A DNA stretch of 64,000 nt, taken from assembly GCA_930986425.1 (NCBI GenBank), contig CAKNJR010000004.1, positions 1 to 64,000 on the forward strand, written 5' to 3'. Origin of the DNA: an uncultured Clostridium sp. GTDB lineage: Bacteria; Bacillota; Clostridia; TANB77; CAG-508. The notes under the pieces were generated by a model. It was not told where the DNA came from. It saw only the letters and a list, made by a program, of their open reading frames with translations, and ran no database searches. Shown here in pieces: positions 1 through 64,000 of the stretch. Each line of letters opens with the position of its first letter. Position 1 is the stretch's first letter. A program made the position numbers and the translations under genes.

Positions 1-21
1 GGAATTTTTTGAGTTTTAAAA

Positions 22-41
22 GAAAAATGTTTGATTTTTCC
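22..41. repeat. Short hairpin at window edge
   Basis: GAAAAAT and ATTTTTC form a 7-bp stem with a 5-nt loop. A similar but longer hairpin, sharing the string TTTGATTTTTCCTATAT, sits between the NRPS and the kinase at 36110-36142. No gene is visible in the first 50 bases. Confidence 0.35.
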
Positions 42-49
42 TATATAAT

Positions 50-95
50 AAAAAATTTAGTAGGCAAACCTTTATGTGTTTTGCCTACTAAATTT
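50..95 (-). terminator. Intrinsic terminator of hepT
   Basis: AAATTTAGTAGGCAAA (53-68) pairs perfectly with 80-95 around an 11-nt loop. Read on the minus strand the 16-bp stem runs into a T tract. It lies 10 bp past the hepT stop codon. Confidence 0.8.
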
Positions 96-104
96 ATAAT
101 AACT

Positions 105-494
105 TTAAATATTTTTTTCTAAAAATTCCTTTAATTCGTTTAATTCATTCAAGTATATATTTTTTACATTTTCATATATCTCTCTTGATTTTTCTTCGTC
201 ATATAAATGTGAAAGAGCATTTCTATCAAGCATCATATTTATCCATGTGTCTCCATTATTTATAACTTTTGCTTGATAAGCTAGTTTAATTATTGCTCTT
301 GGACTAGCTATATTATCTGAATACCCATTATATTCTAAGTAATCCTTTATTGTTTTCCAAGCGAGTTCAAAAGTAAATTCATATCTTTGTAATGTGCCAT
401 CAATTACTATGTCTGTTGGCTCTTCTAATAATGCTTTTTTAAGTCTATTAAGTGCTTTTGTATAATCTTCATATCTTTCTTTTAATCTTTTCAT
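105..494 (-). CDS. hepT: HepT-like toxin / nucleotidyltransferase substrate-binding protein
   Basis: 129 residues of the all-helical HI0074/HepT family. The toxin motif RX4HXY is visible as R91, H96 and Y98 (RNALSHLY). Members form a helical bundle and in studied HepT/MntA pairs act as RNases that the partner silences by AMP addition at the motif tyrosine. It follows mntA by 32 bp on the same strand, with AGAGGTG ahead of the ATG, so the two are co-transcribed. A purely enzymatic, non-toxin role of HI0074-type proteins cannot be excluded from sequence. Confidence 0.8.
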   Translation of the reverse strand: MKRLKERYEDYTKALNRLKKALLEEPTDIVIDGTLQRYEFTFELAWKTIKDYLEYNGYSDNIASPRAIIKLAYQAKVINNGDTWINMMLDRNALSHLYDEEKSREIYENVKNIYLNELNELKEFLEKNI

Positions 495-526
495 ATTTTT
501 ACACCTCTTATGCTTTTATTAAATTA

Positions 527-808
527 TTATATTTGTTTTGCATCAGTTTTAATTGCGTTTATAAATTCTAAGTTCTTTATATCTTGCATAAAAACTAAAT
601 CTATCTTATATATGCAGTCTATTAAATCTATTTCATTCATTATTTTATACTTTTTTTCAGTTGATATACTATCCATTACTGCAATATCAATATCCGAATT
701 TGCTCTATAATCTCCTCTAGCTCTTGAACCAAATATATATAATTTTATATCATTTTCAGTCGATATCTTTCTTATTTTATTAATTAATTCGTCACTTAAT
801 CCATACAT
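527..808 (-). CDS. mntA: MntA-like minimal nucleotidyltransferase (antitoxin)
   Basis: 93 residues of the minimal DNA polymerase beta-type nucleotidyltransferase fold. The GS-X10-DXD active site is intact: G27-S28, then D39 and D41. This is the usual partner of HepT; in characterised pairs it transfers AMP to HepT and neutralises it. The gene is first in the pair, the common order for MntA-HepT. The Shine-Dalgarno is weak (GGGGTT). The nearest alternative call is a plain MNT-fold protein of unknown substrate. Confidence 0.8.
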   Translation of the reverse strand: MYGLSDELINKIRKISTENDIKLYIFGSRARGDYRANSDIDIAVMDSISTEKKYKIMNEIDLIDCIYKIDLVFMQDIKNLEFINAIKTDAKQI

Positions 809-864
809 ACTTTTAACCCCATTCTTATATTACACTATTTTTCCTTATTTGTCTATGGAAAAGT

Positions 865-912
865 AAAAAAGATATATAAGAATATCATTTTTACATCCAT
901 ATATATCTTTTT
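865..912 (-). terminator. Terminator of the SGNH hydrolase gene
   Basis: An A/T-only stem (AAAAAAGATATATA at 865-878 with TATATATCTTTTT at 900-912) followed on the minus strand by TTTTTTAC. It lies 24 bp after the stop codon of the upstream minus-strand gene. Confidence 0.6.
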
Positions 913-935
913 ATAATATTAAATATTTTTACATA

Positions 936-2711
936 CTATTCACTTATATATCCTAGTGTAATTAATTTATTATATACTTGCTCTCCAACTATTGTGTATC
1001 CTTCTGCATTTAGATGTACTGAATCTGATTTATATTCTGCTGAAACATTATTTGAATTATCTGTGCTTAATGCATTTCTAACGTCTAAGAAATGTTCTCC
1101 ATAAGTATCTGCCATAGCATTATTTACTTCATCACCAGAGTATAATAGTCCTATAACTAGATAATTTTCTGTATTTGCATATTCTATCATTTTTTTCTGC
1201 TTTTCTATTATGTCTGATATGTTAGATGTATTTGCGCCATCATTTTGACCTGTCCATAAAATTAATATGTCGGCATCATTATAGTTCTTCATTCCATCTG
1301 TTATTACTTCTGTATCATTTGGAACTGTTACGCTTGAACCTGATAAAACACGATTAAAATACCACTTTTCCATTGAGCTATCATATGTTATTTTTCCTTC
1401 TATTCCACTAATAAAGCAATTATTTAATCCATTACCATTTTGCATTGCTGGCGCGACTTCGCTACCATCTTTCCCTTTTATTTTAATTTTCACTTTGCTT
1501 GTATCTGTAGGAATAATAAAACTATCAACTACCATTGGAATGCCGCCTTGTCTTCCAGCAATTGTACTTGTTTTTTCTCCTCCAACTCCCATGTTATATA
1601 CTACAGCATTATCACTGCATAAGTTATTAAGCGTTGACACATAGCTCGTTCCATTTCCTCCTGCACCATATGTTAAACTATCTCCCCAGCAAACTATCTT
1701 TAAAGCTTGTTCATTATAAAAACTGACATTACTCCAATCATCTATTAAATTACTAAATGTTTCATAAGTTGTACTATTTCTGTCTATATTTATAAAAATA
1801 TTACTAGTACCTGTATTTGTAAAACAATTATTGGCACTTGATACATTATTTGATTTAATATTAATTTTACCTTTTAAACTCTTGCAACCTGCAAATGTAT
1901 AATCCATATTTGTGACTTGTGATGGAATATCTGGAACTGATTCTAGAATAGCACATCCATTAAACGCCCTAGTAAGATTTGTTAAGCTATCAGGAAATTT
2001 ATCAACATATGATAAATTATCACAATCTTGAAAAGCATAATCTAAACGAGTACACTCATTAGGTATATTATAAACTTTACTCAAGCTATCACAATTTAAA
2101 AATATTCCATATCCATTATTAGACTCTATATTTATATTACTATCAAATTTTACGCATTCAATTTTAGAATTGTTTGCAAACGGTCCATTTTGTCCAGTTG
2201 TTCTACCAATTATTACAGAATAGTTAATAGAACTAATAGTAAATGTATTTGGAATAAATATCTTTGCGTCTGTTCCTATATATTTTTCTAAAGTTATTGT
2301 TTGATTTTCTTCATCTATTGTATATTCCCAACTTTCTATTGGTGTTGTGACGAACGAAGTTTCTATTTCTCCACCATAAATATCCGAAATCAATATTTCA
2401 TAATTACCTTTTGTTGTAGTTAATGTTGTTTCATCTGCTGATATCGTTCCATATTTTCTTAATATTTCATAAAATTCATCTTCACCAATGTTTCTTAGAT
2501 TTTCCAGTTGTTTATCTGTTATATCAAATTGTATTTGTTCAATTATTTCTGCTTTTTCACTCTCTTCTCTTGCTTTTGCCGCTCTAGTAAATATTCCATT
2601 TTCTCCTATCGTTAAATTAATAGCTATTCCAGCTAAAATTAGCAGAACTATTATTGTTACCACTAAAGCTATAAGGGTAATGCCCTTTACATCTTTTTTA
2701 AATTTTTTCAT
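936..2711 (-). CDS. Pilin-anchored SGNH/GDSL hydrolase with BspA-like repeats
   Basis: 591 residues. Residues 1-40 are a type III/IV prepilin-like leader: a basic stretch, then G|ITLIALVVTIIVLLILAG. The conserved Glu5 of true pilins is Ala here. A linker follows to about residue 120, then asparagine-rich repeats resembling the BspA/DUF285 leucine-rich type (about 130-330). The C-terminal SGNH domain shows block I WGDSLTYG (S345), GQND, and DSVHLNAEGY (D563, H566). It is therefore probably a surface esterase or acetyl-hydrolase tethered by a pilin-like helix. No pilus assembly genes are nearby. AGGAGG sits 9 nt before the ATG. Substrate unknown. Confidence 0.8.
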   Translation of the reverse strand: MKKFKKDVKGITLIALVVTIIVLLILAGIAINLTIGENGIFTRAAKAREESEKAEIIEQIQFDITDKQLENLRNIGEDEFYEILRKYGTISADETTLTTTKGNYEILISDIYGGEIETSFVTTPIESWEYTIDEENQTITLEKYIGTDAKIFIPNTFTISSINYSVIIGRTTGQNGPFANNSKIECVKFDSNINIESNNGYGIFLNCDSLSKVYNIPNECTRLDYAFQDCDNLSYVDKFPDSLTNLTRAFNGCAILESVPDIPSQVTNMDYTFAGCKSLKGKINIKSNNVSSANNCFTNTGTSNIFINIDRNSTTYETFSNLIDDWSNVSFYNEQALKIVCWGDSLTYGAGGNGTSYVSTLNNLCSDNAVVYNMGVGGEKTSTIAGRQGGIPMVVDSFIIPTDTSKVKIKIKGKDGSEVAPAMQNGNGLNNCFISGIEGKITYDSSMEKWYFNRVLSGSSVTVPNDTEVITDGMKNYNDADILILWTGQNDGANTSNISDIIEKQKKMIEYANTENYLVIGLLYSGDEVNNAMADTYGEHFLDVRNALSTDNSNNVSAEYKSDSVHLNAEGYTIVGEQVYNKLITLGYISE

Positions 2712-2740
2712 TGTAATAATTCCTCCTTCTTATTTATTTA

Positions 2741-2797
2741 CGCAAAAAAAACTATGCCGCTTAGACAATTTTAAATTCGTCTAAAAAGCATAGTTTT
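2741..2797 (-). terminator. Hairpin with T7 tract in the leader of the SGNH hydrolase gene
   Basis: AAAACTATGC (2748-2757) pairs with GCATAGTTTT (2788-2797), and an inner TTAGAC/GTCTAA stem (2761-2766, 2779-2784) extends it. On the minus strand seven T residues follow. It lies between a 16-codon ORF and the hydrolase ribosome-binding site, so it either ends the upstream transcript or works as an attenuator. Confidence 0.7.
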
Positions 2798-2832
2798 ATC
2801 TCTATGTCTACATAACTTTATTTTATTAAAAC

Positions 2833-2883
2833 TTACGATATATATATATATACAGCCTCAAGGTTTTTAGCGATTTTTATCAT
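2833..2883 (-). CDS. 16-codon ORF upstream of the hydrolase, possible leader peptide
   Basis: ATG at 2883, stop TAA at 2833; encodes MIKIAKNLEAVYIYIS. An AAAGGAG-type ribosome-binding site lies 6-7 nt upstream. The second half is built on an alternating TA run giving Tyr-Ile-Tyr-Ile. It sits between the XRE gene and the hairpin at 2741-2797, the arrangement of a leader-peptide attenuator. Function is unknown, and the (TA)n could simply be low-complexity sequence. Confidence 0.4.
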   Translation of the reverse strand: MIKIAKNLEAVYIYIS

Positions 2884-2953
2884 TTGTTTTTCTCCTTTTT
2901 CCTTATTATATATTTTATTATATAATTTCGCCAAGTGTTTTTCAAGAAAATTT

Positions 2954-3361
2954 TTATTTTTCTTTTTCTTTTTCTTTTTCATTCTTATCAAACAAATATA
3001 ATCCTATGCAAAATACTCCTATTCCTAGCATTATTATAGATGATTTTATTTCTATTTTATCCAATATATTTAATACCACAACTCCAATTCCCATTGCAAT
3101 AGCTACCGCTTTTAAAATTAAATTAATTAAGTCTTTTATTTTATTATTAGAATAATCTTGTTTTTTAGTTTTAAGCAATTCTTCAACTGAAACGTCTAGT
3201 ACATCCGCCAATTTAGATATTGTACTTATATCTGGACATGATAAATCTCTTTCCCATTTTGAAACAGCTTTATCTGTAACATTCATCTTTTCCGCTAATT
3301 CACTTTGTGTCATTCCCTTCTGTTTTCTTAAATTTGCAATTGTTTCTCCTATACTTTTCAT
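2954..3361 (-). CDS. XRE-family regulator with two C-terminal membrane helices
   Basis: 135 residues (start ATG 3361). Residues 1-60 are a Cro/CI-type helix-turn-helix (QSELAEKMNVTDKAVSKWERD). Two hydrophobic segments occupy about 80-100 and 108-125, and a Lys/Glu-rich tail ends the protein. Such membrane-tethered XRE proteins are common in Clostridia and their ligands are unknown. It may control the SGNH hydrolase gene just downstream; that is inference from position only. Confidence 0.8.
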   Translation of the reverse strand: MKSIGETIANLRKQKGMTQSELAEKMNVTDKAVSKWERDLSCPDISTISKLADVLDVSVEELLKTKKQDYSNNKIKDLINLILKAVAIAMGIGVVVLNILDKIEIKSSIIMLGIGVFCIGLYLFDKNEKEKEKEK

Positions 3362-3474
3362 ACAACTTTTCCTTTCCTAAGGCAATTATAATTTTTAAAT
3401 GAACTTGCCTTTTTATTATCAAATATTTTATCTCAAATACTTGTTGAGAATTTTGTTTAATTTTAATATTTTTA

Positions 3475-3527
3475 ATAAAAAAAGTAAACCAATAATCGGT
3501 TTAGTTTTCTCGACCATTAGTTTACTT
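3475..3527 (-). terminator. Terminator of nrdG
   Basis: A 16-bp stem with G-U pairs (3482-3497 with 3512-3527), followed on the minus strand by seven T. It is about 45 bp after the nrdG stop. Confidence 0.75.
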
Positions 3528-3572
3528 CTAGTTTATTTGTTTTTTTATATATTAATTGATATATTACTGCAT

Positions 3573-4061
3573 TTATTTTAGTTCGCAAACTTTATTTTGC
3601 TTTTTACTTTCTTTAATATCTATAACTCTTTGATTTGAAGAACCTCTCCATTTTAGAGTTGGGTCATGTAATTCGTCCTTATATTGACCATCAACTAAAA
3701 CATCAATATAGTTAAATACATCATTATCTTTTATATCTTCATATTTAAAACCTGACCATGCCCAAATATTTTTTTCTGGATATTTTTCCTTAAAAGCTTT
3801 TGCAAGTTTTGTTGTTCCTTCTATATTGGTAGGATGCATTGGCTCCCCACCTAATATAGATAAACCTTTTACTTCTTTTTTATCACTTAATTCTAATACT
3901 TTATTTATAGTATCTTCTGTGAATTCTTGTCCTCCTTCGAAGTCCCAAGTTTCCGGATTAAAGCAATTTTTGCAGTGAAAACTACATCCTTGCATAAATA
4001 TTGATACTCTTACTCCTGGTCCATTTGATATATCCATTTTTCTTATTAAATTGTATCTCAT
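3573..4061 (-). CDS. nrdG: Anaerobic ribonucleotide reductase activating protein
   Basis: 162 residues. A radical SAM enzyme that generates the glycyl radical on NrdD in anaerobic deoxyribonucleotide synthesis. The cluster motif is C26-X3-C30-X2-C33 (CSFHCKNC), preceded by the typical GPGVRVSIFMQG. Length matches short NrdG proteins. It lies about 125 bp downstream of nrdD on the same strand, with no strong terminator in between, so the two probably form one operon. Confidence 0.95.
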   Translation of the reverse strand: MRYNLIRKMDISNGPGVRVSIFMQGCSFHCKNCFNPETWDFEGGQEFTEDTINKVLELSDKKEVKGLSILGGEPMHPTNIEGTTKLAKAFKEKYPEKNIWAWSGFKYEDIKDNDVFNYIDVLVDGQYKDELHDPTLKWRGSSNQRVIDIKESKKQNKVCELK

Positions 4062-4186
4062 TTATTTCGCCCCTTTTGTCTTATTCATTTTGATAAATTT
4101 GTTTTAAAATTTAGTATATTAATCTTTTTAGTATTTATATCTTATTTAGCAAATTAATTCATTTTCGCATTTATATTTTACGTTCT

Positions 4187-6376
4187 TTACGCATTTTTAT
4201 TATCTAAGTGTAATACTCTTTCTTTTATTTCTTGAGTTCTTCCTTTATTCCAGAAATTTGTTCCTATGTATCCGCAAGTACGTCTTGCTACATTTAATGT
4301 ATTGTGGTCTCTATTTCCACAGTTTGGGCAATACCATTCTAGGTTATCGTCTATTAAAATTTCACCTGTATATCCACATTTTTGGCAGTAATCTGATTTT
4401 GTATTTAATTCTGCATACATAATGTTATCGTAGATGAATTGAATTACTTCAAGTACTGCATCTAAGTTATTTTGTAGATTTGGCGTTTCTATGTATGAAA
4501 TTGCTCCACCTGGACTTAATCTTTGGAATTCACTTTCTAGTTTTAATTTAGAGAATGCATCTATTTCTTCAAATACTGGAACATGATATGAATTTGTTAC
4601 ATATCCTCTATCTGTTATTCCTTTGATTGTCCCAAATCTTTCTTTTAAGCATTTTGCAAATTTATATGTTGTTGATTCTATTGGTGAACCATAAACTGAG
4701 TAATCTATATCTTCTTCAGCTTTCCATTTTGCTGTTGCATCATTTAAGTGTTGCATTACTTTTAGTCCAAATTCTTTTCCTTCTCCATTATCTGTATGTG
4801 AATGTCCTGTCATTACTTTTACACATTCATAAAGGCCGGCATATCCTAATGATATTGTTGAATATCCATGATGTAATAATTCGTGTATTGATTCGCCTTT
4901 CTTTAGTCTTGCTAAAGCTCCATGTTGCCATAATATTGGAGCCACATCGCTTGTTGCATTACTTAATCTCTTATGTCTTATTTGTAATGCTCTATGGCAT
5001 AATTCTAGTCTTTCATCAAATATTTTCCAGAATTTATCCATATCTCCATCTGCTGAAAGGGCAACGTCTGGCAAGTTTATTGTTACAACACCTTGATTGA
5101 ATCTTCCGTAATATTTACCTTTTCCTTCAACATAGTTTTTAGCATGCGCTATATTTCCTAAGCTCATTGTTCTATCTGGTGTTAAGAATGACCTACATCC
5201 CATACATGGATAGCATTCGCCATTTCCCAACTCATTTTTCTTTAGTTCTTTCATTACTTTTTCAGAGATATAGTCAGGAACCATTCTTTTTGCTGTACAT
5301 TCTGCTGCAAGTTTTGTTAAATACCAGTACTTGCTATCTTCATGAATATTGTCTTCTTCTAGAACATATAGTAGTTTTGGGAATGCTGGTGTTATATATA
5401 CACCTTTTTCATTTTTGAATCCTAATATTCTTTGTTTTAGGAATTCTTCTATTATCATTGCCAATTCTTCTTTATATTCATCTGTCTCACCTAAGTACAT
5501 ACATACTGATAAGAATGGTGCTTGTCCATTTGTATTAGTCATAGAATTTACTTGATAATTGAATGTTTGAACACCATCTTCTACTTCTTTTCTTGTATCT
5601 TGCATTGCAAATTTTTCACAATCTTTTTTACTTAAGTTTCTTGATTGATATTTTTTTAAATATTTTTCATAGCTTAATCTTACGAATGGTGCTAAGTGTG
5701 TAAGTGATACTGTTGCTCCACCATAGCTTGATGATGTAACTGCTAATATTATTTGAGTTGCAATTGTTGCAGCAGTAATAAATCTATGTGGTTTTTCTAT
5801 CATTACTCCATTTATAACAGTACCGTTTTGTAACATATCATCTAAGTTGATTAATTCGCAGTTATGCAAAGCATTTTGTGCGAAATAGTCGGCATCATGG
5901 AAGTGAATTATTCCTTTATCATGAGCTTCTACTATATCTTCTGGAAGTAAAAATCTTCTTGTTATATCTGTACTAGTAATACCTGCTAAATAATCTCTTT
6001 GTGTTGTTACTACTTCTGCATTTTTATTAGAGTTTTCACTATTCCAGTATTCGTTTTCGCCTTCGATTAATTCTTTGATTGATTTATCTGTTGTGTTAGC
6101 TTTTCTAACTAATTCTCTAGTATATCTATATGTAATATATTTTTTGGCTAAAGTATATTTTCCATAAGACATTAATTTTTCTTCAATTATATCTTGTATG
6201 TCTTCAACTAATATTCTTTTTTTGTTTAGCTCTTCAATGTATTTGATTATTTCATCAATTTGCTCTTTTGAAACCTTTTCTTTTCCCCTTACTTCATTAT
6301 TTGCTTTTCCTATTGCTATTCTTATTTTTTGTGGGTCGTAATCTACTATATGACCATCTCTTTTTACTATTTTCAT
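4187..6376 (-). CDS. nrdD: Anaerobic ribonucleoside-triphosphate reductase
   Basis: 729 residues, full length. An N-terminal ATP-cone allosteric domain (about 1-90, beginning MKIVKRDG) precedes the class III reductase barrel. The C-terminal zinc site is C664/C667 and C683/C686, and the glycyl radical loop is RRTCGYIGTN with the radical on G702. It reduces NTPs to dNTPs without oxygen. A run of G before the ATG (AAGGGGGAAC) is the ribosome-binding site. It is transcribed away from a Crp/Fnr-type regulator across a 390-bp gap with a 29-nt palindrome in its leader. Confidence 0.97.
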   Translation of the reverse strand: MKIVKRDGHIVDYDPQKIRIAIGKANNEVRGKEKVSKEQIDEIIKYIEELNKKRILVEDIQDIIEEKLMSYGKYTLAKKYITYRYTRELVRKANTTDKSIKELIEGENEYWNSENSNKNAEVVTTQRDYLAGITSTDITRRFLLPEDIVEAHDKGIIHFHDADYFAQNALHNCELINLDDMLQNGTVINGVMIEKPHRFITAATIATQIILAVTSSSYGGATVSLTHLAPFVRLSYEKYLKKYQSRNLSKKDCEKFAMQDTRKEVEDGVQTFNYQVNSMTNTNGQAPFLSVCMYLGETDEYKEELAMIIEEFLKQRILGFKNEKGVYITPAFPKLLYVLEEDNIHEDSKYWYLTKLAAECTAKRMVPDYISEKVMKELKKNELGNGECYPCMGCRSFLTPDRTMSLGNIAHAKNYVEGKGKYYGRFNQGVVTINLPDVALSADGDMDKFWKIFDERLELCHRALQIRHKRLSNATSDVAPILWQHGALARLKKGESIHELLHHGYSTISLGYAGLYECVKVMTGHSHTDNGEGKEFGLKVMQHLNDATAKWKAEEDIDYSVYGSPIESTTYKFAKCLKERFGTIKGITDRGYVTNSYHVPVFEEIDAFSKLKLESEFQRLSPGGAISYIETPNLQNNLDAVLEVIQFIYDNIMYAELNTKSDYCQKCGYTGEILIDDNLEWYCPNCGNRDHNTLNVARRTCGYIGTNFWNKGRTQEIKERVLHLDNKNA

Positions 6377-6398
6377 TTTAGTTCCCCCTTGTCTCTTG

Positions 6399-6427
6399 AA
6401 TTATTGATATAATTTATATCAATAATT
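6399..6427. promoter_or_regulatory. 29-nt perfect palindrome upstream of nrdD
   Basis: Arms AATTATTGATATAA (6399-6412) and TTATATCAATAATT (6414-6427) with a one-base centre, 22 bp before the nrdD start. It includes TTGAT and ATCAA half-sites like those of Fnr-type proteins but with wider spacing. It is a candidate operator for the divergent regulator at 6767. The rest of 6428-6766 holds AT-rich promoter sequence and no gene. Confidence 0.5.
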
Positions 6428-6690
6428 TTTAAAATAGAAAAGTTGCACTTGCACCTTTTTTATTTTTGTGCTAAGATTGGTTTAGGTTTTTAGTATAATT
6501 TGATTAGTGCTTATATTTTGCGGTTTAGCAAGTATTTATTTTGTAATAAAAAATAACTTTTGTGGTTAGCTATTATGTTCATCATTAAAATTTCATGAAT
6601 TTATCAAGGTTATTTTTTAGTGCATTTTTCTACAAATTTTTTATTACAATTTTGTTAAAATTAAAATATACATTATTTTTTTATTAAAGT

Positions 6691-6714
6691 TTCAATAGGA
6701 GAATATATATTGAA
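6691..6714. promoter_or_regulatory. Inverted repeat ahead of the Crp/Fnr-type gene
   Basis: TTCAATA (6691-6697) and TATTGAA (6708-6714) form a dyad in the leader of the regulator gene. It could be an autoregulatory site. It does not match the nrdD palindrome exactly. Confidence 0.3.
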
Positions 6715-6766
6715 GCTTAATTAGAAAATTTAAGATGTAAATTGTAACTATTGGAGGTATAAAATC

Positions 6767-7417
6767 TTGAAGAGCCCATTTGCCAATTTATCTAAGGTTC
6801 AAATTGATAAATTATATAATTTATTAGGTGTACATATCTATACATTTAGAAAAAGTGAAGAAATTTTGCCAACTATAAAAGGTGGAAACATTCTTGCAAT
6901 TATCTTAGAAGGTTCTGGTCAGATTGTAAATAGTGATTATAATGGTAATGAGATTTTTATGGAAAATCTAAATAAAGATAGCGTTTTCGGAACGAATATT
7001 TCTTTGACTAATAGTGATGATTGCAATGTCATTGCAAAAGAAAATACTAAAGTTTTAGTTATAGATTATAACAAGCTTATGAATCCTGAAAATCTAAAAT
7101 ATAAATATTTTAATGTTTTTTTTAATAATTTATTTGATATTATAAATTCTAAGTATAAAGAAACTAATGAGAGAGTTAAAATTTTAGAGAAAAAGCAAAT
7201 TCGTGATAAATTATTGGAATATTTTGATATTGAATATAGTAAAAGTAGATTAAATTATTTTTATTTACCTTTTTCGTTTAAAGAATTAGCTGACTATCTT
7301 GCGGTTAATAGGTCTGCTATGTTTAGAGAGCTTAAAAGTTTGAAAGATGAGCATTTCATTGAGATTAATGGCAGAAAAATCACTTTATTAAATGCTAAGA
7401 GTATTAATTTGATATAA
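6767..7417 (+). CDS. Crp/Fnr-family transcriptional regulator
   Basis: 216 residues. TTG start chosen because TTGGAGGT lies 8 nt upstream. An N-terminal cyclic-nucleotide-binding-like beta barrel (about 15-130) leads through a long dimerisation helix to a winged helix (about 150-210) with recognition segment FKELADYLAVNRSAMFRELKSL. Only one cysteine is present, so it cannot hold the [4Fe-4S] cluster of true Fnr. Its position divergent to nrdDG suggests control of anaerobic dNTP synthesis or another redox or nitrosative response. The effector is unknown. Confidence 0.85.
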   Translation: MKSPFANLSKVQIDKLYNLLGVHIYTFRKSEEILPTIKGGNILAIILEGSGQIVNSDYNGNEIFMENLNKDSVFGTNISLTNSDDCNVIAKENTKVLVIDYNKLMNPENLKYKYFNVFFNNLFDIINSKYKETNERVKILEKKQIRDKLLEYFDIEYSKSRLNYFYLPFSFKELADYLAVNRSAMFRELKSLKDEHFIEINGRKITLLNAKSINLI

Positions 7418-7432
7418 ATAAAACATAAAAAA

Positions 7433-7537
7433 GTAAACCTCAAAAATTAATTTGCTACAATATTCAAGCACTCTATGGTGCACGTAGTCTATGCTACACT
7501 AATTTTTATAAAAGCATAATTAATTTGAGAGGTTTAC
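7433..7537. repeat. 105-bp imperfect palindrome between convergent genes
   Basis: The outer arms GTAAACCTC...AATTAATT and their complement (7433-7455 with 7514-7537) pair over about 24 bp. The loop holds a GCAC/GTGC stem and two GCTAC strings. Read on the minus strand it ends in TTTTTTATGTTTT, so it can terminate the ATPase gene. It is longer than a normal terminator and may be a miniature insertion. Confidence 0.55.
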
Positions 7538-7589
7538 AATAATATTATATAATACAATTAAATAAAACGCAATATCTTTTTATAATTCA

Positions 7590-8882
7590 TCATGGTTTCA
7601 ATGCTGTAATTGGAACTACATATACCCCATCATGTCTTTTATATGCTGCATTTGTAAGACCACAAATCACACAAAGCACTGATGGTGCTTTACCATTTTC
7701 ACTTTCTATTTGATTTTTTAAACTTACTAAATTTTGAGCTGCTTTTTCAATTTGATTTGCTCCAAGTTTTATCTCAAATGCACACCATTTACCATTTTCT
7801 AATTCTATAATACTATCAATCTCTCTGTTTTGGTAATCTTGATAATGATAACATTTGGCATTAAAACTATCTGCATATATTTTTAAGTCTCTTTCAACAA
7901 GAGCCTCAAATAGTAATCCAAATGTTTCTAAATCATTTATGAGCTTACTTTCTTCTTTTATATTCAATAAAGAGCAAGCTATAGAAGGGTCTGCGAAATG
8001 TCTTTTTTCTGCTTGTTTTACTCTTATAGATGAACGAATATTGGTTGAAAAAGGTTCGTCATTATCCAGTAAAAATAATCTATCTAATGCATTTAAATAA
8101 GATGCTAATGTATCTATATCTATGTCTTCATTATCTATTTCGTTTATATCTTTCTTTAAAGTCATGTTAGATACGGTTGTGCTTTCATTTCTTGCTAATG
8201 ATTTTAACAATAAACTTACTTTATGCTTATCTCTATTTATTCCATCTAACCTATTTAAATCATCATCTATTATTAAATTTATATATTCCTCTATTGCCTC
8301 ACTTGCGTCTCTTGACGAATAATTTATGTTAGCAGGCCATCCTCCTCTAATTATCAAATGTGCTAAATGTCTTAAGTCCACTTCGCCTGTTAGTTTTTCT
8401 TGCAATTTATTATTGCATAATTGCTCTAAAGAAATATCTCCTGTAGAATCTCCAGATTCAAATAAACTCATTGTTCTTAAGTGTATTTTACCATACCTGC
8501 CTGCTCCACTATGTGCTATTCCTTTTCTGTTAGGAGTAGAAGAACCCGTCAAAATGTATTGTCCTTTTAGTCCTGTTTTATCTACATCTATTCTTATTTC
8601 ATCCCATAAATTTGTTGCTTCCTGCCATTCATCAATTAGTCTTGGTTTTGTGCCTTCTAAAATTAGAGATGGTGATATTTTTGCTAGCTCTACATTATTA
8701 GACGTTCCTCCAGTTGTTTTTTGTAAAAGAACTTCACTATTAGAATGGTAACGTCCAGCCCAAGTTTTACCACAATATTTTGGACCTTCTATACTAATTG
8801 CTCCAAATAACTTTAGGTAATGTTCTATTTTGTTATCTGCAATTCTTTTTTTGTAGTTTTTTATTTCCATAACAAATTTCAT
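7590..8882 (-). CDS. AAA+ ATPase with DUF4143 domain
   Basis: 430 residues, the usual length of the family. Walker A is GPKYCGKT (33-40). Walker B-like RLIDEWQ lies near 100-110 and sensor ILTGSSTP near 135. The C-terminal DUF4143 nuclease-like region contains EIDSIIELENGKWCAFEIKLG, resembling a PD-(D/E)XK core (D, E, K). Family function is unresolved. AAAGGA lies directly before the first ATG, so the second ATG (8870) may be the real start. The promoter carries a 23-bp-period array overlapping a TTGACA/TAAAAT promoter, suggesting tight, probably self-directed control. Confidence 0.85.
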   Translation of the reverse strand: MKFVMEIKNYKKRIADNKIEHYLKLFGAISIEGPKYCGKTWAGRYHSNSEVLLQKTTGGTSNNVELAKISPSLILEGTKPRLIDEWQEATNLWDEIRIDVDKTGLKGQYILTGSSTPNRKGIAHSGAGRYGKIHLRTMSLFESGDSTGDISLEQLCNNKLQEKLTGEVDLRHLAHLIIRGGWPANINYSSRDASEAIEEYINLIIDDDLNRLDGINRDKHKVSLLLKSLARNESTTVSNMTLKKDINEIDNEDIDIDTLASYLNALDRLFLLDNDEPFSTNIRSSIRVKQAEKRHFADPSIACSLLNIKEESKLINDLETFGLLFEALVERDLKIYADSFNAKCYHYQDYQNREIDSIIELENGKWCAFEIKLGANQIEKAAQNLVSLKNQIESENGKAPSVLCVICGLTNAAYKRHDGVYVVPITALKP

Positions 8883-8956
8883 TCCTTTCTTCTCTTAAAC
8901 ATGAAAATAATTATGAGAATTCTTAGCTGAAGCTTTTAAATATATTTTAATCTTAT

Positions 8957-8987
8957 ATTTTTATTTTATACCATTCCGTGATTTTTG
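8957..8987 (-). promoter_or_regulatory. Promoter of the DUF4143 ATPase gene
   Basis: On the minus strand TTGACA is followed after 17 bp by TAAAAT (or after 15 bp by TATAAA). The first copy of the repeated site CCGTGA lies within the spacer, so a protein bound there should block RNA polymerase. Confidence 0.55.
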
Positions 8988-9064
8988 TCAATTTCATTCC
9001 GTGAAATTTTAAATTTTTATTCCGTGATATTTTTAATTATTATACCGTTGCTTTTTAAAGTGCA
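8973..9064. repeat. Array of ATTCCGTGA sites with a 23-bp period
   Basis: ATTCCGTGA begins at 8973, 8996 and 9019, and a degenerate fourth copy (ATACCGTTG) begins at 9042, all exactly 23 bp apart. The intervening bases are AT-rich and not conserved. This is a phased set of binding sites, not a tandem duplication. It occupies the promoter of the downstream minus-strand ATPase gene. Confidence 0.8.
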
Positions 9065-9317
9065 AATTTGTTAATATGCAATCATTAAGTGCTCTATGTT
9101 CATTTCTTTTTGTTAAAATAAAGTAATCAATTAGTGTATCTATTTTATGGTGTCTTAAGTTTGGTAATACTCTTCTTGAAATTCTTAATATTTGTAATAC
9201 AAGTAAGCTGAGTTGTAAAATATCCAATGTCTTCTCTTGTCTTTATTAGTTGTGAAAAAGTATCTGCTTCTTCTTTATCTCTTACTTTTATTGCACTTAT
9301 TTCTAGTATTTTTCCAT
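9033..9317 (-). pseudogene. Remnant of a DnaQ-like 3'-5' exonuclease gene
   Basis: On the minus strand near 9310-9195 one frame reads KILEISAIKVRDKEEADTF, then YFTTQLTCITN, as at the start of DEDD exonucleases. A different frame (9033-9190) then gives LPNLRHHKIDTLIDYF and HRALNDCILTN, the end of the same domain. The middle of the domain is missing, the two parts are out of frame, and no start codon is intact. The gene is dead, and the fourth array copy overlaps its end. Confidence 0.7.
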
Positions 9318-9318
9318 T

Positions 9319-11022
9319 TTATAAATTAGGTTCTTCAACATCTGGTAATTGTCTTTTTTCAAACTCTTGTAAAATGCTGTTATCCTCATAATATTTTGAT
9401 TTTTTGTTTATTCTTTTTAATCTTTCTTTATTTGCTTCATATAAATCATCTTTTTTCATACGATAATATAAAACAGTTCCATCTAGTAAATACTTTTTTC
9501 CATAATCTTCTCCAAATACCATGTTTATAAACTTTTCTTCTTCTCCAAATTCATAACTTAATAAAACATCAATGTCTTTTCCTTCACTTTCATTTAAATA
9601 CATAAATGTCTTCATCCAAGATTCATAATCTATATAGTTATTTGATACTTTTACTGGATATATTGCATCTAATCTTTCTCCTCTTAATTCAATAGAGCCA
9701 TGCTTTTTTAAATAATGGTTTATAACTTCTTGAGCGAAAATATTTTGAGTGCCTTCTTCAATTTCTTCTGCTGAACCTATATTCTTTCTATTCGAGTATG
9801 CTCTAATTGAATGTCCGTATTCATGCAAAAGGATTTCTAATCTGTAAAGTTTATCTTCTAATTTAAAGTCATTCATCTTTATTTCATCTAAGACACTTTG
9901 ACTTACTCCTGGGTGGTTGTAATCCTTATCATATATAATGTCTGTTCCTTTAAATACCATATATTGTATTTCTTCAGCTTTTGCTTTGAATTTTCCTTCT
10001 GAATTGTCACTTATGAATTCAAAAATCATCTTTTGTGCTAGCCTTACTTCTTCTTTTAACTCCGGTGATACTTCTCCATCTATTGAATCTATAACTCTCA
10101 TTCTATTTAAAGGTGATTTTATTTCTGTCTTTAGTAAACTTTTTTTAATATATTCATTATCTATTGAGATTAAAAAATTTGTTTTTTCTTCTTCTGATGG
10201 TATTTCGGATAATTTTTGCTTTATACTTTCATATTCTTTTGCTAATGCTACTAAAATATCTATAACATCTTTTCTATCTAAATCTTGTACATCTTTTCCG
10301 ATTTTTCCAATCTTTTTTAGAAATTCAAGATGTATTTTTTCTTCTTTATCTATTAAGTATGGTAATGCTATTTTAAGTAGTCTAAGTAGGTACTCATCAT
10401 TGACTTTTCTTTCTATTGAATCACTTGTAACTTGTGCTTTTATTGCAAATATAGTTATATCAACTGGGTTTTCTAAATTGAGTGCAAAATTTTTCAAAAA
10501 GGTTCCTGTATTTTTCTCCTTTTCTTCTTCTTTTTCGTCTTTCCTTTTATCTCTTTTTTTTGCACTCTCTATTTCTGCATCCATTACTAAATATTTATTT
10601 TTTCCATTGCTATTAATATATTTTATTGAATTTTCTATGCTACTTACTATTTCTATAAATTTACTTCTTTCTTCATTAGGCACTTTGTCTAAATAATCAA
10701 GTGCCATTTTTCTTTCCTCTTCTGATAAAATGCGGTTCGATGAAAAATATATTTCGTTAGAATTCATTAATAATATTGTTTGAAATTTATCCTCTGTGCT
10801 CATTCTCTGTAAAATTTGCAGGTAACTGTCAACAATAACTTGTTTATTAAAATTAGATTTAATATATTGATAAAAAAATTGGATTTCACTATTTGATAGT
10901 TGATAGCCTTTTTCTTTTAAATAAGTTTCTAATTGCTCATAGCTATCAATTCCGATACTTTTTAATTTTTCTTCTTCAGATTCAATTAATTTTATTGCTT
11001 TTATTAATTCTTTTATATTCAT
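9319..11022 (-). CDS. Large protein with HEXXH metallopeptidase motif
   Basis: 567 residues; I do not recognise the family. The N-terminal two thirds is mostly helical and charged, with a Lys/Glu-rich stretch near 155-175. The C-terminal third has HEYGH (H400, E401, H404) followed by EEIEEG (419-424), which can give the third zinc ligand of a gluzincin. There is no signal peptide or membrane segment, so it acts in the cytoplasm. It stands alone with a divergent neighbour. The motif is solid; the substrate and true peptidase activity are not known. Confidence 0.65.
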   Translation of the reverse strand: MNIKELIKAIKLIESEEEKLKSIGIDSYEQLETYLKEKGYQLSNSEIQFFYQYIKSNFNKQVIVDSYLQILQRMSTEDKFQTILLMNSNEIYFSSNRILSEEERKMALDYLDKVPNEERSKFIEIVSSIENSIKYINSNGKNKYLVMDAEIESAKKRDKRKDEKEEEKEKNTGTFLKNFALNLENPVDITIFAIKAQVTSDSIERKVNDEYLLRLLKIALPYLIDKEEKIHLEFLKKIGKIGKDVQDLDRKDVIDILVALAKEYESIKQKLSEIPSEEEKTNFLISIDNEYIKKSLLKTEIKSPLNRMRVIDSIDGEVSPELKEEVRLAQKMIFEFISDNSEGKFKAKAEEIQYMVFKGTDIIYDKDYNHPGVSQSVLDEIKMNDFKLEDKLYRLEILLHEYGHSIRAYSNRKNIGSAEEIEEGTQNIFAQEVINHYLKKHGSIELRGERLDAIYPVKVSNNYIDYESWMKTFMYLNESEGKDIDVLLSYEFGEEEKFINMVFGEDYGKKYLLDGTVLYYRMKKDDLYEANKERLKRINKKSKYYEDNSILQEFEKRQLPDVEEPNL

Positions 11023-11151
11023 ATTTTACCTCTGAAAAATTTTATTTAGTTATTATATAATACCACATTTTTGGCTAGAAATAAAGGTCTATTAGCTTCT
11101 TCGTTGATTTTTCTACTTTTTTATGATATAAAATTATAGGAGGTAATTATT

Positions 11152-11571
11152 ATGGAATATAGAAGATTTAATAACACAATTGTAGCAAGAATAGATAAAG
11201 GAGAAGAAATTTTATCTCAAATTAAAGAAATTGCTTTAAAAGAAAATATTAAATTAGCTAATGTTAATGCTTTAGGTGCTACTAACAACTTCGTAGTAGG
11301 CGTATTTAAAACAGCTGAAAAAAAATATTATTCAAATGAGTTCAAGGGAGATTTTGAAATAGTTTCACTAACCGGAACAATTAATACAATGAATGGAGAA
11401 TTTTATACTCATATACACATGAGTGCTGGAAATGACAAAGGTGAAGTTTTCGGTGGTCATTTAAACAAAGCAATTGTTAGTGCTACATGCGAAATGGTTA
11501 TAAATATTATTGACGGTACGGTTGATAGATATGCAGACGAAGAGATTGGATTAAATTTATTTAAATTTTAA
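11152..11571 (+). CDS. PPC (DUF296) domain protein
   Basis: 139 residues covering one PPC/DUF296 domain, the fold shared by plant AT-hook proteins and bacterial stand-alone proteins. Family signatures are ANVNALGA near the N-terminus, HIHMSAG and GGHL, whose histidines form the putative metal or ligand pocket of the trimer. AGGAGG lies 7 nt before the ATG. Described as DNA-binding in some annotations, but the bacterial proteins have no AT hook and the role is uncertain. Confidence 0.85.
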   Translation: MEYRRFNNTIVARIDKGEEILSQIKEIALKENIKLANVNALGATNNFVVGVFKTAEKKYYSNEFKGDFEIVSLTGTINTMNGEFYTHIHMSAGNDKGEVFGGHLNKAIVSATCEMVINIIDGTVDRYADEEIGLNLFKF

Positions 11572-11677
11572 TAAAATAATTAATTTATTTTATATTAACT
11601 ATTAATTATTATTTATTTTTTTATACTAATTACTTATTTTTATTAGTAGGTTATAAGTTAGAAAGGTTGTGATATAT

Positions 11678-11962
11678 ATGATTAAACATATTGTAATGTG
11701 GAAATTCAAAGAAGGACATGAAGAAGAAATGAATAAATTTTTATCTGATTTAATGAGTTTAAAAAATAAAATTGATGTTATAAGAAGTATGCAAGTTGGA
11801 GTTAATTTGAATAAAAATAGTGAATTTAACGCTGTTTTAATTTCTGAATTTGATAATTTTGATGATTTAAAAGCATATAAGGAAAATCCTGAACATGTAA
11901 AAGTATCTAACTTTTGTAAAGCGATAAGAGAAAAAAGAGAAGCTATAGATTTTGAAGAATAA
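11678..11962 (+). CDS. Dabb-family (stress-responsive A/B barrel) protein
   Basis: 94 residues from ATG 11678; GAAAGG lies 11 nt upstream, which favours this over a GTG at 11669. It begins MIKHIVMWKFKEG and carries the dimeric alpha/beta barrel pattern (FNAVLISEFDNFDDLKAYKENPEHV). Family members are small cytoplasmic dimers of mostly unknown substrate. No partner gene is close. Confidence 0.85.
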   Translation: MIKHIVMWKFKEGHEEEMNKFLSDLMSLKNKIDVIRSMQVGVNLNKNSEFNAVLISEFDNFDDLKAYKENPEHVKVSNFCKAIREKREAIDFEE

Positions 11963-12039
11963 TATATTTATTTTTATAATAATATAGATTAAGTTGATTT
12001 TTTGTTGAAATTTTTGCTGCTTATGATTATAATTTTCTT

Positions 12040-12645
12040 ATGGAAAATTTAGATATTAATTTTATAAATGATAATATAAAAAATGAAGAAGATATTAAGA
12101 ATTGTACTTTTGATTCTATTCACGGAATTATTGATAATTCAAATGAAATAGAGTTTAAAAATTGTACTTTTCTTAAATCTTCTTTTGTTATGAGTAATTT
12201 AGACTCCTTTTCTTTTACAAATTGTGTATTTGAAAATACTGATTTATCTAATTGTAAATTTGATAATTCTTCTTTTGTAAAAGTGAAATTTAAAAATTGC
12301 AAGTTACTTGGTTGCTCATTGCTTGAATCTAGCTTTCTATCTTGCAGTTTTGAAAATTGTATATTAGATTATGCAAATTTTAATGGCTCAAGCTTAAAGG
12401 ACTTTTCTATTATTGAATCATCTGTTAGAAATACTAACTTTGATGATTGTAAGCTTTCTCGATTTTCTGTAAAAGATTCTTCTATGATTCTTTCTTCATT
12501 TATTAATGTTAATTTGAATAATATTGATTTTTCAAGTGATGATATTTCTGGAATTGTTGTAGATCAAAACAAATTAACAGGACTTATTGTAAGTACAGAG
12601 CAAGCTTTAGATTTGTCTAAGTTGCTAGGAATTGTAATTAAGTAA
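12040..12645 (+). CDS. Pentapeptide-repeat-type protein
   Basis: 201 residues made of about 30 tandem five-residue units, many of the form FxxCx, S/N-S-S-F or C-x-F/L (for example NCTFL, NCVFE, NCKFD, NCKLL). This predicts a right-handed quadrilateral beta helix, as in Qnr/MfpA proteins that protect gyrase. The Leu/Phe core positions are present but the classic A(D/N)LXX is rare. No clear Shine-Dalgarno precedes the ATG, so expression may be weak or leaderless. No function can be assigned. Confidence 0.65.
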   Translation: MENLDINFINDNIKNEEDIKNCTFDSIHGIIDNSNEIEFKNCTFLKSSFVMSNLDSFSFTNCVFENTDLSNCKFDNSSFVKVKFKNCKLLGCSLLESSFLSCSFENCILDYANFNGSSLKDFSIIESSVRNTNFDDCKLSRFSVKDSSMILSSFINVNLNNIDFSSDDISGIVVDQNKLTGLIVSTEQALDLSKLLGIVIK

Positions 12646-12679
12646 TATGTCATTTTGCTAAATGATAAGTTCACTCTGT

Positions 12680-12742
12680 TGTCAATTGGGACAGTTCTAA
12701 TTGACAATTGAATGTTGTCAAATAGAACCATTCTAATTGACA
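12680..12742. repeat. Two related hairpins before tRNA-Arg
   Basis: TGTCAATT/AATTGACA (12680-12706) and TGTCAAATAGAA/TTCTAATTGACA (12716-12742) are similar inverted repeats sharing TTCTAATTGACA. They look like a duplicated terminator, or a dyad operator, between the pentapeptide gene and the tRNA. The rest of 12646-12854 shows nothing else. Confidence 0.5.
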
Positions 12743-12854
12743 CATTTCAAACTTTTATTTTGTTTGTTTCTAATAGTTCTTTACCCAAATCAGAGGAATA
12801 ATTTTCAAAACTCTTGCTTTTTTCTTCTTTTGTGTGTATAATTAATTATGTTAT

Positions 12855-12937
<83 letters not shown>

Positions 12938-12948
<11 letters not shown>

Positions 12949-12973
12949 CTCAATTAAATTGGAACTGTGTTTT
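12938..12973 (+). terminator. Terminator of tRNA-Arg
   Basis: AAAACACAGTTC pairs with GAACTGTGTTTT around a 12-nt loop, with T-rich sequence after. It overlaps the end of abiEii on the other strand and may serve both directions. Confidence 0.75.
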
Positions 12974-12988
12974 ATTTATGTTATATTT

Positions 12989-13816
12989 TTAATTTATAAT
13001 ATCCCTTATTTTATAAATTGTATTTATTATTTCTTCAAATTTTATATTTTCAGTATATCTGTGTTTTTTAGAATAATTTTCCCATAACTCTTTTATAAAG
13101 CTACTTTCTTTTATCTTAGAAAGCGTATTCTCTATTTCTTTTAGATTTGTATTTCGCTTTTCAAATGTTTTTGTTATTGCTTGTTTTAAGTTTTCCTTTG
13201 AAAATTTTTTATATGTAATCAAATAATATAAGTCGTAATAGTCTTTCATTCTACTGTTAAGAATTCCTCTTGATACCACAGTTTGAAACTTTTCTGCAAT
13301 AATACTTTCTATGTTATAGGTCATGATTTGTAATTTTCTATCTTCAAATAGCATTTTATAATTATATTCTATTTCTTTTGGTGTGATTGTATCTCCTGTT
13401 GCTATATCAATACTTAAATTTACTCTCAAATTGTCAAATATTGCTACAATATTATATTTAAGCCCACCGTAGTCATCCTCTTCTCTTATCGGTGTGGAGT
13501 TTATTATTTGAAATTTTACATTATCTCCAATATTTATATCTAATATCTCTTTTAAAATCTTATACAATTCTGTGTCTGTCAAATTGATACCTTTCACACT
13601 TGTATCCATATCCATAGTTGTTCTTGTACTAATTCCCATTATTGAAGATAGCAAAAGCCCTCCCTTTAGTATAAAATTATTTTTGTATTGGGAAACTGAT
13701 AGTCTTTCTAAAATCCTTTCAAACATATAATTTTGTAATACCTCATTTGGTGTAATATTATATTTAATTGCCAAATTTTTTGATTTGTCCATTAAGCTTT
13801 GTGCATTTTTTATCAT
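12989..13816 (-). CDS. abiEii: AbiEii-type nucleotidyltransferase toxin
   Basis: 275 residues. The nucleotidyltransferase signature is clear: FILKGGLLLSS (K51, G52, G53) and RTTMDMDTSVKG (D69, D71), then FEDRKLQIMTYNIESIIAEK and SRMKDYYDLYYL, matching the AbiEii/AbiGii family. Family members modify tRNA 3' ends or other targets and act as type IV toxins and abortive-infection effectors. The start overlaps the abiEi stop by 4 bp, so translation is coupled. Confidence 0.92.
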   Translation of the reverse strand: MIKNAQSLMDKSKNLAIKYNITPNEVLQNYMFERILERLSVSQYKNNFILKGGLLLSSIMGISTRTTMDMDTSVKGINLTDTELYKILKEILDINIGDNVKFQIINSTPIREEDDYGGLKYNIVAIFDNLRVNLSIDIATGDTITPKEIEYNYKMLFEDRKLQIMTYNIESIIAEKFQTVVSRGILNSRMKDYYDLYYLITYKKFSKENLKQAITKTFEKRNTNLKEIENTLSKIKESSFIKELWENYSKKHRYTENIKFEEIINTIYKIRDIIN

Positions 13817-14397
13817 ATAATTGCCTCCATATAGTTCTTTACTTTTTCATATATTTTCATTTTTTTTGCGTATTCAAACATTTTATTAGCATTAAAGTCT
13901 TTGCTCTTAATACACTTTCTTATAGCTTTGTTGGCTGTTTCTAAATCAAGATTTGTTTTATTATTTATAATGTCACAAACTGTTCTTTCTAAATTATAAG
14001 CATTTACAGGATTTCCAAATGGTGTAAATACTTTTATTTTTCCTAAATTTAATATATTTTGATTCACTCTATATAAGTTAATTTGTTCTTTGTATAATGC
14101 TAAATTTGTATTTCTTTTTGTTGTAACATCCATTTTAGACGGTGTTCTTTCAGTCATATTTTGGAAGTATAAAGCGGTATTATAAGAATACACTATATTT
14201 TTATGCTTTAATTGAAATAAATAATATTCATCATATATAAATTTGTCAGTAGAATAAACTCCATAATCTATTCTTTTTATATATCCATTATCGGTCATCT
14301 TTTTTAGCATAGTTCTTGATATCCCTTTGCTTTCAGCGTCTTTGGCAGTTATTACCCCATTGTTTTTATTTATAATATTAATAAATTTTTCATACAT
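13813..14397 (-). CDS. abiEi: AbiEi-type antitoxin / autorepressor
   Basis: 194 residues from ATG 14397. A longer frame to 14490 exists, but AAAGGAG lies 9 nt before this ATG and the longer form would run through the operator. The N-terminal winged helix (about 1-80, with GISRTMLKKMTDNGYIKRIDYGVYS) is followed by the AbiEi_4-type C-terminal domain (TPFGNPVNAYNLERTVCDII). In known AbiE systems this protein neutralises AbiEii and represses the operon by binding paired inverted repeats, which are visible just upstream. Confidence 0.88.
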   Translation of the reverse strand: MYEKFINIINKNNGVITAKDAESKGISRTMLKKMTDNGYIKRIDYGVYSTDKFIYDEYYLFQLKHKNIVYSYNTALYFQNMTERTPSKMDVTTKRNTNLALYKEQINLYRVNQNILNLGKIKVFTPFGNPVNAYNLERTVCDIINNKTNLDLETANKAIRKCIKSKDFNANKMFEYAKKMKIYEKVKNYMEAII

Positions 14398-14410
14398 AAC
14401 ATATTTCTCC

Positions 14411-14455
14411 TTTACACTTTTACCACATTTTATCATTTTGTGGTAAAAGTGTAAA
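14411..14455. promoter_or_regulatory. Probable AbiEi operator
   Basis: Perfect 17-bp arms TTTACACTTTTACCACA (14411-14427) and their complement (14439-14455) with an 11-bp spacer, starting 13 bp before the abiEi start. This matches the known habit of AbiEi proteins of binding inverted repeats at their own promoter. Confidence 0.75.
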
Positions 14456-14560
14456 TATATTTTTTGCAATTTTTCAAAAATTATACGCATATTTTATTGT
14501 TGATATAAAATCATTGGTACTCTTTATTAGACATTAATATTCATTTTTGTTAGATGACAC

Positions 14561-14649
<89 letters not shown>

Positions 14650-14669
14650 ATTTATATTATTTTTTATAT

Positions 14670-15545
14670 TTATTTATTTTCTTCCAAAAACCTTTTTAAC
14701 AAGAATGTTAAGAAATATGGGAAAGTATAAAATTTTCCGTTAAATCCAATATTCTTATTACATAATTTTATTCCATACTTAATATCTTTATACAAATTAT
14801 TATTTATTAAATTATTAAATGAAATTGTTGCATTGTTATTTGCCTTTACTTCTACTGGAATTAATGATTGTTTATCTCTTATCATAAAATCCATCTCAAT
14901 TTTCTTGCTATCATCTTTATAAAAGTACAATTGGTATCCCGCTTTTACCAACATATCTCCTCCAATATTTTCATATAGGGCCCCTTTATAAGTGTTCATA
15001 TTTCTTAAATCTTCTTGTGTTTCTTCGTCTAATGAGCCAATTAAAAATCCTATTTGCTCTGTTTTATATCCCTTAGCCCATAGGAACTCTTCAAAATCTA
15101 AAGACCTCATAATATAATCTTCTTTATTACCAACGCTATTAGATTCAATTTCTTTGTAATTAATACCCATTAGTGAACCCGAGCAGATTACATCATACCT
15201 TCCATCTTCTTTAAAAGCTTTTAATGAAGTCGCCGTGCTTACACATTCTTGCATTTCATCAAAGAAGATTAATGTATTATTTTCATTCAAATCAATCTCT
15301 GGCAATTTTAAAGTTATATTTTTAATTATATTATCTACTTCAAATCCATCTTCAAAAATTGTTTTGAATTGTGGTTGTAATGCGAAATTTATTTCTATAT
15401 ATGTTTTATAATTATTTTTTCCAAAATTTCTAATTGCATTTGTTTTTCCTATTTGTCTAGCCCCTTTTATTATTAGTGGTAATTTATGTTCGTCTTTTTT
15501 CCATTCAATAAGATATTCATCTATTTTTCTTTTAAGTCTCTCCAT
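14670..15545 (-). CDS. AAA+ ATPase, DUF4143 family, internally deleted
   Basis: 291 residues, against about 420-440 for full-length relatives. The N-terminal ATPase is intact to the sensor: GARQIGKT (28-35), LIFFDEMQEC and ICSGSLMGI. After SLDFEEFLWAKGY the sequence jumps to IGFLIGSLDEETQEDLRNMNTYKGALYEN, which in relatives lies well over 100 residues further on. The C-terminal DUF4143 part (KKIEMDFMIRDKQSLIPVEVKA) remains. The helical lid/linker is thus missing in frame, and the protein is probably inactive or altered. AGGAGG precedes the start. Three sites at 33-bp spacing lie in its promoter. Confidence 0.8.
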   Translation of the reverse strand: MERLKRKIDEYLIEWKKDEHKLPLIIKGARQIGKTNAIRNFGKNNYKTYIEINFALQPQFKTIFEDGFEVDNIIKNITLKLPEIDLNENNTLIFFDEMQECVSTATSLKAFKEDGRYDVICSGSLMGINYKEIESNSVGNKEDYIMRSLDFEEFLWAKGYKTEQIGFLIGSLDEETQEDLRNMNTYKGALYENIGGDMLVKAGYQLYFYKDDSKKIEMDFMIRDKQSLIPVEVKANNNATISFNNLINNNLYKDIKYGIKLCNKNIGFNGKFYTFPYFLTFLLKRFLEENK

Positions 15546-15570
15546 ATTTTTACCTCCTAATGGTAGTTTG

Positions 15571-15646
15571 TCACATTTTTAGAAAGATTTCAATATACTT
15601 TTATCACATTTTTATAGCTGTTTTGATGTTGTTTTATCACATTTTT
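15571..15646. repeat. Array of TCACATTTTT sites with a 33-bp period
   Basis: TCACATTTTT begins at 15571, 15604 and 15637, exactly 33 bp apart; the last two are preceded by TTTTA and the last two continue as ATA. Spacer bases differ between units. It lies directly upstream of the deleted DUF4143 ATPase, in the same position as the 23-bp array of the other one. The two periods differ by 10 bp, about one helical turn. Confidence 0.75.
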
Positions 15647-15656
15647 ATACCCAAAA

Positions 15657-15691
15657 CACCATGAACGTTAATTTTTTTAACATTCATGGTG
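15657..15691 (-). terminator. Terminator of the anchored protein gene
   Basis: CACCATGAACGTTAA pairs with TTAACATTCATGGTG (15-bp stem, one wobble/mismatch) around a T-rich loop; on the minus strand TTTTGGG follows. Confidence 0.65.
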
Positions 15692-15698
15692 CTTTAAT

Positions 15699-16319
15699 TT
15701 ATTTTAATAATTCCGGTTTTCTTACATCTTCGTCTGTTACATTATTGAATTCATAATTATATTCATTTACAATGCTTCCTTCTATTTTTCTCATTACTAA
15801 TCCAGTATCTTTGCTTACCCAAAGTTTTAAATTAGCATTTTCAATAAGATAACACTCTTCTCCATTACATTTATCACTTTTAACTGTTGACTTAAATGCT
15901 AACCCTAAATTTGACCAAAAATCATGAGCATAAAAGTTTAATGACTGAACTTCTACTTTCTCTTGATATAGTGCTTCTTCTATTTCATATGCTTCTTCTC
16001 CATTTCTAGCTATTCCTATTTCTTCATTTTTATCTTTATAATATTCTAGTTTAATATGTGAGTTAGAATTTAATTTGTATGAGTCCATATTAATTAAATG
16101 TTTATCATCCATATTATATGATTCTATAACTATTATAGAATCTCCCTGAGGTTGAATAACACTTGCATAGTAGTTTGAACTATTTTCGAATGTTTGTGCA
16201 GTCTTTTCTAAATTATTAAAAATAACGACTTTTCTTATGATAAATATCATAAAGATTACTAAAATTGCTACTAATATAATTAGTAAAATTTTTAAACTTT
16301 TTCCTTTTGTTTCTTTCAT
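15699..16319 (-). CDS. Membrane-anchored extracytoplasmic protein, LolA-like
   Basis: 206 residues. A single N-terminal membrane helix (about 8-32) is followed by an extracellular domain with beta-rich spacing, ending in LWVSKDTGLVMRKIEGSIVNEYNYEFNNVTDEDVRKPEL. This last segment resembles the close of LolA/outer-membrane-lipoprotein-sorting folds adapted in Gram-positives. A second protein of the same plan lies at 43625-44350 (compare YWIEKTTGLIIGYNRVE). Function unknown; no operon partner. Confidence 0.55.
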   Translation of the reverse strand: MKETKGKSLKILLIILVAILVIFMIFIIRKVVIFNNLEKTAQTFENSSNYYASVIQPQGDSIIVIESYNMDDKHLINMDSYKLNSNSHIKLEYYKDKNEEIGIARNGEEAYEIEEALYQEKVEVQSLNFYAHDFWSNLGLAFKSTVKSDKCNGEECYLIENANLKLWVSKDTGLVMRKIEGSIVNEYNYEFNNVTDEDVRKPELLK

Positions 16320-16476
16320 ATACTCCTCCTTTTATTTGTTATATATCGTATATTATATAATAATATTTTTTATATTACAACTTTTTTTATAATTGCTTGC
16401 AGAATTTTATTATATACATTTCTATTGTTTATTTTTTTACATAATGATATACTTTGCATTAGAAAGGGGATTACAA

Positions 16477-18609
16477 ATGAGAAAAAGATTATTAATAATA
16501 TTTTTATTTTTAGTTTCAATTATTTTTTATCTATTTATATATCCGATTCAAGCACAAGCTGACAGTTACCAAATTCTCAATATGGATATTCAAGCTACAA
16601 TAAATGAAAATGGTTCTGTTAGTGTAATTCAAACTATTAATTATGATTTTTATGGGTCTTATAATGGAATATATATTACAATACCGTTTGGTTATACAAA
16701 TAATTTATCTAGTGACAATTTAGATAATTCTTTATATGAATGTAGTTCTGTTCACATAGATAGTGTAAATGTTTTGAATAACGGTAGTAAAACTCCTTTT
16801 TATTATGCTTCAAGTGCAATTAATGGAGATTCTGGTGTTTATACTCAAGATACTGACTATTCCGATGGTACTACAACAATTAAAGTTTATAATCCAGTTT
16901 CTAATTCGCAAGTTTTTTTTGAATTAGCATATACTTTGAATGATATTTGTGTAAAGCATAATGATATAGGTGAGTTTTATTATAATTTTATAGGCAGAGA
17001 TTGGCAAACTACAATAGATAATTTAAATATTGATATTTATTTGCCTAATAATGATAGTGAAATTTTGGTTTGGGGACATGGCCCTAATAATGGTATTTCA
17101 ACTATTGAGTCAAATACCCATGCATCTTTTAAAGTTTCTAATGTTAGGCCTAATCAATATGTTGCTGCAAGAATTGCTTTTGATTTAGCTAATATTCCTT
17201 TATCTACTAAAACTTCTGGTATAAATGCTAAAGATTTAATTTTAGAAGATGAAAAGAATATAGCTGGCATTGGTGAAAATTCTCAAAATAATGAAAATGA
17301 TTTAGGAAATACAGTATTAGTTTTTGCTATTTGTTTAGCAATTTATTGGATTATTTTATTATTTGTATATGAAAAGGACAAAAAATATATCGTAAGTGAT
17401 GTTAATGCAGAAGAGTTATTTAAGAAGTATAATCCTTTAATTGCCGGTTGCATTGAAGGTAATCGTGAGATTTTATCTCGAGATATAATTGCTGTTATTT
17501 TGAATCTTATAAATAAAGGAAATATTAAATTGACTTTGAAAGGTTCCATAGAAGAAAAATCTTTCTACAAGTATATTATTGAAAAAGTGCCTGAAAAAGA
17601 AAAAGATATGGACAGAATTGAAGCATATATTTACAATTGGGTGTTCAAACATGATGTTGAATCTTTGGATAGTAGACTAAAAGCAATGCCTAAAGAGAAG
17701 AATGCTAATAACATGTTTAAAACACTAAATGATATGTCAAAACGAGAATTAAATCATATTGGTGCAAATAATGCAAGCGTTCCGAAGTGGATAAGAATAT
17801 TGGATGTATTTTTATTAATAATATCTATTGTATTGGTATTCAATCATCTACCATCATACATGGATATTTCTACATACTTAACTATGGATTCTATTATTAT
17901 ATTTTTCGTAATTTTATTTTTGCCATTAATATTTACGCTTATAATTAATATAATAATAAGATTTAGGCATTTTATAACAAATAGAGCTCAAAAAATTAGC
18001 TCTCAAAAAGTAGTTACCACTTCAATTACTGTTATAGTTTTTACTTTAATAATTATGGCAATAACTTATTTTATTTTCCATAGTTTTGATTTGCTTTTAG
18101 ATGAACTTTTAATTGGAGTTGCTACTTTGATAGTCCTTACAGATAATTTAATGTTAAAAAATAGTATTAAGATGATTGAAGATTACAGTAAACTTACAAC
18201 TTTGAAAAATAATTTAGAATACACTTTATTAAGTGAAAAAGATATTGAACAAGTTGTTCTATGGAATCAATATTTAGCCTATGCAGTTAGTTTTGGAATA
18301 GGTAAGAAAATCATTGATAAAATGAAAGATATTTATGTGGATGATGACTTATTGAATCTTATTGTAAAGAGTCCTGATTTATTTGACATTGTTGCAACAG
18401 ATTATGCTTTCTTTTATGCCTATGCTAGTCTTGATAGAATTTTTATGAGGAATGTTAATAGAAATCTTGAACATTCTATAAAGAATGCTCATGTTTCTGA
18501 TTCTGACTTTGATTCGTCAGGTAATTATACAGGCTCTGGTGGATTTTTTACCGGAGGCGGTGGCTTCCACGGTGGAGGAGGCTTTAAAGGCGGTGGAGGT
18601 GCATTTTAG
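16477..18609 (+). CDS. DUF2207-type membrane protein with glycine-rich tail
   Basis: 710 residues from ATG 16477, preceded by AGAAAGGGGA; an upstream in-frame ATG at 16393 has no ribosome-binding site. Signal peptide 1-28 (ending QAQA), an extracytoplasmic DUF2207 beta domain to about 265, a membrane helix near 280-300, a cytoplasmic region, two further helices near 440 and 475, a pair near 530-560, and a tail of GGGGF repeats (GGFFTGGGGFHGGGG). This architecture is common in Firmicutes and has no settled function. Confidence 0.85.
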   Translation: MRKRLLIIFLFLVSIIFYLFIYPIQAQADSYQILNMDIQATINENGSVSVIQTINYDFYGSYNGIYITIPFGYTNNLSSDNLDNSLYECSSVHIDSVNVLNNGSKTPFYYASSAINGDSGVYTQDTDYSDGTTTIKVYNPVSNSQVFFELAYTLNDICVKHNDIGEFYYNFIGRDWQTTIDNLNIDIYLPNNDSEILVWGHGPNNGISTIESNTHASFKVSNVRPNQYVAARIAFDLANIPLSTKTSGINAKDLILEDEKNIAGIGENSQNNENDLGNTVLVFAICLAIYWIILLFVYEKDKKYIVSDVNAEELFKKYNPLIAGCIEGNREILSRDIIAVILNLINKGNIKLTLKGSIEEKSFYKYIIEKVPEKEKDMDRIEAYIYNWVFKHDVESLDSRLKAMPKEKNANNMFKTLNDMSKRELNHIGANNASVPKWIRILDVFLLIISIVLVFNHLPSYMDISTYLTMDSIIIFFVILFLPLIFTLIINIIIRFRHFITNRAQKISSQKVVTTSITVIVFTLIIMAITYFIFHSFDLLLDELLIGVATLIVLTDNLMLKNSIKMIEDYSKLTTLKNNLEYTLLSEKDIEQVVLWNQYLAYAVSFGIGKKIIDKMKDIYVDDDLLNLIVKSPDLFDIVATDYAFFYAYASLDRIFMRNVNRNLEHSIKNAHVSDSDFDSSGNYTGSGGFFTGGGGFHGGGGFKGGGGAF

Positions 18610-18690
18610 CATGTTAACCTGTTTTTAAGATTCTTTTTTGGATATTTTCATGCTTCTTTGGTTCTTCTATCAAGCGCTACAAAAGCAACT

Positions 18691-18724
18691 AACCTGTTTT
18701 GGGGAACTCTCCCCAAAACAGGTT
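18691..18724. terminator. Bidirectional hairpin between DUF2207 and pyrD
   Basis: AACCTGTTTTGGGGA pairs perfectly with TCCCCAAAACAGGTT around ACTC. It overlaps the pyrD stop codon and separates convergent genes. A partial copy of its left arm (TAACCTGTTTTT) lies at 18613. Confidence 0.7.
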
Positions 18725-19637
18725 AATTCATTTCTACTTTTCCAACTATATCTTCTATATTCTCTACATTGCATTTTTTCATATATTCTTCAATTCCTTC
18801 TATAACCTTAATGCTTGTATATGGGTCTGCGAAGTTTCCTGCACCTATTGAGACTACTTTTGCTCCTGCAAGCATAAATTCTATTGCATCTTCTCCTGTC
18901 ATTATTCCGCCAAGTCCCATTATTGGAATTTTTACAGCCTGTGATACTTGGTATACCATTCTTACAGCAACCGGTTTTATGGCTGGTCCTGAAAGTCCCC
19001 CTGTATTATTTGCTAAAACAGGCTTTCTTTTATATATGTCTATTTTCATTGCCAATAGTGTATTTATTAGTGATACTGCATCTGCTCCTCCGTCTTCTGC
19101 ACCTTTTGCAATACTTGCTATATCTGATACATTTGGAGTTAGTTTTACGATTAGTGGTTTATCTAATACTTTTCTTACTTCTTTTGTTACAGTTTTTACT
19201 CCATCATAAGAGCTTCCAAAAGCCATACATCCAGCTTTTACATTTGGGCAAGATAAGTTAAGTTCTACTCCATCTATGTCTAATGTATTTAGTACTTTAC
19301 ATAGTTCTACATATTCATCTATTGTACTACCACAAGCATTTACAATAATTTTTGTATCAAATTTTCTTAAAAACGGTAAATCATTTTGAGCAAAATATTC
19401 TACTCCTGGATTTTGAAGACCTATACTGTTAAGCATTCCACTAGCAGTTTCACATACTCTTGGTGGTTTATTTCCACTTTTAGGTTTTAGTGAAGTTCCT
19501 TTTGTAATAACTGCTCCTAATTTTCCTAAATCAAAGAAATTACTATATTCTCTACCATAACCAAATGTTCCTGATGCTACTGTTACTGGATTTTTCATTT
19601 CTATCCCTGCAAAATTTATTTTTGTATTCATTAACAC
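18723..19637 (-). CDS. pyrD: Dihydroorotate dehydrogenase, catalytic subunit (class 1B)
   Basis: 304 residues. Oxidises dihydroorotate to orotate with FMN; class 1B passes electrons to NAD+ through PyrK. Signatures are MKNPVTVASGTFGYG, the active-site NLSCPNVKAG (cysteine base), and the FMN phosphate site MGLGGIMTGEDAIEFMLAGA. It is the last gene of the pyr operon, about 100 bp after pyrK. Confidence 0.96.
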   Translation of the reverse strand: MLMNTKINFAGIEMKNPVTVASGTFGYGREYSNFFDLGKLGAVITKGTSLKPKSGNKPPRVCETASGMLNSIGLQNPGVEYFAQNDLPFLRKFDTKIIVNACGSTIDEYVELCKVLNTLDIDGVELNLSCPNVKAGCMAFGSSYDGVKTVTKEVRKVLDKPLIVKLTPNVSDIASIAKGAEDGGADAVSLINTLLAMKIDIYKRKPVLANNTGGLSGPAIKPVAVRMVYQVSQAVKIPIMGLGGIMTGEDAIEFMLAGAKVVSIGAGNFADPYTSIKVIEGIEEYMKKCNVENIEDIVGKVEMN

Positions 19638-19733
19638 TCTCTCCTTTTTCTATTTAAGTTTTTTATCGGATTTACTTATAAAATGCTTTTAGTTTTGCAC
19701 TATTTTGTTTTTTGAATTTCTTATTCATACTCC

Positions 19734-20516
19734 TTAAATTTCTACATCTTTTGCGTTAAATACTGGTCCGCCTTTGCATACATGAAAATATTCTGGATTG
19801 TCTTTTGGACTGCTTGCTTTTTTCACTGCACATCCTAGACATACACCTAAGCCACATCCCATTTTTTCTTCTAATGATATTTGACAATTAATATTGTTTT
19901 CTATTGCATACTTTTGAACTGCTTTTAACATAGGAAGTGGTCCACATGCATATATGCAGTGATTTTCTATATCTTTCTTTAAGTAATCTATCGCAAATCC
20001 TTTTTCAGCGTAAGAGCCATCATCTGTTGTTATAACTAGCTTATCTGACACTTCTTTAAATTCCTTTTCAAGCATTACTAAATCTTTATTTCTAAATCCT
20101 AAATAGGTACTTACTTTTTTTCCTTGCGCTTTTGCTTCTTTTGCTAATTCATATAGTGGAAATATGCCTATTCCTCCACCTATTATTGCTATCTTATTAT
20201 ATTTTTCAAATTTGAAAGTTCCGTTTCCTAATGGTCCTAAAATATCTATTTTATCTCCTATCTGTTTTTTTGATAAAAGATTGGTTCCATTGCCTTTAAT
20301 TTGGAAAATAAACTCTAAAATTCCCGCTTCTTGATTCATATTGTATATACTTATTGGCCTTCTTAAAAATGGCTCTGTCTGGTCATTTACTCTTATTTCA
20401 ATAAAGTTTCCTGGTTTTGCAGTTTTTACTATTTCTTCTGCTTCCACACTAAATTTAAATATGTCTTTTATTATTTCTTCTTTTTTTATCAATTTTGCAA
20501 ATGTTTGTACTGACAT
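19734..20516 (-). CDS. pyrK: Dihydroorotate dehydrogenase electron-transfer subunit
   Basis: 260 residues. An FAD domain (FLRRPISIYNM), an NAD domain (GGGIGIFPLYELAKEA) and a C-terminal [2Fe-2S] site CGLGVCLGCAVKK plus HVCKGGP. It links PyrD to NAD+. Its start lies 28 bp inside pyrF; GAAAGGAGA before the ATG supports that start. Confidence 0.96.
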   Translation of the reverse strand: MSVQTFAKLIKKEEIIKDIFKFSVEAEEIVKTAKPGNFIEIRVNDQTEPFLRRPISIYNMNQEAGILEFIFQIKGNGTNLLSKKQIGDKIDILGPLGNGTFKFEKYNKIAIIGGGIGIFPLYELAKEAKAQGKKVSTYLGFRNKDLVMLEKEFKEVSDKLVITTDDGSYAEKGFAIDYLKKDIENHCIYACGPLPMLKAVQKYAIENNINCQISLEEKMGCGLGVCLGCAVKKASSPKDNPEYFHVCKGGPVFNAKDVEI

Positions 20517-21427
20517 GTTAAATCTCCTTTCATTCTTAAAGCTTCTGCTCTTGTTGCTTTTTCAAATTCATCTTCACTATACTTTTCTTTCCATAACTCT
20601 GATTTATATGCACACATTAGTCCTCTTGAGCTGTTTACAATTCCACCTATTCCATTGCTATCAAATGCTTTAGCTATGTCATTTGCTTTTCCACCTTGTG
20701 CACCATAACCTGGTATTAAGAAAAAGGTATGCGGAGCTATTTTTCTTAAGCTTTCTATTTGTTCTGGATATGTTGCTCCAACTACTCCTCCTACACTACT
20801 ATAACCATACTCTCCTCTTAATTCTTCTCCCCAGTTTTCCACAAGTTTTGCAACTTTTGTGTATAACTCTTCTCCATTTTCCATTTTTACATCCTGTATG
20901 TCTCCTGATGATGGATTAGATGTTTTTATTAATACAAATATTCCTTTATTGTATTTTTTACAATCTTCTATAAATGGTTTTATACTGTCAATTCCCATAT
21001 ATGGATTTAATGTTACAAATTCTACATCAAATATGCTTTCTTCTTTGCTTCCTATTTTTGTTTTTCCTAAAAATGCATTTGAGTATCCTTCTGCTGTTGA
21101 ACCTATGTCTCCTCTTTTTATGTCTGCAATTACGAGCATTCCTTTTTGCTTTGCATATTCACATGTTTCTTTAAAAGCTTTCATTCCTTCTATTCCAAAC
21201 ATCTCATAAAATGCTATTTGTGGCTTTACTGCTGGAATTATATCGTAAGTTGCATCTATTAATCTTTTATTAAATTCTATAATTGCTTTTGATGCGCCCT
21301 CTAATGTTGGAGCATATTTTTGTGTTATGCATTTTGGTATCATTTCATATCTTGGGTCTAATCCGATTACTGTTGGATTATTTTTTTCTTTAATTTTGTC
21401 AATTAAATTATCTATTGCATTTTTCAT
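20489..21427 (-). CDS. pyrF: Orotidine-5'-phosphate decarboxylase
   Basis: 312 residues, the long subfamily found in Clostridia. The catalytic DIKRGDIGSTAEGYS is intact, and TVIGLDPR marks the N-terminus. It makes UMP from OMP. It overlaps pyrK and so is part of the operon. Confidence 0.96.
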   Translation of the reverse strand: MKNAIDNLIDKIKEKNNPTVIGLDPRYEMIPKCITQKYAPTLEGASKAIIEFNKRLIDATYDIIPAVKPQIAFYEMFGIEGMKAFKETCEYAKQKGMLVIADIKRGDIGSTAEGYSNAFLGKTKIGSKEESIFDVEFVTLNPYMGIDSIKPFIEDCKKYNKGIFVLIKTSNPSSGDIQDVKMENGEELYTKVAKLVENWGEELRGEYGYSSVGGVVGATYPEQIESLRKIAPHTFFLIPGYGAQGGKANDIAKAFDSNGIGGIVNSSRGLMCAYKSELWKEKYSEDEFEKATRAEALRMKGDLTCQYKHLQN

Positions 21428-21525
21428 TTTTACAATTCGTCCTCCTATTCTTTTTTTAATCTACATGATTTTTTTTGCCTATTAATATTGGCCTTTTTAT
21501 TAATATTCCATCTGAGGTAATGATT

Positions 21526-22797
21526 TTATCCCTCGTAAACAATTCTTCCGCCAACCATGGTGTATTTTACTTTTCCTTTTAATTCTTTTCCTATAAATGG
21601 ACTATTTTTTGCTTTTGAAACTATCATATCTTCAGTATAAATATATTTTTCATCAGGATTAAATATTGTTAAATCTGCTACTTTTCCCTCTTCTATTATT
21701 CCTTTATCTAGTTTTAATAGTTTTGCTGGATTATATGATGTTAGTCTTACTAAATCTAAATATTTAAGTTCGTTTGTGTCTATCAAATTCATTATTTCTG
21801 CTGGAAGAGCTGTTTCGAATCCTATTATTCCATTTGGTGCTTTTGCTAAATCTTGTTCTTTTTCTTCTTTACTATGTGGTGCGTGGTCTGTGATTATACA
21901 ATCAATTGTTCCATCTTTTAAACCTTCTATTATTGCCTTTCTATCTTTTTCCTCTCTTAATGGAGGATTCATTTTAGCATTTGCACCAGATTTTAATACT
22001 TCTTCTACTGTAAATGTAAAATAATGTGGGCAAGTTTCACATGTTATTTTTACTCCTCTTTTTTTCGCATCTCTTACCATATTTTTAGTTGTTTTTGTAC
22101 TAATATGACATATATGTGCTCTTACATTATTTGTTTCAGATATTACAATTTCTCTTGCTGCCATGATTTCCTCTGCTTCTGGCAAAACTCCTTCTACTCC
22201 AAGTTCATCCGCTATTTTTCCTGCATTTATAGCTCCTTTTGAAACTGACTTTTCTTCACAATGTGATGATACGAATGTTCCTAGTTTATCCGCTTCTATT
22301 ATTGCTTCTCTCATCATTCTACTATTTACTACTGGCATTCCATCATCTGAAAAGGCTATTGCTCCTGCTTCTTTTAATTCTTTAAAATTTACTAATTCTT
22401 CTCCCTTTTCTCCTTTGCTCACTGATGCATATGGCAAAATATTGCATAGATTTACTTTTTTACCTTTTTCTATAATTTCCTTTAGTACTTCTACATTATC
22501 TGGTGTTGGTTTTGTATTAGGCATTGGACAAATTGTGGTAAATCCTCCTGCCACTGCACTTTTTGAACCAGTTTCTATTGTTTCTTTATATTCATATCCA
22601 GGCTCTCTTAGGTGACAATGCATATCTATCATTCCTGGGATAATATATAACCCTGTACAGTCAATTTCTTTATCCACCTTTTCGTTTAATTCTTTTGCAA
22701 TTTTTGCTATTCTTTCATCTTTAATTAAAATATCGTAGATATCATCTAAATTATTTTTATAATCTACAACATGTCCATTTTTTAATAATGTTGTCAT
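21526..22797 (-). CDS. pyrC: Dihydroorotase
   Basis: 423 residues, class I amidohydrolase type. The metal ligands are seen in MIDMHCHLREPG and in HICHIST; ITDHAPHSKEEK supplies the catalytic aspartate. It cyclises carbamoyl aspartate to dihydroorotate. It lies 15 bp after pyrI and about 100 bp before pyrF. Confidence 0.96.
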   Translation of the reverse strand: MTTLLKNGHVVDYKNNLDDIYDILIKDERIAKIAKELNEKVDKEIDCTGLYIIPGMIDMHCHLREPGYEYKETIETGSKSAVAGGFTTICPMPNTKPTPDNVEVLKEIIEKGKKVNLCNILPYASVSKGEKGEELVNFKELKEAGAIAFSDDGMPVVNSRMMREAIIEADKLGTFVSSHCEEKSVSKGAINAGKIADELGVEGVLPEAEEIMAAREIVISETNNVRAHICHISTKTTKNMVRDAKKRGVKITCETCPHYFTFTVEEVLKSGANAKMNPPLREEKDRKAIIEGLKDGTIDCIITDHAPHSKEEKEQDLAKAPNGIIGFETALPAEIMNLIDTNELKYLDLVRLTSYNPAKLLKLDKGIIEEGKVADLTIFNPDEKYIYTEDMIVSKAKNSPFIGKELKGKVKYTMVGGRIVYEG

Positions 22798-22812
22798 TTT
22801 TTCTCCTTTCTT

Positions 22813-23229
22813 TTAATTTACTTGCTCTTCGCAATATTTGCATCTGTAAATTCCATTTTTCTCATCTGTTAATTCACATATATGTATTAAATCTTTTTCA
22901 ACTGAGGTTATACATCTTGGATTTTTGCATTTTACGATATTAACTAATTCTTTAGGAAGTTTTGGGTGATATTTATCTACTATTTCACCATTTATAATTT
23001 TATTTACTGTTATATTAGGGTCTATATATCCTAATATGTCTAAGTTAATATCTGTGTGTTCATCTATTTTTATTATATCTTTTCTGCCACTTTTTTTACT
23101 TCGTGCATTTTTTATTATTGCTACTTGCGTATCTAATTCTCCTAAATTTAAGTATTTATATATTTCTAAACTTTTACCTGCTTGTATATGGTCAATTACA
23201 TATCCATTTTTTATACTATCTATATTCAT
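22813..23229 (-). CDS. pyrI: Aspartate carbamoyltransferase regulatory subunit
   Basis: 138 residues. N-terminal nucleotide-binding domain ([20 protein letters not shown]) and C-terminal zinc domain with CKNPRC and CKYC. Its presence predicts CTP/ATP control of the transcarbamylase. The start overlaps the pyrB stop by 4 bp. Confidence 0.95.
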
Positions 23230-24137
23230 ATTTCTAATAATTTTAAGATTAATGCCATTCTAATATATTTTCCATACTTCGCTTGTTTGAAATAACATGC
23301 TCTCTTATCATCATCTACATCTACTGCTATTTCATTTACTCTTGGTAATGGATGCATTATGCACAAATCTTCTTTTCCTTTCTCTAATTTTTCCTTATTC
23401 AAAATATAGTAATCCTTAAGTCTTACATAATCATCTTCATTGAAGAATCTTTCTTTTTGAACTCTTGTCATGTATAAAATATCTAAATCTGATAAATATT
23501 CTTCTATATCATTTGTTTCTATAAATTCAATATTATTTTTCTTTAAAACATTTTCTTTTATATATTCCGGTGTTTTTAATTCTTTTGGTGAAATCAATAC
23601 AAATTTTATTTTTTTATACCTAGACATAGCAGTTATTAATGAATGCACTGTTCTTCCAAATTTTAAATCTCCACATACCCCAATTGTTAAATTATCTAAT
23701 CTTCCTTTTTCACATTTAATTGTTAGCAAATCTGTTAAAGTCTGTGTTGGATGGCTATGACCTCCATCTCCTGCATTTATTATTGGGACTTCTGATTTTG
23801 ATGCTGCTACCATTGCAGCTCCCTCTTTTGGATGCCTAAGTGCAATTATATCTGCATACCCACCTACAACTCTAATAGTATCTGATAAACTTTCTCCTTT
23901 TGCTGCAGAGCTAGAATTGGCAGAAGAAAAACCAAGCACATTCCCTCCTAATTCTAGCATTGCTGCTTCGAAACTTAGTCTGGTTCTTGTGCTTGGCTCA
24001 TAAAACAATGTGGCAAGTTTTTTTGTATCACATTTTTTTGAATATTTATCTTTATTGTTCATAATGTCTTTTGCAATAAGTATAAGTTCATCAATTTCTT
24101 GTGTAGATAAATCCTTAATATCTATTAAATGCTTCAC
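23226..24137 (-). CDS. pyrB: Aspartate carbamoyltransferase catalytic subunit
   Basis: 303 residues from a GTG start at 24137, chosen because AGGAGG lies 6 nt upstream and the length then fits the family; an upstream ATG (24197) would add 20 basic residues lacking homology. Carbamoyl-phosphate site [12 protein letters not shown], then [15 protein letters not shown] and HPLPRVNEI are intact. First gene of pyrBICFKD. No pyrR or carAB is in the window. Confidence 0.95.
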
Positions 24138-24206
24138 TCCATACCTCCTTTTATTTAAATCTTTCCGTAGCTTTATTCTTATATTAATTGTTTTCAAACT
24201 AACTAT

Positions 24207-24235
24207 ACTATATATGATTAAACATTAAAAGTCAA
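24207..24235 (-). promoter_or_regulatory. Promoter of pyrBICFKD
   Basis: Minus-strand TTGACT (24230-24235), a 17-bp spacer, and TATAGT (24207-24212). The -35 box is 8 bp from the -35 box of pyrE on the other strand. The leader to pyrB is about 65 nt and shows no terminator or PyrR-type hairpin. Confidence 0.75.
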
Positions 24236-24243
24236 TTATTTTC

Positions 24244-24272
24244 TTGACTTATTCTTTTTAATATAATAAGAT
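24244..24272 (+). promoter_or_regulatory. Promoter of pyrE
   Basis: TTGACT (24244-24249), a 17-bp spacer and TAAGAT (24267-24272), followed by AAAGGAGA and ATG. It is back to back with the pyrB promoter. Confidence 0.7.
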
Positions 24273-24295
24273 GATTTTAGAAAGGAGATTTTGTT

Positions 24296-25153
24296 ATGCC
24301 TGATTTAGCATCTTATTTATTTGAAACAAATGCTATAAGGTTTTGTGAGGAAAACAAGCCATTTTGGTATACTTCTGGTAAAATAGGACCTTATTTTATT
24401 AATACCCATTTTGTATATGGTAGCGAAAAGGAGGCAAGTGATTTTTTATCTTACATTGATGAATGTTTAGCTGACAAAATGTCTCTCCCTGAAAAGATTT
24501 TCAAAAAAATCCTAGAACAATATAACAAAAATGAAATTTATCACAATGTTATTAATTATATGAAAGAAGTAATTGAGAAAAATATTGATTTATCTACAAT
24601 TGATTATATCTCTGGTGGTGAAAGAAGAGATTGGTTTTTTTCTAACATTATTAGTTATCTTTTACATAAGCCTCATTTAACAATTTATAAAGATTTATCC
24701 ATTGTTTGTAGTGATAGTGAATTTACATCTACTAAACCAATAAGTGATTTAAATGGAAAAAGTGTTTTACATATTGCTGATTTAGTTACAGTTGCTTCAA
24801 GCTATATTAGAGCTTGGATTCCCGCTATAAAAGCTATTAATGGTAATATGAAATATTCTTGTGTAGTTGTTGACAGAATGCAAGGTGGAAGAGAAAAAAT
24901 TGAAGCAGAAGGTGTAAAATTTTATTCTCTAATTAATGTTGATGATTCTTTATTTGAAATGGCTTATAAAAAGGGAATTATTAATGAAAATCAACTAGAA
25001 ATGCTAAAAGGATTTTTCAAAAATCCTGATGAAACTATGAAACAATTTTTAATTAATCATCCAGAATTTTTAGAAAATGCTTTAAATTCTGATGAAAAGA
25101 CAAGGAAAAGAGCTAAGTTATTAGTTGATGGTAATTTGTATGGATTAAATTAA
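24296..25153 (+). CDS. pyrE: Orotate phosphoribosyltransferase-like protein, long form
   Basis: 285 residues, well above the usual 180-230. TSGKIGPYFINTHFVYG matches the orotate-binding N-terminus and SVLHIADLVTVASSYIRAW occupies the PRPP-loop position, although the usual acidic pair (VDDVxTTG) is changed to ADLVTVAS. A helical insertion (about 45-100) and a C-terminal helical extension account for the extra length. Its divergent promoter shared with the pyr operon supports the role. The altered PRPP motif leaves open a regulatory or different nucleotide function. Confidence 0.75.
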   Translation: MPDLASYLFETNAIRFCEENKPFWYTSGKIGPYFINTHFVYGSEKEASDFLSYIDECLADKMSLPEKIFKKILEQYNKNEIYHNVINYMKEVIEKNIDLSTIDYISGGERRDWFFSNIISYLLHKPHLTIYKDLSIVCSDSEFTSTKPISDLNGKSVLHIADLVTVASSYIRAWIPAIKAINGNMKYSCVVVDRMQGGREKIEAEGVKFYSLINVDDSLFEMAYKKGIINENQLEMLKGFFKNPDETMKQFLINHPEFLENALNSDEKTRKRAKLLVDGNLYGLN

Positions 25154-25208
25154 TTTTTTATAATCAAAACAAACCCTTGGCAATTAGTAATGTTCTTATT
25201 AGCAACTT

Positions 25209-25243
25209 AGTCAGACTACAGTACTGTAGTCTGGCTTTATTTT
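25209..25243 (+). terminator. Terminator of pyrE
   Basis: CAGACTACAGT/ACTGTAGTCTG forms a strong stem at 25212-25233, followed by GCTTTATTTTT. Confidence 0.75.
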
Positions 25244-25250
25244 TAAAATA

Positions 25251-25287
25251 AAAAAATCGCTCTCCATATAGAAAAGCGATTTTTTTA
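25251..25287. terminator. Bidirectional terminator
   Basis: AAAAAATCGCT pairs with AGCGATTTTTT around a 13-nt loop. The A and T flanks let it work for the minus-strand gene at 25294 and as a second stop for pyrE. Confidence 0.75.
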
Positions 25288-25293
25288 TAATAA

Positions 25294-26622
25294 TTATTCA
25301 CTTACTTCTGCTCCAACCCATTCAAATGAGTCAGCTACTTGTTGTGCAATTTTTCCTATTTCTTTATCATCTTTTAAATTAAAGCTGTATACATCTACTG
25401 AAGCTACCATATTATCATTTAACACATAGTACATATATTCTACTTGTGCTGGGTCTGAAGAATATGTTATTTTCATTTTTACAGCATCATATCCATTTTC
25501 TGTTTTTATAATTTCTTGCTCAAATTCTGGTACTTCATCACCACTATTTATATATTCTGCCATGTAATTTGCTATTTCTTCAATTGAACCATATTCACTT
25601 GTATCTATTTCAAAATAGCTTACATTTAATCCTGCAGGATATGTAGAATAATCTATATTATTAGCGTCTACTTCATTAGTATTTGCTATTGGAAGGCTAT
25701 TTATATATTTATAATAATTCCATCCGCTTACATAGTAGTTTGTATATTCAGTCCATGTATTGTTCATTTCGAAGCTAATTACTCCATCAGAAACTTGTGT
25801 TGTTGCATTCTTTTTTAATTCTCCATTTACAATTATAGCAATGACTGCTATTATTGCGATTACTGCAACTATTATAGCAATTATATTTGATTTTGATATT
25901 TGTTTTTTAGGTTGTATATCTCTATTTTCATTTTCTACATTATAGTAGAATTTGCCTTTTTCTTTTCTAACAATATCTACTGATTTTAGTACATCTAATA
26001 AATTAACTCCTATTTCTTTTTCTTCTAGTTCCGCTTCTAATTCAATTTTATCTATTTTATGTTCTCTTGAAAGTGCATTATATTTTTCAAATATAGGTTT
26101 TATTTTTTCAATTGCTTCTTGTTTTAATTTTTTAAATTCTTCCGGATTTTGCCCTTTAGCTGTTGTTCCTTCTTCTATTTCTTTTTTAATATTTGCATTT
26201 ATTACTCCTGCTCCAACAGCTGTAAATATTACTGCAATAACTGTATCTCTTATAATTGCTGAGGAAAATTCACTATCTTGATATAGATATTCTATTGTTT
26301 CCATACTTACATTCAATCCTTCTGAATGTATAAGTATTGCTGGAATTATTAACAAGCTTACTATTGCTACTATAACTAATGAAATGAGCATTATAATTAT
26401 AGGAAGCCTTTTAGTTATTTTTCCTTTGCATAGCTTATATCCATAATATGCTCCACCTGCTATTAATATTGCAAGAAGCGCTACCATCATATTTCCATAA
26501 ATATATACTAGTATCCATGGGACTGCTCCAATTAAACCTCCAATTATTGCTCCTATTATTCCTGTTATGTAATTACCTTTTTGTTCTTTATTATCTATTT
26601 TTTTATTTTCTTTTTCTGCCAT
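25294..26622 (-). CDS. Polytopic membrane protein with extracytoplasmic C-terminal domain
   Basis: 442 residues, family not recognised. A charged N-terminus is followed by membrane segments near 18-40, 44-65, 73-97 and one near 118-142, then a cytoplasmic helical region (about 150-245), another membrane helix (about 250-268) and an extracytoplasmic domain (270-442) ending FEWVGAEVSE. It lies 30 bp downstream of the acyl-CoA synthetase on the same strand and may be co-transcribed with it. Confidence 0.6.
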   Translation of the reverse strand: MAEKENKKIDNKEQKGNYITGIIGAIIGGLIGAVPWILVYIYGNMMVALLAILIAGGAYYGYKLCKGKITKRLPIIIMLISLVIVAIVSLLIIPAILIHSEGLNVSMETIEYLYQDSEFSSAIIRDTVIAVIFTAVGAGVINANIKKEIEEGTTAKGQNPEEFKKLKQEAIEKIKPIFEKYNALSREHKIDKIELEAELEEKEIGVNLLDVLKSVDIVRKEKGKFYYNVENENRDIQPKKQISKSNIIAIIVAVIAIIAVIAIIVNGELKKNATTQVSDGVISFEMNNTWTEYTNYYVSGWNYYKYINSLPIANTNEVDANNIDYSTYPAGLNVSYFEIDTSEYGSIEEIANYMAEYINSGDEVPEFEQEIIKTENGYDAVKMKITYSSDPAQVEYMYYVLNDNMVASVDVYSFNLKDDKEIGKIAQQVADSFEWVGAEVSE

Positions 26623-26651
26623 AACATCCTCCTTTTTTATATTACTAACTC

Positions 26652-28398
26652 TTATTTTCCTACTTTTTGTAATTCTTTTTCTGTCTTCTTAATTTCTTCG
26701 TTTCTCTTTACTTTTTGTGTAGTTGTTTTTATCATTGGCTCATCTGTAACTATAACTTTTTTAATATGTTTAAATGTTGGTAATGTTTTGTTTATTTCTT
26801 TTACATCTTTCCAAATCATTTTTTCATAATCTTCTTTTTTAGTGTCTGGATAATCTTTTTCCATTACTTCTTTGTTATATACTATTTTTGCAACTATTGC
26901 TGTGTCTGTATTTGATTCGTTTCTTGCAAATACCATGCATTCTGCAACATATGGAAGTTTTGAAATCAGAAATTCTAGTTCTTGAGGATATACATTTTTT
27001 CCATTTCTTAAAACTATAATGTCATTTTTTCTTCCGGTTATGAATATAAATCCTTCATCATCTATGTATCCATAGTCTCCAGTTTTAAACCATCCATCTT
27101 TAAATGCTTCTTTTGTTTTCTTTTCATCTTTATAGTAACCAAGCATTATGTTTGGACCTTTTGCTAGGATTTCTCCTACTCCTTCTTTATCTGGGTTATC
27201 TATTTTTATTTCTACATTGTCTAAAGGATAACCTATTGAACCTGGTTTATGTTTGTTTTCTGCCTCTGCTGTTAATACTGGTGATGTTTCTGTAAGTCCA
27301 TATCCTTGTATTGAATTAATTCCGAAATTATTTAGCCCTATAATTGTATCTTTATCTAGTGATGCTGCTCCATATAGCACCATTCTAAGTTTTCCACCAA
27401 AATTGTCTATTATTTGTTTAAATACTATTTTTCTAATATCTATATGTACTTTTAGTAAGCCATTTGATATTTTTGTCATTGTATTTATAAGTTTTGTTTT
27501 TCCTTGGTCTGCAATTGCTTTCATAATTTTTTTGTACATTGTTTCTAATACAAGTGGAACTGCTACAAATATTGATACTTCATATTCTTTTAAATTTGCT
27601 TGTATATATCTTAGTCCATCGCAAAATGCTATTGTTGCTCCACTATAAAATCCATAAAGCATAGTTATGCTACATTCAAATGTATGATGAATTGGTAAAA
27701 AAGATAACAATGTATCATCTTGATTTATTTTAAAATGAGTTTGATAAGCATATAAATTTGATAATATATTATCTTGTGAAAGCATTACTATTTTTGCTGC
27801 GCTTGTTGTTCCTGATGTAAATAACATAATTGACATAGAATTAGCATCTATTGTTATTTCATCATATAGCTTACTTTTTTCTTTTATTAGTTTTCTTCCT
27901 TTTTCTAATAAGCTCTCAAAACTTATTGTTTCGTTATCTGTATCATCGTCTTTGTTTATGCAAATTAATGTATTTAAATTAATTTCTGAGTCTGCTTTTA
28001 GTTTTTCAAATAGTTCTTGATGTTTCTTTTCATAAATAACTGCATCAACTTCACTTCTTTTAATTAATGAAGTTATTTCTTTATCTGGAAGTGCCTTATC
28101 TAATGGTGCTATTACCATACCTCCACAGGTTACCGCTAAATAGCTTATAACCCATTCGTACCTATTTTCTCCAATTAAAGCAACTCTTTTGCCTTTAAAT
28201 CCCATATCTAATAACGCAGTGGCTAAAGCTTTTACATCTTTCACTACTTGACTATACTTTTTTTCTACGTATTTTACAGGCTTTTCTTCTGGATTTTTCT
28301 TGTACTTATATGCAATATTATTTGCATAATTTTTTCCGAGCATATTCTAATAGCTCCCTATAATCCTTCATTTTAGGAATTAATTCTTTATTTTCCAT
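26652..28398 (-). pseudogene. Long-chain acyl-CoA synthetase (AMP-binding), apparent frameshift near the start
   Basis: The main frame (26652-28343) is a full ANL ligase: FTSGTTSAAK (A3 motif), GYGLTETSPV, TGDYGYIDDEGFIFITGRKND, and a C-terminal lid. It would activate a fatty acid to acyl-AMP/CoA. Its natural N-terminus is in another frame: GGGAGGAG, ATG at 28398 and a reading MENKELIPKMKDYRELLEYA, which shifts at GCTCGGAAAAAATT (about 28334-28346). One extra base breaks the gene, either a run-length change or an assembly error. If real, re-initiation at the internal ATG 28343 would give a nearly intact protein. Confidence 0.75.
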
Positions 28399-28467
28399 AT
28401 TTCACTCCTCCCTATTTATAATGAATTCGCTTTGCTTAAATGTGCTATTCCGTAGTCTTTCGCTTAC

Positions 28468-28496
28468 ATAATATACTAAAATGCACTTTTAGTCAA
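28468..28496 (-). promoter_or_regulatory. Promoter of the acyl-CoA synthetase with a palindromic operator
   Basis: Minus-strand TTGACT (28491-28496), 17-bp spacer, TATTAT (28468-28473). The spacer and -35 are covered by the near-perfect palindrome ACTAAAATGCACTTTTAGT (28475-28493), a likely repressor site. The region 28399-28734 between the divergent genes holds no other gene. Confidence 0.65.
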
Positions 28497-28665
28497 TCAC
28501 TTTTTATTTTTATATTTACTTTGCATGTAATCTTTTTATGGTTATATTTGCTTTATTCCTTTATTTTCCATATTTTGTAATTTGTTTTATAGTTTTTTTC
28601 ATAATTAAAATATCTATTCTTCGACTTTTTTCTACATTTTTTTACAAAACTTTATTCACAAAATA

Positions 28666-28693
28666 TTGCATTTTCAAATTTTAAGTGTATAAT
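28666..28693 (+). promoter_or_regulatory. Candidate NRPS promoter
   Basis: TTGCAT (28666-28671), a 16-bp spacer and TATAAT (28688-28693), about 42 bp before the NRPS start codon. Confidence 0.5.
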
Positions 28694-28734
28694 ATATGTA
28701 TGTTAATTGTACTCATTTTGAGAGGATGTCGAAT

Positions 28735-31700
28735 ATGGAAAAATTAATGGAACTAAGCAGTCAGCAGAAAAATATTTGGAACTCTGAAATGTTCTATTCT
28801 AATACCAATATAAACAGCATTGGGGGATATTTATTAATAAATCAAAAAGTTAATATGAATTTATTGGAGAAAGCTGCAAATATATATATTAAGACTAACG
28901 AAGCTCTTAGATTACATTTTGACTTAAAAAATGGAGAGCCAATTCAATACATTACAGATTTTACTCCGTTCAAATTAAAAAAAGTTTCTGTGAAAAATAT
29001 TGATGAAATTCAAAAATTAACCACAGAGCTTGTTTCAAAACCCTTTGAAGTAATTAATTCTAATTTATATAATTTTACTTTGTTTGAAATGCCTGATGGC
29101 AAAGGTGGCATTGTCCCTGTTTTCCATCATTTAATTAGTGACGCTTGGAGTTGCTCACTATTTATTACAAGATTTATTGATATATATGCAGAGTTATTAA
29201 AAATTTCTTCTGATTCTCAGAACTCTGCTCTATTAAAAGCCTCGAACGATTTAAGCTTTTTAAGTGACTTTAAAGACGTTTTAGCTTTTGAAAATACTCC
29301 TAACTACTCTGATTACATTACTTCATGCAATGAGTATAAACAAAGTAATAGATTTATAAAAGATAAAGAATACTGGGAGAATACTTTTGACAAATCTCCT
29401 GAGCTTACATATATTTCGCGTAATAAAAATGCAAATAATTCAAAATCTCGCCGTAAGGTATGTTCTTTCGACGACGCTCTTTACGACAAAATTTTAGATT
29501 ATTGTAAAGCGCAGAAATGTTCTATTTATACATTTTTTATGGCCATCTTTTCTATTTACTTAGCGAAGATTAATTCAACATCTTCAGCTATTTTAGGCAC
29601 CCCTGTATTAAATAGAAGTAATTTTAAAGAGAAAAACACATCTGGAATGTTCGTAAGTACAGTTCCATTTAAAATAGATTTAGATTTCAATATTAATTTC
29701 AAAGATTTTTTAGACAAGGTTTCGCTAACGCAAGCCTCTATCTTTAGACACCAAAAATACCCATATTTAGAATTATTAGAGAATATAAAAGAAAAGTACA
29801 ATATAAGCGAAAACTTATATGATTTTGTGCTATCTTACCAAAATGCAAGAGATAATAAAGAGACCTCAAGTATCGACTATAAAACTACTTGGGAGCCTAT
29901 TTCTAATATTGCAGAATCAATTGAAGCACATTTTTATGATATGGATGGAAATAATGGTGCTAATATTTTATATGATTATCAAGTTGAAAAATTTGATGAT
30001 AAAGATATACTATGCTTACATAAAAGAATTTGCAATATAGCTGAGCAAGCTTTGCAAAATATCAGTTTAAAAGATATTACTGTTTTGTGTGATGATGATG
30101 AAAAAATAATAAATGATTTTAATAATACTCATTTTGATTATGATAAAAATGAGAGTTTAGTTAACATTTTTGAAAAGGCTGTTAAAGCACACGAAAATGA
30201 AACTGCTTATATTTTTAAATCTCAGTCTTTAACATATAAAGAGTTAGATGAAAAATCTAACATTATTGCTAATTATTTAATAAGTAGAGGCGTAAACAAT
30301 AATGATGTTATTGGTATAATGTTTAATCGTTCCTTAAATATACCTATTTCTATTTGGGGAGTACTAAAAACTGGCGCCGCATATATGCTTATTGACCCTA
30401 GTCTTCCTGAAGACAGAATTAATTATATGCTAACAAATGCTAATTCAAAATTTGTTTTGACTAATTTATATTTGAATTATGATTGTATAAATATTGATGA
30501 AGTGCTATCTAATGATGTAGTCGCAGAATCTAATGATAGTTCATCTAATAAAAGAGCTTCTAAGACAAGCACATCAAATTTTAACACTTCTCTACCTAAA
30601 GTAGATTCTTCAAATGAAGACAGATTTTGTGTTATTTACACATCTGGCTCTACAGGTACTCCAAAAGGAGTTGAGCTTAAGAGAATTGGTGTTATTAACA
30701 TGGTAAACAGCTACAAACAAATATTGCACACAGGCGAATGTAATGTATTTTTAAGTACAAGTACCGTTGCATTTGATATGTTTATAGTTGAAAATTTCGT
30801 TTCCATTCTTGATGGAAAAACTGTTGTTTTGGCTGATGAAGAAGAGCAAAAAATACCTGTATTTACTAGTAAATTAGTTACGGATTACAATGTAGATTTT
30901 ATATTAAGTACACCTTCTAAAATAACACTTTTATTGGAAGAATCTTCTTGCTTGAAAAATGTAAAGGTTATTCAATTAGGTGGTGAAGTTTTTAAAGAAT
31001 CACTATATAAAAAGTTAAAAAAGGCTAGTTCTGCAAGAATTTATAATGGTTATGGACCTTCTGAATGTACAGCTTGTGCATCTAATAAACTTGTAGAAAA
31101 TAGTGATAATATTTGTATAGGTAGACCATTTTTAAATACTAAAATTTATATCATGAATAATACTGATAATATTTTACCTATAAAAACTCAAGGTGAAATT
31201 GTTATTCAAGGTGATGGTGTTGGAAAGGGCTATGTAAACAAGTTTGAGTTTAATGGAATTTATCATACTGGTGATTTAGGTATGATATCTGAAGATGGAG
31301 AGTTAATTTATTTTGGCAGAAGAGATAACCAAATAAAGCTACATGGTTTACGTATAGAGCTTGACGAAATTACAAACAAGATAATGCAAATTAATGGATT
31401 TACAAACGCTATTACTGTTATAAAAAAAGTAGGCGGTATGGATGCTATTTGTTCATACATACAGTCTAAAGAAAGCATAGATGAATCATTAATAAAAGCT
31501 GAACTTTCAAAAAGTTTGCCAAAGTACATGGTGCCTTCTCACATTATGCAATTAGATACCTTCCCTATTACTTTAAATGGTAAAATCGATACTAAAAAAT
31601 TACCTGAAATTGTTGTTAAAGAAGATGAATTTGTAGCTTGTAATACTGATACTGAAAAGAAATTAGAAAAAATTTGTAAAAATATTTTTAATAGAGAAAA

Positions 31701-34700
31701 AATGAGCAGCATATCCAACTTCTTTGATATGGGGGCTGATTCTCTAGCTATTATTAGTTTTGTATCTGAAATATATAGCAAATTTAACTTAAAAGTTTCG
31801 ATACAAGATATTTATGCTTACCCTACAATTCATGATTTGGCAAGATTTATAGATAATTTAATTAGTCAAAATACTGAAAAAAGAGTAAATCAAAATATTA
31901 TTAAAAAGCATAAAGAAGCAAGTTCATATCCAGTTTCATCAGCTCAAAGAAGAATTTTTTATACAGTTAATATGGATTCTAACAGCTTAGCTTATAACAC
32001 ACCTTTTGGCATTATTTTTAAGAAGAAACCTGATATAAAAAAATTAGAGGAGTCTATTAAAAAAGTTTTGAACTCTCATGATGCTTTTAAAACATATTTT
32101 GTTTTAGAAAATAATGATGTAGTACAAAAACTTGTACCAAAAGTAGATTTTAATTTAAAAACTTGTAATTATAAAAATGATGAATTTGTTAAACCATTTA
32201 ATTTAGGCAAAGCTCCATTAATACATGTTGAGTTAGACCATTACGAAAACCAGTACCTATTACAATTAGATATTCATCATATAATTTGTGATGGCTCATC
32301 AATTGCCATTTTTATGAAGGAATTATGTGATTTATACAATGATAAAGAGGTAAACCCTTCTAAAATTGACTATATTGATTATGCCGTTTCTGAAAAAGTA
32401 CTTAAAGAGGACGAAGATTATTGGATAAACCAATTTAAAGATGAAATTCCTATTCTTAATATGCCTACTGAATTTGAGAGAGTTGCAGTTAAGTCATATG
32501 AAGGAAATAATGTATATTTATCATTAAATAATTTATCAGACATATCAAGTGTATGTAAAAAGTATAATGTTACTCCATATATGTTTTTACTATCTTGTTT
32601 TTACATATTACTATACAAATATACTATGCAAAATGACATAGTTATTGGAAGTCCTGTTATTGGAAGAAACAATCCTCAGCTTCATGATGTGATTGGTATG
32701 TTTGTTAATACTTTAGCAATTAAGCAAAATGTTCAATCAACTAACAAGTTTTCAAATTTCTTAGAACTTGTAAAAAATAATTGTTTAAATGCATATAATC
32801 ATCAAGCATATCCTTTTGATGAATTAGTAAAGAAGTTAAATGTTGTAAGAGATACTAGTCGAAGTCCAGTTTTTGATGTACTTTTTACTTACGAAAGTGA
32901 AGGTATACCTAAATTTGATTTTGGTGGAATTCCAGTAGAATATTATATACCAGAAAATAAAACTTCTAAATTTGATTTTTCATTAGAAGTTACACCAAAT
33001 GATGAAGGTTTTAAACTTAGACTTGAGTATTGTACTAAATTATTTAGTAAGCTCTTTATGGAAAATTTACTTGATTGCTATAACAATATAATAAAGGCAG
33101 TTTTATCAAATAATGATATTCAAATATCTCAAATACAAATGTTATCAAACATTCCAAATATTTACCCTACTTTAGATTATCCTAAAGAGGACAGAATTAT
33201 CGATTTATTTGAAAAACAAGTTAAGAAAACACCAAATAAAACTGCTCTAGTATTTGGAGAAAAAAAATATACATATAAAGAATTACAAGATAAAGTTAAT
33301 AAACTTGCTTTCTATTTGCATAGCCTTGGAGATAATGAGGTTGTTGGTATGCTTATGGATAGAAGTGATAGTCTTATTATTTCTCAGCTTGCTATATTAA
33401 AAGCTGGTAGTGGGTATATTCCTATTGACCCTACTTACCCTGAGGAAAGAATTAAATATATTATTGAAGATAGCGGAGTAAATGTAATTTTAACAGAAAA
33501 TAAATATAAAGATATAGTTCCTGTTAAAGCTATTTTAGTAGATGATGAAAGCAATTATAAAACTTATAAAGAATTTAAGACAAATCAAACTCCAGATAGT
33601 GTTGCCTACTTAATATATACATCTGGTTCTACCGGAAAGCCTAAAGGAGTTATGGTAAAACAACAAGGAGTTGTAAACTTTATTTGTGGTATGTTTAATA
33701 AAATGCCTCTTAAGAACTTAACGATGGTTTCTATTACTACTATGTGTTTTGATATATTTGCTTTTGAAAGCTTACTTCCATTATGCACAGGTATGAAAGT
33801 TGTTATGGCAAGTAATGAGGAACAAAATAATCCTATACTATTAAATGATTTATGCTTAAAAAATAAAGTAGATGTAATTCAAACAACACCATCAAAATTT
33901 AAATTACTTATGACTGAAAATTTGCCATACTTACAAAAATTGAAAATAATATCTTTAGCCGGAGAACCTTTCCCATTAGATTTATTAAAAAATATTAAAA
34001 AGGTTACAAAAGCTAGAATATACAATATGTATGGTCCAACTGAAACAACTATTGGTTCAACTCTTAAAGATTTGACTGATACAAATAAAATCAATATAGG
34101 TGAACCAATGCCAAATACTCATGTATTTGTTTTAGATAATGATATGAATTTTGTACCATATAATGTCCCTGGTATGTTATATATAGGTGGTGATGGAGTT
34201 TCTATTGGATATAAAAATAGACCAGAGCTTACGGCTGAAAAATATATAAATTACGGAAGTGAAAGAATTTATAATTCTGGTGATTTAGTAAAACTTCTTC
34301 CTAATGGTGAATTAGAATGTTTGGGAAGAGCAGATTTCCAAGTAAAAGTTCATGGTTTAAGAATAGAACTTGGTGAAATAGAAACAGATATATGTAGTTA
34401 TAAAGGTGTAAGAGATGCAGTAGTAACAGTAAAAAATGTTCAAGGCAGAGATATTTTGTGCGGATATTTCGTTGCAGATGGTAGAGTTTCACTATCTCTT
34501 CTAAAAAAATCTTTAGCAAAAAAACTTCCAAATTATATGGTTCCAAGTTATTTAGTACAATTGGAAACATTTAAGTATACACCTAATGGAAAAATAAATA
34601 GAAAAGTTTTACCTGAGCCTGTTTTTGAAGCAAAAGAAATTGTTGCTCCAAAAACTGAATTAGAAAATAAGATTTTAAATATATGGAGAACAATATTATC

Positions 34701-36093
34701 TTTAGAAGAAATAAGTATAAATGATAATTTCTTTGATATTGGTGGAGATTCTTTAAGTGCACTAAAACTACAGATTGAATTGATGAAGCTTAATTACAAT
34801 ATTAATTATGGAGATTTATTTAAAAACAATACAATTCATGATTTAGCTAACTTTATAGAAAACCATATAACTCAAAAATTAATGCCAACATACACCAAAA
34901 AGGATTTCAAAAAAATTGACAAATTGTTAAAGAAAAATACAACATTTAGAAGTATGAAATTAAAACAAAAAATGCTAAAAAATGTTCTACTTGTTGGTGC
35001 AACTGGATTTTTAGGTATACATGTTTTAGCAGAGTTGTTAAAAATAGATGATATAAAAATATATTGTTTAATACGTAAAGACCCTAGCACTTCACCCGAA
35101 AACAAATTAAAGCGTAAATTCCAATATTATTTTGGAAGTGATTTAAGTAATCTATTTGGTAAAAGATTATTTGTAATTGCTGGTGATATAACCAATGATA
35201 ATTTTGGAACTTCAAGTGATGTATATAGCTTTTTAGGAAAGGAAGTTCAAACAGTTGTAAACTGTGCTGCTTCTGTTAAGCATTATGGTTATTACGGAGA
35301 ATTTGAAAAAATAAATGTTACTGGTGTTAAAAATCTAGTTAAATTCTGTGAAGAATTTAATAAAGAATTTTATCAAACTTCTACAATAAGTGTATCTGGC
35401 AATACTATGACATCACTTCCAAGTAGTTATACACCAAAAAGGACTATATATTTTGGTGAAAATAATTTATTTATTAACCAACCTTTAGACAATGTTTATG
35501 TAAGAAGTAAATTTGAAGCTGAAAAATATGTATTAGAAGAAATTGCAAGCAAAAAGCTTAAAGGTCTTATACTTAGAATTGGTAATATTACTAATAGATA
35601 TACAGATGGAAAATTCCAAGAAAATAGCAGTGATAATGCATTTTTAAATAGACTTAAAGCTTTCTTATTCTTAAAAGAATTACCTAAATCTATTTTAAAT
35701 AATTACATAGAATTTAGTCCAGTTGATAGAATTGCTGAATCTATTGTAGTTTGTATGAAATATTATACTTATCCAATGACTGTGCTTCATTTATATAATT
35801 CTAATCATTTGTATATAAATATTTTTCTTGAATATTTAAATGAGTTAGGTTATGATATAAATGTAGTAGATGATGAAGTATTTAAAACTCATCTAAATAA
35901 GTTATTATTTAATAGTAATGATGCTGACAAAGTTAGTGTTTTACTAAATGATTTGGATAAAGACAGAAATTTAGTTTATAAAACAAATTTGAAAATAACT
36001 AATAAATTTACACTAAAATTCTTAGAGAAAGCCGATTTTAGTTGGCCAATTGTCACAAAAGAATACATTGAAAAAATACTAAAAAATTTGTAA
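28735..36093 (+). CDS. Two-module nonribosomal peptide synthetase with terminal reductase (C-A-T-C-A-T-R)
   Basis: 2,452 residues from ATG 28735 (GAGAGG 9 nt upstream). C1 has HHLISDAW (H131), a starter-like variant of HHxxxDG; A1 has YTSGSTGTPKG (Y635) and a Ser/Asn-rich insert near 592-630; T1 carries S1003 (GADSL); C2 has HHIICDG (H1181); A2 has YTSGSTGKPKG (Y1628); T2 carries S2006 (GGDSL); R is an NAD(P)H reductase with GATGFLG (2088) and YVRSK (Y2255, K2259). Expected product: N-acyl dipeptide released as an aldehyde, as known for gut Clostridia NRPSs whose products inhibit proteases or cyclise to pyrazinones. Hand-read pocket codes are D-M-V-L-Q-G-G-A-C-K (A1) and D-I-F-Q-S-A-M-I-G-K (A2); I do not assign substrates. 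Confidence 0.93.
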   Translation: MEKLMELSSQQKNIWNSEMFYSNTNINSIGGYLLINQKVNMNLLEKAANIYIKTNEALRLHFDLKNGEPIQYITDFTPFKLKKVSVKNIDEIQKLTTELVSKPFEVINSNLYNFTLFEMPDGKGGIVPVFHHLISDAWSCSLFITRFIDIYAELLKISSDSQNSALLKASNDLSFLSDFKDVLAFENTPNYSDYITSCNEYKQSNRFIKDKEYWENTFDKSPELTYISRNKNANNSKSRRKVCSFDDALYDKILDYCKAQKCSIYTFFMAIFSIYLAKINSTSSAILGTPVLNRSNFKEKNTSGMFVSTVPFKIDLDFNINFKDFLDKVSLTQASIFRHQKYPYLELLENIKEKYNISENLYDFVLSYQNARDNKETSSIDYKTTWEPISNIAESIEAHFYDMDGNNGANILYDYQVEKFDDKDILCLHKRICNIAEQALQNISLKDITVLCDDDEKIINDFNNTHFDYDKNESLVNIFEKAVKAHENETAYIFKSQSLTYKELDEKSNIIANYLISRGVNNNDVIGIMFNRSLNIPISIWGVLKTGAAYMLIDPSLPEDRINYMLTNANSKFVLTNLYLNYDCINIDEVLSNDVVAESNDSSSNKRASKTSTSNFNTSLPKVDSSNEDRFCVIYTSGSTGTPKGVELKRIGVINMVNSYKQILHTGECNVFLSTSTVAFDMFIVENFVSILDGKTVVLADEEEQKIPVFTSKLVTDYNVDFILSTPSKITLLLEESSCLKNVKVIQLGGEVFKESLYKKLKKASSARIYNGYGPSECTACASNKLVENSDNICIGRPFLNTKIYIMNNTDNILPIKTQGEIVIQGDGVGKGYVNKFEFNGIYHTGDLGMISEDGELIYFGRRDNQIKLHGLRIELDEITNKIMQINGFTNAITVIKKVGGMDAICSYIQSKESIDESLIKAELSKSLPKYMVPSHIMQLDTFPITLNGKIDTKKLPEIVVKEDEFVACNTDTEKKLEKICKNIFNREKMSSISNFFDMGADSLAIISFVSEIYSKFNLKVSIQDIYAYPTIHDLARFIDNLISQNTEKRVNQNIIKKHKEASSYPVSSAQRRIFYTVNMDSNSLAYNTPFGIIFKKKPDIKKLEESIKKVLNSHDAFKTYFVLENNDVVQKLVPKVDFNLKTCNYKNDEFVKPFNLGKAPLIHVELDHYENQYLLQLDIHHIICDGSSIAIFMKELCDLYNDKEVNPSKIDYIDYAVSEKVLKEDEDYWINQFKDEIPILNMPTEFERVAVKSYEGNNVYLSLNNLSDISSVCKKYNVTPYMFLLSCFYILLYKYTMQNDIVIGSPVIGRNNPQLHDVIGMFVNTLAIKQNVQSTNKFSNFLELVKNNCLNAYNHQAYPFDELVKKLNVVRDTSRSPVFDVLFTYESEGIPKFDFGGIPVEYYIPENKTSKFDFSLEVTPNDEGFKLRLEYCTKLFSKLFMENLLDCYNNIIKAVLSNNDIQISQIQMLSNIPNIYPTLDYPKEDRIIDLFEKQVKKTPNKTALVFGEKKYTYKELQDKVNKLAFYLHSLGDNEVVGMLMDRSDSLIISQLAILKAGSGYIPIDPTYPEERIKYIIEDSGVNVILTENKYKDIVPVKAILVDDESNYKTYKEFKTNQTPDSVAYLIYTSGSTGKPKGVMVKQQGVVNFICGMFNKMPLKNLTMVSITTMCFDIFAFESLLPLCTGMKVVMASNEEQNNPILLNDLCLKNKVDVIQTTPSKFKLLMTENLPYLQKLKIISLAGEPFPLDLLKNIKKVTKARIYNMYGPTETTIGSTLKDLTDTNKINIGEPMPNTHVFVLDNDMNFVPYNVPGMLYIGGDGVSIGYKNRPELTAEKYINYGSERIYNSGDLVKLLPNGELECLGRADFQVKVHGLRIELGEIETDICSYKGVRDAVVTVKNVQGRDILCGYFVADGRVSLSLLKKSLAKKLPNYMVPSYLVQLETFKYTPNGKINRKVLPEPVFEAKEIVAPKTELENKILNIWRTILSLEEISINDNFFDIGGDSLSALKLQIELMKLNYNINYGDLFKNNTIHDLANFIENHITQKLMPTYTKKDFKKIDKLLKKNTTFRSMKLKQKMLKNVLLVGATGFLGIHVLAELLKIDDIKIYCLIRKDPSTSPENKLKRKFQYYFGSDLSNLFGKRLFVIAGDITNDNFGTSSDVYSFLGKEVQTVVNCAASVKHYGYYGEFEKINVTGVKNLVKFCEEFNKEFYQTSTISVSGNTMTSLPSSYTPKRTIYFGENNLFINQPLDNVYVRSKFEAEKYVLEEIASKKLKGLILRIGNITNRYTDGKFQENSSDNAFLNRLKAFLFLKELPKSILNNYIEFSPVDRIAESIVVCMKYYTYPMTVLHLYNSNHLYINIFLEYLNELGYDINVVDDEVFKTHLNKLLFNSNDADKVSVLLNDLDKDRNLVYKTNLKITNKFTLKFLEKADFSWPIVTKEYIEKILKNL

Positions 36094-36109
36094 GTGAGAC
36101 TAAACTTGA

Positions 36110-36142
36110 AATATAGGGAAAATCTTTGATTTTTCCTATATT
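36110..36142 (+). repeat. Hairpin between NRPS and kinase genes
   Basis: A 15-bp stem (AATATAGGGAAAATC with GATTTTTCCTATATT) and a 3-nt loop, without a T tract. It may be a partial terminator or an RNA-processing site that lowers kinase expression relative to the NRPS. Confidence 0.5.
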
Positions 36143-36170
36143 CTAAAATAAACTTAAGAGGAGGATGATT

Positions 36171-37982
36171 ATGCAATCTTTTGGCTATTTTATTGCATTA
36201 ATTGTTACAGTAATTGCAGAATTAATTGTTTTATATTTTATACGAAAGCGTGGAAATAAGCGAAACCAATTGGTTATTGCTTTCGAATTAACAATGCTTT
36301 GTATGATGTTATGGTGTATCGGATTGATTATACAAATTTTAGTAATTAATTCTATATCACCAGATTATGCAGTATACCCGGATTATTTTACATATTTACC
36401 GGTTGTTCTTACACCTGTTGCCTTGTTTTTCATATCATACATATTTGTAAAAAAAGAAATACATTTTAAAAAATGGTTTTTGTTACTTTTTATTGTGCCA
36501 GCAATTACTATGATAGTTTTATGGACAAATGATTTTCATCACCTATTCTATGAATACTATTCAGTAAATACTGCTGAAACAACTTTTGGACCATATTTCT
36601 ATGTACATTCTTTATATACTTATGGATTGTTTGCAGTAGATATAATTATGTTGCTTAGAGCTTCTGTAAAGCAGTCATCAATGTTATCTAAGCAGTCTTT
36701 ATTAATTATATTGGGCTCATTAATACCTATTGTAGTAAATATACTTGGAATGACAGTTATAGATACAAATATATATGTAACTCCAATTTCATTTATTGTT
36801 ACAATACTATTCTTTGGTGTTGCCATACTTAGATATAACTTTTTAAGTATTGCACCAATTGCTTTAAAAAGAGTTGTTGACCAAATGTCAGACTTGTACT
36901 TAGTGCTAAACCAGGATTGTATTATATCTGATTGCAACAAACCTTTTGAAAAAGTATTTAAAACAGAAAAAAACTCTTTAATTGGTAAAAATCTATTTGA
37001 TTTAAATTTTCCAAAAAATATTATTGCTCAAAAAGGTAGTTTAAAAGCCTGTATTTCAAGTGCTAAAAAGGATGAAAAAGTATATAAATTACAAGTAGCT
37101 CTTAAGAATACAGAAAAGCATTATAATGTAGAAATAAGTGGTATATATGAAGACGGAAATTGTATAGGTATATTAATATTATTTAAAGATATTACTCAGC
37201 ATTTAATAGATATGCAAAACTTAGAGAAAAATCAAAATACTTTGATGGAAAGAGAACGTTTGGCATCACTTGGACAAATGATTGGTGGTATAGCTCATAA
37301 CTTAAAAACACCTATAATGTCAATTTCAGGTGCTGCTGATGGTTTAGAAGATTTAATTACAGAATATAAAAAATCAATTGATGACCCTGAGGTAACCAAA
37401 GAAGACCACCATGCAATTGCTGATGATATGAGTAGTTGGATTTCTAAAATAAGAACTTATGACTCATATATGTCAGATGTTATAACAGCTGTTAAAGGTC
37501 AAGCTGTTAATATGAATGATGAAAAACCTATTTTATTCACTGTTAAAGAATTATTAAACAGAGTAAATATATTGATGAAGCATGAATTAAAAAATGCTTT
37601 GGTTACTTTAAATATTGATTATAAGGTTAGTGAGAACACACAAATATTAGGTAATATAAACAGTTTGGTACAGGTAATAAATAACCTAATATCTAATGCG
37701 ATACAAGCATATAATGGAAAACCAAATCAATCTATTGATTTAGTTGTTGATAGTAAGGATAATAAATTATTAATTTCAGTTATTGACCATGGATGTGGTA
37801 TTTCTAAAGAAGTACAAGATAAGTTGTTCAGTCAGATGATAACAACTAAAGGTCAAAAAGGAACTGGCTTGGGATTATTTATGTCTTACTCAACAATAAA
37901 AGGTCATTTTAAAGGTGATATGAACTTTGAATCTGAAGTTGGTAAGGGCACAAGGTTTAATATTCTTTTGCCTAAAGAATAA
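36171..37982 (+). CDS. Membrane sensor histidine kinase (7TM-PAS-HisKA-HATPase)
   Basis: 603 residues from ATG 36171; AGAGGAGG upstream abuts an earlier ATG at 36165. About seven membrane segments fill residues 1-225 (7TM histidine-kinase sensor type), a PAS domain covers about 232-345, HisKA holds GGIAHNLKTP with H376, and HATPase shows NNLISNAIQAY, DHGCGIS and GTGLGLFMS. It follows the NRPS by 77 bp on the same strand and precedes its likely partner regulator by 74 bp. Confidence 0.9.
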   Translation: MQSFGYFIALIVTVIAELIVLYFIRKRGNKRNQLVIAFELTMLCMMLWCIGLIIQILVINSISPDYAVYPDYFTYLPVVLTPVALFFISYIFVKKEIHFKKWFLLLFIVPAITMIVLWTNDFHHLFYEYYSVNTAETTFGPYFYVHSLYTYGLFAVDIIMLLRASVKQSSMLSKQSLLIILGSLIPIVVNILGMTVIDTNIYVTPISFIVTILFFGVAILRYNFLSIAPIALKRVVDQMSDLYLVLNQDCIISDCNKPFEKVFKTEKNSLIGKNLFDLNFPKNIIAQKGSLKACISSAKKDEKVYKLQVALKNTEKHYNVEISGIYEDGNCIGILILFKDITQHLIDMQNLEKNQNTLMERERLASLGQMIGGIAHNLKTPIMSISGAADGLEDLITEYKKSIDDPEVTKEDHHAIADDMSSWISKIRTYDSYMSDVITAVKGQAVNMNDEKPILFTVKELLNRVNILMKHELKNALVTLNIDYKVSENTQILGNINSLVQVINNLISNAIQAYNGKPNQSIDLVVDSKDNKLLISVIDHGCGISKEVQDKLFSQMITTKGQKGTGLGLFMSYSTIKGHFKGDMNFESEVGKGTRFNILLPKE

Positions 37983-38056
37983 AATGTTAGTATAAAAATC
38001 TATTTATACTGTAAATAAAAGTTTTAATTTAATTCAAAATTAATTAGGAGGTATAT

Positions 38057-39109
38057 ATGAGAAAATATATTCAAGAGACTGTATCTTCACCATTTAAAAT
38101 AATTGCTGTTGATGATGACCCTGGAATATTAGACTCATTAACGGTAGTATTAAAAAGAAATGGTTATGATTTAAAAACATTTACGAATCCGCTTGATGCC
38201 TTAGAAGAAATGAAAAAGACAAAATATGATTTACTTTTACTTGACTTTATAATGGACCCTCTTCATGGGGACCAAGTAGTAGCAGAAATCAGAAAATTTG
38301 ATAAAGACTTATACATATTGTTACTTACAGGACATAAAGATTTAGCACCTCCACTTGATACCATTAAACAATTAGATATACAAGGTTATTGTGAAAAAAG
38401 TGATAATTTTGACCAACTTTTATTATTAATTGAATCTGGTATAAAGTCAATTGAGCAAAGACAAACAATAAGTGATATGAATGATAAGCTTACTGATGCA
38501 AATAAAAAACTAGAAAAAGCTTATATGGATATAATTCAAACTATTAGAGCTACTGTTGAAGCTAAAGACTCCTATACAAGAGGTCACTCAGATAGAGTTT
38601 CTGCTTACTCAGTATTAATTGGAAAATACCTAGGATTAAGCGATAGCGAACTTGAAAATTTAAGAGTTGGTGGTTTATTCCATGATGTAGGTAAAATTGG
38701 TATCCCAGATACTATATTATTGAAAAATGGTAAGCTTACTGATGAAGAATATGCAGAAATAAAAAAACATCCTATGATTGGAGTTCAAATACTTGGTGAT
38801 TGCGATGTATTTAAAAACATTATTCCTTTTGTAAAATATCACCACGAAAGATTTGATGGTAGAGGTTATCCAGAAGGCTTGTCTGGTGAAAATATACCTT
38901 ATATGGCTAGAATAGCTGCTGTTGCCGATTCTTTTGATGCTATGTCTTCAAAAAGGGTTTACAGAGATAGCTTACCTAAAGAAGTGGTAAGAGATGAAAT
39001 TATGAAAAATTTAGGAACACAGTTTGACCCTCACATAGGCTCTGTATTCTTAGATATAATAGATAATCATTATGATGAGATAGATGAAATTAAGGAAAAA
39101 TATAAATAA
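38057..39109 (+). CDS. Response regulator with HD-GYP phosphodiesterase domain
   Basis: 350 residues. REC domain 14-130 with acidic pocket VDDDPG, phospho-acceptor D63, T91 and K114. A coiled linker leads to HD-GYP: RGHSDRVSAYS, FHDVGKIG (H209, D210), KHPMIGVQIL, YHHERFDGRGYPEG. All motifs for c-di-GMP hydrolysis are present. It is probably phosphorylated by the preceding kinase and may tie the NRPS locus to c-di-GMP levels. AGGAGG lies 7 nt before the ATG. Confidence 0.93.
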   Translation: MRKYIQETVSSPFKIIAVDDDPGILDSLTVVLKRNGYDLKTFTNPLDALEEMKKTKYDLLLLDFIMDPLHGDQVVAEIRKFDKDLYILLLTGHKDLAPPLDTIKQLDIQGYCEKSDNFDQLLLLIESGIKSIEQRQTISDMNDKLTDANKKLEKAYMDIIQTIRATVEAKDSYTRGHSDRVSAYSVLIGKYLGLSDSELENLRVGGLFHDVGKIGIPDTILLKNGKLTDEEYAEIKKHPMIGVQILGDCDVFKNIIPFVKYHHERFDGRGYPEGLSGENIPYMARIAAVADSFDAMSSKRVYRDSLPKEVVRDEIMKNLGTQFDPHIGSVFLDIIDNHYDEIDEIKEKYK

Positions 39110-39115
39110 TACTGT

Positions 39116-39166
39116 TAGCTGTTTTTAGGAAACTTCCCAAAAGCAGCTTAATTTTTTTAAGTTTAA
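39116..39166 (+). terminator. Terminator of the two-component genes
   Basis: AGCTG...CAGCT with an imperfect inner stem, followed by TTTTTTT near 39152-39158. Confidence 0.6.
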
Positions 39167-39237
39167 ATCTGAAATTTGCATTTCTTTACATAATGTGATA
39201 TAATAATAAGTACCCAATAAACAAATGAGGTGTTAAT

Positions 39238-39459
39238 ATGAAAAGCAAAAAAGTTCAGTTCGTCGGCTCCGGCATCGCAGGTTGCCCCCTAATTAAAGGG
39301 AACAGCCAAGAGCTCCGTATAGGTTCGGTGTATGACATCGACAAAACAAAGGAAGAAGCAGGAATGCTTCTTCTGAGAGTCAGCGATAACGCTGGAAAAA
39401 TCATCGGGACGTTTCCAGCACAGTGGTTTAACCCACTAACGCGAATGATGGCGAACTGA
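39238..39459 (+). CDS. Small GC-rich protein of unknown function
   Basis: 73 residues, MKSKKVQFVGSGIAGCPLIKG to NPLTRMMAN. The gene has about 48% G+C by count against roughly 30% around it, and uses codons such as GGC, TCC and ATC that neighbours avoid. It ends in a GC-rich terminator of its own. A ribosome-binding site (GAGGTG) lies 7 nt upstream. It is probably a small cytoplasmic beta-rich domain. The composition indicates recent transfer. Confidence 0.7.
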   Translation: MKSKKVQFVGSGIAGCPLIKGNSQELRIGSVYDIDKTKEEAGMLLLRVSDNAGKIIGTFPAQWFNPLTRMMAN

Positions 39460-39472
39460 GGACCAAACCTCG

Positions 39473-39510
39473 CCCCGCCGGCTTTCCGGCGGGGCTCCTT
39501 ATTTGCTTTT
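39473..39510 (+). terminator. GC-rich terminator
   Basis: CCCCGCCGG (39473-39481) pairs with CCGGCGGGG (39486-39494); T-rich sequence follows. Its composition matches the preceding gene, not the genome, so gene and terminator arrived together. Confidence 0.85.
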
Positions 39511-39532
39511 TTAATTATTTAAAATTCAAATA

Positions 39533-39566
39533 AGCTTGTTTTTAGGAGGTGTCCCAAAAACAAGCT
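39533..39566 (-). terminator. Terminator of the ABC-F gene
   Basis: AGCTTGTTTTTAGGA pairs with TCCCAAAAACAAGCT. It lies 9 bp after the stop of the minus-strand gene. Confidence 0.65.
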
Positions 39567-39574
39567 CTAAGTTT

Positions 39575-41155
39575 TTATTCAATTCCTAAATATTCATTGT
39601 AAGTTATTTCTCTATCAACAAATCCATCTTTTCTAATGTCAAATATTCTATTTGCAACCGTCTCTGTTAATTGATGGTCATGTGATGTAAAAATAATGTT
39701 TCCTGTAAACTTTTTCATTCCTTCATTTAATGATGTAATTGCTTCCATGTCTAAATGGTTTGTTGGTTCATCAAATATTAAGAAGTTTGCTCCTGATAAC
39801 ATTATTTTTGAAAGTACACATCTTACCTTCTCTCCACCAGATAGCACATTTACTGGTTTTAATGCCTCTTCTCCAGAGAATAGCATTCTTCCCAAAAAGC
39901 TTCTTACATATGTTTCATCTGGGTCTTTTGAATATTGTCTTAGCCAATCAGTTATTGAGTCATTTGATTCAAATAAGTAGCTATTATCCTTTGGGAAATA
40001 ACTATTTGTAATTGTTGTTCCCCATTTTATTTCTCCATCATCTGGCTCTAACTCTCCAGCTAAAATTTGAAATAATACCGTAATTGCATTTTCATTTTCT
40101 GCTAAAACTGCTATTTTATCTTTGTCTTTTACTTTAAATGAAATATTATCTAATATTTTTTCTCCATTTATAGTTTTGCTTAAATTTTTAACCTCAAGTA
40201 TTTCATTTCCCGGTTCTCTGTCTGGTTTAAAATCTATATATGGATATTTTCTATTTGATGGTTTGATTTCATCAAGTTGTATTTTTTCAAGTGACTTCTT
40301 TCTAGAAGTAGCTTGCTTAGATTTTGAAGCATTTGCGCTAAATCTTGCAATAAATTCTTGTAATTCCTTGATTTTTTCTTCTTTTTTCTTATTTTGCTCT
40401 CTCATTTGCTTTTGAATTAATTGACTAGATTCATACCAAAAGTCATAGTTACCAGGGTATACCTTTATTTCCCCATAATCCACATCACAAATGTGAGTAC
40501 ATACTTTATTTAAGAAATATCTATCGTGTGAAACTACTATAACAGTGTTTTCAAAATTAATTAAAAATTCTTCAAGCCAAGAAATAGTTTTTAAGTCTAG
40601 GTCGTTTGTTGGCTCATCTAAAAGCAATATATCTGGATTTCCAAACAATGCTTGAGCAAGCAAAATTTTAACTTTTTCTTTTGCTTCTATTTCACTCATC
40701 ACTTTATAATGTTTTTCAGGTGATATTCCTAAATCATTTAAAAGTTGCTGTGCATCTGATTCAGCATTCCAACCATCAAGCTCAGCAAATCTTTCTTCAA
40801 GCTTTGCTGCTTTCATGCCATCTTCTTCATTAAAGTCAGGTTTAGCATAAATTGCATCTTTTTCTGTTTTTATTTGGTATAATTCTTTATTACCCATTAT
40901 AACTGTATCAATTACTGTATATTCTTCAAAAGCAAAGTGGTTCTGGTTAAGCACAGATATTCTTTCTGTTTTGTCTTTGCTTACCTCTCCTTTGCTTGGT
41001 TCTAATTCACCTGAAAGTACCTTTAAAAATGTAGATTTTCCAGTTCCATTTGCTCCTATAATACCGTAGCAACATCCTTTGTTAAATTTAATGTTGACAT
41101 CTTCATATAGTGACCTTTTTCCAAATCTTACTGATACATTATTAACTGTTAGCAT
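39575..41155 (-). CDS. ABC-F family ATPase (YbiT-like)
   Basis: 526 residues from ATG 41155 (MLTVNNVSVRFG); a TTG at 41185 has its ribosome-binding site too close. Two ATPase domains: GANGTGKST with LLLDEPTNDLD, and a second, altered P-loop (AENENAITV) with LSGGEKVRC and IFDEPTNHLDME. No membrane segments. ABC-F proteins act on the ribosome, some protecting it from antibiotics. The loss of the second Walker A is seen in YbiT relatives. A 19-nt palindrome precedes the start. Confidence 0.88.
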   Translation of the reverse strand: MLTVNNVSVRFGKRSLYEDVNIKFNKGCCYGIIGANGTGKSTFLKVLSGELEPSKGEVSKDKTERISVLNQNHFAFEEYTVIDTVIMGNKELYQIKTEKDAIYAKPDFNEEDGMKAAKLEERFAELDGWNAESDAQQLLNDLGISPEKHYKVMSEIEAKEKVKILLAQALFGNPDILLLDEPTNDLDLKTISWLEEFLINFENTVIVVSHDRYFLNKVCTHICDVDYGEIKVYPGNYDFWYESSQLIQKQMREQNKKKEEKIKELQEFIARFSANASKSKQATSRKKSLEKIQLDEIKPSNRKYPYIDFKPDREPGNEILEVKNLSKTINGEKILDNISFKVKDKDKIAVLAENENAITVLFQILAGELEPDDGEIKWGTTITNSYFPKDNSYLFESNDSITDWLRQYSKDPDETYVRSFLGRMLFSGEEALKPVNVLSGGEKVRCVLSKIMLSGANFLIFDEPTNHLDMEAITSLNEGMKKFTGNIIFTSHDHQLTETVANRIFDIRKDGFVDREITYNEYLGIE

Positions 41156-41166
41156 ACTTCTTTTTA

Positions 41167-41185
41167 TTGCATAATTATTATGCAA
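41167..41185 (-). promoter_or_regulatory. Palindrome between ribosome-binding site and start of the ABC-F gene
   Basis: TTGCATAATAATTATGCAA is a perfect 19-nt palindrome directly after AAAGGAGAG. It could be an operator or an RNA hairpin affecting translation; several ABC-F genes are known to have attenuating leaders. Confidence 0.4.
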
Positions 41186-41293
41186 CTCTCCTTTTTATTA
41201 TTTAGGTTTTAGGCTACCTATAAACCATTTTTTAACCTGAAACTTATTATATCAAATTATGCTTAATATGGCAAGCGTTATGTTACTTTAAAT

Positions 41294-42247
41294 TTACTTT
41301 CCTAGTAAGCCTTTTTTGTTTAATAGCGCAATTGTAATTGCTGTAACAATAAATGCGATTCCACAAAGTATCCCAAATCCGTATTTTTCTATTTCAAATG
41401 GTACTTCAACATTCATTCCCCAAAGTGAAGCTATTAATGTTGGTATTGATATTATAATAGTTATAGATGTTAAAAGTTTCATTACTTCATTTAGTGTATT
41501 TGATATAATTGAAGAATACGCATCCATTGTGCTATCTAATATATCTTTATATATTTTACTCATTTCAATAGCTTGCTTGTTTTCAATAATTGCATCTTCC
41601 AAAATATCTTCATCATCTTCGTACAATTTAATATTTTTTATTTTTATAGTTCTTTCCATTACCGCTTCATTGGCTCTTAATGATGTTATAAAATACACTA
41701 AAGATTTTTCTAAATCTAATAATTTTAATAATTCTTTATTTTTCATAGAAGTTTTTAGTCTATTTTCTGTAATTTCTGTTTCCCTGTTAATTAATTTCAA
41801 GTAATTTAAGTAACTAGATGAATTTTTATACATTACTTGTAAAATAAATCTACTTTTCATATATGTTGCAAAGCCTTTTACTTTATTTATTGTAAAATCT
41901 TTTAGTATATCTAATTCTTTTAATGAAACGGTAATTATGAAGTCATCTCTTACTACTATCATGCCAAATGGCATTGTTGTGTATATTTCGTGGTTTTCTA
42001 CTTGTTCTAAAATTGGAACGTCCATAATAAATAATACTGTGTCATCATCTTCTTCATAATCTATTCTGGCTTTTTCCTCACTATCTAACGAATATCTTAT
42101 AAAATCTTCTTGTATGTTTAGATTACTACATACTGTTTTTATTTCTTCTTCACTAGGGTTTATCATATCTACCCATGAGCCTGGTCTATATTCATTTATC
42201 TCCTCAAATTTATCTGTAACAATGTCTGTATTATATATTTTTATCAT
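41294..42247 (-). CDS. corA: CorA-family divalent-cation transporter
   Basis: 317 residues. A large cytoplasmic N-terminal domain is followed by two C-terminal membrane helices (about 253-275 and 288-310) with the pore motif GMN in SLWGMNVEVPF. Carries Mg2+ or related ions. It lies between two unrelated minus-strand genes. Confidence 0.92.
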   Translation of the reverse strand: MIKIYNTDIVTDKFEEINEYRPGSWVDMINPSEEEIKTVCSNLNIQEDFIRYSLDSEEKARIDYEEDDDTVLFIMDVPILEQVENHEIYTTMPFGMIVVRDDFIITVSLKELDILKDFTINKVKGFATYMKSRFILQVMYKNSSSYLNYLKLINRETEITENRLKTSMKNKELLKLLDLEKSLVYFITSLRANEAVMERTIKIKNIKLYEDDEDILEDAIIENKQAIEMSKIYKDILDSTMDAYSSIISNTLNEVMKLLTSITIIISIPTLIASLWGMNVEVPFEIEKYGFGILCGIAFIVTAITIALLNKKGLLGK

Positions 42248-42311
42248 AAGCTTTCCCCCTATAATTTCTTTTTATTATTTTCATAGTAATTTCTTATTAT
42301 TTTATATTATT

Positions 42312-43385
42312 TTAAATTACCTTTTCCATTATACTTTCCTTTACCGCTGTAAAAAATATCAGAATCATTTTTCCAATTTCTTTTTTATCCTCATAGCTAA
42401 TGTCTTTATATGATTTTAGCATAATTCCCAAATTCTTTGTCAATTCTGAAGTAAATTCTTTAAATGTTTTTGCTTTAGTTTTTGTAATTATTTCATACAT
42501 TATATTAATAAAATGTTCTCTTTGCTTTGGGTTAGTTGCTTTAAGCCAATTTCTAACAGTTTGGTTAAGCATATCACTTCCATTAGTTACTTTATCTGCT
42601 TTTTCTAATTCTAATCCATTTACCGCCCATGAAAATATGTCATGTTGTAAAACTGAAATTTGATTACTTTTTACTATAATATATTGTTCTTCGTGTTCGA
42701 GCAGTCTTCCTACTATTGATGATTGCGGAATGTAGGTTTGTACTTTATTTAATATTCTTTTATATTTATCATTTTCAATAACTGTTTTGTCAAAGCCTGG
42801 CCCATCAAAATTAGTTATATCTACTATTCTATCTTGTACTCTTTTTGAGCAAAACGCACCCGCATAAACAGCTAAATTACCACCTTTGGAGTGTCCTCCT
42901 AAATGAATTTTATCAATATATTTTTGAGATATTTTTCTAATATATTTTAAAGCTTCTACTTGCGCTGGTATGTGAGTCATGAAGCTTAAATTAAAATCTT
43001 CTTTCCACCCAACTAGTGTATCATCAGTACCACTATAAGATATATAAATTTTTCCGGTTTCGAAATGAATAGTGATTGCAACAAACTGTTTTTCCTTTTT
43101 GTCATCTCTTGAAAAATAGTAGTCTGTAACGCTTAAGTCTTTAAATCTTTTGCTTTTTCCTACTAATTCTATAAGTTCTTTATCCATTTTCATAATAAAC
43201 TTTTCGCTCTCAATGTCTTTTAACTTTTGAGCAATTGTTTCAAATGTTTCTTTTTCTTCTACTTTTATATTTTCAAACGGCAAATAAGATAACCTCGAGA
43301 ATATTAAGTTATCTATTTCATTAAACTTAACTTTTTGAAATGTAGCATTTCCATTCTCTTTTATGTAGTCTAATATATTTGCCAT
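42312..43385 (-). CDS. DUF2974 (Mbeg1-like) alpha/beta hydrolase
   Basis: 357 residues. The nucleophile elbow is GGHSKGGNLAVYAG (GxSxG), with FDGPGFD and the N-terminal ISYSGTDDTLVGWKEDF typical of DUF2974 lipase-like proteins. Cytoplasmic; substrate unknown. Confidence 0.85.
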   Translation of the reverse strand: MANILDYIKENGNATFQKVKFNEIDNLIFSRLSYLPFENIKVEEKETFETIAQKLKDIESEKFIMKMDKELIELVGKSKRFKDLSVTDYYFSRDDKKEKQFVAITIHFETGKIYISYSGTDDTLVGWKEDFNLSFMTHIPAQVEALKYIRKISQKYIDKIHLGGHSKGGNLAVYAGAFCSKRVQDRIVDITNFDGPGFDKTVIENDKYKRILNKVQTYIPQSSIVGRLLEHEEQYIIVKSNQISVLQHDIFSWAVNGLELEKADKVTNGSDMLNQTVRNWLKATNPKQREHFINIMYEIITKTKAKTFKEFTSELTKNLGIMLKSYKDISYEDKKEIGKMILIFFTAVKESIMEKVI

Positions 43386-43587
43386 AGTTTTTACCTCTCT
43401 GTTTCTATTCTTTGTCCCTCATCTATGTAGTATTGGTTTAAGTTTATTTTTCTAGCCATTTCTAAACTTATTTTCTTTATACATTTTAATTTTTTTATAA
43501 CACTATTATACTATATAACATTTTTTATGTAAATCTTTTGTCAATATTTTATTTCATATGTTATTTATAATAATAGCGTTACCAATA

Positions 43588-43620
43588 AAAGACCTAGCAG
43601 TTGGTTGCTAGGTTTTTATT
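43588..43620. terminator. Hairpin after the anchored protein gene
   Basis: CCTAGCA/TGCTAGG stem with TTTTTATTT on the plus side and TCTTTT on the minus side. It lies just after the stop of the minus-strand gene at 43625. The rest of 43386-43587 shows no gene. Confidence 0.65.
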
Positions 43621-43624
43621 TATG

Positions 43625-44350
43625 CTATTTATCTACCTCATACGTTATATAGTCTCCAGTAGATAATTCAAAGTCACTGTCTTTTACGTTTCCAAAAGTT
43701 ATATTTGTAATTATTGTGTATGCTGAAACTGTATCTTGATTTGGTTCTACTCTATTATATCCTATTATAAGTCCGGTTGTTTTTTCTATCCAATAGTTAT
43801 AAACTTTCTTTTCTAAGTTAGTTTTATTCTCGTTAACATATTTGTCTCCATCTAATTTATAATGTATTTCCTCTACTAAAATGCAATCTTTTCCGTCTAA
43901 TATTTCGTCTCTAATATATCTGTACTCATATCTATATGGATAATTAGGCGTATTTCTATTTTCAAGGTTACGTGCTACTTGGTATTGAATCCCTTTATCT
44001 ATTGAAGTTGCATCTTGAATTCCAATAAATTTATTTTTCTCACTAATAGTATATTGCTTTCCTTCCTCTAAATTAATTATATGCGCTGTTAATGACATTT
44101 CTGGGTTAGATGAATACAACAGCTCCATTTTCATTTTGTTTTCTTTATAGTAGTATTTAGCCCCTATCTGAGAGTTTTTCATTTCAAAGGTCACATTATT
44201 CATATTCTCCATATTTTCCACGCCTTTTAACAACAAGTTTGCAACATCATCATACGAATATTGGGGTGAGTTCATTTTCCAAACTATAAGACCAATAACA
44301 ATTAATAATATTAATATAATTATAACTAAACTTGGTATAATTTTTTTCAT
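43625..44350 (-). CDS. Membrane-anchored extracytoplasmic protein, LolA-like
   Basis: 241 residues: one N-terminal membrane helix (5-25) and a beta-rich outer domain. The close KVYNYWIEKTTGLIIGYNRVE...DSDFELSTGDYITY parallels the protein at 15699-16319. Both may sense or carry a hydrophobic ligand at the outer face of the membrane; this is inference from the fold type only. Confidence 0.55.
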   Translation of the reverse strand: MKKIIPSLVIIILILLIVIGLIVWKMNSPQYSYDDVANLLLKGVENMENMNNVTFEMKNSQIGAKYYYKENKMKMELLYSSNPEMSLTAHIINLEEGKQYTISEKNKFIGIQDATSIDKGIQYQVARNLENRNTPNYPYRYEYRYIRDEILDGKDCILVEEIHYKLDGDKYVNENKTNLEKKVYNYWIEKTTGLIIGYNRVEPNQDTVSAYTIITNITFGNVKDSDFELSTGDYITYEVDK

Positions 44351-44489
44351 ATGCGTTCCCCTTTTTTAATAAGTATATATTAGCTAAATTTAATTGTCAA
44401 TTTAAAATTCCATTAATTTGTTGTTCCTTTGTGGTTGACAAAATTTAATATAAGTATTATAATTAACTATGTTCATGATTTTTATAAAT

Positions 44490-44537
44490 GCACCTCTAGC
44501 TCAGTTGGTAGAGCAGCTGACTCTTAATCAAAAGGTG
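44490..44537 (+). pseudogene. Truncated tRNA-Lys(CTT)
   Basis: GCACCTCTAGCTC...GACTCTTAATCA is a normal tRNA-Lys from acceptor through the anticodon loop. It then jumps to AAAAGGTGC, leaving out the T arm, so only part of the acceptor 3' strand is retained. It cannot be functional. Deletion or past integration at this tRNA is likely. Confidence 0.8.
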
Positions 44538-44618
44538 CTTATATGAAGATAAACTTATAGAAAAGCCTGGTTTTTAAGTACTTTGAGTAGGTTATAAAGT
44601 ATGATAATTTTAATAAAA

Positions 44619-44670
44619 TGCGCCAACTTTCCTATAATTTGCGCCAAGTTGCAACAATATGCGCCAAGTT
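44619..44670. repeat. Array of TGCGCCAA sites, 21 and 20 bp apart
   Basis: TGCGCCAACTT at 44619 and TGCGCCAAGTT at 44640 and 44660. Spacer bases differ. The array sits between the truncated and intact tRNA-Lys with no gene of its own. It could be integrase arm-type sites or the orphan promoter array of a lost gene, like the two ATPase arrays. Confidence 0.65.
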
Positions 44671-44686
44671 TTATATATGTCAATAT

Positions 44687-44762
44687 GCATCACTAGCTCA
44701 ATTGGCAGAGCAACAGACTCTTAATCTGGAGGTTCGGGGTTCGATTCCCCGGTGATGCACCA
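44687..44762 (+). tRNA. tRNA-Lys(CTT)
   Basis: Full cloverleaf: GCATCAC/GTGATGC acceptor, GCTC/GAGC D stem, anticodon loop CTCTTAA (CTT), CGGGG/CCCCG T stem with TTCGATT, encoded CCA. The integrase gene ends 9 bp past it, so its 3' end is the probable attachment site. Confidence 0.92.
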
Positions 44763-44770
44763 TTTAATGC

Positions 44771-46105
44771 CTAAATGGCATTATTTTTTTGAACAACTAA
44801 TGTTGACTCTATCAACGTTTTCATCCATAATTTTTGTAGGTTTTCAAGTTGTTGCTTTAATAAATCATCTGCAATATCATTTTGTACTGTATTTTCTTCT
44901 TTTTCAATAGTCGAAATTCCCCAAGCTTGCTCATATTCAGCTCTCTTTCTTTCATCAGATACAAAAATATAGTATTTTTGAGTAGTAGCAAACTCTGAAT
45001 GTCCCATTAATTTCATCAAAACTATATCTTTTACACCATGTTCTGATAAGAATGTGGCAAATGAATGTCTTAATCCATAAGGTGTTAAATATTCTAGGTT
45101 ATATTTTTTTCTAAACGAATTCATAGCTTTTGATAAATTTTCTGGTACATACGTTTGATGATACTTATTTAAAAATACAGGAGTATTCTCAGTCCACTTT
45201 AAACCTAATCTTTTAAATAGTAATTTTTGATTTTTCTTATGTTTAATCAAAATATTTCTATATCTTGGATGAACTGGTAATTTACGATAGCTATCCTTTG
45301 TTTTTAATGTATCATATTCCCTAATATGTCCTATTACCTCAGCATATTCATTATATACAGGGAAGTCTTTAAATGCTTGTTTTACTATAACAAAGTTAAA
45401 GTCTTCAACAAAACATGTCCAGTCTAATCCACAAGCCTCCTCAGGTCTAAAACCTTCTAAGAGCATTCCTTCAAACAGATATGCAATATCAGTTCCTTCC
45501 TTTTCAAAGCAATCCATCCAATAATTTTGACGGTTTGATTCTATATATATAAAATCATGTCCTTCTATACGAATTTTTGAATCACTTTGTGCTCTTTTAG
45601 GTTTTGATAAAGATATAGTTTTTTCTATATAGTTTTTTTCTTTTGCATAATTAGCAATCATACTTAAGACTACATAAACAGCCTCTTTATTGCGTGAGCC
45701 ATTTGTTTTGTCTATACAACTTTTAAAGTCCTCATTAGTAAGTAGAGTAATATCTGTATTGTCATTAAAGAATGGTATTACATCTAAATTTAATGTATTA
45801 TTATATCCTTGTAATGTCTTTCTGCTTAATGGATTTGGATTATCCTTTGATGCTTCGGTAAATGTATATTTATATTTAAACCATTCTATTGCTACCTTTT
45901 TAAACGATATTTTTCCTTGTATTTGACTGTTAGAATTAGTATTTACACTTACTTTTGGAAAGTTTGCTATGTTGCTAATCGTATTTCTTTTGGTTTGCAA
46001 AGTATTAAAACGTTCATCTTGAGAATTAATACTTTGGGGATTTTCTATATTTGAATTTTCTTCATCTAAAGAATAATTTATTGGTGTAATAGTATGATTA
46101 TTCAA
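44771..46105 (-). CDS. int: Tyrosine recombinase / integrase
   Basis: 444 residues from TTG 46105, overlapping the previous gene by 8 nt; no ribosome-binding site is visible, so translational coupling is likely. A SAM-like core-binding domain (about 70-175) is followed by the catalytic domain: GFRPEEACGL (first Arg), TPYGLRHSFATFL (second Arg; the usual His two before it is Tyr-Gly), LMGHSEFATTQKYYIF (His, nucleophile Tyr). It should integrate the element at tRNA-Lys. Confidence 0.93.
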   Translation of the reverse strand: MNNHTITPINYSLDEENSNIENPQSINSQDERFNTLQTKRNTISNIANFPKVSVNTNSNSQIQGKISFKKVAIEWFKYKYTFTEASKDNPNPLSRKTLQGYNNTLNLDVIPFFNDNTDITLLTNEDFKSCIDKTNGSRNKEAVYVVLSMIANYAKEKNYIEKTISLSKPKRAQSDSKIRIEGHDFIYIESNRQNYWMDCFEKEGTDIAYLFEGMLLEGFRPEEACGLDWTCFVEDFNFVIVKQAFKDFPVYNEYAEVIGHIREYDTLKTKDSYRKLPVHPRYRNILIKHKKNQKLLFKRLGLKWTENTPVFLNKYHQTYVPENLSKAMNSFRKKYNLEYLTPYGLRHSFATFLSEHGVKDIVLMKLMGHSEFATTQKYYIFVSDERKRAEYEQAWGISTIEKEENTVQNDIADDLLKQQLENLQKLWMKTLIESTLVVQKNNAI

Positions 46106-46484
46106 ATATCCGATATGTTGAGGAAATTATATTATAGTATAGGCTATTAATCTTTAAGTTTTTAAAATCTAATTCATTTATAGAATTATAAATGTTGTCA
46201 AATATACTAGCCAGATTATTAGCATTAATATATCCATCATCTATCCCCTTGATTAGCCTTTCCTGTATTTTATATAATAACTTAAAAACCGAATCTTCAA
46301 CTGATTTTGATGAAGTTGAAGTTAATCTAGGATTCTCACCTCCTTCAAAAATTGGTAAAGAAATTCTTGCATCAATTCTTTTGCCTCTACAAGATATGCT
46401 AATGTGGTAAAAAGAAGATTTTTTCCTTTTTTGGCAAGTATCAATTTTTTGTATTGTATTTACACAATAATCTAATTTTTCCAT
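46098..46484 (-). CDS. Unknown protein coupled to the integrase
   Basis: 128 residues, not recognised. Basic N-terminal half with a short beta-rich stretch (SSFYHISISCRGKRIDARISLPIF), helical C-terminal half. It overlaps the integrase start. The N-terminal beta segment could be an arm-type DNA-binding domain acting with the integrase, but this is a guess from position. GGAGGG precedes the ATG. Confidence 0.6.
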   Translation of the reverse strand: MEKLDYCVNTIQKIDTCQKRKKSSFYHISISCRGKRIDARISLPIFEGGENPRLTSTSSKSVEDSVFKLLYKIQERLIKGIDDGYINANNLASIFDNIYNSINELDFKNLKINSLYYNIISSTYRIFE

Positions 46485-46512
46485 TCAATATTCCCTCCTT
46501 CTGAGGTAAAAG

Positions 46513-46559
46513 AATATTGATAAATTTGATACTTTATAAAATATAAATTTATCAATATT
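46513..46559. promoter_or_regulatory. 15-bp inverted repeat between xis-like gene and the int operon
   Basis: AATATTGATAAATTT (46513-46527) and its exact complement (46545-46559), 17-bp spacer. There is no T tract. It is placed as an operator for the int operon or as a recombination-protein site. Confidence 0.5.
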
Positions 46560-46603
46560 TTATAATAAATCAAAAAAATAGACAATATTGAACCATAAAA
46601 AGT

Positions 46604-46795
46604 TCAATAATTGCCGTATTTTCCGCAGTTTTCATCAAACCATTGCTGTAATTTTGCACCGTTTATTATAATTTTTCTTTTGAAGCGAATTGCTGGAAAT
46701 CCAGGAACCGTTAATAATTTTAGCATCAAATTTCTTCCTATACCAAGCTTTTTAGCTGCTTCTGTAACAGAAAGGCTTAATCTTTCATCATTCAT
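46604..46795 (-). CDS. xis: Excisionase-like HTH protein
   Basis: 63 residues with an HTH_17/MerR-type fold: LSVTEAAKKLGIGRNLMLKLL, then GFPAIRFKRKIIINGAKLQQWFDEN. The size and place two genes before int fit an excisionase. Confidence 0.8.
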   Translation of the reverse strand: MNDERLSLSVTEAAKKLGIGRNLMLKLLTVPGFPAIRFKRKIIINGAKLQQWFDENCGKYGNY

Positions 46796-47006
46796 CTACA
46801 TCACGACCATTTTTTGTATTTTCTAGCTTTTTCCTTGCCCAGTCTTGTGCATTGGCAATACTTTCTATAAGATTTCTAGGATATAGTTTAAAACATTGTT
46901 TCATTTCTATGCCTAATGTTGCAGGATTTATTTCGCCTTTGTATTTAGAACTCTGCATATAATCAAGCGCTACTTGTGCGTATGCAACTGCTTCCTTCTT
47001 ATTCAT
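46788..47006 (-). CDS. Small helical protein of the element
   Basis: 72 residues from ATG 47006 (GGAGGTG 7 nt upstream). MNKKEAVAYAQVALDYMQS...LGIEMKQCFKLYPRNLIESIANAQDWARKKL. Soluble, helical. I do not know the family; it overlaps the genes on both sides. Confidence 0.65.
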   Translation of the reverse strand: MNKKEAVAYAQVALDYMQSSKYKGEINPATLGIEMKQCFKLYPRNLIESIANAQDWARKKLENTKNGRDVDE

Positions 47007-47247
47007 TATTCGCACCTCCATTTACGTACATTTCAAACAAATGAACTACACTTTCCCAGTTTATAAGAAACCCTTGTTTTAATTGCATTTCTATTTTTTC
47101 TACACAATAATACTCTTTTTTAGCTCTAATATTAATTTCTAATCTTTTACTATCATTTCCTGAATAGTGTATTTCTGCAAATACTTTGTCTTGTTTTTCA
47201 TTCAGCTCATCTGCGAGCTTAATAAGTTTTAGCAAATGTTTTTCCAT
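46999..47247 (-). CDS. Small protein of the element
   Basis: 82 residues, mixed charge, beginning MEKHLLKLIKLADELNEKQD. No motif recognised. It sits inside the tightly packed minus-strand regulatory cluster, so it is probably a real gene. Confidence 0.55.
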   Translation of the reverse strand: MEKHLLKLIKLADELNEKQDKVFAEIHYSGNDSKRLEINIRAKKEYYCVEKIEMQLKQGFLINWESVVHLFEMYVNGGANNE

Positions 47248-47277
47248 GATTTTATACCTTTTGCAAATATAATTTGC

Positions 47278-47700
47278 TTACCTTTCTTTTATGTATTTAG
47301 GTACATCATAAGAACGACCAAGTTGTTCATCAAATTCGTACCTATGTTTCGAAGGGTTATATTTAAAAGCACTTTTATTCCATTTTCTATAATTTTCATT
47401 ACTAAATTTTTTTCTCTCCGATAATTCCATAGATGCTTGTATATGTTGTTCTTGTACAAAAGCATAATTATCTTCAATTCTTTTGTTTTCTCTTTTTTGC
47501 TTAACAAAATTGTTTTGGTCTTTTTTTCTTTTTTCTCTTGATTTTTCTTTTCTAAAATCTTTTTCTTTCTTATACCTTGAATCTGTTTTTATAACTTTTG
47601 TTATGTACGCAGATGTTACATTTATTTTTTCTGCTATTTCCTTGACTTTTAGATGCTCAATATAAAAAAGATTAATTATTTCATCTTTTTGCGTTTCCAT
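47278..47700 (-). CDS. HTH DNA-binding protein with basic coiled region
   Basis: 140 residues. Residues 1-45 form a sigma region 4-like HTH (LFYIEHLKVKEIAEKINVTSAYITKVIK). A Lys/Arg/Glu-rich helix (45-75) follows, then a polar C-terminus. Likely a regulator of the element. Confidence 0.65.
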   Translation of the reverse strand: METQKDEIINLFYIEHLKVKEIAEKINVTSAYITKVIKTDSRYKKEKDFRKEKSREKRKKDQNNFVKQKRENKRIEDNYAFVQEQHIQASMELSERKKFSNENYRKWNKSAFKYNPSKHRYEFDEQLGRSYDVPKYIKER

Positions 47701-47774
47701 ATAATATCACCTTGTAAATTTATTAGTTAATTTTTTGTCGACACTTTTTTAACATGACAAGACTATTAGAGAAT

Positions 47775-47945
47775 CTACTTATTCTCTAATTTTTTCTTTT
47801 CTTTAGCAAAGGCATTACTTCTTTTTTTCATTTCTTTTAAATCTTTTCGTATATGATATTTAATTTTCAATTTAGGAATTACAATATCACATATAAAGAT
47901 TATAGCTACAAGGAATATTGCTACTAATAGAAATCTAATAAGCAT
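47775..47945 (-). CDS. Small single-pass membrane protein
   Basis: 56 residues: MLIRFLLVAIFLVAIIFICD, then a basic tail IVIPKLKIKYHIRKDLKEMKKR and a Lys-rich end. AAAGGAG lies 13 nt before the ATG. The stop codon is followed by an AGAGAATC/GATTCTCT hairpin. It looks like other tiny membrane proteins of integrative elements; role unknown. Confidence 0.6.
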   Translation of the reverse strand: MLIRFLLVAIFLVAIIFICDIVIPKLKIKYHIRKDLKEMKKRSNAFAKEKKKLENK

Positions 47946-47978
47946 TTTCTATCTTTTTCTCCTTTCTTTAATTTAGGT

Positions 47979-48015
47979 AAAGGACAGATAAAGAGCTAGT
48001 CCCGATCTGTCCTTT
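47979..48015 (-). terminator. Hairpin between element genes
   Basis: AAAGGACAGAT pairs perfectly with ATCTGTCCTTT around a 15-nt loop. The T tract is weak; it may be a partial terminator or a processing site. Confidence 0.45.
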
Positions 48016-48100
48016 AATATAGTGCTTCCTTAAAATTTGCCCTTCACTATATAATACAGTATGTAACTTTCAAAAATTCTCCCCTAAATTTTTAAAAATT

Positions 48101-48289
48101 TTAAAATTTATAATTTTTTATTCCTTCTATTAATTTTAAAATAATAAATTGGTATCTATCCTCATCTCCAAAGCTGTACCTTTTTATCATTTTCTTTTTT
48201 CTTTCGATAATTTCGAGCATGGCCATATCATCTCCTGATTGTGCTAGCTTTCCTAATTCATATAAACTTTTATTTTTCATTTTCTTCAT
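48101..48289 (-). CDS. HTH_16-type regulator, Tn916 Orf8-like
   Basis: 62 residues: SLYELGKLAQSGDDMAMLEIIERKKKMIKRYSFG, the short helix-turn-helix found beside the sigma-like gene in Tn916-type elements. It overlaps the upstream sigma gene. Confidence 0.75.
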   Translation of the reverse strand: MKKMKNKSLYELGKLAQSGDDMAMLEIIERKKKMIKRYSFGDEDRYQFIILKLIEGIKNYKF

Positions 48290-48662
48290 TCTCCTTAAAA
48301 TATTTTTTTAATTTATTAATTGCTCTAATTTTTATTTTGCTAACTGTTTTAGAATATATTTCTAATATTTTTGCAGCCTCGCTTTGTGTTAATTCCTCTT
48401 CAAACAGCAAAAAAATAACTGCCTGCTCAATAGCAGACAGAGATTTTAAGGCATTTTGTAATTGTAAAGAAGTGTCAATATCCCTATAACTAGATAATTT
48501 AATAAAGTCTTGTAAAAAAGCCGAGTAGTCCTCATCATCGACAATTATTTTTTCCTTATTTGCCATATTCATTTGTTTTTTGAAATACCTTCTTGATGAT
48601 AAGATAATAGTTTTATTTAGGAAACTATCAAACCTTTCTTCCTTATAGTCATTACGTTCCAT
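48270..48662 (-). CDS. Sigma-70-like factor, Tn916 Orf7-like
   Basis: 130 residues from ATG 48662 (GGGAGGAG upstream). The C-terminal region 4 is clear: LSAIEQAVIFLLFEEELTQSEAAKILEIYSKTVSKIKIRAINKLKKYF. In Tn916 the related gene pair controls excision and transfer. A 19-nt palindrome lies against its ribosome-binding site. Confidence 0.8.
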   Translation of the reverse strand: MERNDYKEERFDSFLNKTIILSSRRYFKKQMNMANKEKIIVDDEDYSAFLQDFIKLSSYRDIDTSLQLQNALKSLSAIEQAVIFLLFEEELTQSEAAKILEIYSKTVSKIKIRAINKLKKYFKENEENEK

Positions 48663-48671
48663 AAGTACTCC

Positions 48672-48690
48672 TCCCAAATTTCAAATTTGG
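48672..48690 (-). promoter_or_regulatory. Palindrome next to the sigma gene ribosome-binding site
   Basis: CCCAAATTTCAAATTTGGG is a perfect palindrome (one central base) that touches GGGAGGAG. It may gate translation of the sigma-like protein or be an operator. Confidence 0.4.
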
Positions 48691-48692
48691 GG

Positions 48693-48859
48693 TTATACCT
48701 ATTTAAGAAGAACATAAATTGGAAAATAAAAAACCTCCTTCCTAAAAAATATACAAAAAAAATGGGCTATTATACCTATTTAAAATTAAAAACATAATCA
48801 TTAGTATTTTTAAAATAAATACTCTTTCGTCAACCAAATATGTCTTTTTAAATAGGTAC
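48693..48859. promoter_or_regulatory. Three TTATACCTATTTAA-type sites
   Basis: TTATACCTATTTAA at 48693 and 48770, and the reverse form TTAAATAGGTAC at 48848. The exact 11-mer TACCTATTTAA is present three times within 170 bp between divergent genes. It is a likely operator set for the regulatory cluster. Confidence 0.55.
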
Positions 48860-49051
48860 ATAATCCCTATAATAATATACATGAATTTCAGCATAAAATA
48901 AAAAAAAGTGGAATAAATCGGAAATAGTTGGAAGTTTTTGGAAACTTTTTGACTGAAAATTTATTCTTCCTTTTTGTAAAAAATATATATTGAAAAAAAT
49001 AATTTGTTATGTTATATTTTTGGTAAAATTATAAAGGAGATGCAAAAAAAG

Positions 49052-49267
49052 ATGAACTTAATGACAGACTTATCAAATGAAAATCAAAAATTATTACAAG
49101 AATTAGGTATAAAAAGTGAGAATAGAGAATATTCAAAAGATGAAATAAAAACGCTTTGCAGCAGTATTGGAGATTATATCTTTAGCCAAAGTTCAAAGAA
49201 TAATAATATAGCAAAAGCATTAGATGAGTATGGTGAATTGTTAAGAATATTTGTAAAAAATGAGTAA
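49052..49267 (+). CDS. Small acidic protein of the element
   Basis: 71 residues from ATG 49052 (AAAGGAG 12 nt upstream): MNLMTDLSNENQKLLQELGIKS...DEYGELLRIFVKNE. Helical, soluble. No family recognised. It is the only rightward gene in this stretch. Confidence 0.5.
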   Translation: MNLMTDLSNENQKLLQELGIKSENREYSKDEIKTLCSSIGDYIFSQSSKNNNIAKALDEYGELLRIFVKNE

Positions 49268-49732
49268 TTCAGAAGCAAAATATGTGTACAAAGTAGACAT
49301 AAACTTAAAAAATATGATTTTTTTACTTGTCTTATTTCAAATAATAAATTTTCTAGTATACATAGTAATGCTATTGAAAAATTAATAATTGTTGTATGCA
49401 AAGTTAAGAGTCATTTTTCTTAGCGTCTTATATCTTAAATTTTATGAAAAATGTTTTAGCTTTGCATACATAACTTTTTTATCATATAAAGATAAATATC
49501 TATTGTATAAATTTATATACAACCTAATAATTCTTGAATTATTCCTATATTCGAACTAGTTATTTAATGGAATATTTTAAAAGTATATTGTAATCCATGA
49601 GTACAGAAGTTATTAGTTTTTTATAAATACCTTTAGTAATCTTCTTGATTTCTAATCACAAATTTTCTTTAATATTAATGTTGTTATAATTGCAAGATTC
49701 CGTTTTACTATATTATCTTTTTAAAATAAATG
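49268..49732. other. Gene-free stretch with a long-loop inverted repeat
   Basis: No credible coding region. TGTATGCAAAG (49393-49403) and CTTTGCATACA (49460-49470) form a long-loop stem followed by TTTTTT, which may end the gene at 49052. Otherwise AT-rich without visible signals. Confidence 0.5.
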
Positions 49733-51226
49733 TTAAGTTTCTATTTTGTTAAATTTAGAAATAACTAATTTAAATAGTAAAACAAAATAAATAAAATATA
49801 TAAAAATAGAATGCCATAAGTTTGTTCCATTAACATTTGAAATATTTCCAAATAAATATATGCTGAAATCCCAGTTATTTGTTATAAAATATCTTGTAAT
49901 TTTAGATAATGCATCTACTTTAGACCATTCTGCTAAAGCAGTATTAGCAAATAGGCAAATAAGCAATGTTAAAATCATAGACATTGCTATATTTTTGTTA
50001 AAAACTCCTATAAACAAACAAAACAAACAAATTATTAAATATTCAAAAATTTTTATAAATGCCATTATTATAAAATAATATAATAAGCTCATATTAAATA
50101 TACTATTAGTATTAATATCATATCCTATATATCCATTAGCATAACTATCAAATCCAAAAATGAAACCTCCAACCAAAAATTGAATTATTCCAATAAAATA
50201 CATCGAAACAATTATAGTAATTAGGCAAGCTATTATTTTAGCAATAATAAGAGCCATTCTTTTATGCGGTTTAGTTAGCATATTCTTAATTGTTTTTTTA
50301 GTTATTTCTTCAGTTATTGTTGTTGAGGAAATATAAATCGTAATAATAATTAGTATTAAGTCAAAATGAGAAAACGTCCTAATAAAAGAAATTCTAGCAT
50401 CAATTTTATTATTTGAAATGATATTTTCTTCATTTGATATATCATATTTTATATGATTCTCAATAGCATATTTGCATATCTCTAGCTTGGACTTCTCTTC
50501 AAAAAGTTCTCGCATTTCCCATTGTGAATTTTTATCAATATTTAATTCTTTATAAATAATTAAATAGTATTTTTCTCTGTAACTATTCAAATATTGATTT
50601 AATATATCATCTCCATAAATAATATTATTATTTAATCTTAATTTATACCATTCTATTTCAAAATCTATTTCTTTAATTGTTTCTGGTAAAAGATTTGGCT
50701 CTTTTTTTATTTCTTGTAAATTTTCAAGTTTCAAATTAACAAAATTTTTCCAATCATCTGATTTTAAGGCTTCTACATATTCATTATATTTATGTTTGGA
50801 TGCTTCATATAATTCCTTTGTTATTTGATTATTTGAATAATACTCATAATTCATTATATTGTATAAATAATTCATTATGTCTTGGTCATAAGTATTCTCA
50901 TAAGAATATCCCGTTCTTTCAATATTTAGGGCATATCTTTGCCAAGAATCTTCCTCAAAATTATCATTATATAATTTAGCAAACTCATTATGTGCTAGCA
51001 ATTTAATATATTGTTCTTGTTCATTTTTTATACTTTCTATATAATCAGTACTTATCATAGGCATAGTGCTAGTTTCCTCATTAGTAATCACATTTTGGTC
51101 TGGATTTTTATAATTATATATAAGTATTGCAAATACTGATAGAATTAACAAAAAATATATACTTTTCCTTTTAAAAATTTTTACTAATTCATTCTCAATT
51201 AACTTAATCATCTTTATTATCACCAA
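49733..51226 (-). CDS. ABC-2 type permease
   Basis: 497 residues. One N-terminal membrane helix (about 25-42), a large extracytoplasmic domain (45-285), then five or six helices to the C-terminus. The plan matches bacitracin/lantibiotic immunity-type permeases. It overlaps the ATPase gene start region by 23 bp and is paralogous to the permease at 51960. Confidence 0.85.
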   Translation of the reverse strand: MVIIKMIKLIENELVKIFKRKSIYFLLILSVFAILIYNYKNPDQNVITNEETSTMPMISTDYIESIKNEQEQYIKLLAHNEFAKLYNDNFEEDSWQRYALNIERTGYSYENTYDQDIMNYLYNIMNYEYYSNNQITKELYEASKHKYNEYVEALKSDDWKNFVNLKLENLQEIKKEPNLLPETIKEIDFEIEWYKLRLNNNIIYGDDILNQYLNSYREKYYLIIYKELNIDKNSQWEMRELFEEKSKLEICKYAIENHIKYDISNEENIISNNKIDARISFIRTFSHFDLILIIITIYISSTTITEEITKKTIKNMLTKPHKRMALIIAKIIACLITIIVSMYFIGIIQFLVGGFIFGFDSYANGYIGYDINTNSIFNMSLLYYFIIMAFIKIFEYLIICLFCLFIGVFNKNIAMSMILTLLICLFANTALAEWSKVDALSKITRYFITNNWDFSIYLFGNISNVNGTNLWHSIFIYFIYFVLLFKLVISKFNKIET

Positions 51227-51941
51227 CCTTTTTTAAAAAGGCTTCTTCTAATGATAACTTTGTCTTTTGATAAGATAAACTATTTTTAAATTGCTCAATA
51301 GCTTCATTTACAATAATTTTTCCATTTTTTATAACAATTATTTTATTGCATAAATTGTCAATTTCTGTTAAATTATGACTAGATATTAATATAGCTATTC
51401 CTTGTTGAGACAAACCTTTTATTAATTTTCTCATTTCTATTATTCCTTCAACATCCAATCCATTTGTTGGTTCATCTAAAATTAACAAATTTGGCTTATT
51501 AATAATTGCCTCTCCTATTGCTAACCTTTGCTTCATTCCGAGTGAATAAGTAGAAACTTTATCTTTTATTTGTTTTTCTAGCCCTATGATTTTAATTACT
51601 TCATTTATTCGGTTTTTAGTAATATTTTTATAATAATTAGCTGTTATTTTTAAATTATCATATCCAGATAAATATAAATACAAGTCTGGAGATTCGACAA
51701 TAGCACCTACCTTTTCTATTGCCCTAACGAAGTCATTTCTTATATCATATCCATTTATTTTTACATTTCCTGAAGATAGTCTCATTAGTCCTAATATCAA
51801 TTTTATAACTGTTGTTTTTCCTGCACCATTTGGTCCAATAAAACCAACTACATCTCCAGTATTAATCGAAAAAGAAATATCCTCAACAATTACTTTAGAT
51901 TTTATTTGCTTTTTTAAATTCGCACATTTCAATACTTCCAT
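51204..51941 (-). CDS. ABC transporter ATPase, BcrA-type
   Basis: 245 residues. GPNGAGKTT (Walker A), YSLGMKQRLAIGEA (signature) and LLILDEPTNGLD (Walker B) are intact. BcrA-type ATPases pair with ABC-2 permeases to remove antimicrobial peptides or export small products. It lies between its two permease genes. Confidence 0.92.
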   Translation of the reverse strand: MEVLKCANLKKQIKSKVIVEDISFSINTGDVVGFIGPNGAGKTTVIKLILGLMRLSSGNVKINGYDIRNDFVRAIEKVGAIVESPDLYLYLSGYDNLKITANYYKNITKNRINEVIKIIGLEKQIKDKVSTYSLGMKQRLAIGEAIINKPNLLILDEPTNGLDVEGIIEMRKLIKGLSQQGIAILISSHNLTEIDNLCNKIIVIKNGKIIVNEAIEQFKNSLSYQKTKLSLEEAFLKKVGDNKDD

Positions 51942-51959
51942 CCAAAATTTTTCCTTTCG

Positions 51960-52923
51960 TTATATGTTTCTAACATCCTTTTTATTAAATATTATAATAA
52001 TTAATAATAAAAATATCAATAAGCTTATACTAGATATAATTATAGATTGCCATAGCATAGTACTATCTGTAAAAAGATATTTACTTATATCCCAATTATA
52101 TATAAATATGTAATTAGTAATATTATTTTTTAATATTTCAAAAGTAGACAAGAAATACGCACCCAATGATATTAGTATATTCAAAGCCATATTGTTAGTA
52201 ATAATCCCAAATAGTAGACTAAAACTGCTTAATATTACATACATAAACATTTTCGTAGTAAATAGTAGCAATATGTATTTGACTAAATTCATAGTTTCAA
52301 TATCTTGAGAAATAGTATTATATCTTATCGCATCTAGAGAGTAACTTTCAAATCCAAATAATAATCCCCCTAATACATATTGAAAAGTTACTAAAATTAG
52401 TACTACTAATATAATAATTAAAAAATCCGTTAATATTTTAGAGAACAAGATTTTGACTCTTTTATATGGCTTTATTAATATATTTTTTATTGTCCCAGAG
52501 TAGTACTCTTCGGATATGATAGTGCAAGACAAATATATAATAAAAAAAATAATCAAAACCTCAAAATTGTCAAACACCTTCATTAATAATATTCGTGCAT
52601 CTGGTGGTAAAATAGCACTTTCATTCTGTGAATTAATCAGAATATTGTATTTAATATTATTATCAATAGCATATTTTTCTAAATGTATTCTTTCAACTAT
52701 TTTCTCATAATTTTCATCTTTATTTAATTGTTTATTGTGTTCTAAGTAAAAAGTATCAATATTGTATGCTCTTTTATATTGGCTGGTAATATCTACATCT
52801 GAAACATTTATTTTTTGAAAGATGTTATATATTAAAATAACAGAAAATCCGAATGGCAAATAATATGTAGATTTCTCTTCTCTTAAATATTTTTATTAAT
52901 TCATTTTTTATTAAATTTAACAT
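51960..52923 (-). pseudogene. ABC-2 type permease with a frameshift near the start
   Basis: The body (51960-52859) encodes about 299 residues with a large outer loop and six C-terminal helices, like its paralogue. The natural start is ATG 52923 (AAAGGA upstream), reading MLNLIKNELIKIFKRREIYILFA, which shifts by one base at GCCATTCGG (about 52850-52858) into FGFSVILIYNIFQK. Dropping one base aligns it residue for residue with the paralogue's KSIYFLLILSVFAILIYN. Either an error in the assembly or a broken gene. Confidence 0.75.
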
Positions 52924-52954
52924 AGCAAATATTTTCCTTTTAAATATTAAAAAT

Positions 52955-52977
52955 ATGGGCATATTACGCAATATGCC
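52955..52977 (-). terminator. Terminator of the secreted-protein gene
   Basis: GGGCATATT/AATATGCCC with a 4-nt loop; minus-strand tail ATATTTTTAATATTT. It separates the GC-rich gene from the ABC operon. Confidence 0.75.
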
Positions 52978-53034
52978 CCTACCGATAGTGGATTCAAAAT
53001 GTTATTTACGGATTAGAGAGATTTCAGATGTGAA

Positions 53035-53496
53035 TCACACCCACTGCATAGTAACATATACGTCCTCAGAGGATAGGTTAGTGATCTTTACGGTATAATC
53101 ACCCGCAGACGGAAGAGTAAACTTCCAATCGCCAGTATCATTAACCCCCATAATCCAGTTTCCATCGGAATAAAACTTATCACCTTTCTTCAAAGTGATA
53201 TCAATTCCTCCTTGGCTGGCGCTGGACTGAGCCGTCACCCTGAAAGTCTTGGAAAATCCAATATAGTTGTTGAGAGTAACAGTGTATGTTCGGGTATCGA
53301 ATGCCGGAATAGAACCTGTAACCACAGGATTTACATACGGCACAACCTCATCGCTGACCTGTTCGACCGAACTTTCCATGACGGAAGTTGCGGTCAAATC
53401 ATCAGGCTCCGCCGCGAATGCTGCCGTCGGTACGCTGCATACAACCATGCATGCGCACAGGATGGAGCAAATCTTACCTAACACTTTGTTTTTCAT
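53035..53496 (-). CDS. GC-rich secreted beta-sandwich protein
   Basis: 153 residues. Signal peptide 1-28 (LCACMVVCSVPTAAFAA), a Ser/Glu-rich linker, then a domain resembling bacterial pre-peptidase beta sandwiches (VTGSIPAFDTRTYTVTL...GDWKFTLPSAGDYTVKITNLSSEDVYV). About 47% G+C by count, against about 30% around it, so the gene came from a GC-richer donor. It lies at the head of the cargo region, followed by an ABC transporter operon. Target unknown; it might be a toxin-like or adhesive product. Confidence 0.75.
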   Translation of the reverse strand: MKNKVLGKICSILCACMVVCSVPTAAFAAEPDDLTATSVMESSVEQVSDEVVPYVNPVVTGSIPAFDTRTYTVTLNNYIGFSKTFRVTAQSSASQGGIDITLKKGDKFYSDGNWIMGVNDTGDWKFTLPSAGDYTVKITNLSSEDVYVTMQWV

Positions 53497-53539
53497 TTGA
53501 TTACCTCCAGTTTCAGTATCAAATCCACTATCTTTTTGC

Positions 53540-53556
53540 GTATAGCTATGCTATAC
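53540..53556. promoter_or_regulatory. Palindromic operator near the secreted-protein promoter
   Basis: GTATAGCTATGCTATAC is a perfect 17-nt palindrome 8 bp downstream of the -10 box, a repressor position. Confidence 0.55.
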
Positions 53557-53563
53557 AATTTTT

Positions 53564-53593
53564 AGTATAGCACTATCATATAATTAAAGTCAA
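53564..53593 (-). promoter_or_regulatory. Promoter of the secreted-protein gene
   Basis: Minus-strand TTGACT (53588-53593), 18-bp spacer, TATACT (53564-53569). Confidence 0.7.
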
Positions 53594-53600
53594 TATATTT

Positions 53601-53636
53601 TCTAAAATTTGTCACATTTTTTTCTAAAATTTGTCA
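53601..53636. promoter_or_regulatory. Paired direct repeats upstream of the secreted-protein promoter
   Basis: TCTAAAATTTGTCA at 53601 and again at 53623, 22 bp apart and just upstream of the -35. Direct repeats at two helical turns are typical of LytTR- or OmpR-type activator sites. The rest of 53637-53827 shows no gene. Confidence 0.55.
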
Positions 53637-53827
53637 TTTTAAAAGTAAATAAATTTTTTATAAAGGTTGCCATTTTCTTTACAATTAATTATATCAAATA
53701 GTCATATAAACATTTAAAACTTGCAACTGTTTTTCTCTCGTATGCTCATATTTGCTTAGATATTGACATATAATACTAATTTTTTTATGCAAAGTTTTTT
53801 ATGCAATTATAATTAATAAAAGTATCT

Positions 53828-54148
53828 TCAGTTATCTTTGTTCTTATTTTTTCCATCGTACATTAATGTTACAAAGTACATACCTTGAAGAAATCCACTT
53901 TTATAATACAATTTATTTTCTCTGAAAAAATAATTAGAAGTTGTCTCATTTCTTCTTTCTAGTATTCTCAACAATTGTCTTCTACATTTTGGATGAACTC
54001 TGTTTTGTATAAAGTTGTATAACTGTGCTGAAACATTTACATTTTCTTTGCGGTATTGTTCTAGCTTTTTATCTTTAATGTCCAATTTGTTTGACTCCAG
54101 CATTTTATCAAATATTAAGTCGAAAAATTCGTCTTTCATAAATTTCAT
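53828..54148 (-). CDS. Small protein of unknown function
   Basis: 106 residues from ATG 54148 (AAAGGAGGA 6 nt upstream); a longer frame starts at 54226 without a ribosome-binding site. Helical, basic; ends FLQGMYFVTLMYDGKNK, somewhat like the close of DUF6809 proteins of Clostridia elements. Transcribed away from the big rightward operon. Function unknown. Confidence 0.55.
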   Translation of the reverse strand: MKFMKDEFFDLIFDKMLESNKLDIKDKKLEQYRKENVNVSAQLYNFIQNRVHPKCRRQLLRILERRNETTSNYFFRENKLYYKSGFLQGMYFVTLMYDGKNKNKDN

Positions 54149-54407
54149 AACCATTCCTCCTTTCAATTTCATTTTATAAAATAAGTTTCTGTATTGGAAT
54201 GCTGAAAAGTTGAATTTTTTTCTCACTTAAATTCATTGATATAACTACATTAGAGAATGTTTTTCAAAAAATAATTCTTAAAATCCCTATTAAAAATCCA
54301 AAAAAATATTGATATTTCAATAAAAAATATTTTTATTTTGTGTTTATTGAAATAAGTAAAAAAACTATGTAAAATATAAGTGTGTAATAAGATTTATGTT
54401 ATAGTTA

Positions 54408-54510
54408 TTATTTAACTGTAACTATCTATAAAGATTTTATCTTTATAGCATAACTACTAAGTTTTATAGTTAGTAGTAGTTTTTCTACATTGTAAAATAA
54501 TGTAGCATAA
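54408..54510 (+). repeat. Chain of hairpins in the leader of the rightward operon
   Basis: Several stems lie one after another: an ATAGTTA/TAACTAT-type pair, TATAAAGAT/ATCTTTATA, CTACTAA/TTAGTAG and CTACATT/AATGTAG. Together with the terminator at 54563 they make a long structured leader. Options are an RNA regulator or an origin-type region. 54235-54407 is AT-rich and shows nothing. Confidence 0.5.
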
Positions 54511-54562
54511 AATGGGTATTTAGTGTAACAATTATATAGATTCTTTGTTATGCTTAAATATA

Positions 54563-54631
54563 AAAAAGAAAGTAATTATTCTAAAAGTTTTATCCCCCAA
54601 CTCACTTTTGGAAAGTACTTTCTCTTTTTTT
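54563..54631 (+). terminator. Attenuator-like terminator before the rightward operon
   Basis: AAGAAAGTA pairs with TACTTTCTT, with an inner CTAAAAG/CTTTTGG stem, and TTTTTTT follows. It lies between the hairpin chain and the first operon ribosome-binding site, so read-through must be controlled. Confidence 0.6.
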
Positions 54632-54707
54632 GCCCAAATTAAAAGAAAGGAGGATTTATCAAAAAAATCTTTTTTACACAAAAATACAGGAAGGAGATTT
54701 AGTTATT

Positions 54708-55070
54708 ATGAAGCATGGATTTAGTTTTGAACTATATGGAACTATATTTACAAATTGTTTTTTACATAGTTCAAGATATTCTAATGGTAATATTCAATTC
54801 AGCTTATTTGGCACGGACCCAATAATAAATGAAACTGCTCATTTTGCAGATATTACATTAGAGCAAAACAAAAAACTCCTAGGAGAAGACGAAATAGTTG
54901 TTGATTGTAAGTTTAAGCCCACATTAATACCTCAGCTATTAAAACTTGGTATTATTAAAAATCAAACTGGAATATGTGTTGTAAATAATAGCATATATCC
55001 AATCTACACTATAAATTCAGACAAAATACAAAAAAATTACTGCTATGTAGAAGAACTAATTGCTGCATAG
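54708..55070 (+). CDS. First protein of the rightward operon, unknown
   Basis: 120 residues from ATG 54708 (GGAAGGAG 11 nt upstream). An earlier strong GAAAGGAGG at 54645-54653 has no ATG/GTG/TTG near it. MKHGFSFELYGTIFTNCFLHSS...ICVVNNSIYPIYTINSDKIQ; beta-rich, soluble. I do not recognise it. Its place before the RDF-like gene suggests a role in element maintenance. Confidence 0.55.
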   Translation: MKHGFSFELYGTIFTNCFLHSSRYSNGNIQFSLFGTDPIINETAHFADITLEQNKKLLGEDEIVVDCKFKPTLIPQLLKLGIIKNQTGICVVNNSIYPIYTINSDKIQKNYCYVEELIAA

Positions 55071-55092
55071 TAAAATGAAAGGATGAAATATT

Positions 55093-56161
55093 ATGGAACA
55101 AGTAAGCTATGTAAATTTACCGATTATCGGAAGAATACAGCATGGAGAACAAGTACCAATTGGAAATGGTAAAAAAAGAGCAAAAGAGTTAGGCCATTTT
55201 ATAGCAAAAGTACAAGACCAATATATGCAAGGCTATTTACAAAAATTTGACCAAATGTATAAAGGAAAAACAAGTATTGAAATTGAATTTATTACAGAAG
55301 AACCTTTTTCTTCAAAGTATTCAAGAAGTAATCAATCCCGGGCAAGTATGTTATTGTATGTTTGGAACAGATGAAGCAAATCAAAAAACACAGAATGGTT
55401 GGCAAAAAATTAAATGCTTAGGTTCTAATTGTCAATATAGACAGAAAAAACAAGTTGGACCACCTGATTGTAGAAAAGTGGGTTGGTTAAAGTTTTTAAT
55501 ACCTAAGGTCTCAACAGACAGAATATGGCTTATGAGAATCACAAGTAGTCAATCAATAGACTCATTAAACCAATATTTTTCTTTACAAAAAGAGCACAGA
55601 CAAAGTGTTAAAGGAAAATATATTTTATTTCTAAGAAAGGTTGAAAACTCTAAAAATGGAAAGACTTTTAGTAATTATATCGTTGATATTATGAAAAAAG
55701 AAGATTTTATTTCTAATACTCTCCCACAAAATAATAAAAATTCACAACCACAATCCACAACAAATGAGCAAATTGTGAATAACACTGTAGTAAATAGTAT
55801 TAAAAAAGAAAATGAAGAACTCAAAACTAAGGTTTCAAACCAAAATACTAAAAAAATAGCAAAAATTGAAATATCAGAAAACCCTGATATTGATAAGTGC
55901 TACTATTTTACAAATCACCATACTGAAACATTTATGAAAGACGGTAAACCTAAAGAATATTTTATAGGTGAATTTTATGATATGTCCGATAAGCCTGTTA
56001 ATCTTATTGTTAAGCCTGAATTAATTGATGGAATACTTAAATGTGGTATAGGCTCAGTATTTGAAACAGAAATACAGGAGTTTAATGATAAAAAAATACT
56101 AACAGATTTTAAATTCGTACAAAACAATGAAAAGGATGCACAAAAAAATATAGCAGCATAA
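55093..56161 (+). pseudogene. RDF/gp3-like protein gene split by a frameshift
   Basis: Two frames join into one protein of about 355 residues. 55093-55374 gives LPIIGRIQHGEQVPIGNGKKRAKELGHFI and 55247-56161 gives CLGSNCQY...CRKVGWLKFLIPKVSTDRIWLMRITSSQSIDSL, the pattern of recombination-directionality-factor-like (gp3) phage and ICE proteins. The break lies between CCTTTTTCTTC (55303) and TCCCGGGC (55336-55343); removing one base there restores the frame. The C-terminal third (Asn/Gln-rich linker, then KCYYFTNHHTETFMKDGKPKEYFIGEFYD) is an extra domain not typical of RDFs. Confidence 0.6.
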
Positions 56162-56283
56162 GAAAAAGGGGTTCTTATACTACTTTTGGTGTTATTTATA
56201 AATGTCATTTGTAATAATACACAAAAATCAAAAATAAGTCAATGGTCAAAAAATAATTTAATAGTAAAGGAGAATGTACAAAA

Positions 56284-56514
56284 ATGCATAATAAATTTAA
56301 AAATCACGAGAAGGTTTTTGTATATGGTCCTGGTGAAAATACTGGCACTTTTTATAGAAATGTTCCAGCTTTTATTATTGAGAGAGACCCATATTATTTG
56401 GATTATTTAGTAAAATTTAAAGATGGAACAGAAGACTGGATAGAACCACAATACTTACGAAAACCTTTTGAACGTAGACACAAAAAATATAGAAAAAATC
56501 AAAAAAGGAGTTAA
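56284..56514 (+). CDS. Small SH3-like protein
   Basis: 76 residues: KVFVYGPGENTGTFYRNVPAFIIERDPYYLDYLVKFKDGTEDWIEPQYLRKPF, a short beta barrel of Tudor/SH3 type with a basic tail. AAAGGAG lies 10 nt upstream. Probably binds nucleic acid or a partner of the element. Function unknown. Confidence 0.6.
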   Translation: MHNKFKNHEKVFVYGPGENTGTFYRNVPAFIIERDPYYLDYLVKFKDGTEDWIEPQYLRKPFERRHKKYRKNQKRS

Positions 56515-56519
56515 ATTTT

Positions 56520-58503
56520 ATGAAGATTGATTATATCAAAACCATTCGGTTTCAGAAAATTCAAAGGGGTATTTGAAACAAAATTGTATGACACTACCTC
56601 TATTAGTGGCAAAAATCGCTCTGGAAAAAGTAATATTCTTTATGCTATTGTAAATATACTTTTAGGAACTAATCTGTCAGGAGATGAAAAATCTTGCCTT
56701 ATAAATCAAAATGTTGATAGTTCTTATGGAGAATTACATTTTACAGATAATCAAGGAATTAAACACATATTAGTTCGTATAAAAAATAGAGTTGGAACAA
56801 AAAATAATTCTATTACACTCGATGGAAAATCTATAACTCAAAATGAATTAATTAGCTTTTATAAAGATAAAAAATTATTTTTATCTATTATAAATCCACT
56901 TTATTTCTTATCTAAAAAGCCAGCAGAACAAAAAGAAATGCTAGATAAGTATTTATCCGATATAAAACCTATTGAAATTTTTAAAACTCTAAGTGATTTT
57001 CAACAGCAAAAATTGCTTAATAGATATTTTAGAATATCTGTAAGAGAAATGTACGATAGATTAAGTGAAAATGAGCTTAAAGAGCTTTATATTTCTAACA
57101 AATTACAAGAAAATACTAATAAACAATTTGAGGAACTATCACGAAAAGAATTGTTTATTAGCTTTAAAGATGTAGTTTTAAAAGATATAAAGTATTACTA
57201 CAAACTTTCTCAAAAAGAGCAAGAAGATTTTATAAATACTCATATTCTAAATATTTTTATGGATATTGCTTATGATAATTTAGAGAAAGAAGAGCAAAAA
57301 AAATTAGAGGCGATTCCAAGAGATATCCCTACATATATATCAGAATTGAATCAAGATATAAAAAAAGCAGAAACTTATATTTCTACTTTAAGTGGAAAGA
57401 TTGAATATGCACAAAATATAGCAGATGAAAATTTACCTAAAATTAAAAAGTTTGAAAAAGAAGTAGAACTTTCACTTGCATATCAAGAATTAGATTCTTT
57501 ATCCAATGATAAACAAATAAAGGAAAAAGAAAATCAAAAACAAAAAGTAGAGAGTTTAGAAAATGAAATTTTAAATATATCAACTGAAATTACAGAGCTT
57601 TCAAAAAACATGAAAGCAGGTAAACAAAAATATTTAGCGATAAAAAGTGGCACGGATTGCCTTTGTCCTACATGTGAACAGCATATACAAGATGAGGCAA
57701 AAGAAAAAACTATTGCTAATATGAAAAAGAATTTGACAGATGCTTTTAACAAGAAAAATACATTAGAGACAAAAGAAAAGGACTTAAGGTTTAAACTTGC
57801 AATGGAAAGATGTCAGTATCACGCATTAGGTGGAGATACCAGTATAGATAATAATAAGAAAATCGCTAATATAAAAGAAAATATAGATAAATTAGAATTA
57901 GAGAAAAAAGAAATTGAAAAATTTAATAATGAAATTTTTATTAAAGAAAAAAATATACAAAATGCTAAAAATGATATATCTAATTTTAATAATCAAATTT
58001 CTGTTCAAAACAAATTAATTAGTGATTTAAAAGAATCAAAGAAAGTAGCCCAAAAGTTATATATTTCTTTTATTGAAGAAAAGATGAAACTTGCTAAGCA
58101 TTATTTAAAAGATGTTACGGTAAAATTCTACTCTGTTTTAAAGACTACTGGAGAAATAAAAGATGATTTTGTTATTACTTATAAAGGTAATTTATTATCT
58201 GATTTGTCTAGGTCTGAAACTATTGCAACAGCTTTAGAATTTGCTAATATGTTTAATAATATTGCAAGGACTAATTTTCCTATTTTTATTGATGATTACG
58301 AAAGTTGCGCTGATTATGATTTTATAAAGAAATATACTAACAACACTCAAATAATTGTATCTAATGTAGTCAAAGGCGAAAATTTAAAAATTACAGATTA
58401 TTATAATAGTGAAGATTGTACTATTATAAAACCTGTAATCACTAACGCAAAAACTATCAAAGTTTATAACAAGAATACTACTGCTATTTCAAAAGCAGCA
58501 TAA
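56520..58503 (+). pseudogene. Rad50/SbcC-like ATPase with a frameshift in the first codons
   Basis: The main frame from 56527 reads about 658 residues: P-loop GKNRSGKSNI, a long coiled coil, a CPTC zinc hook-like motif (CLCPTCEQHI), a second coiled coil, and a C-terminal ATPase half (SDLSRSETIATALEFANM, FPIFIDDYESC). A proper start is ATG 56520 (AAGGAG 9 nt upstream), reading MKIDYIKTI, after which an extra base in CCATTCGG (56542-56549) shifts the frame to GFRKFKGVFE. Restored, the start is MKIDYIKTIGFRKFKG, as expected for SMC-like proteins. Related small ATPases of elements act in DNA repair or replication. Confidence 0.75.
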
Positions 58504-58567
58504 AATTATAGGAAAGGCAGATATATTCTGTCTTTTTCTATTCTAAAAAAGAAAGGAAGATATACAT

Positions 58568-58984
58568 ATGAAAATAAAATGTTTATTAGTAATGCCTAAT
58601 AAGGAAGTACAAAAGGTTAAAATACCTGGAAATATAAAATTTATTAAATCATTAATAGGAGACAATTTGCTTAGAATAAGGACAAATAAAAATAATCTAA
58701 TTATTGCTAATCAAAATGCTGAAAACGATGAATTTAATAGACTTTTTCAGGGTTGCATATTATATGGAACTTTTTTAGTTGTTTCAATAAAAAATAAAAA
58801 ACTAACTTCTATGAAAAAGAAGGATATCAGAAAGTTCTACAATATGTTTAAGTTAGTAAAACACCAAAAGAAAATTTCAAAATACAAAGAAGAATTTTGG
58901 GAAGAGTACTATTACAGACAAAGAGAAATGAAAGAAAAAAATAGAGAGCATAATAAAGAGTTTATCTTTAAAAATGCTGCTTAA
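58568..58984 (+). CDS. DUF3846-like protein
   Basis: 138 residues. N-terminal half: MKIKCLLVMPNKEVQKVKIPGNIKFIKSLIG, then NDEFNRLFQGCILYGTFLVVSI, the DUF3846 pattern common on phages and conjugative elements. The C-terminal half is a basic/acidic helix. Function unknown. Confidence 0.6.
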   Translation: MKIKCLLVMPNKEVQKVKIPGNIKFIKSLIGDNLLRIRTNKNNLIIANQNAENDEFNRLFQGCILYGTFLVVSIKNKKLTSMKKKDIRKFYNMFKLVKHQKKISKYKEEFWEEYYYRQREMKEKNREHNKEFIFKNAA

Positions 58985-59000
58985 GAAAGGAAGGATTTAT

Positions 59001-59285
59001 ATGAATAATTATGAAACAGTTTTTTTAATAAAGGATAACATTACAGATGAACAAAGGAATTCTGTTGTTGAAGAAATTAAGAATTTTCTTGTAAAAAAAG
59101 GAAAAATCTCAAAAGTTGATGATTTAGGTAAAAGGATGCTAGCATATAAAATTCAAAATCATCAATATGCGTATTATATTGTAATTTATTTTTCAGGAAC
59201 TCCTGACATTATTCCTGAATTAGAAAGAAAATATCGTATTAATGAAAATATACTTAAATTTATAATTGTTAAACAAGATAATTAG
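59001..59285 (+). CDS. rpsF: Ribosomal protein bS6 homologue
   Basis: 94 residues from ATG 59001 (AAGGAAGGA upstream), usual bS6 size. MNNYETVFLIKDNITDEQRNSVVEEIKNFL, DDLGKRMLAYKIQNHQYAYYIVIYFSG and LERKYRINENILKFIIVK are all bS6 landmarks. In chromosomes rpsF is followed by ssb and rpsR; here ssb follows 14 bp later but rpsR does not. It is inside the mobile element, so this is an extra copy or a diverged RNA-binding protein. Confidence 0.85.
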   Translation: MNNYETVFLIKDNITDEQRNSVVEEIKNFLVKKGKISKVDDLGKRMLAYKIQNHQYAYYIVIYFSGTPDIIPELERKYRINENILKFIIVKQDN

Positions 59286-59299
59286 AAAGGAAGGAAAAT

Positions 59300-59728
59300 A
59301 TGAATAAAACAATTTTATTAGGGAGATTAACAAAATCTCCAGAAATTAAATTTTCACAAGCGAATAATGTAAAAATTGCTACATTTAGTTTAGCTGTAAA
59401 TAGGAAATATACTAAAAAAGGTGAAGAAAGTCAAGCTGACTTTTTCAATATAATTACCTTTTCTAAACTTGCCGACTTCGTAGAGAAGTTTTTAAATCAA
59501 GGTACACAAGTTTGTATTAGTGGTAGACTTCAAACACGAAACTATGAGGATAAGAATGGTATTAGAAGATATGTAACAGAAGTTATTGCTGAAGAAATTG
59601 ATTTTGCTGATAGTTATACAAAACTTGAAGGAAATACTGATAATACACAAGAGACTGTTAGTAATAATCTAAATGAAAAAAATACACAAGAAGATTTTAT
59701 TTCTAATGGTGATGATTTACCATTTTAA
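59300..59728 (+). CDS. ssb: Single-stranded DNA-binding protein
   Basis: 142 residues. OB fold with MNKTILLGRLTKSPEIKF, VATFSLAV-like IATFSLAVNRKYTKKGEESQADFFNIITFSKLADFVEKFL and GRLQTRNYEDKNG; an acidic tail ends DDLPF. It coats ssDNA during replication or transfer. It forms a chromosomal-style rpsF-ssb pair. Confidence 0.95.
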   Translation: MNKTILLGRLTKSPEIKFSQANNVKIATFSLAVNRKYTKKGEESQADFFNIITFSKLADFVEKFLNQGTQVCISGRLQTRNYEDKNGIRRYVTEVIAEEIDFADSYTKLEGNTDNTQETVSNNLNEKNTQEDFISNGDDLPF

Positions 59729-59742
59729 AGGAGGTTTAAGCT

Positions 59743-60084
59743 ATGCAAAAATTAATCAATAAATATTTTAATGAATTATGCAAAGAAAAATTTTTCAAAG
59801 AGGATGATGAAGAACTAATTGGAAAAGCAAAAGATGTTATTGATAACTTAACTAGTCAAATAGAATATGCTAAAGACCCAGCAAATGCACTTAATGAATG
59901 CGATATAGAATTTGTTGTGAATGAAGCGACTGATTTGATACAAGAAATCAATAAACATTATCAAGATAAAGACGATGTCATTGAAATAGCTCTTCATCCA
60001 ATGTCAGGTTTTTATGTGCTACAAGATAAAGAAAAACTACTAGAAGAATTACAAGATTATTATGAAGAATTGGAGGAAAAATAG
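59743..60084 (+). CDS. Acidic protein of unknown function
   Basis: 113 residues with many Glu/Asp (LEELQDYYEELEEK end). Helical, soluble. AAAGGAGG lies 8 nt before the ATG. The family is unknown to me. The acidic surface could mimic DNA, but nothing shows this. Confidence 0.6.
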   Translation: MQKLINKYFNELCKEKFFKEDDEELIGKAKDVIDNLTSQIEYAKDPANALNECDIEFVVNEATDLIQEINKHYQDKDDVIEIALHPMSGFYVLQDKEKLLEELQDYYEELEEK

Positions 60085-60085
60085 T

Positions 60086-60364
60086 ATGGTAACAAATATA
60101 GTAAGTGTAAAATATGAAGATAAATACAAGCCTAAAACATTTAGTGGGAAAGCATATTCTTATTTCACTGCAATTCCTTTAGCTGTGGGGGATTTAGTCG
60201 TTGCTCCAACAGCTTACGGTGAAAAAATCGCAAGAGTATCAGTTATAGATATTCCAGAATTCCAAGTTGAATTTATGCAAGCCAGTTTAAAATTGATTAC
60301 AGAAAAAATCGACAAGCAAAAATATTTAGAAGAAAATAAAATAATATCTCAAGAGGCTGCATAA
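60086..60364 (+). CDS. Small beta-rich protein of the element
   Basis: 92 residues from ATG 60086 (TTGGAGG upstream). KPKTFSGKAYSYFTAIPLAVGDLVVAPTAYGEKIARVSVIDIPE resembles a compact beta barrel of the PriA-N/DUF type. Function unknown; conserved-looking within such operons. Confidence 0.55.
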   Translation: MVTNIVSVKYEDKYKPKTFSGKAYSYFTAIPLAVGDLVVAPTAYGEKIARVSVIDIPEFQVEFMQASLKLITEKIDKQKYLEENKIISQEAA

Positions 60365-60365
60365 T

Positions 60366-60767
60366 ATGAACGGTAAGGAAATAGCAGATATTCTAGTTCA
60401 AAAATTAATTTCTAATGGATTTATTGTTCACAAATATAATTCACATACTACAAGTTCAATTTATCTAAAATTAGATTATGGACTTTCTTGTGGAATTAGA
60501 ATAGCAGACCATCCCGGCAAAAAGAAATATAGTTACAGATTTAATGTAATAAAAGACTATCTTGGAGATAAGGTCATCATAAAAGATGGCCTTATTTGCC
60601 GTTTTTATGACTTTACTGAACTAGAAAATGTAATAATTGCAGTGCAAAAAGAAAGACAGGAAAAAATTAATAAATATGGCTTACAAAACTACAAAAAATA
60701 TATGGAAAGAGAATCCAAAGATGATTTATATACAAGATTTAAAAAAATGGAGGTAAAAAAGAAATGA
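60366..60767 (+). CDS. Unknown protein of the element
   Basis: 133 residues: IADILVQKLISNGFIVHKYNSHTTSSIYLKLDYGLSCGIRIADHPGKKKYSYRFNVI, probably an alpha/beta sandwich with a helical basic tail. Its stop overlaps the pcfK start by 4 bp. Not recognised. Confidence 0.6.
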   Translation: MNGKEIADILVQKLISNGFIVHKYNSHTTSSIYLKLDYGLSCGIRIADHPGKKKYSYRFNVIKDYLGDKVIIKDGLICRFYDFTELENVIIAVQKERQEKINKYGLQNYKKYMERESKDDLYTRFKKMEVKKK

Positions 60768-61189
60768 CTGGTTTTGAAAGGTTAAAAGAACAAGTAAAAG
60801 ACCAAGAAGACAAAGCTTTAGTACAAACAGTAGAATACTTATTAACTCGTGAAGACATAGAAGAAGATTATCTAAAAGAAGAAAAAACACTTGAAGGAAT
60901 GTGTAAATTTATAAAAAATAAGGCAAAAAAATATATGAAAAACGGTTGGAACTATATTACTAACGAAGTAGTTTATTCATGGGCTGTTATGTATTTTTCA
61001 TTGCCTGATTTGTTTTTAGGAATAGAACATAAAGAAGTAACTAAAACTAAAACGAAATCAAATACAAAAAAATCCTCTAAAAGTTCTAATACTAAAAATA
61101 ATATAGTTTCATTAGAGCAGGCCAAAAAAGAAATAGAAAAAAAGAAAGAAACTACACAACTTTCCTTATTTGGAGGTGTTGCTAAATGA
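60764..61189 (+). CDS. pcfK: PcfK / AcrIIA9-like protein
   Basis: 141 residues. The N-terminal helical domain (about 1-90) holds FERLKEQVKDQEDKALVQTVEYLLTR...TLEGMCKFIKNKAKKYMKNGWNYITNEVVYSWAVMYF, the PcfK signature. The basic Ser/Lys-rich tail ends in QLSLFGG, which resembles a sliding-clamp-binding motif. AcrIIA9, a Cas9 inhibitor, belongs to the same family. Overlaps pcfJ by 4 bp. Whether this copy inhibits Cas9 is not known. Confidence 0.85.
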   Translation: MTGFERLKEQVKDQEDKALVQTVEYLLTREDIEEDYLKEEKTLEGMCKFIKNKAKKYMKNGWNYITNEVVYSWAVMYFSLPDLFLGIEHKEVTKTKTKSNTKKSSKSSNTKNNIVSLEQAKKEIEKKKETTQLSLFGGVAK

Positions 61190-62760
61190 AACAAGGAGAA
61201 ATAGAAAGCATGATGGATAAAATTGATAAAAGATGCAAATTGCCTAAGTATTGGAATGATTTTATAGAAAAACAAGTACAAAATTTTCATTATATTATTA
61301 AAGATACAAAGCGAAGAGAATGTTACTGTACTAATTGTCATAATACTTTTTATGATACGAAAGTGAGAATTGGAAATTATTTTAAATGTCCAAATTGTAA
61401 AAATGAAATATATGTAATTAGCAAAAGCCAAAATTATATAAAAAGTTTTAAAAAATCTGTTAATTTAGTACAAAGGATAAATAAAAACATTATTACAAGA
61501 GTATTTGAAATAGAAGTATTTTATAATAAAGATAAAAAAATTATGGACAGAGATATTGTAGAATATTGTAGAATTATTCCAGGAAAAGGTAAATTTTTAA
61601 ATGATAATGTGTGGTTTTGCCTTGGTTATATGCATATATCTCATTATAATTATTTAATAAATAATATTAGTTGGAGAAAATATAATGGATGTAGATTTTT
61701 TAGTGATTTTACAACATATCCTTACAATAAAAAGAAAATAGTAAAAGGTACAAAATTTGAATATGCTCCTATTCTAGAGTTTACCAAGATGTTTTATCCT
61801 TATAATTTTATTGATGTTACCGAACTAGCAGCATACGAAAGCTTCGAATTATTATGGAATATGAAATTATATAATCTATGTTTTAGTGCAAAGAGATTAA
61901 ATAAAAAAGGGAGCTTTTATAAAGTATTTGGGTTACCTAAGAATTATCTTAAATTTATGCAAGATAACAATATAGATTATAAAGGCTTAAAACTACTTCA
62001 ACTATTTAAAGTTCAAGATATTAATTTGATAAAAAAATGTTATGATAGTAATTTTAGAGATATAAAGTTTTTATATAAAAATGGTATATTAAAAAATTAT
62101 CTAGCCTCTGGAAACAAAATATATTTAGAAAATATAAAAATGTTAAAGGAAATTAGTGAGTTTATACCATTGCGCAAGTTAAATAATTATCCCAAAGGAT
62201 TAAAGAATTTGCCTATATATAGAGACTATCTTGTTATGTCAAAAAAATTATCATATCATTATAAATCAAGAAAAGATTTATTCCCCAGAAATTTAATATC
62301 AAGGCACGATAAAATGCAGAAGAAAATTACTATTCAAGAAGATATGGACACACAATTTAAAGCATATTTAAGATATTTAGATTTATCCAAATATACTTAT
62401 GAAGATGATAAATATATTATTTTTCCTGCACCTAGTATAAGTGATTTAAAGAACGAAGGAACTCAACAAGGAAATTGTGTTGGCTATATGTACTTAAATT
62501 CATATATAGAAAATAAAACTGAAATTTATTTTATAAGAAATTTATCAGAGGTTACTAAATCATTTATAACCCTAGAATTTAAAAATGGCCATGTAGTTCA
62601 AAAGGAATTACCTCACCATAGTAGAGATTTTACGGATGAACAAAATGCTTTTATTGATAAATGGATTGGGTTTAGAAATTTTATAGATTTAAAAGAAAAG
62701 TACAAGAAAAAACAGGAAATTAAAGTCATCAAATATAATTTCAAAAAGATGGCTTCCTAA
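61186..62760 (+). CDS. pcfJ: PcfJ-like protein
   Basis: 524 residues. An N-terminal zinc ribbon (CYCTNCH...FKCPNCKNEI, about 44-70) and the C-terminal PcfJ core LKNEGTQQGNCVGYMYLNSYIENKTEIYFIRN. It is a conserved protein of conjugative plasmids and ICEs and travels with PcfK. The molecular role is unresolved. Confidence 0.88.
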   Translation: MKQGEIESMMDKIDKRCKLPKYWNDFIEKQVQNFHYIIKDTKRRECYCTNCHNTFYDTKVRIGNYFKCPNCKNEIYVISKSQNYIKSFKKSVNLVQRINKNIITRVFEIEVFYNKDKKIMDRDIVEYCRIIPGKGKFLNDNVWFCLGYMHISHYNYLINNISWRKYNGCRFFSDFTTYPYNKKKIVKGTKFEYAPILEFTKMFYPYNFIDVTELAAYESFELLWNMKLYNLCFSAKRLNKKGSFYKVFGLPKNYLKFMQDNNIDYKGLKLLQLFKVQDINLIKKCYDSNFRDIKFLYKNGILKNYLASGNKIYLENIKMLKEISEFIPLRKLNNYPKGLKNLPIYRDYLVMSKKLSYHYKSRKDLFPRNLISRHDKMQKKITIQEDMDTQFKAYLRYLDLSKYTYEDDKYIIFPAPSISDLKNEGTQQGNCVGYMYLNSYIENKTEIYFIRNLSEVTKSFITLEFKNGHVVQKELPHHSRDFTDEQNAFIDKWIGFRNFIDLKEKYKKKQEIKVIKYNFKKMAS

Positions 62761-62768
62761 AAGGTAAA

Positions 62769-63620
62769 ATGAATACTAAATACAATAGAAGATTAAAAGC
62801 TAAAGAAATATATGATAAGGTTGTTAATAATGTACTAACAATAATGAAAAATGGAGAATATGAAAAGTTTTTGAAATTTCAAAATCAATTTACTAAATAC
62901 AGTTTTAATAATACTGTGCTTATATTTAGTCAGTTTCCGGATGCTACAAATGTTGCAGGAAAAGCTAAATGGAAAAGATTAGGTCGAGAATTAATAGACG
63001 GCGCAAAGCGAATACAAATAACTGCAGGTATGCCAGCTCAAGGTAAAACTACTGTGAAAAGAATTATAGATGGTAAAGAAATTGAAGAAACTCAAATCTA
63101 CAATTATACTGCCTATAAACCAGTTTATGTATATGATATATCTCAAACAATAGGAGAACCAATGCCACTAGAAGTTAAAATGCTTGATAGTAAAAATATG
63201 GGTTCTTTTTTTGAAAAATTAAAACAATTTAGTAAATTCCCTATTTATGAAAAAGAACTTGAACAGGGTGTAAAAGGTTATTATAGCCCTAAGTATAAGG
63301 AAATATCAATAGAAAAAAGAATGTCTATTGATGCTAAAACAGCTGTGTTATTACATGAGCTAACGCATGGTCTATATGATGATTTTGATTATAAAGTAGA
63401 TAGAAACTTATCAGAAATTTTTGTTGAATCTGTTGCTTACATAGTAGCAGATTACTTTGGTCTTGATAATTCTATGTGCAGTTTTAATTACATAACGCAA
63501 TATGCAAAAGGAAATCCGAAAATCATAATTGATTTAGGTTCAAAAATAAAAAAATGTGCAACCGATTTTATAAAAGAACTTGAAGAGTTTGAAATTAAAG
63601 AAAACCAACTTGTTGCATAG
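62769..63620 (+). CDS. ArdC-like antirestriction protein with metallopeptidase domain
   Basis: 283 residues. N-terminal DUF1738/ArdC ssDNA-binding domain (KYSFNNTVLIFSQFPDATNVAGKAKWKRLGR) and a C-terminal ImmA/IrrE-type domain with HELTH (H196, E197, H200) and a downstream Glu (SEIFVESVAY). ArdC proteins protect entering DNA from restriction. AAAAGGT is the ribosome-binding site. Confidence 0.85.
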   Translation: MNTKYNRRLKAKEIYDKVVNNVLTIMKNGEYEKFLKFQNQFTKYSFNNTVLIFSQFPDATNVAGKAKWKRLGRELIDGAKRIQITAGMPAQGKTTVKRIIDGKEIEETQIYNYTAYKPVYVYDISQTIGEPMPLEVKMLDSKNMGSFFEKLKQFSKFPIYEKELEQGVKGYYSPKYKEISIEKRMSIDAKTAVLLHELTHGLYDDFDYKVDRNLSEIFVESVAYIVADYFGLDNSMCSFNYITQYAKGNPKIIIDLGSKIKKCATDFIKELEEFEIKENQLVA

Positions 63621-63630
63621 AGGAGGAAAT

Positions 63631-63798
63631 ATGTTTAAATTATATAAGAATGAAAAATTACTGTTAGTCGCTCCTTATTGGGAGGACTTGGTTAGTTTCG
63701 TTGAAATTCTTAAAAAATACAATAAAAAGTTTATTAATAGGAAAGAGTTTATTGTTAAATGTAATGATGAGCTCTTTTATTATTGGAAAAGAAAATAA
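63631..63798 (+). CDS. Small protein of unknown function
   Basis: 55 residues from ATG 63631 (GAGGAGG 5 nt upstream): MFKLYKNEKLLLVAPYWEDLVSFVEILKKYNKKFINRKEF. One small alpha/beta domain, not recognised. Confidence 0.55.
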   Translation: MFKLYKNEKLLLVAPYWEDLVSFVEILKKYNKKFINRKEFIVKCNDELFYYWKRK

Positions 63799-63820
63799 GT
63801 AGGAAAGGATACCTAAAATT

Positions 63821-64000
63821 ATGAATTATTTAGATGAACAGGAAGTAAAAAAGCATATAAATATTTTGAATGTAGCATACCACTTATGCTTAGAAATTGT
63901 AGAACATGCTGGATATGAGTATAAAGCAATATGCCCATTTTGTGGGTATAATAAAAACAGTAAAATCCCCACACTATCTTTAAATGCTGAAACTAATAAA
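63821..64000 (+). CDS. Primase with CHC2-type zinc finger, cut by the window edge
   Basis: The first 60 codons from ATG 63821 (AGGAAAGGAT upstream). CPFCGY followed by PTLSLN is the start of a DnaG/CHC2 zinc domain. The TOPRIM part is beyond the window. A phage/plasmid-type primase is likely. Confidence 0.65.
   Translation, partial: MNYLDEQEVKKHINILNVAYHLCLEIVEHAGYEYKAICPFCGYNKNSKIPTLSLNAETNK

Follow-up and report, generated by a model that had tools for sequence, protein, structure and literature searches.

Why would a mobile element carry the gene of a ribosomal protein? Transfer of ribosomal proteins is generally regarded as rare, and the question is posed by a bS6 gene (rpsF) lying next to ssb in the genome of a gut Clostridia species. 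Contig C4 (103.9 kb), part of a genome of 1.76 Mb in 34 contigs, begins with the 64-kb stretch analysed here, 'the window'. A sequence-only reading of the locus had proposed that a mobile element copied the chromosomal rpsF-ssb order without rpsR, and that its bS6 might alter host ribosomes, control its own mRNA or have been kept for the translational coupling of ssb. The mobile bS6-ssb pair without rpsR has stood up to analysis; the copying of the host locus and the control of its own mRNA have not, and the coupling to ssb is weak. An action on host ribosomes is the reading we tentatively prefer.

A second bS6 gene on an integrated element

The product of the rpsF-like frame (Table 1) scores 94.4 bits against the Pfam family Ribosomal_S6 (cut-off 27) and 83 bits against the bS6 equivalog TIGR00166 (cut-off 42.9). 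Its AlphaFold2 model (pLDDT 96.5) has the canonical beta-alpha-beta-beta-alpha-beta order of strands and helices, and the 60 PDB sequences listed are S6 proteins without exception. The ssb gene begins after a gap of 14 nt, and no rpsR was found near the pair, the single rpsR of the genome being chromosomal. The gene is confirmed as a second, element-borne bS6 gene next to ssb.

The carrier, a predicted ICE of about 52 kb, is inserted in tRNA-Lys(CTT). An exact-repeat search returned no repeats of at least 14 bases as an attachment site; a gapped search found the 3' part of the tRNA repeated 52 kb further on (58 bp, 84%). In the genus-mate G148 the corresponding flanks, CorA, Mbeg1 and tRNA-Lys on one side and PMT, VanW and LexA on the other, lie only ~6 kb apart, and its intact tRNA-Lys shows 100% identity to the right-hand repeat across 47 bp. 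The right repeat is therefore the original host tRNA end, for which the element supplied a replacement. Between the repeats are encoded VirB4/TraG (66.9 bits) and a VirD4-type coupling protein (T4SS-DNA_transf, 129 bits), both above cut-off, a pilin-like protein slightly below its cut-off (23.4 bits versus 26.6), a CHC2 zinc-finger primase, PcfK/PcfJ and an ArdC-like protein. Neither a Pfam relaxase nor phage structural genes were detected among the element ORFs scanned, and the window bS6 protein has no match in a viral contig collection; a candidate relaxase ORF adjoins VirD4 (C4:82868-83791). Integrase, tRNA repeat and T4SS genes together bear out the proposed mobile element with bS6 and ssb and without rpsR. 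The ICE also encodes a SpaA/thioester-domain surface protein of 1002 aa beyond the window (C4:84956-87964), and the chromosomal part of the window holds an ORF of 2465 aa (28696-36093).

With a genome contamination of 6.6%, a foreign rpsF might have been placed on the contig by contamination or misassembly. This explanation is refuted by synteny, the C4 flanks matching those of G148 on both sides; the module moreover recurs in many independent assemblies and the genome has no second rpsR. We regard its probability as practically nil.

Table 1. Features of the integrated element and its rpsF-ssb module (window coordinates unless stated otherwise)
Feature	Position	Strand	Remarks
tRNA-Lys(ctt)	44687..44762	+	integration target
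Attachment repeat, left copy	44707..44764	+	right copy beyond window, C4:96899-96956
Tyrosine integrase of ICE	44771..46105	-	60.4 bits
Gp3-like (recombination directionality factor-like) protein	55247..56161	+	
SbcC/AAA-like ATPase	56527..58503	+	same module as rpsF
DUF3846 protein	58568..58984	+	usual neighbour upstream of rpsF in module
bS6, 94 aa	59001..59285	+	ATG start with AGAAAGGAAGG ahead; Pfam, TIGR00166 and predicted fold
SSB, 142 aa, tail end DDLPF	59300..59728	+	own Shine-Dalgarno; 108 bits
orf113	59743..60084	+	recurrent module member
orf100	60062..60364	+	recurrent module member
orf133	60366..60767	+	recurrent module member
PcfK-like protein	60764..61189	+	35.3 bits, cut-off 27
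PcfJ-like protein	61186..62760	+	76 bits
ArdC-N/metallopeptidase-like protein	62769..63620	+	scores under Pfam cut-offs

Were this the only rpsF of the host, the locus would have to be chromosomal. Another copy was looked for and found: contig C1 carries a complete rpsF-ssb-rpsR operon, including the one rpsR of the genome. ICE and host bS6 are 38% identical and the corresponding SSBs 46%, while the ICE bS6 is 64-65% identical to the bS6 proteins that related elements of the family sample encode. A bS6 phylogeny run against the host copy groups the ICE protein with element copies and not with the host gene. Whatever the element once copied, it was not this host's locus; by sequence comparison, the window bS6 is no recent copy of the host gene and belongs to an older mobile lineage.

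Distribution and element contexts

Our family sample comprises 195 genomes of the host family, the window genome included, and at least two bS6 matches were found in 26 of them (own genome counted). The other 25 were searched again with a profile, and the extra copies were fetched and annotated. An extra bS6 copy without adjacent rpsR is present in 24; the second match of the first search in G152 was absent from the profile re-search. Including the window genome, 25 of the 195 genomes hold an extra bS6 without rpsR. One genome, G045, has an element-type bS6 alone and no rpsR, its chromosomal operon probably missing from the assembly. In a control search a second rpsR match occurred in six of the 195 genomes and in none of the 26, the extra bS6 coming without a second bS18; since double rpsR never coincides with double bS6, contamination does not account for the extra bS6. 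The six genomes with a second rpsR are G040, G068, G105, G147, G155 and G184, four of them in one genus.

Outside the family the search covered 380 genomes of a class sample of 391 and yielded no confirmed extra mobile bS6, in a comparison that is rough because the queries differed between samples. Two genomes of the class sample gave a second bS6 match: G525, rejected as mobile as it has two ordinary operons, each with rpsR, and G420, whose match is weak (E 2.5e-4). A tblastn search of plasmid and phage collections gave 52 plasmid and 20 phage records, and three plasmid and four phage records were examined. Two annotated plasmid records and the four phage records were rejected as sources of a mobile bS6, the whole chromosomal rpsF-ssb-rpsR being present; the third plasmid record, which is unannotated, was assigned by script to the loci with rpsR in the vicinity and is read as bacterial chromosome. 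The records MT836774, MT837110, MT838492 and MT836813 are labelled Bacteriophage sp., yet hold the chromosomal rpsF-ssb-rpsR operon.

Within the family, at least three kinds of element, and probably five, carry the extra bS6 genes; the labels type A to E for them were coined in the present analysis. Type A, to which the window module belongs, has the order DUF3846 - [S6fus] - rpsF - ssb - orf113/100/133 - PcfK - PcfJ - ArdC-like - primase; of the 28 loci retrieved, five repeat a contig already present, as judged by equal lengths, which leaves 23 distinct bS6. A DUF3846-anchored search of the 195 genomes gave 12 strong modules, with rpsF between DUF3846 and ssb in nine. It is missing from the other three, so rpsF is dispensable for the element. 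Type B (L146, L156, L159-L161), a related backbone, combines an AAA ATPase, S6 and ssb, with ArdC in four of five loci (L161 is a short contig). In type C (L142, L144, L147-L151, L154) the S6 has an acidic tail, with a mean of 11 acidic residues after position 92; VirB4, VirD4-type, DUF3846 or RadC genes lie near L147-L150 and L154, though not near every type C locus. The last four of the type D loci (L143, L152, L153, L155, L157, L158) adjoin a resolvase gene. In type E (L057, L059, L064, L073, L074, L078, L117; L163 is, by its length, the contig of L078) S6 stands alone amid small genes, and these loci are likely to be mobile elements. One further, weak S6-like ORF (L145) falls outside the five types. 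DUF3846 near S6 outside type A was seen in three of eight type C and two of eight type E loci, with one E contig entering the count twice, versus none of 40 chromosomal loci, a modest link beyond type A. As mobile relatives recur on several kinds of element, it is suggested that the elements use S6 for something, possibly on the host ribosome.

Two trees bear on how these lineages relate to the chromosomal genes. In a first bS6 tree, built from 105 rows and limited to 95 columns, type A clusters apart from the family chromosomal bS6 and the six distinct type E sequences form one clade (support 100/94); the ICE group also took in four distant chromosomal sequences, a placement treated as long-branch error. 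When types B to D were included in a second tree, type A joined most of type D (support 83, modest) and type C lay near some chromosomal rows. The mobile copies probably arose inside the host family, and their placement against the host clades is poorly resolved in these trees. The A-type ssb cluster apart from chromosomal ssb (20 of 21 rows), and nested among them are those of two loci without rpsF (L131, L133), where rpsF has therefore probably been lost.

The rpsF leader

In E. coli, according to the accessible text of PMC4647458, bS6:bS18 binds the leader of its own mRNA and regulates it. If the ICE bS6 joined host bS18 in binding the ICE mRNA, it could likewise regulate the mobile rpsF-ssb. 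The host-family rpsF genes have a conserved leader immediately before the Shine-Dalgarno sequence. From its position, and from the accessible parts of two papers (PMC4647458, PMC10931766), it probably corresponds to the S6:S18 site of E. coli and B. subtilis. Rfam reported two tRNAs and nothing else in the window and no leader even at the host rpsF, and for this reason a covariance model (R1) was built from 29 host-family chromosomal leaders. Applied to 38 other chromosomal loci, the model detects the leader in 37, with scores of 43.7-77 bits; the sole miss, L076, has its leader site cut by the contig end. Since L058 and L077 stem from the same contigs as training rows L015 and L039, and L038 and L079 from a single contig, the count free of repeats and training data is 34 of 35. 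At mobile rpsF genes the leader was found in none of 35 loci (28 type A and 7 type E; 30 distinct contigs), and on the whole ICE contig the best score, ~14 bits, lies elsewhere than at rpsF. The known form of the autogenous control thus fails for the mobile copies, and such control of the ICE mRNA is very unlikely.

Selection, ribosomal residues and a diverged paralogue

The mobile rpsF genes are under purifying selection. Thirteen pairs were chosen and 12 gave values, with dN/dS of 0.14-0.30 in ten and 0.59 in two very close pairs. As a yardstick for ribosomal residues we used the 23 positions that are invariant across 63 chromosomal bS6 of the family. The mean share kept is 0.90 in type A, 0.96 in E, 0.82 in C, 0.76 in D and 0.63 in B, and the window bS6 keeps 0.87. 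The 23 distinct type A proteins have a mean best identity of only 0.50 to family chromosomal bS6. At the same mean identity, 15 chromosomal bS6 of other lineages keep 0.77, a control biased by the probable origin of the mobile copies within the host family.

A second S6-domain protein, S6fus (~214 aa), directly precedes rpsF in 10 distinct type A elements (L046-L051, L060, L066, L071, L091). The N-terminal ~90 residues are recognised as bS6 (48 and 46.7 bits), and its model resembles the S6 fold with Z 14.8 and an rmsd of 2.8 over 95 residues, a comparison made mostly over residues 1-104; the C-terminal part is a separate predicted domain (pLDDT about 85). S6fus is basic, its S6 domain having a mean net charge of +9.5 (n=4). 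Six pairs gave dN/dS of 0.11-0.27, so the protein is under purifying selection, yet it keeps 0.28 of the 23 invariant positions. Beside ssb in type B, three of five S6 sequences keep 0.48-0.57. Given that type B and S6fus have lost many invariant residues, an S6 beside ssb need not be ribosomal.

These data bear on the idea that rpsF is a passive hitch-hiker, a rpsF-ssb fragment having been captured for ssb and rpsF left as a translational or transcriptional lead-in. The shared rpsF-ssb order of element and chromosomal operon would fit, as would the separate grouping of both A-type genes from their chromosomal counterparts and the probable loss of rpsF in L131 and L133. Purifying selection on rpsF speaks against it, and so does the Shine-Dalgarno sequence that ssb itself possesses in nearly all loci with a clear ssb start. 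In addition, L071 has rpsF and S6fus without ssb, an extra ORF separates rpsF and ssb in L130 and L011/L045, and the bS6 genes of types C, D and E have no ssb neighbour. We consider hitch-hiking improbable. The proposal that rpsF was kept for coupling to ssb is weakened by the same features: an independent Shine-Dalgarno at ssb, intervening genes, rpsF without ssb and bS6 without an ssb neighbour.

On or off the ribosome

Our tentative preference, held at somewhat below an even chance, is that the ICE encodes a ribosome-competent second bS6, which would partner host bS18 on the 30S platform without being subject to feedback. The protein would be made together with the ICE ssb module, compete with host bS6 for the host's only bS18, and replace it on some 30S platforms, near the anti-Shine-Dalgarno region. 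Translation might thereby be changed or secured when the element is active or has just arrived. Any excess S6:S18 would still repress the host rpsF-ssb-rpsR operon; the level of the ICE bS6, we propose, would not be fed back by S6:S18, as its own mRNA lacks the leader. A mobile platform protein has a precedent, because in F. johnsoniae the 16S 3' tail sits in a platform pocket made up of bS6, bS18 and bS21 (accessible text of PMC9976891), and phage bS21 enters E. coli ribosomes (accessible text of PMC6375957). Counted in favour of the ribosomal reading are the family-model scores, the residues kept, dN/dS, the fold, the leader loss and the lack of a second bS18; counted against it are that the conserved residues also hold the fold, that the control is biased, that type B and S6fus are degenerate, and that three of 12 modules do without rpsF.

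The main rival is a serious one, namely recruitment outside the ribosome: the S6 fold would bind nucleic acid or protein in the service of conjugation, replication or establishment, together with SSB, DUF3846, a RadC-like protein or S6fus. The varied contexts of the S6 domains point this way, beside ssb in types A and B, with VirB4, VirD4-type or RadC genes in C, with recombinases in D and alone in E, as does the recurrence before S6 in 10 elements of an S6fus that is selected, yet without the ribosomal residues. Two type C S6 domains also share one open frame with a RadC-like JAB domain (L147:3301-4560, L150:4947-5840). A RadC-S6 fusion is not claimed, since an internal ATG with a Shine-Dalgarno-like sequence precedes S6 in these frames, which may be in-frame overlaps; this makes the fusions doubtful as support for recruitment. 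Types A, C and E, furthermore, keep most of the ribosomal residues, seemingly beyond what the fold needs as judged by type B and S6fus. Recruitment outside the ribosome is accordingly a reading we take as quite possible without thinking it probable.

A broader conjecture, which we consider rather unlikely, is that the S6 fold is a recurrent working part of conjugative elements in this one gut Clostridia family, acting on incoming or replicating ssDNA or on early translation in the recipient. If it were true, S6 in conjugative elements, whether ribosome-like, with a diverged S6-domain partner or in frame with RadC, would give a ribosomal protein a new role outside the ribosome.

Relation to known systems and outlook

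The ICE copy shares with chromosomal bS6 the fold, the family models, most invariant residues and the rpsF-ssb order, but it differs in having neither rpsR nor leader, in belonging to a separate mobile lineage and in its low identity to the host copy. In terms of the S6:S18-regulated rpsF leader described in the accessible text of PMC4647458, the host copy has a leader in the right place and the scanned mobile copies are without it. Virus-encoded ribosomal proteins are already known: bS21, bL12, bL9, HPF and others are likewise mobile and under purifying selection, and the same survey, in its accessible text, names bS6 among the proteins of phages of animal-associated bacteria (Mizuno 2019, PMC6375957). 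Here, in contrast, the carrier is conjugative and not a virus, and there are several S6 lineages and a diverged paralogue. We know of no bS6 in the leading or establishment regions of conjugative plasmids. Those leading regions also bring ssb together with ArdC-like and primase-type genes in a single module, as far as the accessible text of two papers goes (PMC11541004, PMC7213743). For an ICE-borne rpsF no paper was found in open-licence PubMed Central, where the closest by search terms, in their accessible text, concern ICEBs1 (PMC3542172, PMC4595007).

A conjugative lineage with its own bS6, and without bS18 or the leader, offers a natural test of ribosome tuning at the platform against re-use of the fold for DNA transfer. 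With ribosome-like and degenerate S6 proteins both encoded beside ssb, the two readings are directly separable.
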